A stretch of DNA of 64,000 bases. Source: an uncultured Lachnospiraceae bacterium. GTDB taxonomy: Bacteria; Bacillota; Clostridia; Lachnospirales; Lachnospiraceae. A model generated the notes under the pieces. It did not search any database. It was not told the origin of the DNA and saw only the letters and a program-made list of their open reading frames with translations. Positions 1 to 64,000 of the stretch are shown piece after piece; position 1 is the stretch's first letter, and every line of letters starts with the position of its first letter. Where the stretch lies: positions 62,001 to 126,000 of the forward strand of contig ONKG01000003.1 of the NCBI GenBank assembly GCA_900318375.1, written 5' to 3'. The translations under genes were made by a program, and so were the position numbers.

Positions 1-1424
1 TCCTGCAGGCGGGCTGCCTCAGCGCGCTCAGCCTCAGCTCTCGCCGCACGGGCCTCTTCCTCCTGCAGACGGACAGTTTCGTTATAGTCTCTGTCCTGCA
101 CACGAATCACGCCGGGGCGTTCTCTTCCCTGAAGACGGATGATCTCCGCACCGCCATGATTATTTTCACGGCGCAGGACGTCTTTACCGGCCATTTCTCT
201 CTGGCGGGCTGCGGCCTCAATGCGTTCAGCGCGTTCCTGTTCTTCCTTGCGGATGGCTCCTTCAAAACGATCCGCCGCCGGCTTAACAACCGGCTCCTCA
301 GAACCGGCTTTTTCCTTCTGCAGGCGGACTGTCTCCGTGAGTTCGGCTTCTTCCTTCTGCAGACGGACTGTCTCTGTGAGTTCGGCTTCTTCCTTCTGCG
401 CGCGGGCCTTCTCCTCCTGCAGACGGGCTGCCTCGGCGCGCGCGGCTTCTTCCTTCTGCGCGCGGGCTCTCTCCTCCTGCAGACGGGCCGCCTCGGCGCG
501 CGCGGCTTCTTCCTTCTGCGCGCGGGCTCTCTCCTCCTGCAGACGGGCCGCCTCGGCACGCGCGGCTTCTTCCTTCTGCGCGCGGGCTCTCTCTTCCTGC
601 AGACGGGCTGCCTCGGCGCGCGCGGCTTCTTCCTTCTGCGCGCGGACCTTCTCCTCCTGCAGACGGGCCGCCTCAGCGCGCGCGGCTTCTTCCTTCTGCG
701 CGCGGGCTCTCTCCTCCTGCAGACGGGCTGCCTCGGCGCGCCTGGCTTCTTCCTTCTGCGCGCGGGCTTTCTCCTCCTGACTGCGGCGGATTGCCTCCGC
801 ACGTGCCTCCTCCGCCTTCTTTCTTTCAGCCTCCTCTGCCGCGAAATGCTTTTCAGCCCTTTCGATATGTTTTCTCATATTCCTTTCATCCGCAGCTTCC
901 TGTCTGCGATGATGGGATTCGGAAAAGAATCGCCGGGCTTTTTCAATCAGAGAGAGTGTTTCAAGATATGCTTCCATATCCTGTTCGCGGGACGAAATCA
1001 CCGCTGTCGGCCGATCATCTTCGTTTAAATCTCCGTCATCCGGGATTTCTCCGCGGGCAATCCTTTTGATCGCTTCCACATCAACATTTCCCCCGGCTTC
1101 CTCGAAGAAAACAGGATCCATAAAAGAGTCCTCCTGCAGACTCTTTTCCACAGCTTCACGGGAAGGCATGTTGGCCTCTTCGGCATTATGAACAGGTTTG
1201 CGTCCTTTTTTCCCTGTCCCTGAGGACCTGGAAGATTTGGAAGAATGGTCTGACTTTGAAGTTTTTGAAGAACGTCCGGACTTCAACGGCTGTTCAGCCT
1301 TCGGATCCGGTATTTTCCCGGCAGACTTTGAAGCCTGAACGGGGCGGATCCGCACAGGCGCTCCGCATTGATCACATTTCACTGCATTTTCCGCAATAAC
1401 GGCGCCACATTTAGCACAAAACAT
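1..1424 (-). CDS. Zinc-ribbon and long coiled-coil protein (3' end outside window)
   Basis: The reading frame is open from an ATG at 1424 to the left edge (at least 474 codons), so the gene is partial. Residues 3-21 hold a CxxC...CxxC zinc ribbon (MFCAKCGA, then CDQCG). A Ser/Lys-rich linker (about 40-70) and an acidic stretch follow. From about residue 180 it is an Ala/Glu/Arg/Lys/Gln-rich helix with a 20-residue repeat (EEARAQKEEAARAEAARLQ type) encoded by 60-bp DNA repeats. No signal peptide or membrane segment is visible in the part seen. The zinc ribbon plus coiled coil suggests a cytoplasmic scaffold or envelope-associated protein. I do not recognise a named family, and the function is unknown. 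Confidence 0.8.
   Translation of the reverse strand, partial: MFCAKCGAVIAENAVKCDQCGAPVRIRPVQASKSAGKIPDPKAEQPLKSGRSSKTSKSDHSSKSSRSSGTGKKGRKPVHNAEEANMPSREAVEKSLQEDSFMDPVFFEEAGGNVDVEAIKRIARGEIPDDGDLNEDDRPTAVISSREQDMEAYLETLSLIEKARRFFSESHHRRQEAADERNMRKHIERAEKHFAAEEAERKKAEEARAEAIRRSQEEKARAQKEEARRAEAARLQEERARAQKEEAARAEAARLQEEKVRAQKEEAARAEAARLQEERARAQKEEAARAEAARLQEERARAQKEEAARAEAARLQEERARAQKEEAARAEAARLQEEKARAQKEEAELTETVRLQKEEAELTETVRLQKEKAGSEEPVVKPAADRFEGAIRKEEQERAERIEAAARQREMAGKDVLRRENNHGGAEIIRLQGRERPGVIRVQDRDYNETVRLQEEEARAARAEAERAEAARLQ
301..780 (-). repeat. 60-bp in-frame tandem repeats encoding a coiled coil
   Basis: Seven near-identical 60-bp units fill 361-780, with a weaker eighth at 301-360. 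Each unit codes for 20 residues of the zinc-ribbon/coiled-coil protein. Units differ by a few substitutions (for example cggccgc/cgggctgc), and the phase is never broken. Copy number could vary between strains by slippage or recombination. Confidence 0.9.
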
Positions 1425-1768
1425 CACTATATATCCTCATAAACGACTGTAAGTCATAAAAATCATATCAGTTCGCTGCCGGTCATCTTCTCAAAAAGGG
1501 AAAATGCCGCCCAGCTCTGCGAATGCCCTTTCCGGACCTTCGTCGTTATCCCCGGGTTTTCACGCAGGATCATGCGAAAAGCCCTGTTATCCTGAGTCTG
1601 GTGCAGTTGCAGCTGTCATCAACTGTTCAACTGTAAAAGCAGAATAGTAATCATTATAATCACATGAAACGGGTTTTGCAATCCTCTGGTACCCGTCATT
1701 TGCAATACCGCAGCAGGACTGCAGCAGATCTGACCGGCACCGGATTCAAGGGATTTGCCGGGGCGGGA
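1425..1768. other. Intergenic, no gene seen
   Basis: About 340 bp between the zinc-ribbon gene and hslO. I see no convincing coding frame with a ribosome-binding site, no tRNA and no strong hairpin. It should contain the promoter of the zinc-ribbon gene (minus strand) and the 3' end of the hslO transcript. Confidence 0.5.
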
Positions 1769-2668
1769 TCATCGGCCGGCTGCCGCTGCCCTGGGCAGAA
1801 GCTTTTTTACCTCGTCAGTCGTGTATCGATAGGTGCTGCTGCAGAACTGGCACGCCAGTTCAATATCTTTTCCGTCTGCAATAATGTCCTCAAGTTCCTC
1901 TTTTCCCAAAAGAACCAGACCGCGCTCAAAACGCTCACGGCTGCAATTGCAATAAAAACAGACATCCTCTCTGGATGTGATCTGAATATCAAAACCGTCC
2001 AGGACAATATCCAGAAGGTGCTCAGGCCTGCTGTCTTCCTCCAGAATGCCGGTGACAGATGAAATCCGGCGGATGTTTTCCTCCAGTTTTCCGATCACTT
2101 CGTCATCGGCGAAGGGCATGAGCTGAACGACAAAGCCGCCCGCCCTTTTGACAGTATTCTCTTTGTTCATCAGAACACCGAGTCCGACGGAGGAAGGGAT
2201 CTGCTCCGACTGTGCGTAATAAGCTGTCAGATCTTCCGCGATCTCACCTGTCACAAGGGGGATCTGGCCGATGTAGGGGTCTTTAAGGTTCATATCCCGG
2301 ATCACGGTGAGCGTGCCCCTGCCGATTGCTCCGCCTACGTTCAGATGTCCCTGCTTATTGGGAGGCAGGATCACATTCGGGTTCTTGACATATCCTTTGA
2401 CATGCCCCTGGTTATCCGCTGTGACGACAAGTCCCTGCAGCGGGCCGTCTCCGTCAATCTGGATCGTCAGCAGATCACGGGGGCCTTTCAGCATTTCTGC
2501 CATCATGAGAGCGCCGGACATGGCTCTTCCCAGGGCTGCTGTCGCAATAGGGCTGGTATTGTGGGCTTTCCGGGCCGTCTCTGTCAGATCGCGGGCAGTG
2601 ATCGCAAAAGCGCGGATCTGTGCGTCTGCTGCTACGGCACGAATCATATAATCTCTGTATTCTTCCAT
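1769..2668 (-). CDS. hslO: Hsp33 redox-regulated chaperone
   Basis: 299 residues, the normal Hsp33 length. The N-terminal chaperone domain contains the typical GRAMSGALMMAEMLKG and DGDGPLQG stretches. The C-terminal redox switch has the zinc cysteines CNC (about 242-244) and CQFC (about 272-275). In this family oxidation of these cysteines releases zinc and turns on an ATP-independent holdase in the cytoplasm. The start at 2668 follows GAGGAAACA. It lies downstream of the pyrophosphatase gene on the same strand with a 66-bp gap, so co-transcription is possible. Confidence 0.95.
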   Translation of the reverse strand: MEEYRDYMIRAVAADAQIRAFAITARDLTETARKAHNTSPIATAALGRAMSGALMMAEMLKGPRDLLTIQIDGDGPLQGLVVTADNQGHVKGYVKNPNVILPPNKQGHLNVGGAIGRGTLTVIRDMNLKDPYIGQIPLVTGEIAEDLTAYYAQSEQIPSSVGLGVLMNKENTVKRAGGFVVQLMPFADDEVIGKLEENIRRISSVTGILEEDSRPEHLLDIVLDGFDIQITSREDVCFYCNCSRERFERGLVLLGKEELEDIIADGKDIELACQFCSSTYRYTTDEVKKLLPRAAAAGR

Positions 2669-2734
2669 TGTTTCCTCGAACCGTCCCGCCCCGGACTCTT
2701 CCGGGACGGGACAAATGCTGTATTTTTTATAATG

Positions 2735-4372
2735 TCACGAATATTTCTGGATCGTCGCGGTGAGGATCGGAATAATCTGGGATTTTCTGGAGAGAATGCC
2801 TTCCTGCAGTGAGTGAGTGTCGTTCTCCTTGTCCGGGAATGCCTCCAGAGCCCAGTCAGACTTCTCTCCGGACCGGAACACGATCGAACCGTTGTCCAGA
2901 ATACTGGTAAAGATCATCAGGCACAGGTCGAGATTCTTTTTCTTGGTGAACTCGTCCAGAACTGTCTGGATCTCATCCTGCATGCCCGTGAGGGCACTGA
3001 AAGTGGAGATGATGACCTGGGAGACCATGGTCTTGCAGCTCTCGATCTCAAAATACTTGATATCCTGGTTTAGCAGCTCGGAGATGCTCTTGCCCTTGAT
3101 ATCTGCGCCGACAGAGAACATATCTGCGGCAAACTCATCGATATCCAGATCCGCAATCGCGGCAAGGATGTTTGCTGTACGTCTGTCCTTGTCAGTGGTG
3201 GTCGGAGACTGGAATTTCAGTGTGTCGGACAGAATCGCGCCCAGAAGCAGGCCTGCAAGGTTCTGCGGGATCGGGATCTGGTTTTCACGGAACATGGTCG
3301 CAACGATGGTCGCAGTACTGCCGATGATCTCATTTCGGAAGGCGACAGGACGCTTTGTGGAAAAATCGTTGATCCTGTGATGGTCGATAACTTCCAGGAC
3401 TTCCGCTTTGTCGATCGCGCGGACAGACTGGGAGAACTCGTTGTGGTCCACAAGGATGATCTTCTTGTTGCGGCTGTTCATAATGTGGTAGCGGGATGCG
3501 CAGCCCACGATCTTGTCATTCTCATCGACAATGGGATATGCGTGGAAACGCGTGCGCATCATCTTTGTTCCGACATCCTCCGCCAGTTCGTTAGCGTAGA
3601 ATTTCACGACCTTTGTCGCCATGATTTTGCTGATGGACGGAGCAAAATATGCATAACGGGAGGTGTTCATAGTGCTGTGACCGGAGAGGATCACTGTGCA
3701 TCCGTACTTCTTGGCTGTTTCCAGAACCTCATCAGAGATACTGTCGGTACGCACCAGAATCAAGAGTCCCGCTCCCATCTCGATGATGTTTTTCTGCGCG
3801 GCGGGGTCATCGCCTGCGACAACGATCTTGTCCTTGATATCGTGGATGGCGATATCCTCTTTGGTGATGGCGACAACAGAGACACGGCCGCGGATATGGC
3901 GGTCAGGCGCACGGTAAATGATTTTACCGCTGATGGCGGTATTGATGTTTTCCGGAGACACATCCTCCAGAAGCTTTTCCGTCTCGGCGGTATCGCCCAT
4001 AGCGACCAGGCCGATGTCGTTCATTGTAAGCATGCCGACAACGCGGTCTTCCGCATCCACAACACCGCAGGTCTGCTTTCCGGCGCCATGCATGAGCTGA
4101 ATTGCCTCAAAGATTGTCTTGTCGGGCATGATGGTGGTCGGTTCGTCTATTTCTATTTCGGACATTTTGACACGTGCATCCTCTAAAAGCATAGGCTCTT
4201 CAAAACCGAACCTGTCGAGGAGATATCTGGTCTCCGTGCCGATTTTTCCCAGGCGGCAGGGAATCGCCTTAACGCCGTTTGCGCGTTTAAAAAAGGCGTA
4301 TCCGATTGCAGCTGCAATCGAGTCTGTGTCAGGGTGCTGATGACCTGTGACATAAATAACGTCCTGTTTCAT
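2735..4372 (-). CDS. ppaC: Manganese-dependent inorganic pyrophosphatase with regulatory CBS-DRTGG insert
   Basis: Family II pyrophosphatase hydrolysing PPi to phosphate in the cytoplasm. The DHH catalytic motifs are visible: GHQHPDTDS near the start, LVDHNE and VIDHH in the middle, and SRKSQIIP in the C-terminal DHHA2 part. Between the first motif and the DHH core lie two CBS halves separated by a DRTGG-like domain, as in clostridial CBS-PPases controlled by adenine nucleotides and diadenosine polyphosphates. I chose the ATG at 4372 because AGGTGG sits 5 bp before it; an upstream ATG at 4384 overlaps that ribosome-binding site. The protein is 545 residues from this start. Confidence 0.93.
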   Translation of the reverse strand: MKQDVIYVTGHQHPDTDSIAAAIGYAFFKRANGVKAIPCRLGKIGTETRYLLDRFGFEEPMLLEDARVKMSEIEIDEPTTIMPDKTIFEAIQLMHGAGKQTCGVVDAEDRVVGMLTMNDIGLVAMGDTAETEKLLEDVSPENINTAISGKIIYRAPDRHIRGRVSVVAITKEDIAIHDIKDKIVVAGDDPAAQKNIIEMGAGLLILVRTDSISDEVLETAKKYGCTVILSGHSTMNTSRYAYFAPSISKIMATKVVKFYANELAEDVGTKMMRTRFHAYPIVDENDKIVGCASRYHIMNSRNKKIILVDHNEFSQSVRAIDKAEVLEVIDHHRINDFSTKRPVAFRNEIIGSTATIVATMFRENQIPIPQNLAGLLLGAILSDTLKFQSPTTTDKDRRTANILAAIADLDIDEFAADMFSVGADIKGKSISELLNQDIKYFEIESCKTMVSQVIISTFSALTGMQDEIQTVLDEFTKKKNLDLCLMIFTSILDNGSIVFRSGEKSDWALEAFPDKENDTHSLQEGILSRKSQIIPILTATIQKYS

Positions 4373-4430
4373 TTTCCACCTCATTAATTTGCTGTGAATG
4401 CGTCAACATTTTACGTATTGTTTTCCCGAT

Positions 4431-5579
4431 TTACCCGGCATTCTCCCTAATGTCGTTCTCCTCTGTCTCTTCGGTCTTTTCGGGATGTTCCGTCTCGTCG
4501 AGATACTCCTCGAGACAGATGTCGGCTTCATGGATCCTGCGGGCATGTTCATATCCGACATATCTGTAATGCCAGGGTTCAAAAATAATGCCGGTAATAT
4601 CGCTCTTAGCCCTGGGATAGCGCAGCACGAATCCATATTTCCAGCAGTTTTCCATGAGCCACTGCTGGGTAAAAGTATCGACCTGACTCTCGTCCAGACT
4701 CATATTTTCGGAAGAATAGATATCTGCCGCAAGTCCCAGTTCATGTTCGCTGGTCCCCGGAACCGCAACAGCCATGGAAGCCAGTTCTTCGGACTCCTCC
4801 TGTCCATATCCGGCATAGATCCAGCGGTTGATTTGTTCGTCAAAAAGGTAGACCTGCTTTTCATGCGGCCTGTATCCGGAGCAGACGATCGGCCATCCCC
4901 CTGCTGCAGAGCAGTCCTCCAGCATCTGCATCAGAGGCTCATAACATTCCTTTGAGATCATCTGGCCGTTTGGCAGGGTAATGGGATCCACCTTATAATC
5001 TGATGGCAGATAGTGCCACTTGTTGACCAGAATAAGAAAGGGATCTTCACGGAGTTCCTCTCTTCTCTCGGCACGAACCTCCTCCCATATCCTGCGCTCG
5101 GCTTTCGAATCCGGTTGATAATAAGCCCCCTGCCCCCGGTCGAGCAGTTCTCTGTATTCCTCCCTCAGAGACTTTGTCTGCTTCTCCAGTGCCAGGTCCA
5201 GAATCTCCTCAGCGTCCTCAATACGCTGTTCTATGTAAGGTTGAATCTCTTCTGCAGATGTGTTCTTTAAAGATTCCAGAGGGCCCATGCACTTTACAAA
5301 GTAATTTTCTGAATCTTCCCGACCGGCATCCATATTCTGGAATGCGCCGGTCTCGGTAAAGAGAACCGCAGCCGAAATAACCAGGACCAGGACGGCCACA
5401 GCTGCCTTTTTTGCATCGGAGACATTCTCACAGGCATCGGCGAATCTTCTGATCCTCTGCCCGATCAATCTGACACCCCCCTTAAAACTGCCTGCAGCTG
5501 TTGTCCCTCCGGCTTTTTTCATCTGCCTTTCCGATGTCCCGTCTTTTATTTTCTTATTTGAATCGGAATCTGATTGCAT
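4431..5579 (-). CDS. VanY-like D-alanyl-D-alanine carboxypeptidase, peptidase M15B
   Basis: 382 residues. A short cytoplasmic N-terminus is followed by one membrane segment (about 63-80) and an extracellular region ending in the M15B domain. Zinc and catalytic motifs are clear: SGYRPHEKQ, SEHELGLAADI and EPWHYRYVG. The family trims the terminal D-Ala of peptidoglycan stem peptides. It lies about 150 bp downstream of a second, longer VanY paralogue. No VanA/VanH or VanS/VanR genes are nearby, so this is probably housekeeping cell-wall remodelling rather than glycopeptide resistance (inference). Confidence 0.9.
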   Translation of the reverse strand: MQSDSDSNKKIKDGTSERQMKKAGGTTAAGSFKGGVRLIGQRIRRFADACENVSDAKKAAVAVLVLVISAAVLFTETGAFQNMDAGREDSENYFVKCMGPLESLKNTSAEEIQPYIEQRIEDAEEILDLALEKQTKSLREEYRELLDRGQGAYYQPDSKAERRIWEEVRAERREELREDPFLILVNKWHYLPSDYKVDPITLPNGQMISKECYEPLMQMLEDCSAAGGWPIVCSGYRPHEKQVYLFDEQINRWIYAGYGQEESEELASMAVAVPGTSEHELGLAADIYSSENMSLDESQVDTFTQQWLMENCWKYGFVLRYPRAKSDITGIIFEPWHYRYVGYEHARRIHEADICLEEYLDETEHPEKTEETEENDIRENAG

Positions 5580-5732
5580 CTTTTCGGTTACCGCTTCCTG
5601 TGGTCTGATCTGTATGAAGTGTCTGCCCTTGCGGAATCAGCCCTTTGAAAAGGCTGTAACCGGCTGCTGCATCTTTTGTCCATACTGGTGATCGGTTTCT
5701 GTAATAGAAGATTTGTCCCCGTTATACCGTCT

Positions 5733-7886
5733 TCACTGCCTGAGGTATTCCTCCAGACAGATTCCCTTCTTTGTAATCTCTTCCGCCGCTTCTCTGCCGA
5801 CATATCTGTAGTGCCAGGGTTCGAAAATGATTCCGGTGATATCACTTTTGCTCTCCGGGTAACGGAGAATGAATCCATACTCCCAGGAATGTTCCATCAG
5901 CCATTTCTGCGTTTTTGTCTCCGCCTGTGTATCATCGAGATTCTGATTGTCAAAATCACAGAGGTCGACGGCAAGCCCCAGCTCATGTTCACTGGTACCC
6001 GGAACAGCAACGGTTTTGCCCGCTTCTATTTCCGCTTCTTCTCTGGACATCCCGGAGGTCATCAGTTTTTTGACCTGATTCTCGAAAAGAGTCTCCTGTT
6101 TTGAGAGCGGGCGGTAGGATGAGCAGACGACCGGCTCTCCTCCCGCCGCCCGGCAGGCGTCGAGCATGCTGACCAGTTCCGCAAAGCATCTGCTATCCAC
6201 CGATTCCCCGTTGGGAAGAGAGGATGTGGTCACTTCCTCATAGCCCTCCGGCAGGATATACCAGGGATTTACAAGAATGAAACGCCAGTCATCCTGTCTG
6301 GCATAGAGACCGGATTCAGCAGCCGTCTTCAGACCATGTTTATTTACCCCGGAAACTGTTTCCTCTGTTCCGGTTTCGGTCTGTCCGGCTTCTGTCTGTC
6401 CGGTATCAGTCTCCGTACCGGTCTGCGAAGTACTGCCGCTGTCTGCGGCCTGCTCCTGGTTCCCGGCGCCGGATTCCTCCGTTTTAGAAGGATCTTCCTC
6501 CTGTTCCATCGCCGTTTCCGTCTGTGCTGCCTGTGCTGTCTGCGCCGTCTGCACAGAATCATCTGCCTGTCCCGTCTCTGCCTGCCCGGTCACGGAATTG
6601 GAATTCTCCTCAGATGCAGGTGAATCCAGCTGCGCAGTATCATCCGCAGTTTCTGCGTTTTCTACTGCCACTTCTGCCGCCTCACCCGGGTCGGAATCAT
6701 CTTCCGCTGCCATAGTCACATTTTCGTTTTCATCGTCCTCTTCGTCAGCGCCCTGAGTATCCTCATCCTCCAGTGCTGCCGCAGCACTCTGTTCTCCCTG
6801 TGCAGCGGTGTCCACCTTCTGCGGGGAACGCACTGTCCGGGCGATGCGCGGAACGACAAATATGATCAGAAGCAGCAGAACCGCTGCGCCGATTCCTATC
6901 TTAATATAATAGCCGCGAAGCTGCTGTTCTCTCTGCCGCTTCGCCATCTCACGTCTGCGAAGGCGCTGTCTTCGCGCCTCTCTGCGCTCGTCCTCTTCCT
7001 CGTCGTAATCATCAGAGACATCTGCTGTATCAAAAAAAGCTTCGTATTCCTCATCTTCCGGATATTCAGCACGAAGCTTATCTTCGTAATCATCCTCGTA
7101 GGATTTTCTGCTGTAGAAGGATCCTCTACGCAAAGAACTGCCGCTGCCGCGTCCGAAACCTGCATTGTTGTCACCGAGACCGCTGTTCCTGTTGTAGGAA
7201 GATCTGCCGGCGGTATCTCCGCTGCTCCTTCCATAAGAGGAGGTTCTGCTGCCGGTGTCACTGCTGCTCCTTCCATAGGAGGACCTGCTGCCGGTGTCAC
7301 TGCCGCCGGCAGAGCTCCTGGTGCTTCTCCAGCTCCTGGAAACTCCGCCGCCGTAGATGAGATCGGAAGAAATTTCTTTCTGGTCCGCCGGCTTTTCCTG
7401 TCCCGAACGGTTTCCGGGAACATTTCCGTGGACAATCCTCTGACCGCCGCCGTAGGAATCCCGGCCCCCGTACATGTCACGGTCTGTCTTTTCCTGATCC
7501 GGATAAAAATATCCGTCCCGTGTATTCTGTGTATTTACTTCCACACGATGCCGCTCACGGTATGGGCGCGGGGAATCATCTCTGTCCCCGGAAGAAGCGG
7601 AAAAGCGGCTAAAGGAAGAGAATCTGCCGCGGCTGTCCGGCAGGGAAAGCTCCGGTCTTCGGCTGTCCGGCAGGGAAGGTCCCGATGAGCTGCTGCCGGA
7701 ATAACCGCTTCTGCGGTTTGTACTGTAGTTTGTTCCGGTGTTTGAGCCGGTATTTGCACCTGTGTCAATGCCGGTGTTTTCCTCTGTTCCGCGCAGGTCA
7801 AAAAACTCCGCCGTTCTGCCCGCAGGGCGCCGGAAGGTTGTTCTGTTCAGTTTTCTGACTTTTTTATCTTTCCTGCGCAGAGCCAT
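5733..7886 (-). CDS. Large VanY-like carboxypeptidase with repetitive cytoplasmic N-terminus
   Basis: 717 residues from the ATG at 7886, which follows GAGGTG with 4-5 bp spacing (an in-frame GTG lies two codons earlier). The first 330 residues are low-complexity Ser/Gly/Arg/Tyr with repeats of the SYGRSSSDTGSR type. An acidic patch and a dibasic stretch come next. One membrane helix lies at about 335-352 (IGIGAAVLLLLIIFVV), then an outer Glu/Thr/Gln-rich linker (about 360-530). The C-terminal M15B domain has SSYRPLSKQ, SEHELGLAVDL and EPWHYRYVG. The predicted D,D-carboxypeptidase acts outside the cell. The disordered, charged cytoplasmic tail is unusual for VanY and could recruit partners or be phosphorylated (inference). 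Confidence 0.88.
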   Translation of the reverse strand: MALRRKDKKVRKLNRTTFRRPAGRTAEFFDLRGTEENTGIDTGANTGSNTGTNYSTNRRSGYSGSSSSGPSLPDSRRPELSLPDSRGRFSSFSRFSASSGDRDDSPRPYRERHRVEVNTQNTRDGYFYPDQEKTDRDMYGGRDSYGGGQRIVHGNVPGNRSGQEKPADQKEISSDLIYGGGVSRSWRSTRSSAGGSDTGSRSSYGRSSSDTGSRTSSYGRSSGDTAGRSSYNRNSGLGDNNAGFGRGSGSSLRRGSFYSRKSYEDDYEDKLRAEYPEDEEYEAFFDTADVSDDYDEEEDERREARRQRLRRREMAKRQREQQLRGYYIKIGIGAAVLLLLIIFVVPRIARTVRSPQKVDTAAQGEQSAAAALEDEDTQGADEEDDENENVTMAAEDDSDPGEAAEVAVENAETADDTAQLDSPASEENSNSVTGQAETGQADDSVQTAQTAQAAQTETAMEQEEDPSKTEESGAGNQEQAADSGSTSQTGTETDTGQTEAGQTETGTEETVSGVNKHGLKTAAESGLYARQDDWRFILVNPWYILPEGYEEVTTSSLPNGESVDSRCFAELVSMLDACRAAGGEPVVCSSYRPLSKQETLFENQVKKLMTSGMSREEAEIEAGKTVAVPGTSEHELGLAVDLCDFDNQNLDDTQAETKTQKWLMEHSWEYGFILRYPESKSDITGIIFEPWHYRYVGREAAEEITKKGICLEEYLRQ

Positions 7887-7918
7887 AAACACCTCGCTTT
7901 ATCTGCGTCCGGCGCCCT

Positions 7919-9118
7919 TTATCTGTTGAGCGCCGCTCTGTAAATTTCAATGAAATCATCCTCATAGAGCACACGGGCACTTCCGCGCTTGCCGCCCGAA
8001 GCAATGATCGCATTGTGCGCCATGATCTTGATCTGTTCTTCAGTAGGGTCTACACCAAGCTCATGAATGCTGGTAGGCATACCGATCCGGCGATAGAAGT
8101 CCTCCATGGCCTCGATGCCCCTGATCGCTGTCTCCTCATCAGTTGCGCCGGGCTCAACTTCCATAACATTGACGGCGAACTTGACGAATCTGTCCAGGCA
8201 GTTCTTGTAGACATAGCGGGCCCATGTGCCCCAGATCGCAGCAAGGCCTGCGCCGTGGGTGACGTCAAACATTCCGCCGAGCTCATGCTCGAGAATGTGG
8301 CTGGCGAAATCGCGCTCCTTTGCGCCGCAGCCTGTCAGTCCGTTGTGGGAAAGGCTTCCCGCCCACATGACCTCTGCGCGCGCCTCATAGTTGTCGGGCT
8401 CCGCATGGATGATCTCGGTGTACTTTTTAACCGTGCGAAGGAGACCTTCCGCAATACTGTCGGTCAGTTCCATGTTGCCGTTGTTGGTGAAATATCTCTC
8501 CATGGTGTGCATCATGATATCGGTGCATCCGCTCATGGACTGGTAATCGGGCAGAGTCATCGTGAGCTCGGGGTTCATGATGGCGAATTTCGCGCGGGAA
8601 ATATCGTTGCCGTGGCCGCGCTTAATACCTGTCTTCTCATTGGTGATGACAGAGTCGTTGCTCATCTCGGAGCCTGCTGCCGCGATCGTCAGCACAACAC
8701 CTACAGGCAGGCATGCCGTGGATTTTCTCTTCTTCACAAAGAAATCCCACACATCGCCCTGCTCGGGGTCCGCAATTCCATAGCCGATGGCCTTTGCGGA
8801 GTCAATGACACTGCCGCCGCCGACAGCGAGGATGAAATCGACGCCTTCTTTTTTACCCAGCTCAATACCCTCGTAGACAAGGCCCAGATGGGGATTGGGA
8901 ACGACACCGCCGAGAGAGACATGGCCGATTCCCTCTGCGTCCAGAGAAGCGCAGACCCTGTCGATCAGGCCGGAGCGGATCGCACTCTTGCCGCCGTAAT
9001 GGATCAGAACCTTGGAGCAGCCCTGCTGACGGACCAGCGCGCCGAGCCTGTTCTCCGCGCCTTTTCCGAAGATCACTTTTGTAGGTGCATAATAATCAAA
9101 ATCTGCAGTACGAATCAT
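7919..9118 (-). CDS. Iron-containing alcohol dehydrogenase (butanol dehydrogenase type)
   Basis: 399 residues, full length for group III alcohol dehydrogenases. The N-terminal Rossmann part carries GGGSVIDSAKAIGYG, which binds NAD(P)H. The metal-binding half has AAGSEMSNDSVIT, a conserved DIMMHTMERYF segment and THGAGLAAIWGTWARY with the iron-ligand histidine. Predicted cytoplasmic reduction of aldehydes to alcohols in fermentation, similar to YugJ/BdhA. The start follows AGGAAGA. The upstream AT-rich leader (9140-9240) contains two ATTGTAAAT direct repeats, a possible regulator site of unknown identity. Confidence 0.92.
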   Translation of the reverse strand: MIRTADFDYYAPTKVIFGKGAENRLGALVRQQGCSKVLIHYGGKSAIRSGLIDRVCASLDAEGIGHVSLGGVVPNPHLGLVYEGIELGKKEGVDFILAVGGGSVIDSAKAIGYGIADPEQGDVWDFFVKKRKSTACLPVGVVLTIAAAGSEMSNDSVITNEKTGIKRGHGNDISRAKFAIMNPELTMTLPDYQSMSGCTDIMMHTMERYFTNNGNMELTDSIAEGLLRTVKKYTEIIHAEPDNYEARAEVMWAGSLSHNGLTGCGAKERDFASHILEHELGGMFDVTHGAGLAAIWGTWARYVYKNCLDRFVKFAVNVMEVEPGATDEETAIRGIEAMEDFYRRIGMPTSIHELGVDPTEEQIKIMAHNAIIASGGKRGSARVLYEDDFIEIYRAALNR

Positions 9119-9274
9119 TCTTCCTGTCCCATCCTTCCTTGAAAAATGCTTTTATTTACAATGATTTACAATTTTTATTGGTTTTACTGATTTCTGTTTT
9201 TTATTGTTTATTAGTAATTGCTGTCATTTTTTGCAGTTATGAAACAATTCCTTGCGAATACTGATCAATACTGA

Positions 9275-10300
9275 TCATCCGATCCGGACATTGGTGTCGT
9301 CCGGATCCTCCCAGGTCTTCTCGCTGATAATATATCTGGGACGGTGCTTGGTCTCCATATAGGTCTTGCCGACATACTCGCCGATAATACCGATGCCCAG
9401 AAGCTGGATACCGCCCAGAAAGCAGAGGATACAGACCATGCTGGACCAGCCGGTAACTGTGGATCCCAGGAAATATGAGACGATCGACCAGATCACACCG
9501 ATGAAACTGATGACAGCTACGACACATCCGAAACCGGTGATCAGTCGGATCGGCTTGGTGCTCATACTGGTGATCCCGTCCAGGGCAAGGGCCAGCATTT
9601 TGGAGAGAGGATAATGACTCTTGCCGGCGATCCTCTCGTGCCGCTCATAATAGACGGAAGTGCTTTTAAAGCCCACCAGAGGGAACATACCGCGCAGGAA
9701 CAGATTTACCTCACGGTAATTCTCAAAGGCGCGCAGCGCTTTGGAGGAGACCAGGCGGTAGTCGGCGTGGTTGTAGACAACCTCTGTCCCCATATTGTTC
9801 ATCATCTTGTAAAAGCCCTCTGCCGTCACACGCTTGAACCATGTATCAGTATCCCTGCGGGAGCGGACGCCGTACACGATCTCACAGCCGTCCAGATACT
9901 GTTTCACCATCTCGTCCATGGCATTGATGTCATCCTGTCCGTCGCAGTCGATGGAGATGGTGATATCACAGTAGTCCTTGGCCTCCATAAGGCCGGCCAG
10001 AACAGCGTTCTGATGCCCGCGGTTCCTGCTCTGTGCGATCCCGACATACCGGGGATCTTCTTCGGACAGGGACCGGATGATCTCCCATGTTCTGTCCTTT
10101 GAGCCGTCGTTGACAAACAGGATCCGGCTCTCCTTGTGAATCAGTCCGTCCCTCTCCAGCTGTTCGATCTTGTCAAGGAACATCGGCGCTGTAATCGGAA
10201 GCACCTCCTGCTCGTTGTAGCAGGGGATGACAATCCACAGAATCGGAAGGTCCTTCTTGGTGTTCTTTTTCAAAGTATCCATCGCATCCCAATCAATCAT
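9275..10300 (-). CDS. Membrane-anchored family 2 glycosyltransferase, DPMS/GtrB type
   Basis: 341 residues. The GT-A domain begins with VIPCYNEQEVLP, has FVNDGSKDRTWE and the metal-binding SIDCDGQDD, then two C-terminal membrane helices (about 248-272 and 282-305). This layout matches polyprenyl-phosphate sugar transferases such as GtrB and the dolichyl-P-mannose synthase family, which load a sugar onto undecaprenyl phosphate at the inner leaflet. No flippase or acceptor enzyme is next to it, so the sugar is unknown. The start is uncertain: ATG 10300 or an internal ATG at 10282. Neither has a textbook ribosome-binding site. Confidence 0.88.
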   Translation of the reverse strand: MIDWDAMDTLKKNTKKDLPILWIVIPCYNEQEVLPITAPMFLDKIEQLERDGLIHKESRILFVNDGSKDRTWEIIRSLSEEDPRYVGIAQSRNRGHQNAVLAGLMEAKDYCDITISIDCDGQDDINAMDEMVKQYLDGCEIVYGVRSRRDTDTWFKRVTAEGFYKMMNNMGTEVVYNHADYRLVSSKALRAFENYREVNLFLRGMFPLVGFKSTSVYYERHERIAGKSHYPLSKMLALALDGITSMSTKPIRLITGFGCVVAVISFIGVIWSIVSYFLGSTVTGWSSMVCILCFLGGIQLLGIGIIGEYVGKTYMETKHRPRYIISEKTWEDPDDTNVRIG

Positions 10301-10394
10301 TTCAGGGAACGCCGGTCCGCTGTGTGTTCCGACAAACCTGTATTTGCCGGCTGCACAGAATTAATGACCGTCATTTTTCCGTTTTTTCCTCAAT

Positions 10395-10559
10395 TTATGC
10401 GCAAAAAAGACGCGCAAAGGCTTCTCTGTGCCAACGGCCGAGCTCTTCCCTTGCTCCATCTCTGTAATCAGTATTGTAAACATGCGCATAGAAAAAAGCA
10501 AGAAATCTGTCCTCATTTTCCGCAGACTGCGCAGTGATCGTTACAGCACAAGACTGCAC
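10395..10559 (-). CDS. Possible 54-residue small protein
   Basis: A GTG at 10559 is preceded by a perfect GAAGGAGGTACA Shine-Dalgarno with 5-bp spacing. The frame then runs 54 codons and codes for a plausible basic/aromatic peptide (LAFFYAHVY, GRWHREAFARLF). It fills the gap between pcrA and the glycosyltransferase on the same strand. I do not recognise it. The good ribosome-binding site is the main support; it could also be a leader peptide or chance. Confidence 0.35.
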   Translation of the reverse strand: MQSCAVTITAQSAENEDRFLAFFYAHVYNTDYRDGAREELGRWHREAFARLFCA

Positions 10560-10635
10560 TGTACCTCCTTCACAGAACAAGTCCTTCACAAGCGCCTCGC
10601 GCGGCATGCGCTGTAACGCCGAAAAGCAGGTATTG

Positions 10636-12828
10636 TCACTGTATTTTTTCAATTTTGGCCCGGAAGGTGATCCTCCTGTCCGTGTCCATGTCATCGAAGC
10701 GGATGATGTAAGCGGACCGGTCCATGTCCACGCCTGTGATCGTGCCGGGTCCGAAAATGCGGTGCCTGATCCTGTCGCCTTCCTTCAGGAGGTCATCGTC
10801 TTTTTCCGGCCGCAGTCCGCGGTCGCTGAGGCGGATATGGGCTTTTGCCTCCTTGATCAGGTTTTCATCCATATCGGGCACAAAGCTGATCAGGGCAGGA
10901 TCGATGTCGAGCACAAACCTCGAAGGGTAGCGGGGCGAGCCGTCAAAATTCCGGCCCTGGGCTTCGCTCATGTAAAGTCCCTTCTGCGCGCGCGTAATGG
11001 CGACAAAGGCCAGACGCCGTTCCTCTTCCATCCCCTCCAGGGTGCGGGTCTTGCGGGAGGGGAAGATCCCCTCGTTCATACCGCACAAAAAGACATAGGG
11101 AAACTCCAGGCCTTTGGCCGTGTGGACTGTCATCATGCGCACCCTGTCGTTATTGTCCGCATCCGCGTCGCTGTTGGTGAAAAGAGCCGCGTGGCGCAGA
11201 TAGTCCTCCAGCGTCGTCTCCTCGCCGCAGGTTGTCTCGTAGATGTAGACGGACTGTTTGAGTTCCGCAAGGTTGTCCAGACGTTCCTGGCTCCCCTCTG
11301 TTCTCAGCGACATCTCATAGCCGCTCTCGTCAAGAATTGCAGAGAGTACCTCGGAGACAGGCCTTCCGGCAGATTCAGAGCAAAAGCGCTCAATGAGTTC
11401 GATGAACTGCCTGGCCCTGGTCCCCTTGAAAATATCGTTGTCAATATATCTTTTGAGCGCTTCATAGAGAGACATTTTCGCCGCCTCTGCCATCTCCCGG
11501 AGAAATGCCATCCTGCGCTCGCCCATATTTCTGCGCGGCCGGTTGACGATCCGCGCAAAGGACAGATCGTCCTTGTAGGCGATCATCCTAAGATAAGACA
11601 GGGCATCCTTGATCTCCATCCGGCCGAAAAACTGAACACCGCTGTAGATCGTGTAAGGAATCTCTTTTTTCAAAAAAGCTTCCTCCACGCTGCGGGTCAC
11701 ATGGTGGGCCCGGTAGAGCACAGTGATGTCCCGGTAGGGGATCTCCTTCTGTGTATGAAGGTCCCCGATCTTCTCCGCGATCCACTGCGCCTCATCGGCG
11801 GTGGTCTTCGCGTGATGACAGACCGGGACAAAACCGCCCGGCAGCGTCGGAATGAGATCCTTTTTGATGCGGATGGTATTTTTGCCGATCAGCGAATTCG
11901 CGGCATCCAGGATCTGCGGTGTCGAACGGTAGTTTTCCATCATCATGACCGTCTTCGCGCCCGGGAAATGTTTATCAAATTCCAGCAGATATTTCACGTT
12001 GGCGCCGCGCCAGGTATAGATGGTCTGGTCGGGGTCTCCGACAATAAAGAGGTTCTTGTGATGGGCGCACAGAACGCTCATCAGTTCATACTGCAGGTCG
12101 TCTATGTCCTGAAACTCATCGATCATGATGTACTCGAGGCGGCTCTGCCATTTCAGGCGGATATCCGGTCTCTGGGAAAAAATATAGAGGGAGAACTTGA
12201 TCAGGTCGTTGTAATCCAGGCCGAAACACTTTTTTTCCTGGTATAAATAGCCGTAAAAAATAATATCGGAGGGATTTTCCGAGTTCTGGTATTTTTCGCG
12301 CAGCGTATCCAGGGACATGGTGATCATGTCCAGGTAATACTGAGGCTCTTTAAAGATCTTGCGGATCTCGATCATATCACGCGCCTGCCCGTAGGTCATG
12401 TCGCGCAGAGTCAGTCCCCTCTCCTCGTAAATGGTGCCCAGCATGGCGTCGATATCGGCGTTGTCCAGGACCAGAAAGCTCTTGGGGTACTGGACAGCAT
12501 TGCTGTCCTCCTGCAGGACGGAGACGCAGAAGCCGTGGAAGGTATTGATATATCCTGTGTCATTGTCCCCGGTCAGCATGTGGATGCGCTGCCGCATCTC
12601 GTTGGCGGATTTGTTGGTAAAGGTCACACAGAGGATATTTCCGGGCAGGATGCCGATCTCATTCACAAGGAAGGCAAAGCGGCGGGAAAGTGCCCGCGTC
12701 TTGCCCGAGCCTGCGCCCGCCACCACGCGCACGAAGCCTTCCGTCGATGTGACGGCCTCCAGCTGGGCGGCATTGAGCCCCTCCAGTTCCTGTATGTCCT
12801 GAAAATCGTCGTAGTCGTTTTCGTGCAT
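10636..12828 (-). CDS. pcrA: UvrD/PcrA-type 3'-5' DNA helicase
   Basis: 730 residues from the ATG at 12828, which has AAGGAGAACC just upstream. The frame stays open 49 codons further, but that stretch is repeat-derived and has no good start. Superfamily 1 motifs: GLNAAQLEAV (Q), VVAGAGSGKTRAL (Walker A), FTNKSANEM (Ia), DEFQDID (II), GDPDQTIYTWRGA (III), ENYRST (IV), TVHTAKGLEFPYVF (V) and VAITRAQKGLY (VI). The C-terminal tail ends in a Tudor-like segment (GDRIRHRIFGPGTITGVD) typical of PcrA, which binds RNA polymerase. Role: unwinding in nucleotide-excision repair and removal of recombination or transcription intermediates. Confidence 0.95.
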   Translation of the reverse strand: MHENDYDDFQDIQELEGLNAAQLEAVTSTEGFVRVVAGAGSGKTRALSRRFAFLVNEIGILPGNILCVTFTNKSANEMRQRIHMLTGDNDTGYINTFHGFCVSVLQEDSNAVQYPKSFLVLDNADIDAMLGTIYEERGLTLRDMTYGQARDMIEIRKIFKEPQYYLDMITMSLDTLREKYQNSENPSDIIFYGYLYQEKKCFGLDYNDLIKFSLYIFSQRPDIRLKWQSRLEYIMIDEFQDIDDLQYELMSVLCAHHKNLFIVGDPDQTIYTWRGANVKYLLEFDKHFPGAKTVMMMENYRSTPQILDAANSLIGKNTIRIKKDLIPTLPGGFVPVCHHAKTTADEAQWIAEKIGDLHTQKEIPYRDITVLYRAHHVTRSVEEAFLKKEIPYTIYSGVQFFGRMEIKDALSYLRMIAYKDDLSFARIVNRPRRNMGERRMAFLREMAEAAKMSLYEALKRYIDNDIFKGTRARQFIELIERFCSESAGRPVSEVLSAILDESGYEMSLRTEGSQERLDNLAELKQSVYIYETTCGEETTLEDYLRHAALFTNSDADADNNDRVRMMTVHTAKGLEFPYVFLCGMNEGIFPSRKTRTLEGMEEERRLAFVAITRAQKGLYMSEAQGRNFDGSPRYPSRFVLDIDPALISFVPDMDENLIKEAKAHIRLSDRGLRPEKDDDLLKEGDRIRHRIFGPGTITGVDMDRSAYIIRFDDMDTDRRITFRAKIEKIQ

Positions 12829-12882
12829 GGTTCTCCTTAAAAGGGTGGTTGGTAGATTGCATAAGCAGCACGAGCCTTCGCA

Positions 12883-13112
12883 ACGCATATTCTGGCGGAG
12901 TTTCAGGATTTCTTCGCGAAGATGTACTAAGGCTCTGATTATGCTGCGGGCGGGCCGCTTTAACTCGTATTCCATGTTGAAGACACGGAATACTCAGACA
13001 TGCGATGCGCTAAATTGTCCTTCTTTGAGAGAAGGACAATTTACCCGCCCTGCGCCTAATACTCACCATGTACATCTAACGCTTGAAATATTCACTCCGC
13101 CAGGATATGCGT
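12883..13112. repeat. 230-bp fold-back (inverted repeat) element
   Basis: Left arm 12883-12901 and right arm 13094-13112 are inverted copies matching at 18 of 19 positions. Inner blocks also pair: GATGTAC at 12921 with GTACATC at 13070, and the GCGGGCGGGC region at 12946 with 13043-13056. The centre is a perfect palindrome, 13 bp stem and 5-nt loop (13012-13042, AAATTGTCCTTCT/AGAAGGACAATTT). The element lies between the DUF815 gene and pcrA. It has no coding content I trust and resembles a MITE-like or intergenic structured repeat. Confidence 0.65.
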
Positions 13113-13155
13113 CGCTCCGGCTCTGGTTGTCTCCACAGATTCCGGGACGGAATAC

Positions 13156-14592
13156 TCAAAATTCGCCTGCGCCCGCCAGGAAATTGATGAACTGCTGGGC
13201 GGTACGGCCTGTGGCGCCGCCGCTGCGAAGTTCCCACTGATTGGCCTTGAGAGCGAGTTCCTCCTCACTGAGCGTGATCTGCGGATAGCGTTTGGCAAGT
13301 TCCTGAACGATGTGCAGGTACTCTTTGTGGGAGGGCTTCATATAGCCGATGGATATACCGAAACGGGCCACGAGGGACAGTTTCTCCTGCATGGTATCCG
13401 AGCGGTGGAGCTCATCGTCGCGGTCAGCGCGGTCGGACCAGGTCTCGCGGATCAGATGACGGCGGTTGGAGGTCGCGTAGATCAGCACGTTCTCGGGCTT
13501 GGTCTCGAGGCCGCCCTCGATGACCGCTTTGAGGTATTTGTATTCGATCTCGAATTCCTCGAAGGAAAGGTCATCCATGTAAATAATGAACCGGTAGTTT
13601 CTGTTTTTGACCTCCGCAAGGATCCGCTGCAGATAGCGGAACTCATGCTTGTAGACCTCGATCATACGGAGACCGCGGTCATAGTACTGGTTCAGGATGG
13701 CCTTGATACTGGTGGATTTTCCCGTGCCGGCATCGCCGTACAGCAGAACATTGTTGGCGGCGCGTCCGCTGACAAATGCCTCGGTATTGGCGATCAGTTT
13801 CTCCTTCTGCAGCTCATAGCCGATCAGGTCATCGAGCACCACATCGCTGGTCGCCGTAATGGGAATGAGGAAATCGTCCTCCCCCGCGGCCGCGTAGTCC
13901 ACCGGCCTCGCGGTGCTGCCTGCGGAAGACATTCCCGCACAGGCAGCAGAAGCCGCCGCGGGCCCTGCAGGAACCGCCGCGCCGCCCTGGCCGGAAGCGT
14001 CGATGGCATTGCTCCATCTCTCGTTGATACGGAAGGCCTTATTGAGTCCGAACATGCCCACACCGTAATCTTTATAAAAATCCGTGACAGCTCTGTACAT
14101 GTCGTCTTCATCCGCCGCCTGTTCAAGTTTCTCGCTCAGCGCCTGCACCTTCTCGGAAACGCTGTGATTGTAAACTCTCTCTTTTTTGCCTACGGCATGA
14201 TAATCCTCGATCACTGAAAAGACATCCATCTCCAGCGCTTCTTCCAGCGGAGAAAAATCATAATCAAACAGCTTTTTGAACACGCGCAGATCATTTTTTA
14301 CAAAGTGATTGACCGAGCCCTCGTTGGCACCTGTCTTCTCGGAAACCAGTGTAAAGGGAGTCTCTGTCATGGCGAGAAGAAAGGCCAGATAATTGTGCCA
14401 CAGATTCTTATTGAACCCGTAGCGGGTCGCCAGGTCCAGCAGCCTGTGGATCTGGTCCAGAATGCGGCCGGTCAGTGCCTCCTTGTCATAATCGCCCCGG
14501 TCGAACTCCCTGCAGACCTGCGAAAGCTGCATCAAAATGCTGCCCTCTCCGATTTCGCGATATACGATCAGTTTTGAAGTCAGTCTGTACAT
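13156..14592 (-). CDS. DUF815 family AAA ATPase
   Basis: 478 residues. A helical N-terminal half of about 230 residues is followed by an Ala-rich linker and an ATPase core: [12 protein letters not shown] (Walker A, about 281-292), [14 protein letters not shown] (Walker B, about 339) and ATSNRRHLI (sensor 1). This is the DUF815 family, common in Clostridia; its exact role is not established. The start follows GAGGTATTTGC. It is the third gene of a def - small protein - DUF815 cluster (27-bp gap), suggesting co-transcription. Confidence 0.88.
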
Positions 14593-14618
14593 GCAAATAC
14601 CTCTTTGTAATCCTTCTC

Positions 14619-14924
14619 TCAGTCGTCCTCTTCGTTTTCACCAATCCCGTAGTACAGCAGTTCGTTATATCTTGCATTGGCCTCTTCTGCCTCTTTCTTC
14701 CGGATCCAGCGTTCCCGGTCGCTCATGATCGCCAGCATCTCATCGACGATCTCCTCAGCCGACCGGGGTCTGGCAGAATGAAGATAGACAGTCATCCGCC
14801 GCATAGTTTTTTCCGAGCCGAGATTTTTGGCAATCGCCTTGCCGAGTTCTTCCGGATACCCCATCCGGACAAGGGTCCCGATCAGTTCACGATAGGCAGC
14901 TTTCCAGGATTCCGGCGCGCTCAT
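14619..14924 (-). CDS. Conserved small protein coupled to peptide deformylase
   Basis: 101 residues from the ATG at 14924, which overlaps the def stop codon in an ATGA, so translation is likely coupled. The sequence is helical and charged ([21 protein letters not shown], then [20 protein letters not shown]), with an acidic C-terminal tail. No membrane segment or metal motif. I recognise no named domain. Its position between def and a DUF815 ATPase suggests a shared but unknown function. Confidence 0.75.
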
Positions 14925-15331
14925 ATGATAATGCCCTCCAGGTGGTCGCACTCATGCTGGATGATCTGCGCCGTCCATCCGGAATATTTCCGGCGATGCT
15001 TTTTCCAGCTGCCGTCCAGATATTCCACCTCGATATTTTGATAGCGGGTAGTCTTGCGGACCCCGGTCAGGGACAGGCATCCTTCCTCCGTCTCATAGGG
15101 AGTATCTTTCCTGATAATGACCGGATTGTACATGACGATATTCATGATTCCCGCATTGACGATAATGACCCTTTTCTTTACTCCGATCATGTTGGCCGCC
15201 ATGCCGACGCAGCGATCCTGATTTACCTGCAGGGTATCCATGAGATCCTGCCCGACGGACAAATCCTTATTCGTGGCGGGCTCGGATTTCTGCCCGAGAA
15301 AGAGTACATCTTTTACTATTGTTTTGATCAT
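14921..15331 (-). CDS. def: Peptide deformylase
   Basis: 136 residues, the short form. The three metallo-hydrolase motifs are present: GMAANMIG (a variant of GxGxAAxQ), EGCLSL and QHECDHLEG, giving Cys and two His metal ligands and the catalytic Glu. It removes the formyl group from the N-terminal Met of new proteins. The GMAANMIG variant, with Asn at the usual Gln, places it with divergent clostridial deformylases, and a second canonical copy may exist elsewhere (inference). The start at 15331 has only a weak AGGA-type ribosome-binding site. Confidence 0.85.
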   Translation of the reverse strand: MIKTIVKDVLFLGQKSEPATNKDLSVGQDLMDTLQVNQDRCVGMAANMIGVKKRVIIVNAGIMNIVMYNPVIIRKDTPYETEEGCLSLTGVRKTTRYQNIEVEYLDGSWKKHRRKYSGWTAQIIQHECDHLEGIII

Positions 15332-15533
15332 GTATTAAATCCTGTCTTTCCTTCCGAAACTCATTCACGCGAATCCCCTTTTACTTTTCCCTTTTCCATA
15401 AACTGCCGGATTCGTTTCTTTCGGCTTCTCACCGTGATCGGAAAAAAGCCTCGCAGCTACTATTTTACAACAATGCGCAGAATTTGAAATACAAATAGCG
15501 GAAAAATACATCACAGGGGCAGCGGCAAAAAGA

Positions 15534-15573
15534 TAAGCCTCTCCCGGTATGGGGTATGCCGGGAAAGGCCTTA
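15534..15573 (-). terminator. Rho-independent terminator
   Basis: The stem TAAGCCTcTCCCGG/CCGGGAaAGGCcTTA is followed on the minus strand by TCTTTTTGCC. It lies about 200 bp past the diaminopimelate dehydrogenase stop and before the def cluster, separating the two units. Confidence 0.7.
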
Positions 15574-15595
15574 TAATACAGTTTCTTATTTTATT

Positions 15596-15647
15596 CACTC
15601 ACGATTTCATTCACTCACGCATACACTCACTCACGATATCGCTCACG
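15596..15647. repeat. 16-bp direct repeats around CACTCACG
   Basis: CACTCACG begins at 15596, 15612 and 15628 (exact 16-bp spacing), with a fourth degenerate CGCTCACG at 15640. The 443-bp gap between def and the dehydrogenase otherwise holds only the terminator. No regulator is known to me for this motif. Confidence 0.6.
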
Positions 15648-15774
15648 AAAACAGTACTTCGAGCAGTTCTGCCGGGCAATTGCGGTTCTGAGCCGGACCT
15701 GCAGGTATCATTGGCTGGCAATGATCCGTGTTGACAGGCCTGTGAACGGTCAATGCGTCTCTTATAGAAGCTTC

Positions 15775-16761
15775 TTATAAAAGGTGTGCGCGAAGCTCTT
15801 CGGGGGCGGACGCGCTCAGGTAAGCAGGTGCTACGTCAAAGACTGTGATGGCGCCGCTACGGCCCTCTTTGCTCATTCTGGCAACTGCGCGCGCATAGGC
15901 GGCGAGAACAGAGCCTGTGAACTCGGGGTTGGAGTCAAGCTTGAGGCTGTATTCAATGACGTGGCCGTGCTCTTTGTTCAGGCCGGTCACACCGCTGCGG
16001 ATGACGCTGCCGCCGTGAGGAAGTCCGGAGTGGTCGCGCTTCATCTCCTCCGCGCTGATGAAATGTACGGTGGTATCATACTCGTCAAAGTAGTTGGGCA
16101 TGGTCTTGATCTCGTTTTCGATGCGGGCAAGATCAGCGCCTTCCTTTGCGACGACGAAGCACTCTCTGGTGTGTTTCTGGCGGGTTGTGAGTTCAGGATT
16201 TTCACCCTTGCGGACGCTCTCGACTGCTGCGTCTACGGGTATGGTGTACTGGCGGGCATCTGCGACGCCTTCGATCCTGCGGACAGCATCGGAGTGGCCC
16301 TGGCTGACACCCTTGCCCCAGAAAGTATAATCCTTGCCTTCGGGAAGGATGCAGTTCATATACAGACGATTGAGGGAGAACATACCGGGATCCCAGCCGC
16401 AGGAGATCAGGCCCACATTGCCGCCCTTTTTGGCAGCCGCATCTACGTTTGCGAAATGGGTCGGGATATTGGCGTGGGTATCAAAGCTGTCCACCACGTT
16501 GAACATCTCTGCGTATTTGGGGGTCTGGACGGGAAGATCCGTAGCGCTGCCGCCGCAGATCACAAGGACATCGATCTTGTCCTTCATATCTGCTGCCGCC
16601 TCCTGGGAAAGGACCGGCACACCGGCTGTGCGGATGCTCACAGACGCGGGATCACGGCGGGTAAAAACAGCCGCCAGTTCCAGATCATCGTTCTGCATGA
16701 TCGCGCTCTCTACGCCCTTTGCCAGATTGCCGTAACCGAGGATTCCGATTTTGATACTCAT
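15775..16761 (-). CDS. ddh: meso-Diaminopimelate D-dehydrogenase
   Basis: 328 residues from the ATG at 16761, which follows AAGGAGAAAACAGGA; an in-frame ATG 10 codons earlier lacks a site. It starts with the Rossmann motif IGILGYGNLAKGVE. Family hallmarks are SFDTHANIPTHF, SCGWDPGMFSLNR and WGKGVSQGHSDAVRRI. It makes meso-diaminopimelate in one NADPH-dependent step from tetrahydrodipicolinate, for lysine and peptidoglycan. The gene stands alone. The plus-strand mmuM-like gene diverges from it across a 480-bp spacer. Confidence 0.93.
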   Translation of the reverse strand: MSIKIGILGYGNLAKGVESAIMQNDDLELAAVFTRRDPASVSIRTAGVPVLSQEAAADMKDKIDVLVICGGSATDLPVQTPKYAEMFNVVDSFDTHANIPTHFANVDAAAKKGGNVGLISCGWDPGMFSLNRLYMNCILPEGKDYTFWGKGVSQGHSDAVRRIEGVADARQYTIPVDAAVESVRKGENPELTTRQKHTRECFVVAKEGADLARIENEIKTMPNYFDEYDTTVHFISAEEMKRDHSGLPHGGSVIRSGVTGLNKEHGHVIEYSLKLDSNPEFTGSVLAAYARAVARMSKEGRSGAITVFDVAPAYLSASAPEELRAHLL

Positions 16762-17240
16762 TCCTGTTTTCTCCTTGCTTATATTACTCAATATGCTATT
16801 TAAATGTACCTTACTGCTTGTCTTTTATGAACGAAACTGCGGCATCGCTGCTGTAATGGTTTTCAATGCTTCACCGCATAAATGTGTTAAAGTGTTTTAA
16901 CAAGGATTTAGTATAGCATTCCTTTGAGATGATAGCAATAAAAAACTGCACTGCGCGGTGGGGGAATCTTCCCGACTTCCCGACTTCCCGGCTTCCCTAC
17001 GTTCTTCCCGGCACGCTCCCGGTATAGGTGACCTTTTCCGGTCCGGGCGTCTTTGCCGCTTCGCCCCCTCTGCCCCAGTGGTGATCTTTTTCTTTTCCGG
17101 CATCTCTGCAGCTTTGTTTTTCCGATTTGGCCATTTCTTGTTTTTCCTCAGCGGTTATTTTACTATTAATCTGTAAATGTACAAAGTCTGTATATATTCA
17201 TCCATGTATATAAACGGAACAATTTTAAAGGGGAAAATAT
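16762..17240. other. Divergent spacer with 8-bp CTTCCCGA repeats
   Basis: Non-coding gap between ddh (minus) and the methyltransferase (plus). It holds four tandem 8-mers CTTCCCGA/CTTCCCGG/CTTCCCTA at 16968-16999 and further TTCCCGGC copies. Near 17160-17240 the sequence becomes AT-rich and should carry the plus-strand promoter; AAAGGGG precedes the start at 17241. I see no recognisable SAM or T-box riboswitch fold. Confidence 0.5.
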
Positions 17241-18260
17241 ATGGGAAACAGACACAATACCATTGCAGAGATCATCGAAAAAAACGGAATCATGGTCATC
17301 GACGGGGCGATGTCCACCGCTCTCGAGCATCTGGGAGCAAATCTGAATTCGAAACTGTGGACAGCGAAGGCACTGGAGGAATCTCCGGAGCTTGTAAGGC
17401 AGGTCCATCTGGACTATTTCAGGGCAGGCGCGGACTGTGGGATCACCTGCAGCTACCAGGCGACGATCCCGGGACTGATGGCAAAGGGATCCACGCGGGA
17501 AGAAGCCGAAAAGCTGATCGCGCAGTCTGTAGAAATTTTTAAAGAAGCAAGGGAACAGTGGTGGGAAGAAGAAGGCGAAAAGGCAGGACGCGCATGGCCG
17601 CTGTGCCTGGCAGGTATCGGCCCCTACGGAGCCTATCTGGCAGACGGTTCTGAGTATCGCGGGCATTACGGTGTGGACGATTCTGTGCTAGATGAATTCC
17701 ACCGCCGCAGAATGGAGATCCTGCACGGAGCGGGAGCGGATATTCTGCTCATCGAGACGCAGCCTTCTCTGCACGAGGCACTTCTTGCGGCAGGTATTGC
17801 CGAAGAGCTGGGCGCCGACTACTGGGTCAGCTTCTCCTGCATGGATGAAAAGCACATCTGCGAAGGGGATCTTATCCGCAAATGCGCCGAGGTCTTCGCC
17901 AAGGATCATCCCGCCCTGCAGATGATCGGTGTCAACTGCACAAAGCCGGTCTTTATCGCCGGCCTGATCAAAGAGCTCCGGGCGGGACTGAACACCACTG
18001 GGGAAGGAAAGAAGATTCCGATCGGTGTTTATCCCAACAGCGGTGATGAGTATGATCCTGTCGCCAAGACCTGGCGCGGTGCCGGCGATTCCAAAAACTT
18101 CGGAGAATATGCCCTTGATTACATGCGGGCAGGTGCGGATGCTATAGGCGGCTGCTGCACGACTGTTGCCTCCCATGTGGAACAGGTCGTCGCTGCCAGA
18201 AATACTTTCCTGGCAGCAGGGGCCGCCCGGGCAATGAATCGGCATGTATTACACCTGTGA
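17241..18260 (+). CDS. mmuM: Homocysteine S-methyltransferase (MmuM type)
   Basis: 339 residues. A Pfam S-methyl_trans domain: MVIDGAMSTALEHLG at the N-terminus, ITCSYQATIPGL, and the zinc cysteines in GVNCTKP and GGCCTT. The reaction transfers a methyl group from S-methylmethionine or SAM to homocysteine, giving methionine, in the cytoplasm. It is a single-domain enzyme without cobalamin modules. The start follows AAAGGGGAAAATAT. The gene is isolated and followed by a repeat-rich, terminator-like region. Confidence 0.9.
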   Translation: MGNRHNTIAEIIEKNGIMVIDGAMSTALEHLGANLNSKLWTAKALEESPELVRQVHLDYFRAGADCGITCSYQATIPGLMAKGSTREEAEKLIAQSVEIFKEAREQWWEEEGEKAGRAWPLCLAGIGPYGAYLADGSEYRGHYGVDDSVLDEFHRRRMEILHGAGADILLIETQPSLHEALLAAGIAEELGADYWVSFSCMDEKHICEGDLIRKCAEVFAKDHPALQMIGVNCTKPVFIAGLIKELRAGLNTTGEGKKIPIGVYPNSGDEYDPVAKTWRGAGDSKNFGEYALDYMRAGADAIGGCCTTVASHVEQVVAARNTFLAAGAARAMNRHVLHL

Positions 18261-18354
18261 GAAATCTGTCAACTACGCCTTCGGCGACACCGAAAGAAAC
18301 CGGCAGGAATCTACCTTATGTGACTTTTGACTGCAAGCACCAGGGCGACGAAAG

Positions 18355-18549
18355 ATAATAAAATAAGCCGCAGGGGCGCTTCAGCCCTTCAGCTGAGCCC
18401 CTGCAGCTCAAATGATACAGGAAAAATATAAATAAAGAGGGACGGTTCAGCCGCTCAGCTGAAGCCCTGCAGTTCAAATGATACACGAACAAAATAAATA
18501 ACGAGGGGCGGTTCAAATGAGTCAGGCAGAACCGTCCCTCGTGACTCAT
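18355..18549 (-). repeat. Tandem 66-bp GACGGTTC repeats, terminator-like
   Basis: Units starting CAGCTGA at 18390 and 18456 are 66 bp apart, with a degenerate unit before them. Read on the minus strand, each unit has a GAACYGYCCCTC stretch followed by TTATTTAT-rich DNA. The outermost part forms the hairpin ACGAGGGACGGTTC/GAACCGCCCCTCGT (18501-18542). An alternative pairing ATGAGTCA/TGACTCAT is also possible. It lies between the convergent mmuM and the next gene, and is probably a multi-copy terminator or repeat. Confidence 0.6.
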
Positions 18550-18572
18550 TTCCGGCCGTCAGGCCGGGAACG

Positions 18573-19604
18573 TCACTGCTTCTGCAGAGAGGGTCTTTCC
18601 GCCCCATCCGGATCTTCTGTATTGATGGTGCGGCTAAGCTTCAGACTGGTAAATCCTTCTTTATTTTCTGCGGGTTCCCTGTGCAGATATGTAAAGGCGA
18701 GCAGAGTCAGGCTGCCGTTCTCAGTCCCGTAGCAGTCGAGGGCAGAGTACTCTTCCGCCTCTTTGGCATCGACGTCATTTCTGACTGCGATCAATGTCAG
18801 TCCATACTTCTCCAGGCTCTCCTTGAGGGCATTCCTGACGGATTCATCGTAGGAGTCTGCAGATGCTTTAAGTTCCCAGAGCCTTTCATCTGCCGACCCG
18901 GAATAGGAAAGGGTTTCAAATGCTTCGATGGATTTGGCCTCCATACAGCGCACGTTGTCCCCGCCGAAAAACAGTGCGCCGTACCTTATTCCGCTGAAGT
19001 CACAGAATTTTCCGTTTTCATACCGGATTCTTACAAGACAGAAGTCCTCCGGATGATCCTGTCCGGACATAGTCGTTTCCATAAAGAGCTCTGTCTTGCC
19101 GTCCAGTTCCCTGCGGAAAACGGTCATGGATGTATGACTGGTGAAAAGATTGAAAAGATCGACTGCTCCCACTACAAAACGGCTTGAAACTCTGCAATAG
19201 CCTTCTTCGAAATACTCGTACATTTCAAACAGATATTCACTGCGTTCCAGGCCTGATACAAATCCCCCCTGATGTTCAAAATTCACATATCCTTTCTGCC
19301 GTCTGAACACGAGGAGTTCGGGGGTCCCGTCATTGTCATAATCATATAGATCTGAAAAAAGAATCCCTTCTTCATGTTCCGCGATTTCTTCAGGAAATAC
19401 GATGTCCATCATGTTGTTCCCGGCATAAAACTGTTCAGTTCCCAGGGACATATATCCATACTGCTCTCCCAGCTCCTGCGCCTTTTTCTCCAGCTGCTCC
19501 CGGGCTGAAGCGCTGTCTGTTGTTTCGGCAGCACAGCAGATGCCTGTCATCAGCACCATGATAAGTAAAAATGACACGAACCTTTTGACCATATTTCCAG
19601 CCAT
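18573..19604 (-). CDS. Secreted protein of unknown function
   Basis: 343 residues with an N-terminal signal peptide (KRFVSFLLIMVLMTGICCA) and no clear lipobox. The mature part contains LYDYDNDGTPELLVF, a calcium-loop-like FG-GAP/dockerin-style DxDxDG motif often seen in clostridial secreted proteins. The rest is mixed alpha/beta with no catalytic motif I recognise. AGGAGG lies 8 bp before the ATG at 19604. The ORF appears monocistronic. Confidence 0.8.
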   Translation of the reverse strand: MAGNMVKRFVSFLLIMVLMTGICCAAETTDSASAREQLEKKAQELGEQYGYMSLGTEQFYAGNNMMDIVFPEEIAEHEEGILFSDLYDYDNDGTPELLVFRRQKGYVNFEHQGGFVSGLERSEYLFEMYEYFEEGYCRVSSRFVVGAVDLFNLFTSHTSMTVFRRELDGKTELFMETTMSGQDHPEDFCLVRIRYENGKFCDFSGIRYGALFFGGDNVRCMEAKSIEAFETLSYSGSADERLWELKASADSYDESVRNALKESLEKYGLTLIAVRNDVDAKEAEEYSALDCYGTENGSLTLLAFTYLHREPAENKEGFTSLKLSRTINTEDPDGAERPSLQKQ

Positions 19605-19773
19605 TTACCCTTCCTCCTATTAGTCAGTATTCTTTATAAACTATAGCCGGTTTACTTTGTGCACTTCATAATAATCCGTTCCCGGAGACTCACAAGCCGG
19701 AACAGGCACTGAGATAACCCCTTGCGGAGGCTCAGAGGCCGGTGCAGTCACTGAGAGACCTTTTCCGGTCAGC

Positions 19774-20403
19774 TCAGAAGCCGAGACAGTCGTTGACGAG
19801 GATGACGTGAATGCGTCCCGGATGTTTGGAATAGCGGGTGATCAGGAACTGGCAGCAGATAGTATCGGGTGTTTTGCAGTCCATGCAGGATCCGGTTTTG
19901 GTACAGGGTGTATTCAGGCCGAAGCGCTGGGCATTGATGGGAGCGGCAACATTGCGGGCACGTTTGAGGGCTCCGTCTACATCATCACAGATCTTGTTCA
20001 TGCCGACGATAAAAAGGACGTGCCTGGGTCCCTGGGCGATCGCGGAGACGCGGTTTGCGTTGCCGTCAATATTGACGATGATACCGTCCTCGGTCATTGC
20101 ATTGGCACTGGCAAGAAAATAATCGGCATCATAAGCGGCAAGCATTGCCGCGCGCTTGTCTTCCATCTTATCGCGGTCGATAAAGTTGTAATCACCCTCT
20201 TCCAGAGCCCGGGGCAGGCCGATTTCATGTGCGCTCATAGCCCCGCCCATGGTAACGGTACTTCCCTCGGGGATCAGGGAAAGAGCTATTTTAAGAGCCT
20301 CTTCCTTATCCGCTGCATAATAACCGTTCATCTGGCGGGACTCCAGTCCTTTGATCACCTTCCGGGCCAGAAGCGCATATCGTTTTGTGAAATTTTCGTT
20401 CAT
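19774..20403 (-). CDS. LUD-domain protein (LutC/DUF162 family)
   Basis: 209 residues from the ATG at 20403 (GAGG 7 bp upstream); longer in-frame extensions lack initiation signals. Typical LUD features: GSTVTMGGAMSAHEIGLP, DADYFLASANAMTEDG, GIIVNIDGNANRVSA and GPRHVLFIVGMNKI. The C-terminus has a Cys-rich CTKTGSCMDCKTPDTICC, which may hold an iron or zinc site. Relatives serve in L-lactate oxidation (LutC), but this stand-alone anaerobe type has no assigned reaction. No lutA or lutB is nearby. Confidence 0.85.
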   Translation of the reverse strand: MNENFTKRYALLARKVIKGLESRQMNGYYAADKEEALKIALSLIPEGSTVTMGGAMSAHEIGLPRALEEGDYNFIDRDKMEDKRAAMLAAYDADYFLASANAMTEDGIIVNIDGNANRVSAIAQGPRHVLFIVGMNKICDDVDGALKRARNVAAPINAQRFGLNTPCTKTGSCMDCKTPDTICCQFLITRYSKHPGRIHVILVNDCLGF

Positions 20404-20600
20404 GATCATTCCTCTCTTTATTAATCCTGATTGATCCTGTTTTTCCAATTTACCGCTCGCGGGAGCGATACCCGGATGCGTTTTTGCGGAGGCGAAACAG
20501 TGATGGATCACAGGATGTCCGGACCGTTTCCGCATTCTCAGGCAGTCCCGGCCGTCACTGGTCCGGTCTCCGTTTATCCTGCAATGCAGGACTTTGACAG

Positions 20601-21065
20601 TCACTGACCTGTTTCAAGCAGACCGAGCATCTGCGCGGGATTGTCCGCCGCCTTCACCTTATCAAATCCCCTGACAATGATTCCTTTCTCATCAATAAGA
20701 TATGTCGTACGCAGGACACCCATGGTTACTTTTCCGTAGTTTTTCTTTTCCTTCCAGACGTCATAGGCCTGAATCACTTCCTTTTCCGCATCGGACAAAA
20801 GAGTAAACGGAAGACCGTGTTTCTCTTCAAACCTCTTATGGGATTTGACGCTGTCCTTGCTCACGCCGAGAACGACCGCGCCTTTTTCACGAAACTGCGG
20901 ATACAGTTCACCGAAAGCGCAGGCCTGCTTTGTACAGCCCGCAGTCATATCTTTCGGATAAAAATACAGGATCACCTTCTGCCCCAGATAGTCCGACAGG
21001 GAATGCATCTCGCCATTCTGATCCGGCAGAGTAAAATCGGGAGCCTTTGTTCCGACTTCCAGCAT
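20601..21065 (-). CDS. bcp: Thiol peroxidase Bcp (PrxQ-type peroxiredoxin)
   Basis: 154 residues. Core PKDMTAGCTKQACAF holds the peroxidatic Cys44 and the resolving Cys49, the intramolecular-disulfide PrxQ arrangement. It reduces hydrogen and organic peroxides with thioredoxin-type donors. The start at 21065 is set by AAGGAGG 7 bp upstream; the frame extends further upstream without a good start. A terminator and a CCCGTGT repeat separate it from the beta-glucosidase. Confidence 0.94.
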   Translation of the reverse strand: MLEVGTKAPDFTLPDQNGEMHSLSDYLGQKVILYFYPKDMTAGCTKQACAFGELYPQFREKGAVVLGVSKDSVKSHKRFEEKHGLPFTLLSDAEKEVIQAYDVWKEKKNYGKVTMGVLRTTYLIDEKGIIVRGFDKVKAADNPAQMLGLLETGQ

Positions 21066-21303
21066 AATTGTACCTCCTTGGAGAATCTTTCCGGACGCTT
21101 GAGGACATGGTCTCACAAGCGCAAAGTAGAGCGAATAAATGAAAGGGCTTTTCTTCTTGCGGTATTGGACGGACACAATGTCCATGACGACATGGCAGTC
21201 CCCCGCTTCTGATTTTATAACACCTGCAGCATTCCGGTCAATTTTCAACACAGCAGGCGGATCTTTTTCATTCGGTTTAGTTACAGTCATCTGCCCCGCC
21301 TGT

Positions 21304-21351
21304 CCCGTGTCAGCCGAAGGCAAAAAACGCATTGCACGGGACCTGTCATAA
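21304..21351 (-). repeat. CCCGTGT hairpin repeat, copy 1
   Basis: A 48-bp element whose ends pair (CCCGTG/CACGGG) around a small GCCGAAGGC hairpin, ending GTCATAA. It matches copies at 48706 and 55235 at most positions. On the minus strand it follows directly after the terminator of the upstream gene and precedes bcp. Confidence 0.75.
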
Positions 21352-21356
21352 CCAAG

Positions 21357-21400
21357 AAAAACACAGAGGACTGCGTCCGGAAAAACGCAGTCCTCTGTGT
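21357..21400 (-). terminator. Terminator of the GH94-GH1 transcript
   Basis: Perfect 16-bp stem ACACAGAGGACTGCGT (21361-21376) and ACGCAGTCCTCTGTGT (21385-21400), with TTTTCTT following on the minus strand. It lies about 80 bp past the beta-glucosidase stop. Confidence 0.88.
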
Positions 21401-21481
21401 ATGGTAATCCACTTCTCTGAAGGCAGGATGTACAGTGAGACCATTTTATGTTTATGTTTTTTATGCATTTATGTTGACAGA

Positions 21482-22954
21482 TCAAAGGCCAAGATTTTCG
21501 CCCTTGGTCCGGATCACCTCCGCGTACCAGGCGGCGCTGTCTTTGGGGATACGCTCCATGGTCCGGTAATCTACATAGATCAGGCCGAAGCGGTCATCAT
21601 AGCCGCTGTGCCATTCATAATTGTCCGTGAAGGACCAGTGGAAATAGCCCCGCACCGGCAGACCGTCCAGGCATGCCTTTTTCAGGGCGCGCAGATAGCG
21701 GTGCAGGAAATCGATCCGGTCGGAATCGTGAACACATCCGTCCAGGAAAATCCTGTCGTTGCAGCTCTGCCCGTTCTCTGTGATATAGACAGGTACATGA
21801 TAGCGTTCGAAGATCAGACGAGGCCCCCAGTAAAGCACTTCGGGGGTCACAGGCCATTTGAGGGCAGTGCGGGGATAGCCCGGGTATTTTTCCTCCGTCT
21901 TATATCGACCCGTCTCATCCTGCACCAGGCCGTGGCCGTTGTAGATATTGAGCCCGGCAAAATCGATCGGCGAGGAGATGATCTCCAGATCCTCCTGCGG
22001 AATGCTTCCGACTAAAGCCGCCCAGGGATTTTGGGGATCATCCGGATAGCGCCCCAGAAAAACAGGGTCAAAGAACCACTGATGATTAAAAAAGTAACCC
22101 GGATTCACATCGGGCGGGAGGGAGCTGAAGGAAGCTGTCCGAAGGGCCTCCGGCGTCTCCATGGCTCTGTCTCTGTCCGGATCATCCCCCGGCAGATCAT
22201 GCAGATAAGCCAGCGCGCCGGTAGAGGAAGCTCCGATCTGCGCATCCGGCACTTGTCTGCGGATCGCGCGGACGGCAAGTCCGTGCGCCAGCAGCAGATT
22301 ATGCCAGCACCTGAACAGGGTCTGCGGATCCAGCTGCAGGCCGGGCGCGTGCAGGCCGTTTCCCATCCCCAGGCCGATCGCGCACTGCGGCTCATTGATC
22401 GTGATATAGTTTGTCACACGCCCTTTGAAATGTGCGGAGACAAAAGCTGCATAATCTGCAAAGTGCTCCGCAGTCTCACGATTCATCCATCCGCCCTTAT
22501 GATAGAGGGCAAGCGGCAGATCCCAGTGATAAAGGGTGATCCAGGGTGTAATACCGCGAGACAGGCAGCCGTCCACAAGGCGGTCGTAATAGGCGATTCC
22601 GGCGGGATTGAGCCCCGCGAAGGAAGAGGAAGAAGCCCGGCTGCCGCTTCCGTCCGCATCATCCATTCCTTTTACTCCATTTGCTCCATTTACTGTCCCG
22701 TCCGGAAAAATGCGCGGCCAGCTGAGGCTGAAGCGGTAGTGCCTGATGCCCAGACTTCGCATCAGGTCCAGGTCCTCCTCCGCCCGATGATAAGCATCGC
22801 AGGCAGTATCCCCGGTATGTCCGTTGAAAGTCTTTCCGGGCACATGTGAAAAATGATCCCAGATCGACGGTCCCTTGCCGTCTTCGAAGGCACCGCCTTC
22901 GATCTGATAGGCCGCGCTTGCCGCGCCCCAGACAAAATTGTCAGAAAACTGCAT
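21482..22954 (-). CDS. GH1 beta-glucosidase / 6-phospho-beta-glucosidase
   Basis: 490 residues from the ATG at 22954 (GGAGGG upstream). Family GH1 hallmarks: FVWGAASAAYQIEGG at the N-terminus, YITINEPQCAIG with the acid/base Glu, and VYITENGQSCND with the nucleophile Glu. No signal peptide, so it acts in the cytoplasm on imported beta-glucosides. The neighbouring importer is an ABC system rather than a PTS, which favours unphosphorylated substrates such as cellobiose or cellotriose (inference). It is downstream of the GH94 phosphorylase on the same strand. Confidence 0.92.
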   Translation of the reverse strand: MQFSDNFVWGAASAAYQIEGGAFEDGKGPSIWDHFSHVPGKTFNGHTGDTACDAYHRAEEDLDLMRSLGIRHYRFSLSWPRIFPDGTVNGANGVKGMDDADGSGSRASSSSFAGLNPAGIAYYDRLVDGCLSRGITPWITLYHWDLPLALYHKGGWMNRETAEHFADYAAFVSAHFKGRVTNYITINEPQCAIGLGMGNGLHAPGLQLDPQTLFRCWHNLLLAHGLAVRAIRRQVPDAQIGASSTGALAYLHDLPGDDPDRDRAMETPEALRTASFSSLPPDVNPGYFFNHQWFFDPVFLGRYPDDPQNPWAALVGSIPQEDLEIISSPIDFAGLNIYNGHGLVQDETGRYKTEEKYPGYPRTALKWPVTPEVLYWGPRLIFERYHVPVYITENGQSCNDRIFLDGCVHDSDRIDFLHRYLRALKKACLDGLPVRGYFHWSFTDNYEWHSGYDDRFGLIYVDYRTMERIPKDSAAWYAEVIRTKGENLGL

Positions 22955-23086
22955 AGAATGCCCTCCTCTTCCTGCCGCAGGCTCCCTGCAGCAGACCGGA
23001 TACGGAAACAATCCGCAAATGCCGGAACGAGCCGGGCTTTTGGAGCCGCCCGGCCCGCTGTTTTCAAATCTTTATCCCTTTACAAT

Positions 23087-25525
23087 TTATCCCATCACAA
23101 CCGTAACCTTATATTCCTTGCAGCCGTCCTGTGCCGGGATCAGCCTTCCGCTGACACTCTTTCCGTTGACTGTCATCGCAGCCACCCCGTGCTGGACGCC
23201 GGCGGTATTGTCGATCTCAATGTGATAGAGGGCCCCCCGGTAGATCCGTTCGCAGTGATACTTTTTGAGTGTATCCGGAATGCAGGGATCGATCTGCAGG
23301 CCGTCCAGTGTCGGAATGATCCCCAGGATATACTGACTCATGCAGGCAAAGGTCCAGGCTGCCGTGCCGGTCAGCCAGCTGTTTTTGCCCTCTCCGAAGG
23401 TTGCGGCATCCCGTCCCGCGATCATCTGGCAGTATACATAGGGCTCAACCCGGCGGATGTCCACCATATCCTCCAGATAAAAAGGACAGGTCTTGCGGAA
23501 GACTTCAAAGGCGCGGTTTCCGTGTCCGAGAACGGTCTCTGCACAGGCGATCCATGGATTGTTGTGGCAGAAAATACCCGCGTTCTCCTTGTATCCCGGC
23601 GGATAGGAAGTGATCTCTCCCAGTTCCGGATGGTAGACGGTATAGGCCGGCTGATGCAGTACGATGCCGTACCTGGTATCCAGGTGCTTTTCGACGCTTT
23701 CAAGAGCCGCGGCCGCCTGGCCGGTCTCTACACCGACACCCGCCATGACACACATGCCCTGGGGTTCAATGTATATTTTCCCTTCCTCACAGACATGGCT
23801 TCCCACAGGTCTGGAAAAAGCATCATAAGCCCTTATGAACCATTCTCCGTCCCAGCCTGCATCCAGGATGATTTTCTTCATATCCTCGACCTGGCGGCAG
23901 ACATCCTCCGCCTCCTCCGAAAGGCCCCTATGCCGGCACAGATCCGCATATTCCAGTCCGTATTTGACAAACATACCCGCGATGAAGACACTCTCCGCGA
24001 CAGGTCCCTCGCTGGGGCCGGTCGTCTGAAAGCTTTCGCCGGGAGTTGTGGAGAAACAGTTCAGATTCAGGCAGTCGTTCCAGTCGGCGCGGCCGATCTG
24101 GGGCAGGCCGTGAGGACCCCTGTGGTCAGCCGTATACCTCAAGCTCCTGCGGAGATGTTCCATCAGGGTCGCTTTGTTGGTGTCACTGGAATCAAAGGAA
24201 CACATTTCATCCAGAACACTGAAGTCGCCTGTCTCCTTGATGTAGGCGGAAGCCGCTGCGATCAGCCAGAGAGGATCATCATTAAAGCCGCCGCCGATAC
24301 CGGCGTTGCCCCGCTTGGTGAGAGGCTGATACTGGTGATAGGTGCTTCCGTCCTCGAACTGGGTATTGGCAATATCAATAATACGCTCTCTCGCCCTCTC
24401 CGGGATCAGGTGGACAAAACCGAGGAGATCCTGGCAGGAATCGCGGAATCCCATCCCCCTTCCCAGTCCGCTCTCATAATAGCTGGCGCTGCGGCTCATG
24501 CAGAAGGTGACCATGCACTGATACTGGTTCCAGATATTTACCATGCGGTTGAGTTTGTCGTCACTGCTGTCGATCTGCAAATGAGACAGAAGGGAATCCC
24601 AGTATCCGGCCAGAGCCGCCAGCGCTTCATCTACCTGCTCGTCCGTCTGGAAGCGCTCCAGAAGGCGGTCCGCCGGCGCTTTATTGATGATGCCGGGCGC
24701 CTCAAACTTCTCCTCCACGGGATTTTCGCAGAATCCAAGCACAAAGATCATGGATGTGGTCTCTCCCGGGCAGAGCCGGACGGACAGGTGATGGCTTCCC
24801 ACAGGAGCCCACCCGTGCGCGATACTGTTTCGGCTCTTCCCCTCCATCACAGCCTGCGGAGAAGCAGTCCCTCTGTAAAGACCGACGAAATCGTCCCGGC
24901 TGGTGTCAAATCCGGCAAGATCCCGGTTTACAGAAAACACAGCATAGTGATTCCTTCTCTCCCGGTATTCTGTCTTGTGATAGATCCGGCTTCCGCAGAC
25001 TTCCACTTCACCGGTGGAGAAATTGCGCTGGAAATTGGACGAATCATCCTCCGCGTTCCACAGGCAGAATTCCACGTAGCTGAATACGTCGAAAACCTTT
25101 TCGCAGTCACTCTTGTTGGTGAAGGTCAGCCTGTTGATCTCGCAGGGCGCATCCACCGGCACGAATACTTCCTGCTTTGCGGCCAGCTGATCCTTTTCTG
25201 ATGCAATTACCGTGTATCCGAGACCGTGGCGGCAGCTGTAATCATCCAGTTCTGTCTGGACGGGCTGCCAGCCCGGATTCCACACGGTATTCCCTTCTTT
25301 TATATAGAAATAGTGTCCGCCGCAGTCCATAGGGCTGTTATTGTAGCGGTATCGTGTCAGGCGCAGGAGTTTTGCGTCCTTATAAAAGCAGTAGCCGCCT
25401 GCTGTGTTGGAAATCAGACGAAAAAAATCCTCAGTCCCCAGATAATTGATCCAGGGGAGCGGCGTCCTCGGATTTGTAATCACATATTCCCGCTTCTGAT
25501 CATCAAAATAACCGTATTTTCCCAT
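23087..25525 (-). CDS. GH94 cellobiose phosphorylase
   Basis: 812 residues from the ATG at 25525 (GGAGG 7 bp upstream), the usual size. The N-terminal start [26 protein letters not shown] is characteristic of cellobiose phosphorylases. The (alpha/alpha)6 domain has [11 protein letters not shown] with the general-acid Asp, plus [14 protein letters not shown] and [18 protein letters not shown]. The enzyme phosphorolyses cellobiose to glucose-1-phosphate and glucose, saving ATP. Divergent from lacI, with a LacI-like palindrome between its start and the regulator. Confidence 0.93.
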
Positions 25526-25557
25526 TTTTTCCCTCCAGTCCAACACTCATTTAGCTT

Positions 25558-25573
25558 TCGAAATCGTTTTCGA
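25558..25573. promoter_or_regulatory. LacI-type operator 1
   Basis: TCGAAATCGTTTTCGA is a 16-bp palindrome with one mismatched pair and the central CG typical of LacI-family operators. It lies 33 bp before the cellobiose phosphorylase start. Confidence 0.75.
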
Positions 25574-25747
25574 TGCGAAATAAAACACTCTTCCCTTTTT
25601 CATCTAAGCATAAAGTAAAACAATCAAAAAAGCAATCAAAATACTGAAATTATCTGTAAAATTGGGAAAATACAACAAAATTAACCCCGATTTATTATGA
25701 ATTTTGTCGGGTTGCATTTTTTCCTTCCGGGATTTACAATGAATTTA

Positions 25748-25761
25748 CGAAAACGTATTCG
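25748..25761. promoter_or_regulatory. LacI-type operator 2
   Basis: CGAAAACGTATTCG, a 14-bp near-palindrome with central CG, lies 65 bp before lacI. It shares the CGAAAWCG core with operator 1. Together they suggest repression of both divergent units and autoregulation. Confidence 0.65.
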
Positions 25762-25825
25762 GAGCGCAGATTGATATAGCTGAAACAAGTCAGAACAACC
25801 CAGAACAACCCGGGAAGGACAGAAA

Positions 25826-26863
25826 ATGGGAAGCAGAAAAGGTAATATCACAATTAAAGATATATCCCTCAAATGCGGCGTTTCTGTTGCAACGGTGAGT
25901 AAGGCCCTGAATAATTACGGTGACATCGCACCGGAAACCGCGGAGCTGATCAGAAATACCGCCCGGGAAATGCATTACATACCAAATACAGCCGCCAGGC
26001 AGCTGAAGACAAATACTTCACATAACATAGGCGTCCTGTTTGTGGATGAAATGAATTCGGGTCTGACACATGAATATTTCTCCGGGATCCTGGATGCCGC
26101 AAGGTCCGAGGCGGAAGGCCTTGGATACGACATTACCTTTATAGGAAAAAACATGGGCGGAAAGCCTATGACCTATCTGGAACACTGTCAGTACAGGAAA
26201 GTCGACGGCGTCCTGATCGCAAATGTTGATTTCTCGGATCCGGGTGTTGTAGAGCTGGTAAAAAGCGGAGTCCCGGTGATCACCATCGACTACGCATTTG
26301 ACAGCACCAGCTGCGTGATGTCGGACAACATGGAAGGCTGTTATGCCCTCACTTCTCTCCTGATTGAAAAGGGACACAGGAAAATCGCTTTTATTCACGG
26401 CGAGAGGACCTCTGTGACAAATAAGAGGCTCGTAGGGTTTAACCGGGCGCTGAGGGATCACGGGATCGAACCGGATGAACGGTATATTGTCCAGGGACGT
26501 TTCCACGATCCGAAAAAAAGCCGCGAGGCAACCAGATACCTGATGGAACTGCCGGACCCGCCCACGGTCATTATGTACCGGGATGATTTTTCCTATATCG
26601 GCGGCATGACAGAGCTGGAAAAAATGGGGCTCTCCGTTCCGCAGGATGTCAGCACGGCCGGTTATGACGGCATCCCCATCAGCCAGTTCCTCCGCCCCAA
26701 GCTGACAACCTATCATCAGGACGCGGAGCAGATCGGGAGAGTTTCCGCCAGAAAGCTTGTCGAAACGATTGAGAACAAGAAAACCTGCATTCCTGAAGAA
26801 ATCTCAGTTTCAGGATACGTACTTGAAGGAACCAGCGTAGCATCATTGCCGGCCGCTCCCTGA
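25826..26863 (+). CDS. LacI-family transcriptional regulator of cello-oligosaccharide use
   Basis: 345 residues. The N-terminal HTH ITIKDISLKCGVSVATVSKALNN is followed by the hinge helix and a periplasmic-binding-like effector domain (GVLFVDEM, GVLIANVDF, AFIHGERTSVTN, VSTAGYDGIPISQF). Context between cellobiose phosphorylase and a sugar ABC importer points to cellobiose or cello-oligosaccharides as inducer (inference). The start lies in a GGGAAGGACAGAAA context. Confidence 0.9.
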   Translation: MGSRKGNITIKDISLKCGVSVATVSKALNNYGDIAPETAELIRNTAREMHYIPNTAARQLKTNTSHNIGVLFVDEMNSGLTHEYFSGILDAARSEAEGLGYDITFIGKNMGGKPMTYLEHCQYRKVDGVLIANVDFSDPGVVELVKSGVPVITIDYAFDSTSCVMSDNMEGCYALTSLLIEKGHRKIAFIHGERTSVTNKRLVGFNRALRDHGIEPDERYIVQGRFHDPKKSREATRYLMELPDPPTVIMYRDDFSYIGGMTELEKMGLSVPQDVSTAGYDGIPISQFLRPKLTTYHQDAEQIGRVSARKLVETIENKKTCIPEEISVSGYVLEGTSVASLPAAP

Positions 26864-26991
26864 CCGGAATGCAGGATACACTGTGTCTGACATCAGTGCC
26901 GCCTGCAGTGCTGCATCTGTTATAGATGAAAACGGTTCACCATTGGTATTTCATTCAGATCAAAAGTAAGTCTGTCATGAAAGGAGTAGTT

Positions 26992-28407
26992 ATGAAGAAG
27001 AAAGTAATCAGTATCTTAATGGCCGGCATTATTGCCGCATCGCTGGCAGCCTGCGGCTCCGGAGGCTCAGGCAGCTCCGGCGGCACTGAGGCTCCCAAGT
27101 CGGAAAAGACCGAGACATCCACTGTCGAAGCAGGAGCAGAGGAAGGAAAAGTCCTCAACATCCAGTGCTGGAATGACGAGTTCGCAAGAAGAATGCGCGA
27201 TCATATGCCCGGCTACGAAGCCGCTGACAAGGATGACGCGACAAAGGGCGGCAAGCTGGGTGATGTGGAAGTCAGATTCTCGATCACTCCTTCCACAGAC
27301 AATGCATACCAGAACAACCTGGACGCTGTCCTTCCTGAAAATGCGGACGCCGCAGCGGATGACAAAGTGGATATGTTCCTCGTCGAGGCAGATTACGCGC
27401 TCAAATATGTGAACACCCCTGTCGCTCTTCCCATCGCCGATCTGGGCATCACCGAGGACGAGCTGGCAAATCAGTATAAGTATACAAAGGATATCGTTAC
27501 AGACGAGGAAGGAAACCTGAAAGGTCTGAGCTGGCAGGGATGCCCCGGCGTTCTGATCTACAACAGAGATATCGCAAAAGAAGTCCTCGGCTCCGATGAT
27601 CCCGAAGAAGTCCAGAAGGCAGTCGCGGACTGGGATACCTTTAAGAAAACAGCCGATCAGCTGAAAGAGAAGGGATATAAGATCACTTCCACCACAAACG
27701 ATTCCTATCGTGTATTCTCCAACAACGTCTCCTCTCCCTGGGTAGTTGACGGAAAGATCAATGTTGACGACAGCATCAAGACATGGGTTGACATGTCCAA
27801 GGAAATGGTCGACAAGGGCCAGACCGGAACTGCCGATCTGTGGTCTGAAGACTGGTCCAAGGGCTTTGCCAAAGATGCGGACGTTTTCTGCTACTTCGGA
27901 CCCGCATGGCTGATCAACTTCTCCATGGGCGCAGTCGATGACGGCAGCAATGAAGATGACGGTTCCCGTACATTCGCAGGCGGCTGGGGAGCCACTGTAG
28001 GCCCGCAGGGCTTCTACTGGGGCGGCACATGGATCTGCGCCGCTGCAGGCACAGACAATCCCACTGCTGTCGCGGAGATCATGAGACAGATGACCACAAA
28101 CGAAGATGTCCTGACCGAAATCGTCAAGGTTGACAACGACTTCGTCAACAACAAGCCCGCAATGGAAGCAGCTGCTACAGATGACAGCTTCGCGTTCAAG
28201 CCTCTTGGCGGCCAGAACCCTCTGGCAATGTTCTGTGAAGGTGCCGAGAAGATCGACCTCTCCAATATTTCCGAATATGACCAGGGCTGCAACGAGTCCT
28301 TCCAGCTGGCTATGAAGGAATACTTCGAAGGAAACGCATCCTATGACGATGCACTCGCTGCTTTCTTCAAAGCCGTCAGTGAGAAGTATCCTGAGCTGAC
28401 CTATTGA
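26992..28407 (+). CDS. Sugar ABC transporter substrate-binding lipoprotein
   Basis: 471 residues from the ATG at 26992 (AAGGAG 6 bp upstream). Lipoprotein signal peptide with lipobox ASLAAC (Cys at residue 21) and a Gly/Ser-rich tether. The mature region has the family 1 extracellular solute-binding fold (IQCWNDEF, GLSWQGCPGVLIYNRDI, WGGTWICAAAG). It would capture cello-oligosaccharides at the cell surface and deliver them to the two downstream permeases. A strong stem-loop lies between it and the permease genes. Confidence 0.92.
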   Translation: MKKKVISILMAGIIAASLAACGSGGSGSSGGTEAPKSEKTETSTVEAGAEEGKVLNIQCWNDEFARRMRDHMPGYEAADKDDATKGGKLGDVEVRFSITPSTDNAYQNNLDAVLPENADAAADDKVDMFLVEADYALKYVNTPVALPIADLGITEDELANQYKYTKDIVTDEEGNLKGLSWQGCPGVLIYNRDIAKEVLGSDDPEEVQKAVADWDTFKKTADQLKEKGYKITSTTNDSYRVFSNNVSSPWVVDGKINVDDSIKTWVDMSKEMVDKGQTGTADLWSEDWSKGFAKDADVFCYFGPAWLINFSMGAVDDGSNEDDGSRTFAGGWGATVGPQGFYWGGTWICAAAGTDNPTAVAEIMRQMTTNEDVLTEIVKVDNDFVNNKPAMEAAATDDSFAFKPLGGQNPLAMFCEGAEKIDLSNISEYDQGCNESFQLAMKEYFEGNASYDDALAAFFKAVSEKYPELTY

Positions 28408-28584
28408 TCAGCTGATCAGTCCACCCGGATCGATCAGGACGGCGGATCAATCACCCTGACCGGATATTCAAAAAGCCGGCAGAAAGATGACCCGTTACAT
28501 CAGATTTGAACGGCAGAGACATAAAGAGGATTTCTCTTATCAAAATGATTCATCTGAAATGAAATGATTCAGCGTTGACAACTT

Positions 28585-28618
28585 CTGCGTGCCCCTTCTG
28601 CCACGAAGGAGCACGCAG
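28585..28618 (+). terminator. Intra-operon stem-loop
   Basis: CTGCGTGC...GCACGCAG with an inner CCTTC/GAAGG pair, then CGGTTTTAT. It sits in the 367-bp gap between the binding-protein gene and the first permease. Probably a partial terminator or mRNA 3'-end stabiliser giving more binding protein than permease (inference). Confidence 0.65.
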
Positions 28619-28775
28619 CGGTTTTATACCTGGTCATCAGTATCCATAACATCATCAGTACCCGTATCATCAGTCATGGGATACACTGGCGTGAACCCAC
28701 GCTGCGTATAGCCCCTGGATCCGCGGGCAGGTCTTGATTCAGATAATTAAACACATTACAGCGCGGAGAAGAGTT

Positions 28776-29690
28776 ATGAAAGAAAAGAAGACAGGAAGTG
28801 CACTGCGTCATAATCGCTGGGGATACTTTTTTCTGATTCCCTTCTTTGTTGTATTTATCATTTTTCAGCTGATTCCGCTGGTCACGACGATCTACAACAG
28901 TTTTTTCGAGCACTATTACAAAAACGGACTGACGGAAGTCGGACCGAACTTTGTATGGCTGGAGAATTACAAGACGCTGCTGGCTTCGGGAGATATACTG
29001 ATCTATTTAAAGAACACCATGATCATGTGGATCATGGGCTTTGTCCCCCAGATCATTCTCTCGCTTCTGCTGGCGGCATGGTTCTCGGATCCGTCTCTGC
29101 GGCTCAAGGGGAAAAAGTTTTTCCAGTCGGTCATTTATCTTCCCAACCTGATCATGGCCTCCGCATTCTCAATGCTCTTCTTTGCCCTGTTTGCCGAGAC
29201 AGGCCCGATCAATTCCATGCTGATGCAGATCGGTCTGATCAGCGCGCCCTACAAATTCCTCTCTCACACTGTGAGCGCACGCGCGCTCGTAGCCTTTATG
29301 ACCTGCCTCATGTGGTTCGGCAATACAACGATCCTGCTGCTGGCAGGCATGCTGGGCATCGACCAGTCACTCTATGAAGCCGCGGAAGTGGACGGTGCGT
29401 CCTCAACCCAGATCTTTTTCCGGATCACTCTGCCGATTCTGAGGCCGATTCTGCTGTACGTGGTGATCACCTCCCTGATCGGAGGTCTCCAGCTGTTTGA
29501 TGTCCCCCAGATCCTGACAAACGGACAGGGCGGACCCAACAGAACAACCATGACGCTGATCATGTATCTGAACAAGCATCTGTACAGCAAAAACTATGGC
29601 ATCGGCGGTGCTCTCTCCGTCATCCTGTTCTTTATCACAGGTGTTCTGAGCATCATCGTATTCCGGATCAATACCAGATCACAGCAATAG
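28776..29690 (+). CDS. Sugar ABC transporter permease (MalF/UgpA type)
   Basis: 304 residues from the ATG at 28776 (GGAGAAGAG upstream). Six membrane segments start at WGYFFLIPFFVVFIIFQLI. The permease EAA loop is EAAEVDGASSTQIFFRITLPILRPI. First of two permeases forming the membrane channel of the CUT1-type importer. No ATPase gene follows, as in many Gram-positives where one MsmK-like ATPase serves several importers. Confidence 0.92.
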   Translation: MKEKKTGSALRHNRWGYFFLIPFFVVFIIFQLIPLVTTIYNSFFEHYYKNGLTEVGPNFVWLENYKTLLASGDILIYLKNTMIMWIMGFVPQIILSLLLAAWFSDPSLRLKGKKFFQSVIYLPNLIMASAFSMLFFALFAETGPINSMLMQIGLISAPYKFLSHTVSARALVAFMTCLMWFGNTTILLLAGMLGIDQSLYEAAEVDGASSTQIFFRITLPILRPILLYVVITSLIGGLQLFDVPQILTNGQGGPNRTTMTLIMYLNKHLYSKNYGIGGALSVILFFITGVLSIIVFRINTRSQQ

Positions 29691-29700
29691 CGGGATCCGG

Positions 29701-29727
29701 TTTCGCAGATTTCGCAGATTTCGCAGA
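29701..29727. repeat. 9-bp tandem repeat TTTCGCAGA x3
   Basis: Three perfect TTTCGCAGA units plus a partial fourth, in the short gap between the two permease genes. Confidence 0.8.
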
Positions 29728-29795
29728 TTTCTCTTGGCCCTGCCGCTCAATAGGGCGGAATGTCCGGAAGAGTTCAAAAGAGAAGGGAGAATGAC

Positions 29796-30671
29796 ATGAC
29801 AGAAAAGAAAGACAACAGGAAAAACGAAAGCTTCAGCCTGAGTGTCGGCACAAGACGCATCATCGCCTATATCGTTCTAGTGCTTCTCACGATCCTCTGT
29901 CTTTTCTGGTTCTATGTGCTGTTTGTCAATGCAACCAGGTCAAAAGCGGAGCTGAATCACGGATTCACACTGATTCCAAGCCATTACGCAGCCAAGAACC
30001 TGTACAATCTGTTCCACAACAGCAATCTGCCCATCCTCAGAGGACTGCTGAACAGCTTTCTGGTAGCAACCTCTACATGCGTTGTGAGCACGTATTTTTC
30101 GGCAATGACAGCCTATGCTATTCACGCCTACAACTTCAAGTTCAAAAACGCGGCCTTCACCTTTATCCTGGCGATCATGATGATCCCGACACAGGTCACT
30201 GCCCTGGGCTTTCTGAGTCTGCTGCGCAAAATCCATCTCATGGATTCCTTCGTTCCGCTGATCGTCCCTTCCATCGCGGCACCGGCCGTATTCTTTTATA
30301 TGAAGCAATATATGGAAGCCAACCTGCCCATGGAACTGCTGGAGTCGGCGCGCATTGACGGAGCCGGCGAGCTGCGGACTTTCAACCAGATCGCTCTTCC
30401 AATGATGAAACCGGCAATCGCTGTACAGGCTATCTTCTCTTTCGTCACCAGCTGGAACAACTACTTCGTCCCTGCCCTGGTATTGAAATCCGACAGTAAA
30501 AAGACACTGCCGATCCTAATCGCGACTCTGCGCTCGGCGGATTTCCTGAAATTTGATATGGCCCAGGTATATATGTTTATCTTCATGGCCATTCTTCCGG
30601 TCATCATCGTCTACCTCTTCATGGCAAGGAGCATTGTTGCCGGACTGACAGCAGGCGCCGTGAAAGGCTAA
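29796..30671 (+). CDS. Sugar ABC transporter permease (MalG type)
   Basis: 291 residues from the ATG at 29796 (AAGGGAG upstream). Membrane segments begin at IIAYIVLVLLTILCLFWFYVL. EAA motif ESARIDGAGELRTFNQIALPMMKPAI. C-terminal MARSIVAGLTAGAVKG is the usual MalG-like ending. Partner of the preceding permease. Confidence 0.92.
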   Translation: MTEKKDNRKNESFSLSVGTRRIIAYIVLVLLTILCLFWFYVLFVNATRSKAELNHGFTLIPSHYAAKNLYNLFHNSNLPILRGLLNSFLVATSTCVVSTYFSAMTAYAIHAYNFKFKNAAFTFILAIMMIPTQVTALGFLSLLRKIHLMDSFVPLIVPSIAAPAVFFYMKQYMEANLPMELLESARIDGAGELRTFNQIALPMMKPAIAVQAIFSFVTSWNNYFVPALVLKSDSKKTLPILIATLRSADFLKFDMAQVYMFIFMAILPVIIVYLFMARSIVAGLTAGAVKG

Positions 30672-30722
30672 AAAAGAATTAAAGGGTAAAAGAATTAAAG
30701 GGTAAAAAGAATAAAAGAGCAA

Positions 30723-30772
30723 AAAAGAAGTTCTTCTCCCGGGTGATTTCTCCGGTATGAAGAACTTCTTTT
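30723..30772 (+). terminator. Terminator of the sugar ABC operon
   Basis: 14-bp stem AAAAGAAGTTCTTC/GAAGAACTTCTTTT followed by ATTCTTCTTTTT. It ends the lacI-ABC transcript. Upstream, two AAAGAATTAAAGGGTA direct repeats lie right after the permease stop. Confidence 0.85.
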
Positions 30773-30854
30773 ATTCTTCTTTTTCCCGCCTCCGGATGAT
30801 AAAATATAGCTGACAATATCCGGGAGATTTCATGCTATTGAGGGAGGTATCATC

Positions 30855-31406
30855 ATGTCAAAAAAACTTGGAAATCTGGTCAAAGAAGCGCGTACATCCA
30901 AAGGACTGACGCAGGCTGCACTTGCTGACAAAGTGGGAGGCATCACGTCCTCCGACGTGAGCAAAATCGAACGGGGTGAAAAAGAGCCCTCACAGGATAT
31001 TCTCAAAAAAATGGCAAAGGTCCTCGGCGTGACACAAAAATCTCTTCTGGACGCGGCAGCGGGCACAAAACCATCATCCGCCTCCAAAACATCGGGCAGC
31101 GGCAAGACTGCTGCCGCAAAGAAGAAGACTGCCTCGTCCTCCTCGAAGACACTTACACTGACCGCAACAGAGAAAAAGCTTGTCGAGCTCTACCGGAAAG
31201 CGGACAGCGGCACGAAAAAGGCTGCCATGAATCTGCTCAAGGGAGAGGGAAATGCGCTTGAACTGTTCGGTACTCTGCTGACCGGCAAAAAAGAAGTTTC
31301 ATCCATGGCCGGAGACCTGCTCGGGTCCCTTCTTTCCGGCAAAGGAGAAGGCAGCACGACAAAAGGACCTGGTGAAGAAGCTGAGGAAGGCACAGAGCAA
31401 GGCTGA
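30855..31406 (+). CDS. XRE-family HTH regulator
   Basis: 183 residues. The N-terminal HTH_3 domain (LGNLVKEARTSKGLTQAALADKVGGITSSDVSKIERGEKEP) is followed by an Ala/Lys/Ser-rich linker with a KTAAAKKKTASSS patch. A C-terminal helical segment (LTATEKKLVELYRKADSGTKK) ends in a Gly/Glu-rich tail. GGGAGG precedes the start. It is the only gene between two terminators, so targets are unknown; autoregulation is likely for the family. Confidence 0.85.
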   Translation: MSKKLGNLVKEARTSKGLTQAALADKVGGITSSDVSKIERGEKEPSQDILKKMAKVLGVTQKSLLDAAAGTKPSSASKTSGSGKTAAAKKKTASSSSKTLTLTATEKKLVELYRKADSGTKKAAMNLLKGEGNALELFGTLLTGKKEVSSMAGDLLGSLLSGKGEGSTTKGPGEEAEEGTEQG

Positions 31407-31435
31407 TGCCTGCTGATGCCTGCGCAGCGATCTTT

Positions 31436-31519
31436 CATATACGTAGGCAGACGCGAGGCCATTCCTATACGTATGCGGGCGCGAGGCCATTCATATACGT
31501 ATGCGGGCGCGGGGCCATG
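31436..31519. repeat. Three 28-bp tandem repeats containing TATACGTA
   Basis: Direct repeats at 31436, 31464 and 31492, each 28 bp, of the form YATATACGTATGCGGGCGCG then RGGCCATT. There are no spacers between them. Located just after the XRE gene stop and before the convergent hydrolase. Confidence 0.85.
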
Positions 31520-31587
31520 GCCGGATGTATGAATATGCTGCGCGCAATGCCGCAGACTGCAGTTGATTCACCGGACCTGCCGCTTCA

Positions 31588-32385
31588 TCAGTCCGGCTTT
31601 CTGCCGGTCATCTCCAGAAGGAAGGCGCGGACCGCCTCCGTCACCTGTTCCAGATGAAAGTCATAGCAGTGGCTGTCCCCCGGAACAGGGACCAGCCGGG
31701 CATCTGCATACTTTGCAGCTATTTCCTCGGAATAGTGATACGGAACAGATTCGTCCCCCGTGCCGTGGACGATCAGCACCGGCCCCTTATAACGTGAGAT
31801 TGCCAGATCCACGTCGATCATCTGCGCCGCGCGGATATAATTTTCACGGATAAGAAGAGACTTGCCCGCGTCTATTTCCATAGGAATAGCAGCCGGGTCA
31901 AAGGGTACACCGAGCAGTTCTCCCTCCCGCGCAGTCTGCGGGATCATGGAGGCCGGTGACAGAGGCAGGAGGGCCCGTATTCTGTCACTCTCCATCGCGC
32001 CGGCAAGCATGGTCAAAAGGCCGCCCTGGGAGTGGCCGCACAGATACAGATCCGAGACAAAGTCCAGTGTCCGGGCATAGTCGATCACAGCCATGGCATT
32101 GCTCATCCATTTAAAAAGCGTGTGGTCGCAGAAAGCCCCGCCGCTCATACCATGGCCGTACATTTCCGCGCGCAGGACCGCAAATCCGACTTGATTGGCC
32201 GTGCGCTGTACAGCGACTATGTGTCTCTCCTCCATGTCTCCCGTAAAGCCGTGGATCAGGATCATCAGCGGCAGCTTACAGGATTCCTCCAGGCATTCCT
32301 CTGCACAAGTGTTTTCCGGAAAATCCAGCTTAGCGTGGATCCGTATTCCGTCATCCGATATATAAAACTCTCTTCTGTTTCTCAT
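31588..32385 (-). CDS. Alpha/beta hydrolase (serine esterase type)
   Basis: 265 residues from the ATG at 32385 (AGGAA 5-6 bp upstream; an in-frame TTG is six codons earlier). Oxyanion segment ILIHGFTGDME, nucleophile elbow GHSQGG, acid in GTGDESVPY and the catalytic His in GDSHCYDF. Cytoplasmic, no signal peptide. It resembles cinnamoyl/feruloyl esterases and other short-acyl hydrolases of gut bacteria. The substrate is not known. Confidence 0.87.
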   Translation of the reverse strand: MRNRREFYISDDGIRIHAKLDFPENTCAEECLEESCKLPLMILIHGFTGDMEERHIVAVQRTANQVGFAVLRAEMYGHGMSGGAFCDHTLFKWMSNAMAVIDYARTLDFVSDLYLCGHSQGGLLTMLAGAMESDRIRALLPLSPASMIPQTAREGELLGVPFDPAAIPMEIDAGKSLLIRENYIRAAQMIDVDLAISRYKGPVLIVHGTGDESVPYHYSEEIAAKYADARLVPVPGDSHCYDFHLEQVTEAVRAFLLEMTGRKPD

Positions 32386-32476
32386 ACCAGTTCCTGTCTC
32401 CAATCATGGGCTGAGCGCAAATTCAAATGAGATAACAATTTCTTATGAGATCATCTTACGAGATAAAATGATATAA

Positions 32477-32515
32477 AAAACTTCCGCCGATGTTGATCAC
32501 CCCGGCGGAAGTTTT
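32477..32515 (-). terminator. Bidirectional-looking terminator after nrdD
   Basis: 13-bp stem AAAACTTCCGCCG/CGGCGGAAGTTTT with TTTATAT following on the minus strand. It ends the nrdD transcript about 30 bp past the stop. Confidence 0.88.
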
Positions 32516-32546
32516 TATATTCTCGCACGACTCAGTGCTGCGCGCC

Positions 32547-34748
32547 TTACAGATGCAGGACGCGCTCGCGGATCTCCTGGGTCCGGCCCTGGTTCCAGAA
32601 CTGGGTTCCGATATATCCGCAGGTACGGCGGGCGACGCTCATGCGGGACTGGTCGCGGTTGCCGCAGACAGGGCACTCCCAGACCAGCTTGCCGGCATCG
32701 TCCTCGACGACCATGATCTCTCCGTCATAGCCGCAGCACTCGCAGTAATCACTCTTGGTGTTGAGCTCGGCGTACATGATGTTGTCGTAGATATATTTCA
32801 TAACAGCCAGAACAGCGGGAATGTTGTTCTGCATATTGGGAACCTCGACGTAGCTGATGGCACCGCCGGGAGAAAGTTTCTGGAAATCAGCCTCGAATTT
32901 CAGCTTGTGGAAAGCGTCGATTTCCTCTGTCACATGAACATGGTAGCTGTTGGTGATGTAGTTTTTGTCCGTCACACCCTTGATGATGCCGAAGCGCTTC
33001 TGCAGGCACTTGGCAAACTTGTAGGTCGTGGACTCCATGGGTGTGCCGTAGACAGAATAGCTGATGCGCTCCGCGGCGCGCCACTCGGCGCACTTGTCGT
33101 TGAGGCGCTGCATGACCTTGAGACTGAATTCCCTGCCCTCGTCAGAGGTGTGAGACTTGCCGGTCATGCGGACGCACATCTCATAGAGACCCGCGTAGCC
33201 CAGGCTGATGGTGCTGTAGTTGTCGAAGAGCAGACGGTCGATCTTCTCACCTTTTTTCAGGCGGGCAATGGCGCCGTACTGCCAGAGGATGGGAGCGACG
33301 TCGGAGACAGTGCCGAGCAGCCTCTCATGGCGGCAGCGCAGAGCGCGGTGGCAGAGTTCCAGGCGCTCTTCCAGGATCTCCCAGAACTTGTCCATATCTC
33401 CGTAAGAGGAGCAGGCGACGTCAACGAGATTAATCGTGACGACACCCTGATTGAAGCGTCCGTAGTATTTGTGCTCTCCGTTCTCGCCCAGGCCGACGGT
33501 ATCGGGCGTCAGGAAAGAACGGCAGCCCATGCAGGGATAGACATCGCCGTTTTTGTACTCCTTCATGACCTTGGCGGAGATGTAATCAGGCACCATGCGC
33601 TTTGCCGTGCACTTTGCCGCAAGCTCGGTCAGGCCGTAGTATCTGGAGCCGGGGAAAATATTATCCTCATCCAGTACATAGATCAGTTTGGGGAAGGCAG
33701 GTGTGATCCAGATGCCCTTCTCGTTTTTGACACCCTGCATGCGCTGGATCATGACCTCTTTGATCAGCATGGCCAGATCGTCGCGGGTGCGGCCTGCGGG
33801 GACCTCATCCAGGTACATGTACATGGTGACAAAAGGAGCCTGGCCGTTGCAGGTCATCAGGGTGATCAGCTGATACTGGATGGTCTGGATACCGCTCTTG
33901 ATCTCCTCCGCCAGGCGGAACTCGACGACCTTGTCGATGATCTCGTCGACCATAGGCTCACCGCAGGCCTGCCGCTCTTCCGCCACCTGTTTGCGGATCT
34001 TCCTGCGGCTGACGTCGACAAAGGGAGCCAGATGCGCCAGAGAGAAGGACTGGCCGCCGTACTGGTTGGAGGCGACCTGGGCGACGATCTGTGTCGTCAC
34101 ATTGCAGGCAGTGTAGAAACTATGGGGCTTTTCAATCAGAGTCTCGCTGATGACAGTGCCGTTCTGCAGCATATCCTCAAGGTTGATGAGGTCGCAGTTG
34201 TGCTCCTTCTGGGCATAATAATCGGAATCATGGAAGTGGATGATACCCTCTTCGTGTGCTTTTACCACATCGGCGGGAAGAAGGACGCGGCGGGTCAGAT
34301 CTTTGGACACTTCGCCTGCCATATAGTCGCGCTGGGTAGAATTGATGACAGGATTCTTGTTGGAGTTTTCCTGTTTGACCTCCTCGTTGATCTGCTCGAT
34401 CAGGGCAAGGATCCCGTTGTCGGTCGTATTGGACTTGCGGGACAGCTCGCGGCGGAAACGATAGCGGACATATTTCTGTGCCACCTCATAGCCGCGCATC
34501 TCCATGATGCCGGTCTCGACCATATCCTGGATATCCTCGACATTTACGGCATGCGTGGATTTCTGCACCTCTCTCGCGATTTTCTCCGCGACCGCAATGA
34601 TCTGATACTCGTTGAGCTGGTGGATGGGCTCCACTTCTTTATTGGCCTTACTGATCGCATTGACGATCTTGGAAAGGTCAAATGTAACCTCCTGCCCGTC
34701 TCTTTTGATAATGTTCGTTGTGACCACAATACCTGTATAATCTGCCAT
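32547..34748 (-). CDS. nrdD: Anaerobic ribonucleoside-triphosphate reductase (class III)
   Basis: 733 residues. The N-terminal ATP-cone (NIIKRDGQEVTFDLSKIVNAISKA) is the allosteric activity site. The barrel has MGCRSF and NLVDVACSS. The C-terminus has a zinc site CECCG...CPVCG and the glycyl-radical loop RRTCGYIGTQFWNQGR. It makes dNTPs without oxygen using a glycyl radical installed by NrdG. No nrdG is next to it in this window, which is unusual but not unique. AGGAAGGGAAAAAGAT precedes the start, and NrdR-like boxes lie upstream. Confidence 0.96.
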   Translation of the reverse strand: MADYTGIVVTTNIIKRDGQEVTFDLSKIVNAISKANKEVEPIHQLNEYQIIAVAEKIAREVQKSTHAVNVEDIQDMVETGIMEMRGYEVAQKYVRYRFRRELSRKSNTTDNGILALIEQINEEVKQENSNKNPVINSTQRDYMAGEVSKDLTRRVLLPADVVKAHEEGIIHFHDSDYYAQKEHNCDLINLEDMLQNGTVISETLIEKPHSFYTACNVTTQIVAQVASNQYGGQSFSLAHLAPFVDVSRRKIRKQVAEERQACGEPMVDEIIDKVVEFRLAEEIKSGIQTIQYQLITLMTCNGQAPFVTMYMYLDEVPAGRTRDDLAMLIKEVMIQRMQGVKNEKGIWITPAFPKLIYVLDEDNIFPGSRYYGLTELAAKCTAKRMVPDYISAKVMKEYKNGDVYPCMGCRSFLTPDTVGLGENGEHKYYGRFNQGVVTINLVDVACSSYGDMDKFWEILEERLELCHRALRCRHERLLGTVSDVAPILWQYGAIARLKKGEKIDRLLFDNYSTISLGYAGLYEMCVRMTGKSHTSDEGREFSLKVMQRLNDKCAEWRAAERISYSVYGTPMESTTYKFAKCLQKRFGIIKGVTDKNYITNSYHVHVTEEIDAFHKLKFEADFQKLSPGGAISYVEVPNMQNNIPAVLAVMKYIYDNIMYAELNTKSDYCECCGYDGEIMVVEDDAGKLVWECPVCGNRDQSRMSVARRTCGYIGTQFWNQGRTQEIRERVLHL

Positions 34749-34895
34749 ATCTTTTTCCCTTCCTGTTGAACCGTTTCCTGTTCAGGACCTGCGCGCCCTG
34801 TGCCGGATGCTGTATCTCTGCTTTCCAAAACCTTTCGCAGCAGCCTGCCAAACCGGCGTTTTTTGTATAATTATGGGGAAGCGCCCATAAAAAAA

Positions 34896-34942
34896 GCACA
34901 AAATCTTGTGGATTCGTGCTCACCCTTGTCCACATATTGTTT
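34896..34942 (-). promoter_or_regulatory. Pair of NrdR-like boxes, 31 bp apart
   Basis: On the minus strand, 34911-34896 reads CCACAAGATTTTGTGC and matches the NrdR consensus ACACWATATATWGTGT at about 12 of 16 positions. 34942-34927 reads AAACAATATGTGGACA, about 10 of 16. Their starts are exactly 31 bp apart, three helical turns, the spacing seen at nrd promoters. This predicts NrdR repression of nrdD. Confidence 0.65.
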
Positions 34943-35309
34943 TCGCAAATATGATACTACAGAATCTGCTTCTTGGAAAGTAGAAAAAGGAAACTAACTG
35001 ACAGTCTTTTTTCGGCAGAATGACAATTGCTCCGTGCCTCGCCGCAGGCCGCCCCCTCCGGAGGAAGATACAGGCGCGGGTGCCCGACAGTAAAATTCAG
35101 ACTCTCCGCCCCAGCCCCCCGGAGGTAAGGTACGGCAGTCCCGTGTTAAAGAAAAATCGTGAATAATCATATTTTTTATCGTCATCGGAAGCATTTTTAT
35201 GGTAGGATTTTATGTGAATTGACTAGATGGATTTCACCCGTAACCGGGACGCCCGCAGCCGTCCCCGTTCTCTCACGGACCATGCCGGCAAGGATGTACA
35301 CAGGGGTTA
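34943..35309. other. Divergent spacer between nrdD and the glgX operon
   Basis: About 370 bp without a trustworthy gene. 35030-35130 is GC-rich with CCTCCGGAGG-type complementarity and a CAGTCCCGTGTTAAAG stretch vaguely like the CCCGTGT repeat. 35150-35260 is AT-rich and should contain the promoter of the plus-strand operon. AGGGG precedes the ATG at 35310. Confidence 0.4.
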
Positions 35310-37403
35310 ATGATGAAGCTGATCGATACATTTCCCACAAATGAATTAAACGGCCTGCAGTACCGGGTCGGACGTGTGTTTCCCTTCGGAGCGACCCTGA
35401 TCGAAGATGATTGTGTGAATTTCAGTGTCTTTTCCAAGGAGGCATCCGGGTGTACACTGGTGCTCTACCATCGCGGAGAGAGGGAGCCCTTCGCGGAGAT
35501 TCCTTTTCCGGAGGAGTTCCGGATCGGGAATGTCTACTCTATGATGGTTTTCGGCATTGAGATCGAGTCGATGGAATACGGGTACCGCTTCGACGGTATC
35601 TATGACCCTGAGAGAGGACTGCGCTTTGATAAAACACGGGTTCTGCTGGACCCTTACGCGAAGTCTGTCTCGGGGCAGAGTGTCTGGGGGCACGGACCGG
35701 CGCACGGAGATGCTTTCCCGCACCGCGGGCAGATCATCAGGGAGGATTATGACTGGGAGGGCGACAAACCCCTGGAGGTTCCTCTCAGGGATCTGACCAT
35801 CTATGAGATGCATGTCAGGGGTTTTACGCAGGATCCGTCCAGCGGTGTCAAGTACCGCGGAACATACGCCGGAATCGTGGAAAAAATCCCCTACCTGAAA
35901 TCCCTTGGGATCAACTGCATCGAACTGATGCCGGTTTTTTCCTTCGATGAACTCGAATATTCCCGGGACAAAAACAGGCAGAAACTATTCAATTACTGGG
36001 GTTATTCGACGCTGTGTTTCTTTGCGCCCAAGGCCGGCTACGCGGCGGCGGGTCCCTTCGGAATGGAAGCAGATGAGTTTAAGCGTCTGGTCAAAAAACT
36101 CCATGAAAACGGAATTTCTATCATTCTCGACGTTGTTTTCAATCACACCGCAGAGGGGAACGAATACGGTCCGACAATCTCCTACAAAGGAATCGACAAC
36201 CGGACCTACTACCTGCTGACACCCGAAGGCGGCTACAATGATTTCAGCGGCTGCGGAAACACGATGAACTGCAACAATGCCGTGGTCCGAAACCATATCC
36301 TGGACTGCCTTCGCTACTGGGTCTCCTCCTATCATATAGACGGATTCCGTTTCGATCTCGCATCGATCCTGACGCGGGACAAGAATGGCCGTCCCATGAT
36401 GTCGCCGCCTCTCATCGATACCCTCGCCCACGATGCCGTCCTGGGCAGCACCATCCTGATCGCGGAGGCCTGGGACGCCGGCGGACTGTACCAGGTGGGC
36501 AGTTTCCCCTCCTGGCATCGCTGGTCGGAATGGAACGGAAAATACCGCGACTGCGCAAGGCGCTTTATCAAGGGAGACGCAGGCTGCGCACCGGAGCTCT
36601 TGCAGCGGATCGCAGGTTCACAGGACCTCTACCCCAAACGGGGGCCTGCTGCTTCCATCAATTTCATCACCTGCCACGACGGTTTCACACTGTACGACCT
36701 CGTCTCTTATAACAATAAGCACAACGAGGCAAACTGCGAGGATAACCGGGACGGCTCCAATGACAACGACAGCTGGAACTGCGGCACAGAGGGCGAAACG
36801 AACGACCCTGACATCCTTGCTCTGCGCATGCGGCAGATCCGCAACTTCTACACTCTCCTGCTTCTGAGCCGGGGAGTTCCCATGCTGCTCGCAGGCGATG
36901 AATTTGCCAACACACAGCATGGCAATAACAATGCCTACTGTCAGGACAACGAAACATCCTGGCTCAACTGGGACCAGCTCGAAAAAGGCAGGGACCTGTT
37001 CACCTATGTACAGACACTCCTGGCACTGCGCGCCGCCCACCCCGTTCTGCGCGCACCGGATTTTGACAGCGCAATAAACAGCACCGGCTTTCCGGAGCTC
37101 TCCTTCCACTCCCTGACTCCCTGGGAGGTCGATACAAATGCTCCTGCTCTTTCCTTCGCTGTTCTGTACGCGGAGGACCATGTCAAATACAAAACCGAAA
37201 AGGATACCTTCCTCTACGTTCTGATCAATGCCCACTGGGAGGAACACACCTTTACCCTGCCCCAACTTCCCAAAGGGCAGAAATGGCATCTCGTCTGTGA
37301 CTCAAAAGGAATCACTTTCCCCGCAGGAAAAGAGACACCTCTTTTGATCTGCCATCAGTTTACACTAGGCCCCCGTGAGAGCGCCGTCCTGATTTCCCGC
37401 TGA
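35310..37403 (+). CDS. glgX: Glycogen debranching enzyme (GH13 isoamylase/GlgX)
   Basis: 697 residues. An N-terminal CBM48-like domain (YRVGRVFPFGATLIEDDCVNFSVFS) precedes the TIM barrel with DVVFNHTAEG, the nucleophile Asp in DGFRFDLAS, the acid Glu in LIAEAWDAGG and the third Asp in TCHDGFTLYDLV. It cleaves alpha-1,6 branches of glycogen in the cytoplasm. No other glg gene is adjacent. Instead it leads a five-gene operon including an HTH protein (14 bp downstream) and a glycosyltransferase-kinase. This links glycogen use to glycan synthesis (inference). An alternative ATG lies one codon downstream. Confidence 0.92.
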   Translation: MMKLIDTFPTNELNGLQYRVGRVFPFGATLIEDDCVNFSVFSKEASGCTLVLYHRGEREPFAEIPFPEEFRIGNVYSMMVFGIEIESMEYGYRFDGIYDPERGLRFDKTRVLLDPYAKSVSGQSVWGHGPAHGDAFPHRGQIIREDYDWEGDKPLEVPLRDLTIYEMHVRGFTQDPSSGVKYRGTYAGIVEKIPYLKSLGINCIELMPVFSFDELEYSRDKNRQKLFNYWGYSTLCFFAPKAGYAAAGPFGMEADEFKRLVKKLHENGISIILDVVFNHTAEGNEYGPTISYKGIDNRTYYLLTPEGGYNDFSGCGNTMNCNNAVVRNHILDCLRYWVSSYHIDGFRFDLASILTRDKNGRPMMSPPLIDTLAHDAVLGSTILIAEAWDAGGLYQVGSFPSWHRWSEWNGKYRDCARRFIKGDAGCAPELLQRIAGSQDLYPKRGPAASINFITCHDGFTLYDLVSYNNKHNEANCEDNRDGSNDNDSWNCGTEGETNDPDILALRMRQIRNFYTLLLLSRGVPMLLAGDEFANTQHGNNNAYCQDNETSWLNWDQLEKGRDLFTYVQTLLALRAAHPVLRAPDFDSAINSTGFPELSFHSLTPWEVDTNAPALSFAVLYAEDHVKYKTEKDTFLYVLINAHWEEHTFTLPQLPKGQKWHLVCDSKGITFPAGKETPLLICHQFTLGPRESAVLISR

Positions 37404-37417
37404 CAGGAGGACTGAAT

Positions 37418-37870
37418 ATGGACAACCCCGGAAAAAACAAAAGAAACAGGTCTCTGGACACGACCCATATGCAGGAAATGCTCAAGGGCGACAGTTTTCC
37501 CCAGGACTGGGAAGATTTTCTGGACGATGATATCCGGAACTTTTTCGATATATTGCTGAATGAGACAGGAATGAAGAAGAGCGAGATCATCCGCAGGGCC
37601 AACCTGTCCAGGGTCTACGGATATCAGCTCATGGAAGGACGCAGACGCGGGAAAAGAGATTATTATATCCTGATCGCTCTGGCCATGTCCCTGGATCTGA
37701 AGAACACCCAGCGCATGCTGTCGGTGACTCATTGCGGTGCGCTTCATCCTCTGATCAAAAGGGACGCGGCTGTGATCTTCGCGATCAACCACGGATATGA
37801 CATAGAAAAAACCTATTCCTTCATGCTCTCCCTGGGGCTGCAGCCCCTCGAAGACGGCACGGGAGAATAA
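37418..37870 (+). CDS. Small HTH protein
   Basis: 150 residues, 14 bp after glgX. The middle forms a lambda-repressor-like HTH (FFDILLNETGMKKSEIIRRANLSRVYGYQLMEGRR) with a basic RRRGKRDYY patch. The C-terminal half (LHPLIKRDAAVIFAINHGYDIEKTYSFMLSLGL) is a helical domain. From memory, proteins of this type often sit beside Ser/Thr kinase genes in Lachnospiraceae; that is not checked here. Likely a regulator or kinase substrate for this operon. GACAGGAGG precedes the start. Confidence 0.75.
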   Translation: MDNPGKNKRNRSLDTTHMQEMLKGDSFPQDWEDFLDDDIRNFFDILLNETGMKKSEIIRRANLSRVYGYQLMEGRRRGKRDYYILIALAMSLDLKNTQRMLSVTHCGALHPLIKRDAAVIFAINHGYDIEKTYSFMLSLGLQPLEDGTGE

Positions 37871-37944
37871 ACGTTAATGTACATGCCCGCTGACTGCCTG
37901 TACATGTGACGAATAAACAGCACGGAAAACCATGGGAGGTTATC

Positions 37945-39234
37945 GTGACAAAAAGCAGAAAAACAGCAGGCCTCCTGCCTGCAGCCATGGCTATAGTTAT
38001 GGTCCTCATACTTACGATGACGGGATGCAGCCGGACTGCGCAGACCGCCCCCGCCCCGCCGAAAATCGCCTCGCGCTCATCAGCTGCCGGTTTTCTCGTC
38101 TCAAAGGCGGAGGAGAGCGGAGGTTTTATCGGGATTCCTGTCCTGAGAGAAAAAGCCTCCGAATATGCATATCTTTACGACAATGCACTTGCGGTGATCA
38201 TCATGTCCCGGGCAGGTGAACAAAGTACTGCGGAGATGATCGCGGACGCCATTGTGTTCGCGCAGTCGCATGACCGGACCTTCAAGGACGGGCGCCTCCG
38301 CAATGTCTACATCGCCGGCGATCCCCGGAGCGACTCCGGAAGGACCCTGACCCCCGGAAACGTGACGATCAGGCTTCCGGGATTCTGGGAAGACGGAAAA
38401 TGGCAGGAGGAGCTCTTCACCGTCTCCACTTCCACGGGAAATATGGCATGGGCAGTCACCGCGCTCTGCGCGGCGGCGGAAAATGCCTCCGATGAAAAGA
38501 GAACCGAGTACCTGAACGCAGCAATGAACGCTGCGGATTTTGTCCTCACACTCAAATCCGACAACGGGGGCTTTAATGCGGGTTACGAGGGATGGGATGA
38601 CGATCAGACCATGGTCGGATATCAGTCTACAGAGCACAACATCGCACTTGCCTATGCTTTCGATGCGCTGTCCGCGGCGGTTGCCGGGAGTGACCCTGCC
38701 AAAGCGGAGGCTTACGCAGATGCGGCAAAATATGCCAAAGACTTTGTATTCTCCATGTACGACAAAAAGCTCCACTGCTTCTATACAGGTACAAAAGCGG
38801 ACGGCAAAACCGTCAGTGACGGCGTGATCCCCCTGGACACAAACAGTCTTTCGATCCTGGCCTTCGGAGAGGAGCTGGAGAACACCTTCCAGATTGTATC
38901 TTTTGTGGAAGATCGCATGGCGGTCGGAGACGGCTTTGATTTCAGCGCCGGCGACCTGGACGGAATCTGGAATGAAGGAACAGCCCAGATGGCGGTCTGT
39001 TACAAGATATTGGAAAACACGGAAAAATACGAAACCGTCATGGCCTACCTGAAGACACAGACCAATGCGGACGGCTGCATTCCCGCTGCAGACAGAGACG
39101 GCGTCTCGACCGGATTTGTGATCGACGGAACAGACACTTTGTGGGAATATGACAATACCCTGAGCATCGGCGCAACCTGCTGGCTCGCTTTCGCGCAGTT
39201 GGGGATCAACCCCTTTACCCCCCTTTCGAAGTGA
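37945..39234 (+). CDS. Lipoprotein with (alpha/alpha)-barrel glycosidase look
   Basis: 429 residues from a GTG at 37945 (GGGAGG 7 bp upstream). Lipoprotein signal ends LILTMTGC. The mature protein has repeating helical hairpins typical of alpha/alpha toroids (YLYDNALAVIIM, TGNMAWAVTALCAAAE, HNIALAYAFDALS, DTNSLSILAFGEE, IWNEGTAQMAVCYKI), with acidic/aromatic residues such as GYEGWDDDQT. This resembles glycoside hydrolases of the GH8/GH9-like class, but I cannot assign a family. Beside a synthase-like glycosyltransferase it could trim the exported polymer, as BcsZ does for cellulose (inference). Confidence 0.65.
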   Translation: MTKSRKTAGLLPAAMAIVMVLILTMTGCSRTAQTAPAPPKIASRSSAAGFLVSKAEESGGFIGIPVLREKASEYAYLYDNALAVIIMSRAGEQSTAEMIADAIVFAQSHDRTFKDGRLRNVYIAGDPRSDSGRTLTPGNVTIRLPGFWEDGKWQEELFTVSTSTGNMAWAVTALCAAAENASDEKRTEYLNAAMNAADFVLTLKSDNGGFNAGYEGWDDDQTMVGYQSTEHNIALAYAFDALSAAVAGSDPAKAEAYADAAKYAKDFVFSMYDKKLHCFYTGTKADGKTVSDGVIPLDTNSLSILAFGEELENTFQIVSFVEDRMAVGDGFDFSAGDLDGIWNEGTAQMAVCYKILENTEKYETVMAYLKTQTNADGCIPAADRDGVSTGFVIDGTDTLWEYDNTLSIGATCWLAFAQLGINPFTPLSK

Positions 39235-39372
39235 CATCATACACTGTGCCGGCTCGCTTTCGCACAGACGGGGATCAACCCCTTTACCACTCTTTCGAAG
39301 TGACACCATACACTGAGCCGGCTCGCTTTCGCGCAACCGGGGATCGACCCCTTCGGCGCAGTTTCGGAATAA
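39182..39372 (+). repeat. 69-bp tandem duplication of a gene 3' end including its stop
   Basis: GGCTCGCTTTCG recurs at 39182, 39251 and 39320, a 69-bp (23-codon) period. The first copy is the last codons of the lipoprotein gene with its TGA; the second repeats them with another TGA in the same frame; the third is partial and more diverged. The copies lie in the 210-bp spacer before the glycosyltransferase-kinase gene. Confidence 0.85.
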
Positions 39373-39447
39373 TGGCTGATGCCGGAAGGCTGCTCCCGCT
39401 GTCTTCAGACAGAGGGCTTCCGCCTGTAACAGGCGAAAGGTAAATCT

Positions 39448-42400
39448 ATGAAAAACAGACGGAGAAAAGAACGAAGAAAAATACCGGAGGCGCTTGGAAA
39501 CCGGGCGTGCAGTGTCTGGCTGTACGTCCTTGTTCTCGTTTTTGACGCTTCCGCACACGGTCTTCTCCTCTATTCATATGGTTTTTCTTTTTACACCTTC
39601 CTGCACCTGTTTCTTTCGTTTATTTTCTTTATCTACCCTCTCTACTATCTTGCGGACATTCTGTGGTCGCTGCGTCCTTCGGTCTGCGGGATCCTGTCGG
39701 GCGAAATCGCTGTCAACCGCAAATATTATATGAACACTGTCCGCAGGGAGGTCTCCCGGGAGGACCTGCTGCCGGTCACGATCAATATCCCCGTCTATCT
39801 GGAGAACAATGAAGTCATTTTCCAGACGGTCAGAGATGCTCTTGCAGCCGCAGAAAGATACCGCAGCTTCAGCGGCGCAGCGGCCAATGTCGTTGTCTCC
39901 GACGATGGCATCGCGCCCCTTCTGCAGGGATGCTGTGACACCGAGACAGCAGATCTGCTGTTAAATTCCCTCACCTGCGCAAGCGCCGCAGCCAAAAAGC
40001 TTTCGAAAAAGGAAGAGAAGGCCGCAGAGCGCATCCGTTTTTACAGAGAGAACGGGGCAGCCTTCGTGGTGCGTCCGGCGCAGAACCGCCCCGGTCTGTT
40101 TAAAAAAGCCTCCAACATGAATTACACGCTGCGTCTGAGCAAGGCCGTCTCGGAAGGCGGCAGCCTCGGAACGCTCACGGGAAAGGGCGGAGCTTTTGAG
40201 AAAGGATATGCGGAAGGTGATTTTCACATCCATGATATCATTCTCCTTTTGGACAAGGATTCGGGCGTAAAGGAAAGGATCATCGAGGCGGTCGTTCCCG
40301 AGTTCGGCCATGACCGCAAGCTCGCCTATGTGCAGTGCGCCACAGTCGCCAGAAACCTGCGCGAAAATTACTATACCTATGCTACGGGGCACCAGATCAA
40401 CAATCTCTTTCACAACATCTGGCCGTGCAAGGCCCTGCAGGGTTTTTTTGTGCCCCTGGTCGGGCACAATGTTTTCATCAAAAAAAGCCTTCTGGAAAAA
40501 AGCGGTCTGTGGTCGGAAGACCGCGTCTCCGAAGACTATGATAAGGCGATCAGCTTCTACTGCAGCGGCTTTCACGGAAAATATGCCCAGCTGCGCGGGC
40601 TTGAATTCGAGGAATCCGCCAGCCGCACTTTTACCGAGGAGACCCGCAAACAGCACAGATATTCCTACGGCCTTTTTGAGATGATTTTTGACGGGACTGT
40701 TTTCAGCAAAAGGATGCGCGGCTGCGACAGGCTCTATATGCTGATGTATTTCTGCTCTGTCATCAACATGGTCCTGCTGCTTCCCACAGTACTGACGGAG
40801 AGCTATTTCGGCAACATCCATCTGCTCTGGGCGGGCTTTCTTCTGTGCATGGCTTGTTTCATTATCCCTCCCCTGCTGCGGGATCTGGTGATGCACAGAC
40901 GCATCCCCGATGAAATCCTTCAGACTGTCCCCTATACGCTGGTGATCGCAGTCTCCTTCGTCGGACACTCCTACTCATTTTTATCGGGCGGATGCAGGTA
41001 TCTTGCCAACAAGATAAAAAAGATCACTGCGCCGTTTCCGTCCACAAGTGTGGATGATCTGGACTACTGCTTCCGGGGAGGACTTCGGATCCTCTTTGAT
41101 TATATCCGGAAAAATATCCTCTTCCTTCCGATCGCGTTTATGTGCATCGACAGAGGTGTTTTTCTGATCACCAGAAAAGGACTGGAGCCCGTGACGACTC
41201 TCACTTACGGATACATCCTGTTCTGTGCAGTATTTGTCCCTGTATTGCTGACACCGCAGCTTTTTGCAGGCCCCCTGCGTAAAAAGACAGCCGCAGGAAT
41301 CCCGGAGGTAGAAGGGATGAAACAAAAAACAGGCGGAATGCCTGAAAGCAGCCGCGGAGCTGCTTTCTACGGCAGTGAAAGAATCATGTCGCCCGTCATC
41401 ATTGAACAGGACGAAACACAGAGTACGACCGGAAGCGATATCGAGCAGTTCCTGGCCGATTATCAGGAGTCTCTCAAAGCCCTGCTGCCCGAGGCGGATA
41501 TTCCGGAAAGGCTCCTTGCGGATTACGAAATTGAAAGCTGTATCCGCAAAGATCCGGAAGGCCGCAAGGAACTGTATATCCTGCGCCGCAGATCGGACGG
41601 CAAGCCGGCATTTCTCCGTGTCACCAAAGACTATGCCGAGGAAGATGCTCTTGAAGAAGCTTTCCTGCTCGACCGTCTCGATCATCCCGGCATACCCAAA
41701 GTATTTGATGCTTTTGAGCAGAATGGAAAACACTGTCTTGTCCGTGAATATGTGGAAGGACGTACCCTCTACGATATCGTGTCCGAAAAAGGCGTCCTCA
41801 GTGCAGAGGATATTCTGGGCATTGCATTGAAGCTCGGAGAGATCCTGCAGTATCTGCATAATCAGACTCCCCCGGTCATCCACCGGGATATCAAACCGCA
41901 GAATATCGTCGTCGGAAAAGACGGCAGCATCCATCTGATCGATTTCGGTATTGCCAGAGAGCATAAACTGAGGCGCCGCCAGGATACCGCTGTGGTGCTG
42001 ACGCTGGATTATGCCTCTCCGGAACAGTACGGCTTTGAGCAGACAACACCTCTGTCCGACATCTACTCTCTGGGTGTTGTGCTCCTGTATCTGGCAACCG
42101 GACGCACCGTGCGTGCCGATCTGGAAGCCCAGATTGTCAACAACAGACTACGGGAACTGATCGAACAATGTATCGCCTTTAACCCCAAGGCCAGAATCCA
42201 GAGCGCGGAGCAGATCTGCGCCTATATCCGGCGGGATGACAGCCGGAACGTCCGCAGGCGAAGATACCGCATGGCAGCAGCAGGAATTACGGCGGCTGCC
42301 CTTATTCTGGCGGCTGCCTCCTTTCAGGCAGGCTATATGGTCGAGAGCGCCGATATACGGACCGGCAGCTATGACCGCGGATACAGCGCGGGCTATACGG

Positions 42401-43293
42401 ACGGATATGACTCCCGCCCCGTGTTCCGCAGGACGGAAAACACGCAGACCGATCTGCCCGAGGGCACTGTGTCTGAAAACATGGCAGTCCCGGGAGGCGC
42501 ATTTGCGGCGGAAAACGACGGCCTCATTTTCTATATCGCAGACGGCGGTATCTGGAGCATGTCCGCTAACGGGACGGATGCAAAGCTCCTGGTGGAGGAC
42601 AGTAAGGCTCAATCCATCAGCTGCGCGAACGGCTGGATCTACTATACCTCCGGAGATGATATCTGCCAGTCCGCTGTCTACGAAGACAGAAAAGATGTTT
42701 TAACCAGGGAAAAGGATAGCAGACTGTATACCGCTGAAGACCGTTTTTATATCCTGACAGAAAATGGTCTGTCCCTGCTGGATCCCAAGACCGGGAAAAG
42801 ATCAGCGGTCAAAGCTCTCTCGGACTGTATAGCCCTGTACACAGACGAAAACTATCTGTATTTTATTTCCGGCAGCAGACAGGGACTGTATCGATGTGAA
42901 TATGACGGGAAACACGTGGAAAAGCTTCTGGACGACTCCTGTCAGAGTATCTGCAGATCCGGGGACGATCTGATCTGTTCCGTCGAAAAAGACGGTGCTG
43001 CGTCCCTGGTCCTTTTGAACACGGAAACAAAGGAAACACAGCTGCTCCTGGAGACAAAGGCCGCTATGCTCAACAGAGCGGAAAACAGCATTTGTTATCT
43101 TGATCTTTCCAACAATGCCATCATGTGCTGTTCACCCGACGGACGGATCCGGGAGCGTGTCTCCGCCAACCGCGCCGCGGATCTCAATGTTGCCGGCGGC
43201 TGGATCTTTTACCATAACGAAGGGGATGACGGCCGGCTCTGGTGCGTCCGGACCGACGGCTCCAACGACCATCCTCTGCCTTCCGGGAGGTAA
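39448..43293 (+). CDS. Processive glycosyltransferase fused to Ser/Thr kinase and extracytoplasmic propeller
   Basis: 1281 residues. Two membrane helices (about 22-72) lead into a cytoplasmic family 2 glycosyltransferase (about 105-410) with VVSDDG, the metal-binding LLDKDSG (269-271), SEDYD (361-365) and KQHRYSYG in place of QxxRW. A cluster of membrane helices (about 425-607) follows, as in cellulose/chitin synthases. Residues 690-930 are a Ser/Thr kinase: HRDIKPQN (812-819), DFG (832-834), SPEQ (857-860). No Gly-rich loop is obvious, and the VAIK lysine appears replaced by Arg724. A membrane helix (about 942-965) and GYxxGY linker lead to a DUF5050-like beta-propeller (1010-1281) outside the cell. 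It reads as synthase, cytoplasmic kinase and outside sensor in one chain. Confidence 0.85.
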   Translation: MKNRRRKERRKIPEALGNRACSVWLYVLVLVFDASAHGLLLYSYGFSFYTFLHLFLSFIFFIYPLYYLADILWSLRPSVCGILSGEIAVNRKYYMNTVRREVSREDLLPVTINIPVYLENNEVIFQTVRDALAAAERYRSFSGAAANVVVSDDGIAPLLQGCCDTETADLLLNSLTCASAAAKKLSKKEEKAAERIRFYRENGAAFVVRPAQNRPGLFKKASNMNYTLRLSKAVSEGGSLGTLTGKGGAFEKGYAEGDFHIHDIILLLDKDSGVKERIIEAVVPEFGHDRKLAYVQCATVARNLRENYYTYATGHQINNLFHNIWPCKALQGFFVPLVGHNVFIKKSLLEKSGLWSEDRVSEDYDKAISFYCSGFHGKYAQLRGLEFEESASRTFTEETRKQHRYSYGLFEMIFDGTVFSKRMRGCDRLYMLMYFCSVINMVLLLPTVLTESYFGNIHLLWAGFLLCMACFIIPPLLRDLVMHRRIPDEILQTVPYTLVIAVSFVGHSYSFLSGGCRYLANKIKKITAPFPSTSVDDLDYCFRGGLRILFDYIRKNILFLPIAFMCIDRGVFLITRKGLEPVTTLTYGYILFCAVFVPVLLTPQLFAGPLRKKTAAGIPEVEGMKQKTGGMPESSRGAAFYGSERIMSPVIIEQDETQSTTGSDIEQFLADYQESLKALLPEADIPERLLADYEIESCIRKDPEGRKELYILRRRSDGKPAFLRVTKDYAEEDALEEAFLLDRLDHPGIPKVFDAFEQNGKHCLVREYVEGRTLYDIVSEKGVLSAEDILGIALKLGEILQYLHNQTPPVIHRDIKPQNIVVGKDGSIHLIDFGIAREHKLRRRQDTAVVLTLDYASPEQYGFEQTTPLSDIYSLGVVLLYLATGRTVRADLEAQIVNNRLRELIEQCIAFNPKARIQSAEQICAYIRRDDSRNVRRRRYRMAAAGITAAALILAAASFQAGYMVESADIRTGSYDRGYSAGYTDGYDSRPVFRRTENTQTDLPEGTVSENMAVPGGAFAAENDGLIFYIADGGIWSMSANGTDAKLLVEDSKAQSISCANGWIYYTSGDDICQSAVYEDRKDVLTREKDSRLYTAEDRFYILTENGLSLLDPKTGKRSAVKALSDCIALYTDENYLYFISGSRQGLYRCEYDGKHVEKLLDDSCQSICRSGDDLICSVEKDGAASLVLLNTETKETQLLLETKAAMLNRAENSICYLDLSNNAIMCCSPDGRIRERVSANRAADLNVAGGWIFYHNEGDDGRLWCVRTDGSNDHPLPSGR

Positions 43294-43299
43294 CGGAAA

Positions 43300-44997
43300 A
43301 TGACCCGAAAACTACGGTTCAAATGGCCGGACCAGAATGAGCGCACAATCTCTGACATCGTTGAAAACGACGGGACAATGCGCAGCAGAGAGGTCCTCTA
43401 TATCATCGAAAAGCTGTGCACACTTGTCCGGATGCCGGACAAGGGCAATAAAGAAAGTGCGTGGAATTCTGAAACTGCAGGATTTGCAGCTCCTGCAGCT
43501 GGTTCAGATTCTGCGGAATTGACAGCTGCTGCTGCCTTACCGGATCCTGCCGGCCCCGCATCTGCTTTCACGTATTCGGATAGTGCGAAAGGTGCGGAGC
43601 ATCCGGGCAATCCCGAGACTAAAACCGGTTGTACTGCATACATCCATCCGGACAACATACTGGTGAGCCGGACAGGAGAAGTCATCATTGCAGATAAACA
43701 TATCCCGGCCACTGCTGCAGAGCCTTACCTACCGCCGGAACTGGATCTTCGTGAATATTCAAGACCCGCCGCCAGAGTATATTCACTGGGCATGCTCATG
43801 CTGTTCATGTCCACGGGACAGAGCAAAAAAGACGAGGAATCCGCCGCCCAGGTCAGACCGGCACTTCTTAGTCTTGTAAAGGGCTGCACTGCCTTCGATC
43901 CCAATGAACGCTTTCGGGATCCGGAGGCGCTTCTGGAGGCTGTCAGACGCCGGACCGGCATCAAAAAAAGGCTGCTTCCCCTGCTGATCACAGTCGCTGC
44001 AGCCTGTCTGGCCGGCATCATTTTTTTCTTGTCCTGGCAGAAAGGAATTGAACGCGGACATGCCGAAGGGGAGAGATCCGGTTACACGCCCGGCTTTTCC
44101 GAGGGATTTCAGCAGGGCTTCTCCGATGCGCCGGGAATCAGCATTCACGGCGGCTCCCCTGAAAACAACAGCGGTAATCTCCCTGGCAACTACTCCCCTG
44201 AAGGCGGGGCTTTTGCGGTCTCCGACGGGAATGCTGTCTACTATATTTCCGGAGATAGAATCTCCCTTATGGATCCTTATACAAAAGACTTGGAAATACT
44301 GGCGGAAGTTCCGGGTGTGTATGATCTGCAGTACTATGATGGGAAGCTCTATTTCTGCACCGGCGAAAAGGTCGGTTATCTGGATCCCGAGACCCGAAAG
44401 GAAGGCACTGTCTGCAGTTCCCCTGGCGGAAGGCTCTATATCTTTGAAGACAATTTCTACCTCTATGACAATGAAGGAACCCGTTACCTCTACCGCATCG
44501 ATCCCGCACAGGGAGAGATGACACAGCTCAACGGTACTATGGAATATCGCTGCCTGCAGATTGTTGAGGATACCCTCTATTACATTTCCCCCGAAAAAGG
44601 CAGCAGTATCTGCCGCAGCGATCTCGACGGCGGCAACGAGAGCGTGATCAGCAGCAGTTCTTTTGAAGATCTGTGCATCTGTCAGAACACGATCTACGCT
44701 TCCACCGGCGAAAAACTGGTCCGCATGGATCTCAACGGAGGAAATCTGGAGCCCCTGGTCCAGGGCACCATACACCATCTCAACGTCACTGACGGAGGTA
44801 TCTTTTATACCTCCGGAAACGGCGAAAGACTGGAATGGCTGTCTCCCGACTCAAAAACACAGTACACCATCATACCTTCCTCCACCGGTGACTTCAATGT
44901 GGCCGGTGACTGGATCTTCTACATCAACAAGGAGGATGAAAACCGGCTCTGGCGCGTCCGTGCGGGAGGTACAGACAACATCCGTCTGACACCCTGA
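43300..44997 (+). CDS. Membrane pseudokinase with DUF5050-like propeller
   Basis: 565 residues, starting 6 bp after the previous stop with GGGAGG spanning it. The first 220 residues keep only parts of a kinase fold: a helix, an Ala/Pro-rich insert, AYIHPDNILVSRTGEVIIADKHI where HRDxKPxN and DFG should be, and the late C-lobe (RVYSLGMLMLFMSTG). The catalytic Asp and DFG are absent, so it should be inactive. A membrane helix (about 225-245), a GY/GF repeat linker (GYTPGFSEGFQQGF) and an outer propeller (about 300-565) follow, as in its neighbour. Likely partner or regulator of the upstream kinase (inference). Confidence 0.78.
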   Translation: MTRKLRFKWPDQNERTISDIVENDGTMRSREVLYIIEKLCTLVRMPDKGNKESAWNSETAGFAAPAAGSDSAELTAAAALPDPAGPASAFTYSDSAKGAEHPGNPETKTGCTAYIHPDNILVSRTGEVIIADKHIPATAAEPYLPPELDLREYSRPAARVYSLGMLMLFMSTGQSKKDEESAAQVRPALLSLVKGCTAFDPNERFRDPEALLEAVRRRTGIKKRLLPLLITVAAACLAGIIFFLSWQKGIERGHAEGERSGYTPGFSEGFQQGFSDAPGISIHGGSPENNSGNLPGNYSPEGGAFAVSDGNAVYYISGDRISLMDPYTKDLEILAEVPGVYDLQYYDGKLYFCTGEKVGYLDPETRKEGTVCSSPGGRLYIFEDNFYLYDNEGTRYLYRIDPAQGEMTQLNGTMEYRCLQIVEDTLYYISPEKGSSICRSDLDGGNESVISSSSFEDLCICQNTIYASTGEKLVRMDLNGGNLEPLVQGTIHHLNVTDGGIFYTSGNGERLEWLSPDSKTQYTIIPSSTGDFNVAGDWIFYINKEDENRLWRVRAGGTDNIRLTP

Positions 44998-45179
44998 ACA
45001 GGTCTGAACCGGCCTGCAGCGCTTGTGCAGGCTGAAAAACTCTTGCGCACACCCTCAGCAGCACAGTACGCTCTGCGTACATGCACTGCAGCTCAGCACG
45101 CTCTGAGCACACCCATAGCTGCCCAATGCACCTGAATGCACCAAGAGCAGCTGAACACATCCGGGCACACCCGCAGCAT

Positions 45180-45219
45180 GCGGCAGATCACAATTTCGAT
45201 CTGCCGCTTTTCTTTTTTT
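45180..45219 (+). terminator. Terminator of the glgX-kinase operon
   Basis: Stem GCGGCAGATC/GATCTGCCGC with an 8-nt loop, followed by TTTTCTTTTTTTC. Before it, 45000-45175 holds imperfect repeats of AGCACACCC/CAGCACGCTCTG type but no gene. The remaining gap up to 45422 is non-coding and should hold the promoter of the next unit. Confidence 0.85.
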
Positions 45220-45422
45220 CAAATGTATGCGTTGCGCAGACAATCCACATTCCGGGTCCCCCTATAATGTGATTGTAAGCAAAAACAATGAAGATAAACA
45301 CGCTCAGGTTTGAGGACTTAAAACCGCCGCTGAGATATTCCCTGTTTATCTGGTTTTCGACTCGCTTGCTGTTATAAAACAGCAGAATCCAATAGATGGC
45401 TTTCAAAAAAAGGAGGAAAATT

Positions 45423-45635
45423 ATGAAAAAAGCTCTTGCAGTAATCCTTGTCCTGGTCTGCATCGGACTCTCTGTCCTTTGGATCATTCACGACCCGGGA
45501 TTTTCCGCAGTATTCAGCCGCTCCGTGATCTTTATCGGTTTTATCCCGATTCCGGGCCTGCTCTTCGGCCTCCTGATCCAGCTGATTCCCGCCATTCTGG
45601 GCTTTGTAGGAGCCGGTTCTCTCTGGAACTCATGA
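45423..45635 (+). CDS. Small membrane protein, 70 residues
   Basis: Starts at 45423 with AAAGGAGG six bases upstream. Two hydrophobic segments: residues 3-22 (KALAVILVLVCIGLSVLWII) and about 35-62 (FIGFIPIPGLLFGLLIQLIP). No recognised family. About 105 bp separates it from the next membrane protein, and both may share a transcript. Confidence 0.75.
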   Translation: MKKALAVILVLVCIGLSVLWIIHDPGFSAVFSRSVIFIGFIPIPGLLFGLLIQLIPAILGFVGAGSLWNS

Positions 45636-45740
45636 TGGCGCAGGTTCCCGGCAGGGACAGATTCAACTCTGCCTGAACGACATGATACCGTCCGCGGAGA
45701 CGGTTTTTCCCCCAATCATTCATAACGGAAAGGAGAAAAA

Positions 45741-46577
45741 ATGAAATCAAGTTTACGACCGGAGCATTTTGATAACGGACGCAATTTCAAAAAAGAGGAC
45801 TTTGACGCCTACCTGAGGGCCTCGGAAGAGCTTTCAAAATCGGCGGGCATCAAATATCTTGCCTGCGTCCTGGGCGGTGTGATCATCAGCTTCTTCTTTT
45901 CAAAAGGCATAGGAGGCTTTGCCGGAAACATCCTGGCAATTGTATGCATCTTCGGAGGCATGATCGCGGGTATGTTTTCCAACCTGAGCGTAGGCAGACA
46001 GCTCAAGGTATATACAGACAGACTCGGAATTTCAAACGCAGATGTTGCCAAAGCACGCAAACATTTAAAGCAGGGAACGACAGCCTGGACCGCTGAGCCC
46101 GTCACCTTTGCAAAAAATCCCGCTGCCCCAGCGCAGCGCCCTGCTGCCCCTGCTCCCACGGCGCAGTTTTCCGCCCCGGGCGTGCTGCTGGTCCGTTTCA
46201 GTATCGAAAAGCTCAATGAAAAGAGCGGTGTCTACGGATATGTCTCCGGTGAACTGATTGGCAAAGCCGTTCCCGCCGACCTTCTGGAAGGCATGACCAT
46301 CAGCGACGGCGACTCCGCGGCGACACTTTCCGGTCGGGAATATGTCTGCATCGTCTCGATCGCCTCTCCGGACAGCCGTATTCTGAAAGAAAAGATCGAG
46401 CCTCTGATCCTTGCAAGCGAAGAAATCAGGGCCTGCGGCGCAGCCCCGCTCACACAGATCTGCGCCGGCACAAGAGAGCCCCTGGTTGTGGACGGAGTCG
46501 TCAGAAACGGCCAGATCGTCGGAAACGGCGGATGGTGCGCATCCGGTTTCATGGGTGCATGGAAGGCGGCTTCCTGA
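45741..46577 (+). CDS. Two-TM membrane protein with unknown C-terminal domain
   Basis: 278 residues, AAAGGAG upstream. A soluble start (RPEHFDNGRNFKKEDFDAYLRAS) is followed by two membrane helices (about 39-57 and 62-82), a cytoplasmic helix and a Pro/Ala linker (AAPAQRPAAPAPTAQ). The C-terminal domain of about 120 residues (SIEKLNEKSGVYGYVSGEL, CAGTREPLVVDGVVRNGQIVGNGGWC) is mixed alpha/beta and unknown to me. It may belong with the flanking small membrane protein and lipoprotein. Confidence 0.75.
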   Translation: MKSSLRPEHFDNGRNFKKEDFDAYLRASEELSKSAGIKYLACVLGGVIISFFFSKGIGGFAGNILAIVCIFGGMIAGMFSNLSVGRQLKVYTDRLGISNADVAKARKHLKQGTTAWTAEPVTFAKNPAAPAQRPAAPAPTAQFSAPGVLLVRFSIEKLNEKSGVYGYVSGELIGKAVPADLLEGMTISDGDSAATLSGREYVCIVSIASPDSRILKEKIEPLILASEEIRACGAAPLTQICAGTREPLVVDGVVRNGQIVGNGGWCASGFMGAWKAAS

Positions 46578-46710
46578 TCATCCCGGTTTAATTACTAAAT
46601 TACCGGCAAAAATACCCAAACACCGATGAAAGCACCGACAAAAACACAAGATCACCGGAAGATATACAGAAAACGAAAAAACTAAAGATTCAAGTAAAAG
46701 GAGTTAGCTC

Positions 46711-47514
46711 ATGAAGAAAATAATTGCGTTGCTGATGACAGCCATGCTCTGTCTGGCTCTTCTCTCCGGATGCGGAGGAAGCACACAGAGCAGCACCAGC
46801 GATAAAAACAGTGAAAGCGCTGAAAACAGCGTAAGTAAAGACAGCAAAGTAACAGCAGAAGACAGTACCGATGAAATGAGTGAAGCAGTTTCTGACACAA
46901 GCACTGCCGCAGACAGCGAAGAAGCTGCCGCAGGCACTGCCGGCAGCACAAGTGAGGAAACGGCGGCTGCAGATACCGCCGGCGGAAAGGGATCTGCTGA
47001 CGCAATGAAGGCCGTCATCGACAAACTTGGAATCGGCGGCCCTGTAGAAGATAAAGATAACGCAATGGGAATGCACCTTACAACTGTCAAACTGGATGAC
47101 GACGGCGACATCTACGTCCAGTGGGATTTTGACAATGAAGCCATGCGGTCCAATCTCATGATTGCCTGGAGCAAGGTCACACTGGTCGATCCGGACGATA
47201 TCCACAACACCTACCAGGTATTTACAAGGACTGAAGAAGACAAGATTAGTATTCCCCTCAAAGCAGGTGACATGATCAACGTATTGGACTTTGTGCATAT
47301 TATCAGAAACGATTTTGAAACCGAATCCGATGTGTATATCCTGTATTTTGACGGATCCGAAGGCTGGGCCCCGGATGAGGTCTACACTGCTCCCCAGGTC
47401 TTCATCATAGGGGAAGGAGAAAACGGCCCCGAGGCCTACGAAACCACACCCAGATACGCTCCGGAAGACATGATCACAGCTGTCCGCGAAAACACAGCAA
47501 CAGCAGCAGAATAA
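46711..47514 (+). CDS. Lipoprotein of unknown function
   Basis: 267 residues. AAAGGAG precedes the start. Signal peptide with lipobox ALLSGC (Cys about 22), then a long Ser/Glu/Thr/Ala-rich tether (about 25-95). The folded domain (LTTVKLDDDGDIYVQWDFDNE through EGWAPDEVYTAPQVFIIGEG) is beta-rich. No enzyme motif. A good terminator follows at 47642. Confidence 0.8.
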   Translation: MKKIIALLMTAMLCLALLSGCGGSTQSSTSDKNSESAENSVSKDSKVTAEDSTDEMSEAVSDTSTAADSEEAAAGTAGSTSEETAAADTAGGKGSADAMKAVIDKLGIGGPVEDKDNAMGMHLTTVKLDDDGDIYVQWDFDNEAMRSNLMIAWSKVTLVDPDDIHNTYQVFTRTEEDKISIPLKAGDMINVLDFVHIIRNDFETESDVYILYFDGSEGWAPDEVYTAPQVFIIGEGENGPEAYETTPRYAPEDMITAVRENTATAAE

Positions 47515-47641
47515 ATTGACATCGGAATTGACATCGGAACGGTTCTTTTGACGCTTTATCCCTTCCCCCTTCTATCCTGAAACCGGGGAGGAAAATGAAG
47601 CTGTAAAACAGCCGGTATCACAAATCATTGAACAAACAAAT

Positions 47642-47684
47642 GAGCTGCTGCATATTCATTGTGATATGCAGCAGCTCTATTTTC
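47642..47684 (+). terminator. Rho-independent terminator
   Basis: 14-bp perfect stem GAGCTGCTGCATAT/ATATGCAGCAGCTC, loop TCATTGTG, then TATTTTCATTTATT. It ends the lipoprotein transcript. The rest of the gap to 47911 shows no gene. Confidence 0.88.
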
Positions 47685-47911
47685 ATTTATTCACTGGTAT
47701 CTAAAAATTACCACCATCTAAAATGAGACAGCCAGTTTCTCTCCGAACACCCCTGTATTTAAAGGATTTTTGGGGATGTCCCGTCATTTTTATTTGTAAT
47801 CCTGCGCTTTTCTATCCGATTTATCGTTCCATTCTTCCCACTCGTCCCGTCTCAACGGCGATCAGGCCTCCAACACTGTCCCCTACAGAAAGAAAAGTTC
47901 CCACTGCAGTC

Positions 47912-48559
47912 TTATAGTCTGTCAGAAAGTCGGATAGCCAGGCCCGGAAAGACTTGGCTGGACACCGCATCATCAAAGGAATACAGGTCTGCGTCTTCCC
48001 TCCCGCTTTCAAACACATACACCATGACCGTCCTGTTCACGGGATTGATGATCCAGTATTCGCGCACACCCGCCTCCCTGTACAGAAACAGCTTCAGGCC
48101 ATAGTCGATCTTCTGTGTGGATTTGGAAATCACTTCCACCACCCAGTCCGGTGCGCCGAAACACCCGTCATCTTTCCTTTTATCCGGATCACAGACAATC
48201 GTCAGATCAGGAATCACATACGTGGAATTATCTCCGTGCAGATACACTCCATAGGGCGGAAAAAACACTCTGCAATCCCCACCTCTTCCACGGATATGAT
48301 TGACTATGTCAAAGTATACTTCTCCTGAGATTTCCTGGTGTACAGCCTTGGGAGTCCCTTTAAAGTACAGCTTCCCTCCGATCAGCTCTGCAATCACCCC
48401 TTCCGGAAGCGAATAGATGTCCTTGATCGTATAGATCCTGTCGTCATACATGGCTCCCTCAAAATCCGGCTTGTACCGGTATTCCAGTTCTGCCGCCGAC
48501 TCATGTGCAGAGGCCTTAAAATCGTCCTCTTCATGATGCAATAACTTTCTGTAATCCAT
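47912..48559 (-). CDS. Uma2-family (DUF820) restriction-endonuclease-like protein
   Basis: 215 residues from the ATG at 48559 (GGAGGG upstream). After a short N-terminal tail come the Uma2 hallmarks: IYTIKDIYSLPEGVIAELIGGKLYFKGTP, the PD-(D/E)XK-like core VIPDLTIVCDPDKR and APDWVVEVISKST, and the ending REYWIINPVNRTVMVY. The fold is nuclease-like, but the biological role of Uma2 proteins is not established; they are abundant in cyanobacteria and occur singly in Clostridia. A CCCGTGT repeat lies upstream. Confidence 0.88.
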   Translation of the reverse strand: MDYRKLLHHEEDDFKASAHESAAELEYRYKPDFEGAMYDDRIYTIKDIYSLPEGVIAELIGGKLYFKGTPKAVHQEISGEVYFDIVNHIRGRGGDCRVFFPPYGVYLHGDNSTYVIPDLTIVCDPDKRKDDGCFGAPDWVVEVISKSTQKIDYGLKLFLYREAGVREYWIINPVNRTVMVYVFESGREDADLYSFDDAVSSQVFPGLAIRLSDRL

Positions 48560-48705
48560 TTTCGCCCTCCGCAAAATATGTATATTCGGTATATTTCATA
48601 TTAATTGATTTACCATTATACTCTATCTTTATAAAAAATCAAGGCCTTACGGAGATCGTCTTGTTCTTTCAGAACCCTTTCAGACCCCAAACAGGGAAGA
48701 GACGG

Positions 48706-48755
48706 CCCGTGTCCGCCGTAAGGCAAAAAATTACATTACACGGGCCGCGTCATAA
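48706..48755 (-). repeat. CCCGTGT hairpin repeat, copy 2
   Basis: Fifty-base element CCCGTGTCCGCCGTAAGGC ... TTACACGGG then CCGCGTCATAA. Outer pairing CCCGTGT/ACACGGG, inner GCCGTAAGGC. Same position relative to terminator and next gene as the other two copies. Confidence 0.78.
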
Positions 48756-48794
48756 AAAAAGATCCTGATGAGTCACATTGGACTCACCAGAATC
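48754..48794 (-). terminator. Terminator next to repeat copy 2
   Basis: Stem GATCCTGATGAGTC (48761-48774) and GACTCACCAGAATC (48781-48794), 12 of 14 pairs, with TTTTTTTATG on the minus strand. It ends the small membrane-protein gene. Confidence 0.72.
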
Positions 48795-48847
48795 GCGTTT
48801 GCGGTTAAAACCCTATACAATCTCTTTACACCACCTCGGGTAAATCA

Positions 48848-49165
48848 TCAGATTCTATTTTCATAGTTATCGGCCTCTGTCAGTTTCATTCTGACGCCGT
48901 TGAGGATGATATACCCCTGTTCCGGGTCTTCGTGGGGAATAAACCTGGGCGTGTCAAATTCCTCATGCTTATGGCCATAGCGCCGGCAGGAAATATCCTG
49001 GTCCTTCGGTACGCGGTGGCCGTCCGAGGCCATGGGGCTTCTGCCGGAAGTTCTGTTTGCACTGCTGCGCGAAGCTGTATTTCCGGAGCCCTTTGTTTTT
49101 TTGGAGTTTACAAGGCGGACAAAGACGAAAAAGAACAGGATAAGGTAAACCAGTGCTCCAGCCAT
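48848..49165 (-). CDS. Small single-pass membrane protein
   Basis: 105 residues. AAGGAGG precedes the start at 49165. N-terminal membrane helix (ALVYLILFFFVFVRLV), then a Ser/Arg/Thr-rich linker and a conserved-looking C-terminal part with CRRYGHKHEEFDTPRFIPHE and GYIILNGVRMKL. No recognised domain. It is downstream of alaX with about 170 bp between. Confidence 0.75.
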   Translation of the reverse strand: MAGALVYLILFFFVFVRLVNSKKTKGSGNTASRSSANRTSGRSPMASDGHRVPKDQDISCRRYGHKHEEFDTPRFIPHEDPEQGYIILNGVRMKLTEADNYENRI

Positions 49166-49246
49166 TTCGATTCCTCCTTACTTCTTGAATAACATAATGT
49201 TTACAGGGAAGTCACAAATCTTGACCCTGCGGATCGCTGTTTTTTC

Positions 49247-49350
49247 CACTCAGGATTCCGGAATCTTGTCCCGGTGGACTGCTGCTTTTTCCACTCAGGA
49301 TTCCGGAATCTTGTCCCGGTGGACTGCTGCTTTTTCACTCAGGATTCCGA
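49247..49350 (-). repeat. 45-bp tandem duplication spanning the alaX 3' end
   Basis: CACTCAGGATTCC recurs at 49247, 49292 and 49336 (45- and 44-bp periods). On the minus strand each unit carries GGAATCCTGAGTG, which contains the alaX stop codon. So the last codons and stop of alaX are repeated downstream, as seen independently at 39182. Confidence 0.85.
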
Positions 49351-50586
49351 AATTTCATACAGTGACTTACGAAGTGCCGTCTCTATCTCCTCTTGTGTCG
49401 ACTGGACGGAACCCTGGACCATGGCAGGTTTTCCGCCGCCCCGGGCGCCGCAGTATTTTTTCAGGCAGGCGTTCAGAGCGCGGGCGTCGTCTGTGCCGGT
49501 TGCCCCTATGATATAGCGATAGCCTGTCTCGTCATTGCCGGCGAAAACGCCGCAATAGCCGGGATGCCTTTCACACAATGTGTTGACAAGCCTGCGCTGG
49601 GCCACATTGCCTATGCCGGCGCTGCTGCCGTCAGCCCCTTCCGTGAACAGGAATACGTCCTGCTGATCCGCGGGCACGGAGGCTGCAAGGGCATCTGTGA
49701 CGGCCGACTCAAGGGCGGCTTCGCGCTGGCGCAGTCTTTCATTCTCGTCAAGAATCCGGGAAGTACCTGCCGCGATCTCTTCCCGGGGCATGTTGGTCAG
49801 GTGGGAGACGTCCTCTGCTGCCTTCTGCAGGGTCTGCATATAGGCGAGAGCACGGCTGCCGCAGAGGATGGTCAGGCGGATGCCGCTGCGCTCGCGCAGG
49901 GTCCGGATGACTTTGATCAGACCGATCTCTCCGGTCTTTCTGACATGGGGCGCGCAGCAGGCGCACATGTCCACGCCGGGAATCTCCACAAGGCGAAGCG
50001 GGCCGTCGATCTCTTTTTTGCTGCGGTATTCGATGGCCTGCAGCTCTTCCGGCTCCGGATACCAGCCCCGGATCTCCCTGTTGTCCCAGACGACACGGTT
50101 GGCGGTCTGTTCAAGCCAGAGGATATCACCGTCAGTCAGAGGACCGTTGAAATCCAGGGTCACTGTGTTGTCACTCAGGTGAAAACCCACATTGTCATAC
50201 CCGAAACGGTTGTGCACAAGTCCGGAGAGTATGTGCTCACCCGAGTGGTTCTGCATATTGGAGAAGCGGTGCGCGAAGTCGACCTGACCGCGCACATTCT
50301 GTCCTGCTTTGAAGGGCGGCTGCCCGTCCTCTGTCTTTCCGGCTTTCACACTGTGCCGGATCACATTTCCGTCCAGCTGCACATCGATCACGGGGCAGCC
50401 ATCGATCGTCCCGGTATCCGGTGTCTGCCCGCCCTCTTCAGGGAAAAACAAAGTCCTGTCCAGAACAATTTCCCAGTGGCTGGACTTCTTTTTTTCAATC
50501 AGTTCCGCACTGAGCACAGACGCCGTAAAGTCCGTGGCATATGCATCAATGTCAAACAGTTTATCAGTTTCCGGGATCGTAAGCAT
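49339..50586 (-). CDS. alaX: Alanyl-tRNA editing protein, long AlaX (with DHHA1)
   Basis: 415 residues. Editing-domain metal motifs NHSGEHIL (HxxxH) and CACCAPH are present, with the N-terminal FFPEEGGQTPDTG. A helical linker and C-terminal DHHA1 segment (FLFTEGADGSS, YCGVFAGNDETGYRYI, GARGGGKPAMVQGSV) complete the long form. It hydrolyses mischarged Ser- or Gly-tRNA(Ala) in the cytoplasm. Located between the small membrane protein and prfB on the same strand. Confidence 0.92.
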   Translation of the reverse strand: MLTIPETDKLFDIDAYATDFTASVLSAELIEKKKSSHWEIVLDRTLFFPEEGGQTPDTGTIDGCPVIDVQLDGNVIRHSVKAGKTEDGQPPFKAGQNVRGQVDFAHRFSNMQNHSGEHILSGLVHNRFGYDNVGFHLSDNTVTLDFNGPLTDGDILWLEQTANRVVWDNREIRGWYPEPEELQAIEYRSKKEIDGPLRLVEIPGVDMCACCAPHVRKTGEIGLIKVIRTLRERSGIRLTILCGSRALAYMQTLQKAAEDVSHLTNMPREEIAAGTSRILDENERLRQREAALESAVTDALAASVPADQQDVFLFTEGADGSSAGIGNVAQRRLVNTLCERHPGYCGVFAGNDETGYRYIIGATGTDDARALNACLKKYCGARGGGKPAMVQGSVQSTQEEIETALRKSLYEISES

Positions 50587-50697
50587 AAAATGAAAGCCAC
50601 CTTATATCTCTTTACTATCAGGACTCGTCTCCGGGTCATGTGTGATGATGAATAAACAGTTGTTATTAAAAAAAGTATTGCTGCCGCATTTGTTCAT

Positions 50698-51825
50698 TTA
50701 CATCTCTTCGCTGCGCCCTGCCTTGTTAGCGCCCATGCGCAGATATGCGTTGATGAAACGGTCAATGTCCCCGTCCAGGACCGCGCCGGTGTTGGAGGTC
50801 TCCTCCTGGGTGCGGGTATCCTTGACCAGGGTGTAGGGCTGCAGGACATAAGAGCGGATCTGGCTGCCCCAGGCAATGTCCTTGACCTCGCCGCGGATTC
50901 CTGCAAGCTTGGCCTCTTCCTCTTCTTTTTTCAGCATATAGAGCTTGGCCTTGAGCATCTGCATAGCCTTGTCCTTGTTCTGGAACTGGGACCGCTCATT
51001 CTGGCAGGTCACGACCACACCGGTGGGGAAGTGGGTGATACGGATCGCGGAGGAAGTCTTGTTGATGTGCTGTCCGCCGGCGCCGCTGGAGCGATACGTG
51101 TCAATGCGGATATCGTCGGGATTGATAACGATATCGATATCTTTTTCAATATCAGGCATGACATCGCAGGAAACAAAGGATGTCTGGCGCTTGCCCTGGG
51201 CATTGAAGGGCGAAATGCGGACCAGCCTGTGTACGCCGCGCTCGGATTTAAGATAGCCGTAGGCATTGGGACCGCTGATCTGGAAGTCCACGGACTTGAT
51301 GCCGGCTTCGTCGCCGTCGATAAAGTTCATGACGTCGACCTTGAAGCCCTTGCGGTCCGCCCAGCGGGTGTACATGCGGTAGAGCATGGAGCACCAGTCG
51401 CAGCTCTCTGTACCGCCTGCGCCTGCGTTCAGGGACATGATCGCGTTGGAATCATCATATTCGCCTGTCAGAAGAGTTGCCAGACGCATCTCCTCAAGCT
51501 TGTTTTCAAACTCATCCAGCTCCTCGCGGACACCGTCGACGACAGATTCGTCGTTCTCCTCGTTGCCCATCTCGATCAGCATGAGGATGTCCTCATACTG
51601 GCTCTCGATATGCTCGGCGTCCTCGACCGTAGTCTGCAGGTCCTTGAGCTGTTTCATCTTCTTGTTGGCGACATCGGCGTTGGACCAGAAATCCGGTGCC
51701 TCCGACTCGCGCTGCAGCTCCTCAATGCGCTGCTTCTTGTATTCGAGATCCAGAGAATGAAGGACCTCGTGCATGGTGTCTTCATACTGCTGGATTTCAG
51801 TCTTCATCTGATCCAGTTGTAGCAT
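50698..51825 (-). CDS. prfB: Peptide chain release factor 2
   Basis: 375 residues from the ATG at 51825 (AAGGAG about 10 bp upstream). Contains the stop-codon recognition tripeptide SPF (in RISPFNAQGK) and the catalytic GGQ (SSGAGGQHINKTSSA). It reads UAA and UGA and releases the peptide from the ribosome. The usual CTTTGAC programmed +1 frameshift site near codon 25 is absent: the frame runs straight through HSLDLEYKKQRIEEL, so this autoregulation is missing here. Directly downstream of secA, a common arrangement in Firmicutes. Confidence 0.95.
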   Translation of the reverse strand: MLQLDQMKTEIQQYEDTMHEVLHSLDLEYKKQRIEELQRESEAPDFWSNADVANKKMKQLKDLQTTVEDAEHIESQYEDILMLIEMGNEENDESVVDGVREELDEFENKLEEMRLATLLTGEYDDSNAIMSLNAGAGGTESCDWCSMLYRMYTRWADRKGFKVDVMNFIDGDEAGIKSVDFQISGPNAYGYLKSERGVHRLVRISPFNAQGKRQTSFVSCDVMPDIEKDIDIVINPDDIRIDTYRSSGAGGQHINKTSSAIRITHFPTGVVVTCQNERSQFQNKDKAMQMLKAKLYMLKKEEEEAKLAGIRGEVKDIAWGSQIRSYVLQPYTLVKDTRTQEETSNTGAVLDGDIDRFINAYLRMGANKAGRSEEM

Positions 51826-51872
51826 ATATTTTCGTCTCCTTCTGAGGTTTCTATATCTTATGCGGGACATGG

Positions 51873-51893
51873 ATGAGTCACTGGGGACGGTTC
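51873..51893 (-). repeat. GACGGTTC repeat, second locus
   Basis: ATGAGTCACTGGGGACGGTTC matches the complement of 18529-18549 at 19 of 21 positions. It lies in the 94-bp gap between secA and prfB, so it is a dispersed repeat rather than a local duplication. Confidence 0.65.
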
Positions 51894-51919
51894 TGTCTTC
51901 TGCTGTCTCCCAATTCGTC

Positions 51920-54499
51920 TTACAGGCTCATTCCCGGTCTGCCGTGGCAGTTTTTGTACTTTTTGCCGCTGCCGCAGGGGCAGGGGTCGTTGGGGTAGAT
52001 CTTCTTATCTGTGCGGCGCTTGGGCTGTTTGACGGCTGTGTCGTCTTTGTTGGTGCCGGTGGCTTTGGCGACTTCCTCGCGCTCGACCTTCTGCTCGACT
52101 TTGACGTGGAAGAGGACACGGACGGTCTCTTCCATGATGTTGCGGGTCATCTCGTTGAACATGTCATAGCCGGCCATCTTGTACTCTACAAGGGGATCGT
52201 GGTTGCCGTAGGCCTGCAGTCCGATACTCTGGCGGAGCTGTTCCATATCGTCGATGTGATCCATCCACTTGCGGTCGACGACCTTGAGGATGACGACGCG
52301 CTCAAGTTCACGCACAGCCTCGGGCTCGGGGAACTCGGCTTCCTTGGACTCGTAGAGAGCTGCCGCCTCTTCCTTGAGCTGCTGTTTGAGACCGTCGCGG
52401 GTACGCTCACGGATGCGTCCGCGGTTGACGACCTGGAGCGGGATGGTGGGCAGCAGGAGCTCGTTGAGTTCGGTGAGGTTCCAGTCATCGCTGTCGATAT
52501 CATCGCTGATACAGGTGTCCACAGTGCTGTCGACAAAGTCCGTGATCATGTTGAAGACGCTGTCGCGCATGCTCTTGCCGTCAAGGACTTCACGGCGCTG
52601 CGCATAGATGATCTCTCGCTGCTCATTCATAACCTGGTCATAATCAAGCAGGTTTTTACGAATACCGAAGTTGTTGTTCTCGATCTTCTTCTGTGCTCCC
52701 TCAATGGCCTTGGAGAGGGATTTGTGGGTGATTTCCTGATCTTCCTCGATCTTGAGGGCGTTGAACAGAGCGATCATACGGTCGGAGCCGAACAGGCGCA
52801 TGAGGTCATCTTCAAGGGAGATGTAGAAACGGGATTCACCGGGATCTCCCTGACGTCCGCTTCGGCCTCGCAGCTGATTATCGATACGGCGGGACTCGTG
52901 GCGCTCTGTACCGATGATCTTGAGACCGCCTGCCGCACGGGCTTCTTCATCGAGCTTGATATCAGTACCGCGGCCTGCCATGTTGGTCGCGATGGTGACG
53001 GCACCGTGGCGGCCTGCCTCAGCGACGATCTCTGCCTCCATCTCATGGAACTTGGCGTTCAGGACGTTATGAGGGATGCCCGCTTTCTTGAGCATCCTGG
53101 AGACCTCCTCAGAGACCTGGATGGTGATCGTACCGACCAGGACGGGCTGCCCCTTCTCATAAGCTTCCCTGACTGCGTTCACGACAGCGCGGAATTTTTC
53201 TTTCTTTGTCTTGTAAACAGCGTCCTGCTCATCGACACGGATGACGGGACGGTTGGTGGGAATCTCGATGACATCCATGCCGTAGATCTCACGGAACTCG
53301 CGCTCCTCCGTCAGGGCTGTACCGGTCATGCCGCACTTTTTGTCGAATTTATTGAAAAAGTTCTGGAAGGTGATCGTCGCAAGGGTCCTGCTCTCACGCT
53401 TGACCTTGACGTGCTCCTTTGCCTCGATCGCCTGGTGCAGACCGTCGGAGTAACGGCGTCCGGGCATAACACGGCCGGTGAACTCATCGACGATCAGGAC
53501 CTGGTCGTCCTTGACGATGTAGTCGTGGTCACGGTGCATGAGGTTGTGGGCGCGCAGAGCCAGAATGATACAGTGCTGAATCTCGAGGTTTTCGGGATCA
53601 GCCAGGTTCTCTATACGGAAAAATCTCTCTACCTTAGCGACACCCTCTGCCGTCAGGTTGACAAGCTTGTCCTTCTCGTTGACGATGAAATCTCCGGTCT
53701 CTTCGCGCTCGATACCCATGATCGCATCGATCTTGGAGAGGTCCTCGACGTCCTGACCGCGCTTCATCTGGCCGGCGAGAATATCGCAGGCCTCATAAAT
53801 CTTGGTGGACTTGCCGCTCTGGCCGGAAATGATCAGCGGAGTTCTCGCTTCATCAATGAGGACGGAGTCGACCTCGTCGATGATGGCGTAATGGAGCTCA
53901 CGGATAACGAGCTGTTCCTTGTAGATGGACATATTGTCACGCAGGTAGTCAAAGCCCAGCTCATTATTGGTCACATAGGTGATATCGCATGCATAGGCCG
54001 CCTGGCGCTCCTTGGGAGTCATGCTGTTGAGAACGACACCGACAGTCATTCCCATGAAACGATAGACCTGGCCCATCCACTCGGCATCACGCTTTGCCAG
54101 ATAGTCGTTGACTGTGACGATATGGACGCCGCGGCCTTCAAGGGCATTGAGGTATGCGGGCATGGTCGCGACCAGCGTCTTACCTTCACCGGTACGCATT
54201 TCGGCAATGCGGCCCTGGTGCAGGATAATACCGCCGATCAGCTGCACGCGGAAAGGCTCCATATCGAGCGCGCGGCGGGCACCCTCGCGGACAGCCGCAT
54301 AGGCCTCGACAAGAAGGTCATCCAGGGTCTCGCCGTCCTGGAATCTTTTTCTGAACTCTTCGGTTTTTCCACGCAGCTCCTCATCACTCAAAGCCTGCAT
54401 CTGCGGACGGAGCGCCTCGATTTTATCTACCAGCGGGCGGATCCTCTTGACTTCTCTCTCGCTGTGTGTCCCGAAAAGTTTGTCTGTTAATCTGGACAT
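51920..54499 (-). CDS. secA: Preprotein translocase ATPase SecA
   Basis: 859 residues. Walker [15 protein letters not shown], Walker [31 protein letters not shown] in the second motor half, [10 protein letters not shown], and the C-terminal zinc tail [14 protein letters not shown] that binds lipids and client chaperones. It drives protein export through SecYEG. AGAGGAATAAT precedes the start. Confidence 0.97.
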
Positions 54500-54604
54500 A
54501 TTATTCCTCTCAATATATTGTTTTAAGTCTTATTTTTTGGACCTGAAATAACGTGTATACAGAATCAATCATAGCATAGTTCTGTTAAAAAGAACATACC
54601 GCGG

Positions 54605-55054
54605 TCACAGGCGGCTCAGATTATTCAGTATTTTATAAAGAAGTGTGTGCATCGTCTGAGCCTCTTCCTGAGTCAGCTCGACACAGCATGCCATCTGTGA
54701 CGGAACAGCCATAGCCCGCTCACGCAGCTTCATGCCCTCTTCCGTGATGGTCACCTCCAGATTGCGCTCGTCTGTTCTGGAACGCCCCCTGTGGATATAG
54801 CCCTTTGCCTCAAGCTTTTTAAGAACCGGCGTAAGAGTCCCCGAGTCGAGAAACAGACACTTCCCCAGCTCCTTGACATTCATCTCCGAATGTTCCCACA
54901 TGGCCATCATTGTGATGTACTGCGTATATGTCAGATCCAGTTCATCCAGCATGGGCTTGTATCTGCGGATGATTTCCTTGGAACATGCATACAGCGGAAA
55001 ACACAGCTGATGGTCCAGGAGCAGGCAGTCGTACTTATGATCAGCTTCCGCCAT
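54605..55054 (-). CDS. ohrR: OhrR-like MarR regulator of organic peroxide response
   Basis: 149 residues. Winged helix with LTYTQYITMMAMWEHSEMNVKELGKCLFLDSGTLTPVLKKLEAKGYI. The N-terminal LDHQLCFPLYACSKEI has the single conserved Cys that senses organic peroxides in OhrR (Cys15 in Bacillus). GGAGGG precedes the start at 55054. No ohr peroxidase gene is adjacent, so the main target lies elsewhere. Autoregulation is likely: an Ohr-box-like ACAATTAAATT lies upstream. Confidence 0.85.
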   Translation of the reverse strand: MAEADHKYDCLLLDHQLCFPLYACSKEIIRRYKPMLDELDLTYTQYITMMAMWEHSEMNVKELGKCLFLDSGTLTPVLKKLEAKGYIHRGRSRTDERNLEVTITEEGMKLRERAMAVPSQMACCVELTQEEAQTMHTLLYKILNNLSRL

Positions 55055-55139
55055 TATAACCCTCCATCATGAATATAGTTTTTCTGTAAAATATCTATTT
55101 TGTTAACAATCATAAAAAAGCTGAAAAAACAGCGAAATC

Positions 55140-55155
55140 AAACAATTAAATTTAA
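55140..55155 (-). promoter_or_regulatory. OhrR-box-like site
   Basis: AAACAATTAAATTTAA resembles the OhrR operator TACAATTAAATTGTA at most positions of its core. It lies about 85 bp before the regulator start, in an AT-rich promoter region. Confidence 0.45.
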
Positions 55156-55234
55156 CACAATCGAATTCTTTTGTCCAGTTTATTTCAGCCGATAATAGGG
55201 CAGAGGCGGCCATGCCGCCCTCTGCCCCGGCCTG

Positions 55235-55283
55235 CCCGTGTCCGCCGCAAGGCGGAAAATGCATTGCACGGGCCGTGTCATAA
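55235..55283 (-). repeat. CCCGTGT hairpin repeat, copy 3
   Basis: 49-bp element CCCGTGTCCGCCGCAAGGC ... TTGCACGGG then CCGTGTCATAA, with inner GCCGCAAGGC. It follows the terminator of the upstream gene on the minus strand and precedes the OhrR-like gene. The adjacent CAGAGGCGGCCATGCCGCCCTCTG (55201-55224) is another palindrome. Confidence 0.78.
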
Positions 55284-55313
55284 AAAAGGAGCCGCCGCAG
55301 CAGCGGCAGCTCC
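55278..55313 (-). terminator. Terminator next to repeat copy 3
   Basis: Stem GGAGCCGCCGC/GCGGCAGCTCC with loop AGCA and TTTTTTATG following on the minus strand. It ends the secreted-protein transcript (55388-57864). Confidence 0.85.
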
Positions 55314-55387
55314 CGATCTGTCTCCTTTATGTCTGATGATACCCCCCGGTCTGTCGATCACTATTGCGGGGAAGTGTTATCTCTGTT

Positions 55388-56575
55388 TTACGGTGTGTAG
55401 GTAAACTCTTTTTCGGCAACAACTACCGGAGTGCTCTTTGTCTTGTCGTAGACCTTGAGCTTTCCTTTAATTGTCGTGATTTCTCCGGAATTAATTCCCA
55501 GGTCTTCGAGATTGGCATTCAGGAAAATGACATCTGAATAACCAAGCGCTCCCGGAAATACCGATTCCTCATAGGATGTACTCACCGCAATATCATTGAT
55601 CGTCACGTCGCTCCAGACAAAATTCAATGTTCCGCCGGATCTGTTTTCCAGATAACAGTTGACGGCCAGTCCCCGTGTATCCTCAGGATCAATTCCCTGA
55701 ATAATAAACGCACAGGAAGCGTCATCATTTACAATCAGCTCATTTTCCGCAGGAGTTCTGGCAGGAGCCTTGACTTCTTCTGCCTTTTTCCCCGTCGGAT
55801 AAGCCGTTGCCTTGATCCCCCTCTGGATAATCTTATCAGTGATCGCATCGGTGATCCTCATCTGCAGGATCATCTCATCAACAGAGGAAAGCCCTGCTTT
55901 GGCAAGTTCTGCGGGACTGACAACCATCTCGCTGTCCAGTGTTTCCCTGGAATCCAGAGAGACAGCCCAATCCGGGTGGAAGATATATTTATTGAGAACG
56001 CACTTGTCCTCACTGATCACGATCGAATCCCGTGTCTTGTTCTCGCAGCGGAAATAAACGGTGAAACCGGTCATATCTGCCTTGTATCCGACCACAACAA
56101 CAGAAGCTGTCTCCGTGTCCATGATCTTCGTCTCCTTATCGGAGTAGACGACACTTTCATCCAGCACCCCGTCCTGATAGCCGAGCAGCGCATTGATCTC
56201 GTCCCCTGTCGTCCGCTCGCAGATCATATCGCCGCCGTCGGCATTGGTGATCGTGAGCACATCCCCTTCAATCTTGTAAGTGAGCCAGCTGTCCTCCAAT
56301 GTAATCCCGTAGGCGTTCCACCAGCCTTCCATCTCATCCCCGAAGAGAGAAAATTTCACAGTACCGTTCTCACGGAATTTGAGATACATGACAGAGCCGA
56401 GCTGTTCATAGGTCTCCAGGTCCTCTCTGGACATGACATTCTTTTCACCGGCAATCTCGACCAGCTTCCAATAACCCACAATGCTGTCTGACTCTTCCGC
56501 ATTTACCTTGATACCGCCCGCAAAGGTCATAGATACCAGGATAAAAGCCAAAAACAGGTTTAATAGTTTCCTCAT
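55388..56575 (-). CDS. Secreted protein, paralogue B
   Basis: 395 residues from the ATG at 56575 (GAGGAG upstream). Signal peptide LLNLFLAFILVSMTFAGG, cleavage near VNAEE. The N-terminal domain (IVGYWKLVEIAGE ... KFSLFGDEMEGWW ... YKIEGDVLTITNADG) looks like a lipocalin-type barrel. The C-terminal half is beta-rich (GLAVNCYLENRSGGTLNFVWSD) and resembles surface-protein beta-sandwiches. It is clearly related to the upstream gene 17 bp away; function unknown. Confidence 0.82.
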   Translation of the reverse strand: MRKLLNLFLAFILVSMTFAGGIKVNAEESDSIVGYWKLVEIAGEKNVMSREDLETYEQLGSVMYLKFRENGTVKFSLFGDEMEGWWNAYGITLEDSWLTYKIEGDVLTITNADGGDMICERTTGDEINALLGYQDGVLDESVVYSDKETKIMDTETASVVVVGYKADMTGFTVYFRCENKTRDSIVISEDKCVLNKYIFHPDWAVSLDSRETLDSEMVVSPAELAKAGLSSVDEMILQMRITDAITDKIIQRGIKATAYPTGKKAEEVKAPARTPAENELIVNDDASCAFIIQGIDPEDTRGLAVNCYLENRSGGTLNFVWSDVTINDIAVSTSYEESVFPGALGYSDVIFLNANLEDLGINSGEITTIKGKLKVYDKTKSTPVVVAEKEFTYTP

Positions 56576-56592
56576 TTTTTCTCTCCTCACTT

Positions 56593-57864
56593 TTACGGCT
56601 GATAGGTGAACTCCACATCAGCAACAACATTCAGTTCACTGTCATATACCTTAAGCCTTGCCCGGACCGATTTTATCTCATCAGTTTTGATTCCGCTCTG
56701 TTCGAGACCGTTCTGCATAAACAAGGCATCCGCAAATCCTCTTGTTCCGGGCAGTAATTTCTGCGCGAACAAGCCGGTCACATCCTGATCATTCAGATAC
56801 TCCTCGGACCACATGAATGTCAGCGTATCTTCGGTTTTGTTTTCGCAATAGCAGTTGACCGCATATCCGAGAGCATGGTTGGCCGCCGCACCTTCAATGA
56901 TAAATGAACAATACTCATTATCAACAACAACCTTTTCGTTCTCCGCCGGCGCTCTTTCCGCCGCCTTGATCTCTTCCGGTTTCTTTCCGGTAGGATAGAC
57001 CGCAGTCACTGCTCCCTCCTCAAAGGTAGTCCAATCCTCTGCATTGATGGCCTTTATTTCCAGGATCATCTCATCAACTGCGGAAATACCGCATTTTTCA
57101 AGAGCAAAAATACTGAATGTCATTTCGGAATCCTTGCTCTCGTTTCCCTCCAGAGAAATCGCCCATGGCTGACTGATCGCATATTTATTCAGGACGCACG
57201 TGACCGCACTGAGCATGATCCGGTGATCTGTTTTGTTCTCACATTTGAGAGACACAGTAAAACCTTTCTTATCGGCTTTATACCCTGTAATAATGAGGGA
57301 TGCCTCGTCTATATTCAGGATAGTCTGCTCCTCTTCCGTATAGGAAACTGTTTCGTCCAGAACGCCCTCTTTATATCCCTGGATAGAATCCAGTTCCTCC
57401 TTTGATGACCGGTCGAAAAGCATTTCGTCGCCATTGGGATTCTGAAGCGAGAGGGTATCGCCGCTTATCGTGTACGGGATCGATTCGCCCTCAACCGTGA
57501 GATTATCCGCATCCCAGATCCCGTCTATCTCCTCCTGGAATAAAGACATCATGAATGACCCGTCCTCCCGCATTTCCAGATAGACAATAACCTGCCCCAG
57601 GGATTCATACTGCTGTACATCTTCTTTTGATACAGGATTCTCACCTGTCAGCTCAGCCAGCTTCCAGATCCCGACAGGGCCTTCAGTCTTTGCTGCCCCG
57701 TCATCCGTATCCGTCTTTTCAACAGCAGCTCCGTCCGCCGCTGCAGTTCCGTACAAGGCTGCTGCGTTTACCCGTAAACTTCCTCCGCAGATCAGACATA
57801 CAAGGATCAGGGACAGCAGCAGTTTCTTTACACTCATTATTGATCTATTTATTGATCTCTTCAT
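56593..57864 (-). CDS. Secreted protein, paralogue A
   Basis: 423 residues from the ATG at 57864 (GGGAGGTGCGAACG). Signal peptide VKKLLLSLILVCLICGGSLRVNAA. Same domain order as paralogue B: IWKLAELTGE ... MMSLFQEEIDGIWDADN ... YTISGDTLSLQNPNG, then LGYAVNCYCENKTEDTLTFMWSE. The two arose by tandem duplication and form an operon. No sorting signal or enzyme motif is visible. Confidence 0.82.
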   Translation of the reverse strand: MKRSINRSIMSVKKLLLSLILVCLICGGSLRVNAAALYGTAAADGAAVEKTDTDDGAAKTEGPVGIWKLAELTGENPVSKEDVQQYESLGQVIVYLEMREDGSFMMSLFQEEIDGIWDADNLTVEGESIPYTISGDTLSLQNPNGDEMLFDRSSKEELDSIQGYKEGVLDETVSYTEEEQTILNIDEASLIITGYKADKKGFTVSLKCENKTDHRIMLSAVTCVLNKYAISQPWAISLEGNESKDSEMTFSIFALEKCGISAVDEMILEIKAINAEDWTTFEEGAVTAVYPTGKKPEEIKAAERAPAENEKVVVDNEYCSFIIEGAAANHALGYAVNCYCENKTEDTLTFMWSEEYLNDQDVTGLFAQKLLPGTRGFADALFMQNGLEQSGIKTDEIKSVRARLKVYDSELNVVADVEFTYQP

Positions 57865-58135
57865 CGTTCGCACCTCCCGTTGATTCAAGACCCGCCCGTG
57901 AGTCTTGCGTGCCTGTCCCATGACTGTTATGAAGCGGTCTTTGTCACTTCAAGTTTTTTGTTTCTTCATATTATCTGAAGACACGGGAACAGCACAATGA
58001 AAAACAAATCATTACAACAGAAAAAACCTTATACAACAGTGTCCATGGTGCCGGAACGACCTATAAAGCAGGCGTCCATTCTTCTGATTGTTTTTCCATA
58101 CACTTACATTATACCGAAATACTCCGCTATTTAAA

Positions 58136-58163
58136 AGACCAGCCCGCATATGCGGGCTGGTCT
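58136..58163 (-). terminator. Perfect palindromic terminator
   Basis: 28-bp perfect palindrome AGACCAGCCCGCAT/ATGCGGGCTGGTCT with TTTTAAATAG after it on the minus strand, 14 bp past the LPXTG gene stop. The remaining part of 57865-58177 is AT-rich and holds the paralogue A promoter. Confidence 0.9.
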
Positions 58164-58177
58164 AAAAGTGAATCCTG

Positions 58178-58972
58178 TTAAATTGTTCTCCGTTTTCTCC
58201 ACAGCAGCAATCCTGCTCCGGCAATCAGCAAAGAGCCAAGGATCGTGAAGATCCCTGTTCCAGGTCCTCCTGTGTGGGGAAGGGCTGCGCCGGGTTCATT
58301 TTTAATAGTAAACTTTGCATTTTGAGCTTCTGATCCTTCAATGTTATTTTCTGGATCTGCGTTTACTTCATCTTTTGCGGCTTGGAATGAAATCCATTGA
58401 TCTTCCTCTTCCATAGGCTCCCACTCAGACGGTTTCTTTTCGGGATCTTTTTCAAGCCTGATAACCACTCCTTTCTCCACCTTGAAATAAGCAATCGCAT
58501 CTGTTGCCAGAACATATCCATCGGGAGCTGTTTTTTCGGAGATTTCATAGTATCCTGCCGTAAGATTCGTAAATGATGTCTTTCCGGTAGTCTCTGCTGT
58601 CGGCTCGGAATCCCTCTGAATTATTCCATGGTCATCCTGCTTATAAACAGGACTGCCTGAAATCGGTACCTTTGTTTCATCGATTTCTTTAAGAGTAAAC
58701 ACGGCACCCTCCAGGTACTTATTTACAGCAGTCTTATCAACCTTGAAAACATCCAGATCAACAGAAGCCTGCGTATAGATATTCTCTATTTCAGCATTGT
58801 TAAAGGTCTCCTCATTGTTATACCTTATCTGGAATACCGCTTCCTGGCTGGACTGATTGTGCCCTATAGTAACAACATTACCGACATTCTCGACATTCTC
58901 AATAGTGATCCATTCCTTATGATAATAGAATTCATTCGGATACAGGGCGGGCTTGTATATCAAGATTGCCAA
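58178..58972 (-). pseudogene. 5'-truncated LPXTG surface/pilin-like protein
   Basis: The frame gives about 260 residues. A Cna-B/SpaA-like domain (DLDVFKVDKTAVNKYLEGAVFTLKEIDE ... TTGKTSFTNLTAGYYEISEKTAPDGYVL) carries the Lys and Glu positions of isopeptide-forming folds. The end is a sorting signal LPHTGG, a membrane stretch and a WRKRR tail, cleaved by sortase. There is no signal peptide or good start: the frame meets a TAG just upstream of 58972, where phage-derived DNA begins. The front half was therefore probably lost when the element inserted or decayed. Confidence 0.78.
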
Positions 58973-59303
58973 GATCTATGACCGGTACACAGGCTACCGG
59001 AAGGAATATGCCGTGATCGGGGAAGTCCTGACCTATTCACAGTTTCGGAAACAGCTCATGCACTCGGACATCATGATCCAGTCCAATGTGCAGCACAAGT
59101 TTAAGGGCAAGAAAAGTAGCCGGGAAATAACGACGGCGCTGTTTCTCCTTCGGTGTCTGGAGGTCGGGTTATCGCTTTCGGATCTCGACCTTCTCACCAT
59201 CGGAATGGTGCTGGATATCTGGACGGAGAAGGGGAATGACGGCGAAAAATATGAAACGCAGGCAGAGATAAGGGAAGCAAATCAGCATGACTTTGATGTT
59301 TTT
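58953..59303 (+). pseudogene. Prophage fragment, tail-chaperone-like
   Basis: Plus-strand frame beginning at the junction with the LPXTG gene. The first part (IYDRYTGYRKEYAVIGEVLTYSQFRKQL) and second part (LEVGLSLSDLDLLTIGMVLDIWTEKGND ... FDVF) look like pieces of siphophage tail-assembly proteins, perhaps two genes fused. No start codon with a ribosome-binding site, so the 5' end is lost. The frame runs on past 59303 only as antisense to the toxin gene. Confidence 0.5.
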
Positions 59304-59311
59304 GAGAATGA

Positions 59312-59349
59312 AAAATCCCGCCAGACCGTTGGCCTTGCGGGATCATTTT
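59312..59349 (-). terminator. Terminator of the toxin-antitoxin operon
   Basis: ATCCCGC...GCGGGAT stem with T-runs on both sides (ATTTTTCATT on minus, ATTTTTATT on plus), directly after the toxin stop. Bidirectional in appearance. Confidence 0.7.
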
Positions 59350-59675
59350 TATTCGATGCCTGTCTGAATGATGTGCTCTACATCGCGCCCGCTGTAAAAG
59401 ATACGGACGATTTTGACACTTCCTTCGTTGTTATCAACCAGATAATAAACAGTGAAATTGTCTACCGGGAGAAAGCGCATCCCCATGGAGGCCCATGGTT
59501 CCCAGTCTACGGTTGTATGTCCTTCGGGGAAAAGGTCAAGAGAGCGGATGGCTTTCCGAATCCGGTTAACCTGGCCTTCGGCATTTTCCGGGGCGAGCTT
59601 CTCGAAAGCAATATAGGAATAGATGGCCCGTAGGTCATCGAGCGATTCCGGGGAGTAAATGATTTGATATGTCAT
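59349..59675 (-). CDS. ParE/RelE-family toxin
   Basis: 108 residues. RelE/ParE superfamily fold: YSPESLDDLRAIYSYIAFE, FPEGHTTVDWEPW, MRFLPVDNFTVYYLVDNN and the C-terminal VKIVRIFYSGRDVEHII. It overlaps the antitoxin gene by 4 bp (ATGA), giving coupled translation. Family members block translation by mRNA cleavage (RelE) or poison gyrase (ParE); which applies here is not decidable by eye. It appears intact although it sits among phage fragments. Confidence 0.88.
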   Translation of the reverse strand: MTYQIIYSPESLDDLRAIYSYIAFEKLAPENAEGQVNRIRKAIRSLDLFPEGHTTVDWEPWASMGMRFLPVDNFTVYYLVDNNEGSVKIVRIFYSGRDVEHIIQTGIE

Positions 59676-59983
59676 ATGCCAAACTCCTTCTGGAGCATGA
59701 CATCCACTTCATCCGCAGAATAGCCCTTCCCGGCCTTCAGGGATTCCACTCCCTTCATGAGTTCAGCATCAAGTTCAGCGCGTGAAAGAGCACCGGCTGC
59801 CACTGGCTTTGGTGTCGGAATACGCACATCAAATGGGATGCCATTATGCAGAACGATCTGGCTGTAAAGCATCTGGATGGCTCCGGTGGGTGTGATGCCG
59901 AGCTTGGCGAGAATACTCTCCGCGTTGTCCTTCAGAGAGGTATCGATTCTTGCATATACAGGGGATGTGTTTGCCATAGTCAT
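59672..59983 (-). CDS. RelB/DinJ-family antitoxin
   Basis: 103 residues. The N-terminal ribbon-helix-helix (VYARIDTSLKDNAESILAKLGITPTGAIQMLYSQIVLHNGIPFDVRIP) is typical of DinJ/RelB; the C-terminal part binds the toxin. Two starts are possible (59983 and 59977); GGAAGGTG fits either. Autorepression is expected through the palindrome at 60017. Confidence 0.88.
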   Translation of the reverse strand: MTMANTSPVYARIDTSLKDNAESILAKLGITPTGAIQMLYSQIVLHNGIPFDVRIPTPKPVAAGALSRAELDAELMKGVESLKAGKGYSADEVDVMLQKEFGI

Positions 59984-60016
59984 TCACCTTCCTTTCAAGG
60001 GTAGTATATCGCTAAA

Positions 60017-60034
60017 TGCTTGCAAATGCAAGCA
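60017..60034 (-). promoter_or_regulatory. Operator palindrome of the toxin-antitoxin operon
   Basis: TGCTTGCAAATGCAAGCA: perfect 8-bp arms with a 2-bp centre, about 35 bp upstream of the antitoxin start. Typical position and shape for RelB/DinJ autoregulation. Confidence 0.75.
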
Positions 60035-60072
60035 AATAACAACACTACATGATGGAGAAGAGAACATGGAAA

Positions 60073-60276
60073 TCATCTGCAATAAATGCCAGTATGCTCC
60101 TTTACCGACAGGCTCATGGTGCAGATATGGGCCTTCGCCGGATCGAGCGCCGCCTTCTCTTCCATGCGGTATACTGCGTCCGGTGCGGTCTCATAGTCAA
60201 AAGAGACGAGATCATGACCCGCCAGGTATTCCCGGACTGCTCCGATCTCCGTCACACATTTATAATCAGTACTCAT
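60073..60276 (-). pseudogene. Phage DNA polymerase N-terminal fragment
   Basis: 67-codon frame: DYKCVTEIGAVREYLAGH, then DLVSFDYETAPDAVYR and DPAKAHICTMSLSVKEHTGIY. This matches the start of the 3'-5' exonuclease domain of phage family A DNA polymerases (DYET is the first exonuclease motif). It stops after the first 65 residues, against about 650 in an intact gene, where it meets the promoter side of the antitoxin gene. Confidence 0.7.
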
Positions 60277-60361
60277 AGCATTCTCCTTGTAAGCGGGTAC
60301 CCCGGAGGAGGTTACCCTCCCCCGGAAAACCTCTGGTGCTAAGTTCAGCGTTAATACAGTG

Positions 60362-60791
60362 TCAATTCAGTGCTTCTACGATCTCACCGGTCTCCGGGTC
60401 AACGAACGGAATATCATCATCCGCGATCATGGCCGGGGACAGGTTGGCAGCATACGCCTTGCAGGTCTCCACAACACCGGACAGTGCTGTGATTTCTTCC
60501 GGAGACAGCACTCTCTCAAAGTTAAACACCGCCTGCGAATAGGCAATGCCCGCCGAGCTGGTCGCCTTCTTCAGGGAAATCCTTGTCACGATCTGGGAGA
60601 GCTTTTTGCCCTTGGTCAGCTGGTGCTTCACATAGTTCATGAAGCTCTGATTCCGCCATGGCGTCAGACAGGGCCTTGTCCAGTTCATCGATCCAGGCAT
60701 TCACTTCCTTGACCTGCGCCTCCAGATCCTTCTTGTGTTCCTTCGCGGCTTTCAGTTCATCCGCCATCTCAAAAATCTGTTTGTTATCCAT
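60362..60791 (-). pseudogene. Two phage genes fused out of frame
   Basis: From 60791 the frame begins MDNKQIFEMADELKAAKE and continues to ALSDAMAESE, the N-terminus of a small coiled-coil protein that in many siphophages lies between polymerase and SNF2 helicase. It then runs out of frame. A second frame (60362 to about 60680) reads FMNYVKHQLTKGKKLSQIVTR and ends VDPETGEIVEALN; it looks like the C-terminus of a different phage protein. The change near 60655 suggests a deletion junction. Confidence 0.5.
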
Positions 60792-60863
60792 GGATATATT
60801 TCTCCTTCCTGGTACAATCCGAAAAAGTACGTGGTTTCTGTTTGTGGTTTCTATACAGGTGAA

Positions 60864-61181
60864 TCATTTGAACGGCTGCCGTCCGGCGCGGTAATCATCC
60901 ACCAGCATCTTGGCCAGGTTCTGTTTGTCACGCAGCGCCTTGAGCACTTTTCCGTCGATGCTGTTCCTTACAACCAGGTAAATGTACAGGCAGTTATTCT
61001 TCTGGCCCGCACGGTGAATCCGGCTCTTGGCCTGATCGAAATTACTCATGCTGTAATCACAGGAGTAGAAAACCATCGTGCTCGCCGCCGTCAGCGTCAG
61101 GCCCATGCCCGCAGCCTGTATCTGGCCGATAAAGATCATGCAGTCCGGATCATTCTGGAACCGGGATACCTGATCGGCACA
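60864..61181 (-). pseudogene. SNF2-type phage helicase, C-terminal fragment
   Basis: About 105 codons with helicase motifs V and VI: ADQVSRFQNDPDCMIFIGQIQ, GMGLTLTAASTMVFYS, QAKSRIHRAGQKN. The N-terminal ATPase half is missing: the frame hits TGA upstream of 61181 and joins another short phage frame. Confidence 0.75.
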
Positions 61182-61276
61182 TCATCCATCCGGAAATACC
61201 TGCACGCTTTTGTGGCTGCTTCGACATCGTTCTTCGCTCCCTTCCCTGCGGGAGTCATTACATATTTGAATTCCAT
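61136..61276 (-). CDS. 46-codon frame at a prophage deletion junction
   Basis: ATG at 61276 with AAAGGA about 7 bp upstream. The peptide begins MEFKYVMTPAGKGAKNDVEA and includes TKACRYFRMDD. Its end overlaps the helicase fragment in another frame. It may be the N-terminus of a phage gene whose remainder was deleted. Not recognised. Confidence 0.4.
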   Translation of the reverse strand: MEFKYVMTPAGKGAKNDVEAATKACRYFRMDDVPIRYPGSRMIRTA

Positions 61277-61342
61277 AATTCTGTCCTTTCTGAGGCCGCG
61301 CCTCTGTGTTCTTTTTATTATTGCGTCTATTTGTCGTGGAAT

Positions 61343-61561
61343 TTATAGGTTCCACTTAGTCCAAAAAAAAAATAATTCTTCCATCGGGATATCAGGAAAT
61401 GCTCTGATTAATCCTCCGATACATTTCTTCCCGCCGACTCTCTTCCCACGAAGTAATCGGCTGACCTCCATCCTCGAAACGCCCATTTTCATTGCCAGTT
61501 GACTGCCACTCCAATGCCGGTTCTGAAGTTCGGTTTTTATTCATTGTATGTTCGGTCTCAT
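61343..61561 (-). pseudogene. HTH regulator interrupted by an in-frame TGA at codon 7
   Basis: GGGAGGGAGAAA precedes an ATG at 61561; the frame reads MRPNIQ, TGA, then IKTELQNRHWSGSQLAMKMGVSRMEVSRLLRGKRVGGKKC and ends at TAA 61343. The downstream part is a clear 65-residue XRE-type HTH. A second ATG at 61544 is one base out of phase at an AAAAA run, so a single-base insertion there would explain the break equally well. It is either a pseudogene or a recoded gene, divergent from the intact HTH gene. Confidence 0.6.
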
Positions 61562-61587
61562 TTTCTCCCTCCCTTCCTTGACACCTA

Positions 61588-61738
61588 TAGGTTCCACTTC
61601 GCTTAAAAAAATAAGACTCTGCTGCAGCTCGTCAATTTGTGGAACTCATCAGTTCCGGATGTATAATATCACCTTTAGGTTCCAATTACAAGTGCTTTTC
61701 AAAATTTCTGTTGCTTTTAGGTTACACAAATGCTATAA
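61588..61738 (+). promoter_or_regulatory. Promoter region with TAGGTTCCAC operator repeats
   Basis: TAGGTTCCACTT (61588), TAGGTTCCAATT (61676) and TAGGTTACACAA (61718) are direct repeats; GGAACTCATCAGTTCC (61641-61656) is a perfect inverted version. TTGCTT and TATAAT with 17-bp spacing (61711-61739) bracket the 61718 copy, placing an operator inside the promoter of the HTH gene at 61768. A further copy lies at 61346 and another at 63966. Confidence 0.6.
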
Positions 61739-61767
61739 TAGCAGAGAAGATAGACGGGAGGTGCGAT

Positions 61768-62097
61768 ATGAGCGATTTAGGTGATCTGATTAAGGCTCTT
61801 AGGCTCGGAAAAGAATTCTCTATCCGGAAGCTTGCAGAATTATCTGATGTGAGCCATACCGAAGTGAAACGAATAGAAGATGGCGTACGTGAACATCCGT
61901 CGCCGCAAGTGCTCCGCGCCATTGCCAAGGCACTAAATACTCCTTACGCAGATCTCATGACTGCCGCAGGATATATTGACGAAGATCCGGAAGAGACTAC
62001 TGCCGTTGCAGGCATTAAAGATGCTGATGATCTGAGCCAAGAAGAGCTTGCAAAGGTTAACGAATACATTGCATTTTTGAAATCTCAGAGAAAATAA
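61768..62097 (+). CDS. Phage-type XRE repressor
   Basis: 109 residues. GGGAGGTGCGAT precedes the start. The HTH is DLGDLIKALRLGKEFSIRKLAELSDVSHTEVKRIEDGVREHPSPQVLRAIAKALNTPYADLM, with a short acidic C-terminal tail (DLSQEELAKVNEYIAFLKSQ). It resembles immunity repressors of prophages and conjugative elements. Operator-like TAGGTTnCA repeats in its own promoter support autoregulation. Confidence 0.85.
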   Translation: MSDLGDLIKALRLGKEFSIRKLAELSDVSHTEVKRIEDGVREHPSPQVLRAIAKALNTPYADLMTAAGYIDEDPEETTAVAGIKDADDLSQEELAKVNEYIAFLKSQRK

Positions 62098-62100
62098 GAT

Positions 62101-62120
62101 GAGGTGCCGCGTGGCACCTC
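62101..62120 (+). terminator. Shared bidirectional terminator
   Basis: GAGGTGCC GCGT GGCACCTC, followed by TCTTTAAT on plus and ATCTTATTTTC on minus. It separates the convergent repressor gene and the S8-like gene. Confidence 0.85.
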
Positions 62121-62123
62121 TCT

Positions 62124-63004
62124 TTAATATGGTCTGATTGGAATACGGACAAACTGTACTGCAGGAAATCTGTTTTTAGCTTCCGCCACTATTCTGTCAT
62201 ATAGATGCAGGGACTGGGTCAGATCCTCTATGGTAATTGCAAGAGCGTAATCAATATTCTCATCGTCCTTTACGTCGTACCGGGTATATAGCTGAAGCCA
62301 AACCTCCCAGTCGCCACTGTGAAAACTAGAAAATGACTGTTCAAAATGATAGCAGGTATCCCACTCTTTTCTTCCATCAATTTCCTTTGGATTCTTCGTT
62401 TCCTGCGTGCCGTTCCTGTTTATAGAGTGAAGCGATGCATAGACGTAGGCTCCAAGATAGTCCTCACCCTTATTGTTATCGATGGGAGCCTGTGTAACAC
62501 AGGTGACTGTGATCTTGATTTTTGCGTTACGTTTTCAAGAACCACCCTGATTGCCTGAGACATTTTTTCTTCCGGATCAGGAAAACCGAAGTAGTCTATG
62601 TCTTCAAATTTTTTTGTACTTCCTGTATTGTCTCGGTAACTGCCGACACGGTTAATCAGGTTGTTCATTTTCTCTTTGTGAGAAACAACCGTGGCATGTC
62701 TGGAATTACGGACATGGGTAATTGTCATTCCTTCATTAGAAATGAATTCCCTTAGTGTCTTATCAGAAAACTTCAATCCCTCTGGAAGCACCACCTCAAA
62801 GATACGAATGTCTTCATCTCGCAAGGAATCTCCACTCTGAACACGCGTGTACGCATCCACGATATCTCGCAGGCCATCTGAAAGCTTTGACCCATGTTCA
62901 AACCGGTCGACGCCCCTATCCTTTGATCTTGCAGTCAGTGTATAATCGACATATTCAACTTCCTCTTCGGGAATCAGCAGATGTGGACGGTAATCTTCTG
63001 CCAT
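62124..63004 (-). pseudogene. S8-peptidase-associated protein, frameshifted and lacking the catalytic domain
   Basis: From the ATG at 63004 (2 bp after the AAA gene) the frame reads HLLIPEEEVEYVDYTLTARSKDR ... LRDEDIRIFEVVLPEG, the N-terminal domain seen on subtilase-like partners of AAA ATPases. At an A5 run (62519-62523) the frame must shift by one base to continue IKITVTCVTQAPIDNN ... WEVWLQLYTRYDVKDDENIDYALAITIEDLT, a typical C-terminal domain of the same family, ending TAA at 62124. No Asp/His/Ser subtilase motifs lie between. So the gene is both short (about 290 codons) and shifted. Confidence 0.6.
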
Positions 63005-63006
63005 TA

Positions 63007-64000
63007 TTACTCCGCCTCCTCACTGCCATTGAGTTTATTCAGCTGGTAACTCAGTGTGTTATGCTTCATCCCGACTGCCTTCGCAAGTGCTCTGACACTC
63101 ACTCCTTTTTCATGTAACTCCGCAGCAGCGTCAAGGATACCGGCACCGCTTGCATTATTTGTCATCTGCTGAATCAGTAGCTCTATCATGACATCCATAG
63201 TAACAGGAGCATCCGTAGTCACATATCTTTTGGCGGCAGACATCACCAGTTCTTGTATTTGTGCGGCGCTCCTTCCTGCTGTAAGGTCAGTGAGTTTATT
63301 GATGTTGACTGAATGCTCGACTTTATACTCATCCAGCCATTTTCTGATTAGTGTTTTTCTTTGCTCATCCCCGGGATTGTCAATCGTGATAACATGATTA
63401 AATCTCCGCCAGATAGCAGGATCAAGAAGATGCTCATGATTTGTTGCCGCAATCAGAAATACCGAAGATGACATATTATCAAAGTTCTGGAGCAGGGCTG
63501 TCACAACCCGCTTCAGTTCTCCCATCTCATGACCGTCATCGCGTTTCTTTGCGATTGCATCAAACTCATCCAAAAACAAAACAATATTCTGTGAGTTCAC
63601 ACTTGAAAAAATTCGACGCAGATTGACACTTGTCTGTCCAAGGTAAGAAGAAACAAGACCGTCAATCCGAACATAAGCCATAGGCAGGTTTAGTTCATGT
63701 GCAATTGCAAATGCAGTCATGGTCTTACCACATCCCGGAGGCCCGCAGAGCAGCATTCGGTTTGCAGGCGGCAGATGATGCTCTGCCAGTTTTGCATTAT
63801 TGTTCTGTTCTTTTAATACCTGCCGGATCAGCCGTTTCTGGTTTTCGGGCAGAACAACGTCTTCAAGGCTGGTCTTTGGATATATAATGTCATATAGTTC
63901 AAGGAAGCTATCTTTATCTCTCGGGGCAACAGCAATGCTGCCAGCCGATTGAGCCGCATACCCCATAGGTTCTAATGTAGAAACCTCTGGTTTTTTTATA
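63007..64000 (-). CDS. AAA-family ATPase of an AAA/S8-type pair (5' end may be outside)
   Basis: Walker A LLCGPPGCGKTMTAF, Walker B IVLFLDEFDAIAKKRDD, sensor 1 IAATNHEHLL and the Arg finger region WRRF. After the AAA module comes a C-terminal HTH-like tail (GVSVRALAKAVGMKHNTLSYQLN). An ATG lies at 63966, but it has no ribosome-binding site and the frame is open to the right edge (KKPEVSTLEPM), so the real start may be beyond the window. Such ATPases pair with S8-type proteins in mobile elements and are suspected defence or toxin-antitoxin systems. Confidence 0.82.
   Translation of the reverse strand, partial: IKKPEVSTLEPMGYAAQSAGSIAVAPRDKDSFLELYDIIYPKTSLEDVVLPENQKRLIRQVLKEQNNNAKLAEHHLPPANRMLLCGPPGCGKTMTAFAIAHELNLPMAYVRIDGLVSSYLGQTSVNLRRIFSSVNSQNIVLFLDEFDAIAKKRDDGHEMGELKRVVTALLQNFDNMSSSVFLIAATNHEHLLDPAIWRRFNHVITIDNPGDEQRKTLIRKWLDEYKVEHSVNINKLTDLTAGRSAAQIQELVMSAAKRYVTTDAPVTMDVMIELLIQQMTNNASGAGILDAAAELHEKGVSVRALAKAVGMKHNTLSYQLNKLNGSEEAE

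Follow-up and report, generated by a model that had tools for sequence, protein, structure and literature searches.

We analysed a 64,000-nucleotide stretch of DNA from an uncultured Lachnospiraceae bacterium (the window), in which a first-pass annotation had described a plus-strand operon for a kinase-controlled glycan synthase. All five genes of that operon were found where they had been placed (Table 1). The 1281-residue chain, read as a synthase joined to a kinase and a propeller, does contain all three parts, with matches to PF13632, PF00069 and PF16472 that each exceed the Pfam cut-offs. A terminator had been claimed only after the last gene; the strongest site (45180–45207) is indeed there, but "only" is too strong because our scan of both strands returned 31 terminator-like sites against 10.9 expected. 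Further 3', the C-terminal half of the 45741..46577 product recurs 3' of the related gene cassette at loci L026, L027, L028, L030, L041, L042 and L044, and the L013 relative of the 46711..47514 gene sits downstream of the L013 cassette.

Table 1. Features of the locus, with positions counted from the first nucleotide of the window.
Feature	Position	Strand	Basis
GlgX glycogen-debranching enzyme	35310..37403	+	TIGR02100, 677 bits (curated NCBIfam cut-off 641)
Small conserved HTH-like protein	37418..37870	+	Conservation; HTH fold sub-threshold
Lipoprotein, predicted secreted, (alpha/alpha) toroid glycosidase fold, CrdC family	37906..39234	+	Model, Foldseek, profile
GT2 synthase half of the fusion, residues 1–611	39448..41280	+	PF13632; Foldseek BcsA; invariant motifs
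Predicted cytoplasmic Ser/Thr kinase domain, about residues 688–931 of the fusion	41509..42240	+	PF00069, 3.5e-36
Single TM helix (about residues 941–962) and stretch of the fusion with glycine at every fourth residue	42268..42420	+	Hydropathy
DUF5050 propeller of the fusion, predicted extracytoplasmic	42424..43293	+	PF16472, 1.4e-27
Pseudokinase with degenerate C-lobe, then a TM helix, a stalk of glycine repeats and a DUF5050 propeller	43300..44997	+	PF16472, 2.7e-22
Terminator-like hairpin, 10-bp stem then T-rich tail TTTTCTTTTT, 3' of the pseudokinase gene	45180..45207	+	
Gene, no function assigned	45741..46577	+	C-terminal half 63–73% identical to genes of other loci
Lipoprotein-like gene	46711..47514	+	Residues 102–259 65% identical to L013 gene

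The naming of the first gene was upheld by its TIGR02100 score above the curated cut-off. Its proposed part in the system was not: a GlgX relative was found at 0 of 25 other loci, at 16 of which the sequence extends 4 kb or more upstream of the HTH gene, and GlgX was rejected as a system member. GlgX is probably a local neighbour that lies outside the cassette.

The remaining four genes travel together as a cassette. A search of other genomes for the synthase-kinase architecture, as the first-pass annotation had proposed, recovered a gene encoding GT2 synthase, Ser/Thr kinase and DUF5050 at 21 of the 25 synthase-bearing loci from other species, by record title mostly Clostridia, with Erysipelotrichaceae and Coriobacteria also represented. 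The genome of Coriobacteriales OH1046, not labelled as a MAG in its title, has the kinase form. The fusion is one uninterrupted open frame at 19 of these 21 kinase-type loci (frame breaks occur in L040 and L042), and such open frames in independent assemblies rule out an assembly error as its origin. The accompanying check of co-occurrence gave a positive answer as well, with the HTH-like gene, lipoprotein, fusion and pseudokinase found together at 19/21 fusion loci. Taken singly, the HTH-like gene lies upstream of the fusion in 20/21 and the pseudokinase downstream in 20/21, and each is found in 0/4 synthase loci that lack the kinase (20/21 vs 0/4: one-sided Fisher 4e-4, with the relatedness of loci ignored). 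The lipoprotein gene is present at 23/25 synthase loci. Across 392 genomes of the order, a strong synthase match was accompanied by the lipoprotein in 6/6 cases and the lipoprotein by the synthase in 6/7, a count that omits five further weak synthase matches. The cassette is rare, the synthase being found in 3 of 391 genomes of the class at a strict cut-off. Pairwise distances for synthase, kinase, propeller, lipoprotein and pseudokinase correlate over 18 loci (r 0.76–0.92); those of the HTH-like protein correlate less with the other parts (0.49–0.57). The synthase frame is broken in L043 and L049. Judged by their length and content, several contigs carry two names (L013 = L025; L017/L069 and L046; L035 and L067; L050 and L079/L106).

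The synthase half of the fusion is ordered as two TM helices, a catalytic core and about four TM helices. Its SDDG, DKDSG and SED motifs, which correspond to the DD, DxD and ED motifs of the GT-A core, are invariant across 23 aligned synthases, and the QxxRW position reads KQxRY, aligning to QRIRW with the Arg and Tyr invariant in all 23. Modelling against BcsA, another of the checks proposed, returned a BcsA-like fold: BcsA was the best Foldseek match (E 3.5e-16), a remote one with a TM-score (query) of 0.50 and an rmsd of 12. Plant cellulose synthases, hyaluronan synthases and a cyclic glucan synthase also matched. In sequence the synthase is only weakly related to BcsA (E 0.005 by PDB profile); hhalign probabilities were 49% against E. 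coli BcsA and 66% against CrdS-like proteins. Direct orthology to CrdS was not supported: the profile match was weak, and a tblastn search of 72,556 plasmid records, among which are CrdS-like genes, had no match at E 1e-3. No PilZ domain was matched on the fusion chain, where a kinase is found instead.

The lipoprotein had been assigned an alpha/alpha-toroid fold, and its AlphaFold model (pLDDT 77, pTM 0.80) agrees: Foldseek matches were to glycosidase and phosphorylase toroids, the best of them remote (TM-score (query) 0.57, rmsd 7.7), and the lipobox Cys is invariant in 23/23 aligned lipoproteins. Glu168, Glu243 and Glu357 are invariant too. A BcsZ-like identity was not supported, as profile comparison gave a probability of 2.5% and CMCax ranked only 39th by fold; we take CMCax to be a GH8 enzyme and dextran dextrinase a GH15 enzyme. 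The lipoprotein profile instead matched, over the whole domain, proteins of Agrobacterium, Rhizobium, Nitrobacter and Phyllobacterium (E 2e-67 to 2e-62), with E 2e-67 for a gene in a crdASC-type arrangement in Agrobacterium. We identify this relative as the putative CrdC of the curdlan operon, going by the order of the genes, the length of crdA and the fit of primers rather than by the deposited CrdC sequence. The crdC primer pair from the literature could be placed inside this relative at its published spacing of 248 bases with 10 mismatches in 40 (shuffles reached 17 at best), and a published crdA pair also fits at its published spacing, far better than shuffles. CrdC is essential for curdlan, and its function was called unknown in 2023 (PMC10819609).

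Membership of the CrdC family, together with the requirement for CrdC in curdlan synthesis, raises the reading that the product is specifically a curdlan-like beta-1,3-glucan. Like the crdA-crdS-crdC operon, the cassette pairs a GT2 synthase with a CrdC-family secreted protein, and the Agrobacterium operon itself fits crdASC. Nevertheless, the cassette synthase is distant from CrdS-like proteins and is not a CrdS orthologue, the cassette has no HlyD-like CrdA gene, and it bears a kinase, propeller and pseudokinase module that the curdlan operon does not. Moreover, the fit of the published crdS pair and of a second crdA pair to the Agrobacterium region was not above chance, and CrdC-family proteins also exist without an adjoining synthase (in Azospirillum, Kitasatospora and genome G107). 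Among the plasmid-borne relatives, a GT2 synthase adjoined the gene in 4 of 8 fetched regions (43 records were found; one of the other four regions is unannotated). We therefore regard a specifically curdlan-like product as improbable.

The regulatory module of the synthase is exchangeable. Two genomes carry the same synthase fused to a degenerate GGDEF-EAL region with a relative of the lipoprotein next door. A standalone form of the synthase exists (L046), and in Ohessyouella blattaphilus PAL227 the standalone synthase occurs with the lipoprotein and adjoins a histidine kinase and a response regulator. This exchangeability supports gating of the synthase by the module. The neighbours of the c-di-GMP-type variant bear on the nature of the product: they comprise a sulfatase-fold enzyme (that of L068 is presumably of the phosphoglycerol-transferase kind) and a relative of the lipoprotein fused to a GDPD domain, which suggests phosphoglycerol chemistry. 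The product of the synthase might, then, be not an exopolysaccharide but a short glycan that decorates the membrane or wall to which it is linked, resembling teichoic acid or an osmoregulated glucan, and the cyclic glucan synthase indeed gave the highest query TM-score among the matches listed (0.55). By contrast, the best E-values of the fold search belong to processive synthases, and no such neighbours were seen in the gene clusters shared among kinase-type loci, where families were checked for cluster representatives. We accordingly give the decoration reading little credence.

The kinase domain was compared over 22 rows, representing 21 distinct sequences (L014 and L029 are one contig under two names); L040, L042 and the kinase-less loci are omitted. 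PknB/StkP-type kinases are among its best PDB sequence matches. HRD Asp814, DFG Asp832 and an alphaC-region Glu, the latter chosen by eye between two adjacent Glu residues, are invariant. The beta3 (VAIK) Lys position is Arg in 16 and Lys in six of the 22 rows (15 and six of the 21 distinct sequences); in the chain studied here it is Arg724. By eye, the glycine loop is also degenerate, so the kinase could be inactive or unusual. However, Lys707 in beta2 is invariant in 21/21 distinct sequences, at what we take to be the WNK-like position as judged by eye from WNK1 anatomy (the five PDB alignments inspected start near the alphaC helix, hence the comparison by eye). A dead kinase would be odd, given that Lys707, both Asp residues and the alphaC Glu are all invariant. 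In the predicted outer part of the chain we found no PASTA repeats; DUF5050 is there instead. The 565-residue product of the next gene was correctly described as a pseudokinase with the same propeller: it has DUF5050, and inspection by eye showed neither HRD nor DFG, here or in its relatives, over 21 rows. Glycines spaced by four form runs of 7–8 in 18/21 pseudokinases. In the fusion they form runs of 2–7 over 22 rows, and the short runs are not clearly beyond shuffles that ignore relatedness.

These features admit a reading in which the fusion is a scaffold rather than a switch, with an inactive or nucleotide-binding pseudokinase domain positioning the synthase and its partner at sites of wall synthesis and the HTH-like protein regulating independently. 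The predominance of Arg at beta3, the degenerate glycine loop, the clear second pseudokinase in the same operon and the standalone synthase of L046 are all in its favour. On the other hand, the invariant catalytic Asp residues, alphaC-region Glu and WNK-type beta2 Lys are hard to square with it, and the alternative forms of the locus bear other signalling modules. We consider the scaffold reading unlikely.

The "small HTH protein" of the first-pass annotation was partly borne out: the gene is present, but no curated HTH cut-off was reached, either by this protein or by any of 20 members of its family. Among its distant relatives, 6/8 gave sub-threshold HTH matches, all in one region; no match was seen to the HTH_3 protein found elsewhere in the window. 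The protein is 71–81% identical in 18 cassette orthologues, with Thr15 invariant in 20/20 rows, and its relatives adjoin Ser/Thr kinases in 21/27 non-cassette loci. We propose it as a putative transcriptional partner and a possible kinase substrate. A shared operator upstream of its gene was sought with a home-made motif search of 21 upstream stretches, relatedness ignored, and rejected: the two scores, 73 and 87, lay above those of their shuffled counterparts (54 and 58, and 65 and 77, respectively), but positions were inconsistent and several loci had no site.

Collectively, we find it rather probable that the cassette is a synthase-dependent polysaccharide system controlled by a protein kinase. 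In the mechanism that we envisage, the GT2 half, with its about six membrane helices, would polymerise a nucleotide sugar and extrude the chain, as its modelled fold suggests, and the CrdC-like lipoprotein would act outside on the emerging chain as a glycan-processing enzyme or a guide. The fused kinase is predicted to lie in the cytoplasm beside the synthase, its single TM helix leading to the outer DUF5050 propeller, and the pseudokinase, paired with the fusion, would probably be its partner in sensing. A ligand (the polymer itself or a glycan of the wall, for instance) may alter this pairing; the kinase might then modulate the attached synthase in cis, through phosphorylation or conformation, and signal to the HTH-like protein to adjust transcription. 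More tentatively, and with slightly less than even confidence, we propose that the GT2 synthase and the CrdC-family lipoprotein form a scaffold for plug-in regulators: an attached Ser/Thr kinase with a WNK-like relocated Lys in most of the lineages found, c-di-GMP-type domains, or two-component partners. On this proposal the fusion would be the first case described of a synthase that shares its polypeptide with a protein kinase; the kinase would act on the synthase in cis and on a dedicated HTH-like partner in trans.

Searches of open-licence papers listed no description of a single polypeptide joining a synthase and a kinase, in agreement with the first-pass annotation, which knew of none. 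Compared with BcsA and BcsZ, the cassette shares the synthase fold, the GT2 core motifs, a C-terminal regulatory module on the synthase chain and a secreted partner of glycosidase fold; it differs in having a kinase in place of PilZ, KQxRY for QxxRW, and a partner not recognisable as BcsZ by profile. PknB and StkP likewise combine a kinase domain, one TM helix and an outside sensor (predicted in the fusion), whereas the fusion has DUF5050 rather than PASTA, a synthase at its N-terminus and mostly Arg for the beta3 Lys. A glycosidase partner is also present in the clostridial cellulose synthase locus ccsZABHI, another locus for a synthase-dependent polysaccharide; CcsZ is a GH5 enzyme, and the word "kinase" is absent from the main text (PMC7710045). 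The Romboutsia ilealis mixed-linkage glucan synthase RiGT2 is another Gram-positive GT2, with a C-terminal domain that is required for activity and is PilZ-like, no c-di-GMP dependence having been seen (PMC10374906). Unlike RiGT2, the cassette synthase bears a kinase and a predicted outside propeller. We judge the cassette to belong among synthase-dependent polysaccharide systems as a variant with a new form of regulation.

Gating of synthase-dependent polysaccharides by c-di-GMP domains is known; here, in anaerobes of the gut, rumen and other habitats, a protein kinase occupies the place of such a domain. A synthase fused to a membrane kinase whose sensor is predicted to lie outside suggests a new way to switch polymer production on and off, and the occurrence of one synthase core with regulators of three kinds offers a natural experiment in synthase gating. 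The neighbourhoods that join HTH-like proteins to kinases throughout the order may represent a general signalling module. Lastly, the putative link to CrdC offers a concrete hypothesis, that of a glycosidase-fold protein, for a gene essential for curdlan.

Gene calls bore out the positions of the five plus-strand genes in the first-pass annotation, among them a fusion that joins a GT2 synthase half to a Ser/Thr kinase, a transmembrane (TM) helix and a DUF5050 propeller on one chain. The source genome is a draft (3.93 Mb, 193 contigs, 82% complete). A 69-bp unit in tandem begins within the 3′ end of the lipoprotein gene and occupies approximately half of the spacer preceding the fusion gene; no further copy was found elsewhere in this draft genome.

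Features of the window locus and its surroundings
Feature	Position	Strand	Basis or remark
Anaerobic ribonucleoside-triphosphate reductase gene	32547-34748	-	upstream of GlgX
GlgX (glycogen-debranching gene)	35310-37403	+	gene call
HTH-like protein, 150 residues	37418-37870	+	gene call
Lipoprotein, 442 residues	37906-39234	+	gene call
69-bp tandem repeat	39178-39353		2.6 copies
Fusion, 1281 residues	39448-43293	+	Pfam: GT2 domain, protein kinase domain, DUF5050
WNK-like region	41509-41712		fusion residues 688-755
Pseudokinase, 565 residues	43300-44997	+	Pfam: DUF5050
Terminator-like hairpin, strong	45180-45207		3′ of pseudokinase gene
Two genes, function unassigned	45741-47514		at 45741 and 46711
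Uma2 family gene (putative restriction endonuclease)	47912-48574	-	

The fusion is genuine and occurs widely. Searching with the synthase half found it in 4 of 99 relatives, a count that includes the window's genome, in open frames of 1209–1287 residues, the shortest of which runs to a contig end. In an order sample, 11 of 392 genomes matched the synthase, six strongly (window included) and five weakly (E = 2e-5 to 4e-4), and in a class sample a synthase alignment at a strict cut-off matched 3 of 391. A pattern-based scan of the genomes of 84,980 species returned 32 loci, 25 with the synthase and seven matched through the kinase region only. The synthase is followed by kinase and propeller in 21 of these 25 (kinase-type loci), which places the fusion beyond this assembly; it is a single frame in 19 of the 21, with frame breaks in L040 and L042. 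By their record titles, 23 of which name a MAG, the 25 synthase loci come from Lachnospiraceae, Clostridiales, Clostridiaceae, Christensenellaceae, Oscillospiraceae, Ruminococcaceae, Peptococcaceae, Tissierellia, Erysipelotrichaceae, Bacilli, Bacillota, Actinomycetes, Coriobacteriales, Atopobiaceae and Ohessyouella. Since few genomes match per order or class sample and 21 of the 25 loci share one form, the cassette is an accessory system, patchy and rare within orders and conserved in form.

The kinase-synthase cassette is conserved as a unit of HTH-like gene, lipoprotein, fusion and pseudokinase. The HTH-like gene (upstream) and the lipoprotein each occur in 20/21 kinase-type loci, L040 being the one without either. 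The pseudokinase lies downstream in 20/21 (the L029 contig stops inside the fusion) and is split in L040. All four genes are together in 19/21, in line with the co-occurrence that had been proposed as a test. Among the four kinase-less synthase loci (L043, L046, L048 and L049), three kept the lipoprotein and none had the HTH-like gene or the pseudokinase. In the order sample, the lipoprotein was present in 6/6 strong-synthase genomes and the synthase in 6/7 lipoprotein genomes (Fisher 1e-12 over 392 genomes, relatedness ignored). Pairwise distances among the parts correlate across 18 loci (r = 0.76–0.92), those of the HTH-like protein less so with the other parts (r = 0.49–0.57). GlgX, by contrast, is probably a local neighbour outside the cassette: a relative was found in none of the 25 synthase loci, 16 of which extend 4 kb or more beyond the HTH gene on its upstream side. 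Some other genomes also have the two downstream genes of unassigned function close to the cassette, and in some their relatives are joined to DUF805 or WG repeats. Four Clostridiaceae loci (L031, L032, L033 and L036) carry a second Ser/Thr kinase gene (577 aa) downstream of the cassette, near 16.2–18.1 kb, with leucine-rich repeats in L031.

The HTH-like protein is 71–81% identical within the cassette. It stands as a conserved gene; its designation as an HTH protein is less secure, as no curated HTH profile cut-off was reached, with relatives coming close at one place. Relatives (loci L057–L060 and L077–L125) were detected in 87 of 392 order genomes at E 1e-6, and only three of these have a strong synthase (G000, G081 and G118). 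The order search gave 29 new loci, two of them cassette members; a Ser/Thr kinase gene lies within about 1.5 kb of the relative in 21 of the 27 non-cassette loci, and 13 of 19 larger regions, hand-chosen and overlapping the 27, agree on this neighbour. Across the order, members of the family commonly sit beside Ser/Thr kinases; a kinase/HTH-like pair therefore also occurs on its own, and in the cassette such a pair appears to have been joined to a synthase. HTH-like paralogues are also present in the genome that contains the window, on contigs C69 and C81, one on C69 being divergent from an 805-aa kinase frame.

Modeling of the synthase half (AlphaFold, pLDDT 78, pTM 0.82) agreed with the suggested relation to BcsA, which was the best Foldseek match by E-value (3.5e-16, query TM-score 0.50), followed by plant cellulose synthases, hyaluronan synthases and cyclic glucan synthase (TM-score 0.55). 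Sequence comparison gives a weak relation (PDB profile E 0.005 to BcsA; hhalign probabilities of 49% for E. coli BcsA and 66% for CrdS-like proteins). SDDG, DKDSG and SED are invariant, and KQxRY occupies the QxxRW position.

Alignment of 22 fusions (21 distinct) shows the HRD Asp, the DFG Asp and a Glu of the alphaC region to be invariant. The beta3 Lys position holds Arg in 16 rows and Lys in six, and Lys707, which takes the place of the third glycine in the nucleotide loop (beta2), is invariant. WNK kinases carry their catalytic Lys at this loop position, and the apparent resemblance provides a lead. By eye, the second kinase in L031 has the same WNK-like pattern. The pseudokinase, also judged by eye, is without HRD and DFG in 21/21 rows. 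In both proteins the TM helix is followed by glycine at every fourth residue. Pseudokinase runs comprise 7–8 glycines in 18/21 and 3 in the remaining three, whereas none of 210 shuffled stretches exceeded 4. Fusion runs number 2–7 and are less clear, since among 220 shuffled stretches runs of 4 arose four times and runs of 5 and 6 once each. The two stalks may plausibly be paired.

The lipoprotein model (pLDDT 77) supports the alpha/alpha-toroid fold assigned earlier, its top Foldseek matches being dextran dextrinase, methylmannose polysaccharide hydrolase and chitobiose phosphorylase, with GH76 enzymes lower (query TM-scores 0.41–0.57 over all of these). A tblastn search of plasmids gave 43 records at 28–33% identity, mostly from Agrobacterium (20), Azospirillum (12) and Rhizobium (7). 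In four of eight regions examined, a GT2 'cellulose synthase catalytic subunit' gene directly adjoins the relative; an HlyD-family gene is annotated close by in three (Phyllobacterium, Rhizobium and Nitrobacter), and the first gene of the Agrobacterium region matches an HlyD-type family weakly. HlyD, synthase and relative follow one another in this order in Agrobacterium and Rhizobium; in Phyllobacterium and Nitrobacter the relative stands between HlyD and the synthase. Inspection of annotated neighbors showed no synthase-adjoining arrangement in two Azospirillum regions and Kitasatospora; the eighth region (Streptomyces) is without annotation. A 950-aa protein of the Kitasatospora plasmid (L131, 4174–7023) has a C-terminal CrdC-family domain and sub-threshold ricin-type lectin matches.

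The Agrobacterium set looks like the curdlan operon crdA-crdS-crdC, its first gene being 1455 bp vs 1458 bp for published crdA. Four published crd primer pairs were placed at their published spacing, with 20 shuffles each, and two fitted this region far better than shuffles: a crdA pair exactly at the first-gene start (8/37 mismatches, best shuffle 16) and the crdC pair within the lipoprotein relative (10/40, best shuffle 17). The crdS pair and second crdA pair fitted no better than shuffles, with best places still within the expected genes. The crdC pair fitted best inside the Rhizobium relative (14/40 mismatches) and found no fit in the Phyllobacterium or Nitrobacter regions. Because the lipoprotein profile matches the Agrobacterium relative at E 2e-67 and that relative sits in a crd-like operon, we assign the lipoprotein to the CrdC family. 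Residues invariant in 13 members of the wider lipoprotein set include Glu168, Glu243-His244-Asn245 and Glu357, a pattern as would be expected of an enzyme.

The same synthase (40–42% identical) is fused to a degenerate GGDEF and an EAL domain in G194 and G449, where the GGDEF Pfam score is below the cut-off in one and just above it in the other; a lipoprotein relative adjoins the gene in both. In G194, by eye, the GGDEF domain has lost its motif and the EAL-domain DDFG has one Asp replaced; a receptor role is therefore likelier than an enzymatic one. The G194 relative carries a GDPD domain, with a sulfatase-fold enzyme upstream. At L068 (2679–10005), the c-di-GMP-type variant comprises a sulfatase-fold enzyme, a synthase-GGDEF-EAL fusion and a CrdC-family/GDPD fusion, a set that hints that the glycan may be decorated with phosphoglycerol. 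In Ohessyouella, genes for a histidine kinase and a response regulator come after those for the lipoprotein and a standalone synthase. The L048 synthase matches a carbohydrate-binding module below threshold, and its locus yielded no lipoprotein. That one core carries regulators of three kinds is the strongest argument in this analysis for control of the synthase by the attached module. Most likely, the conserved kinase-synthase cassette is a polysaccharide system of the synthase-dependent kind, under a regulator of a new type.
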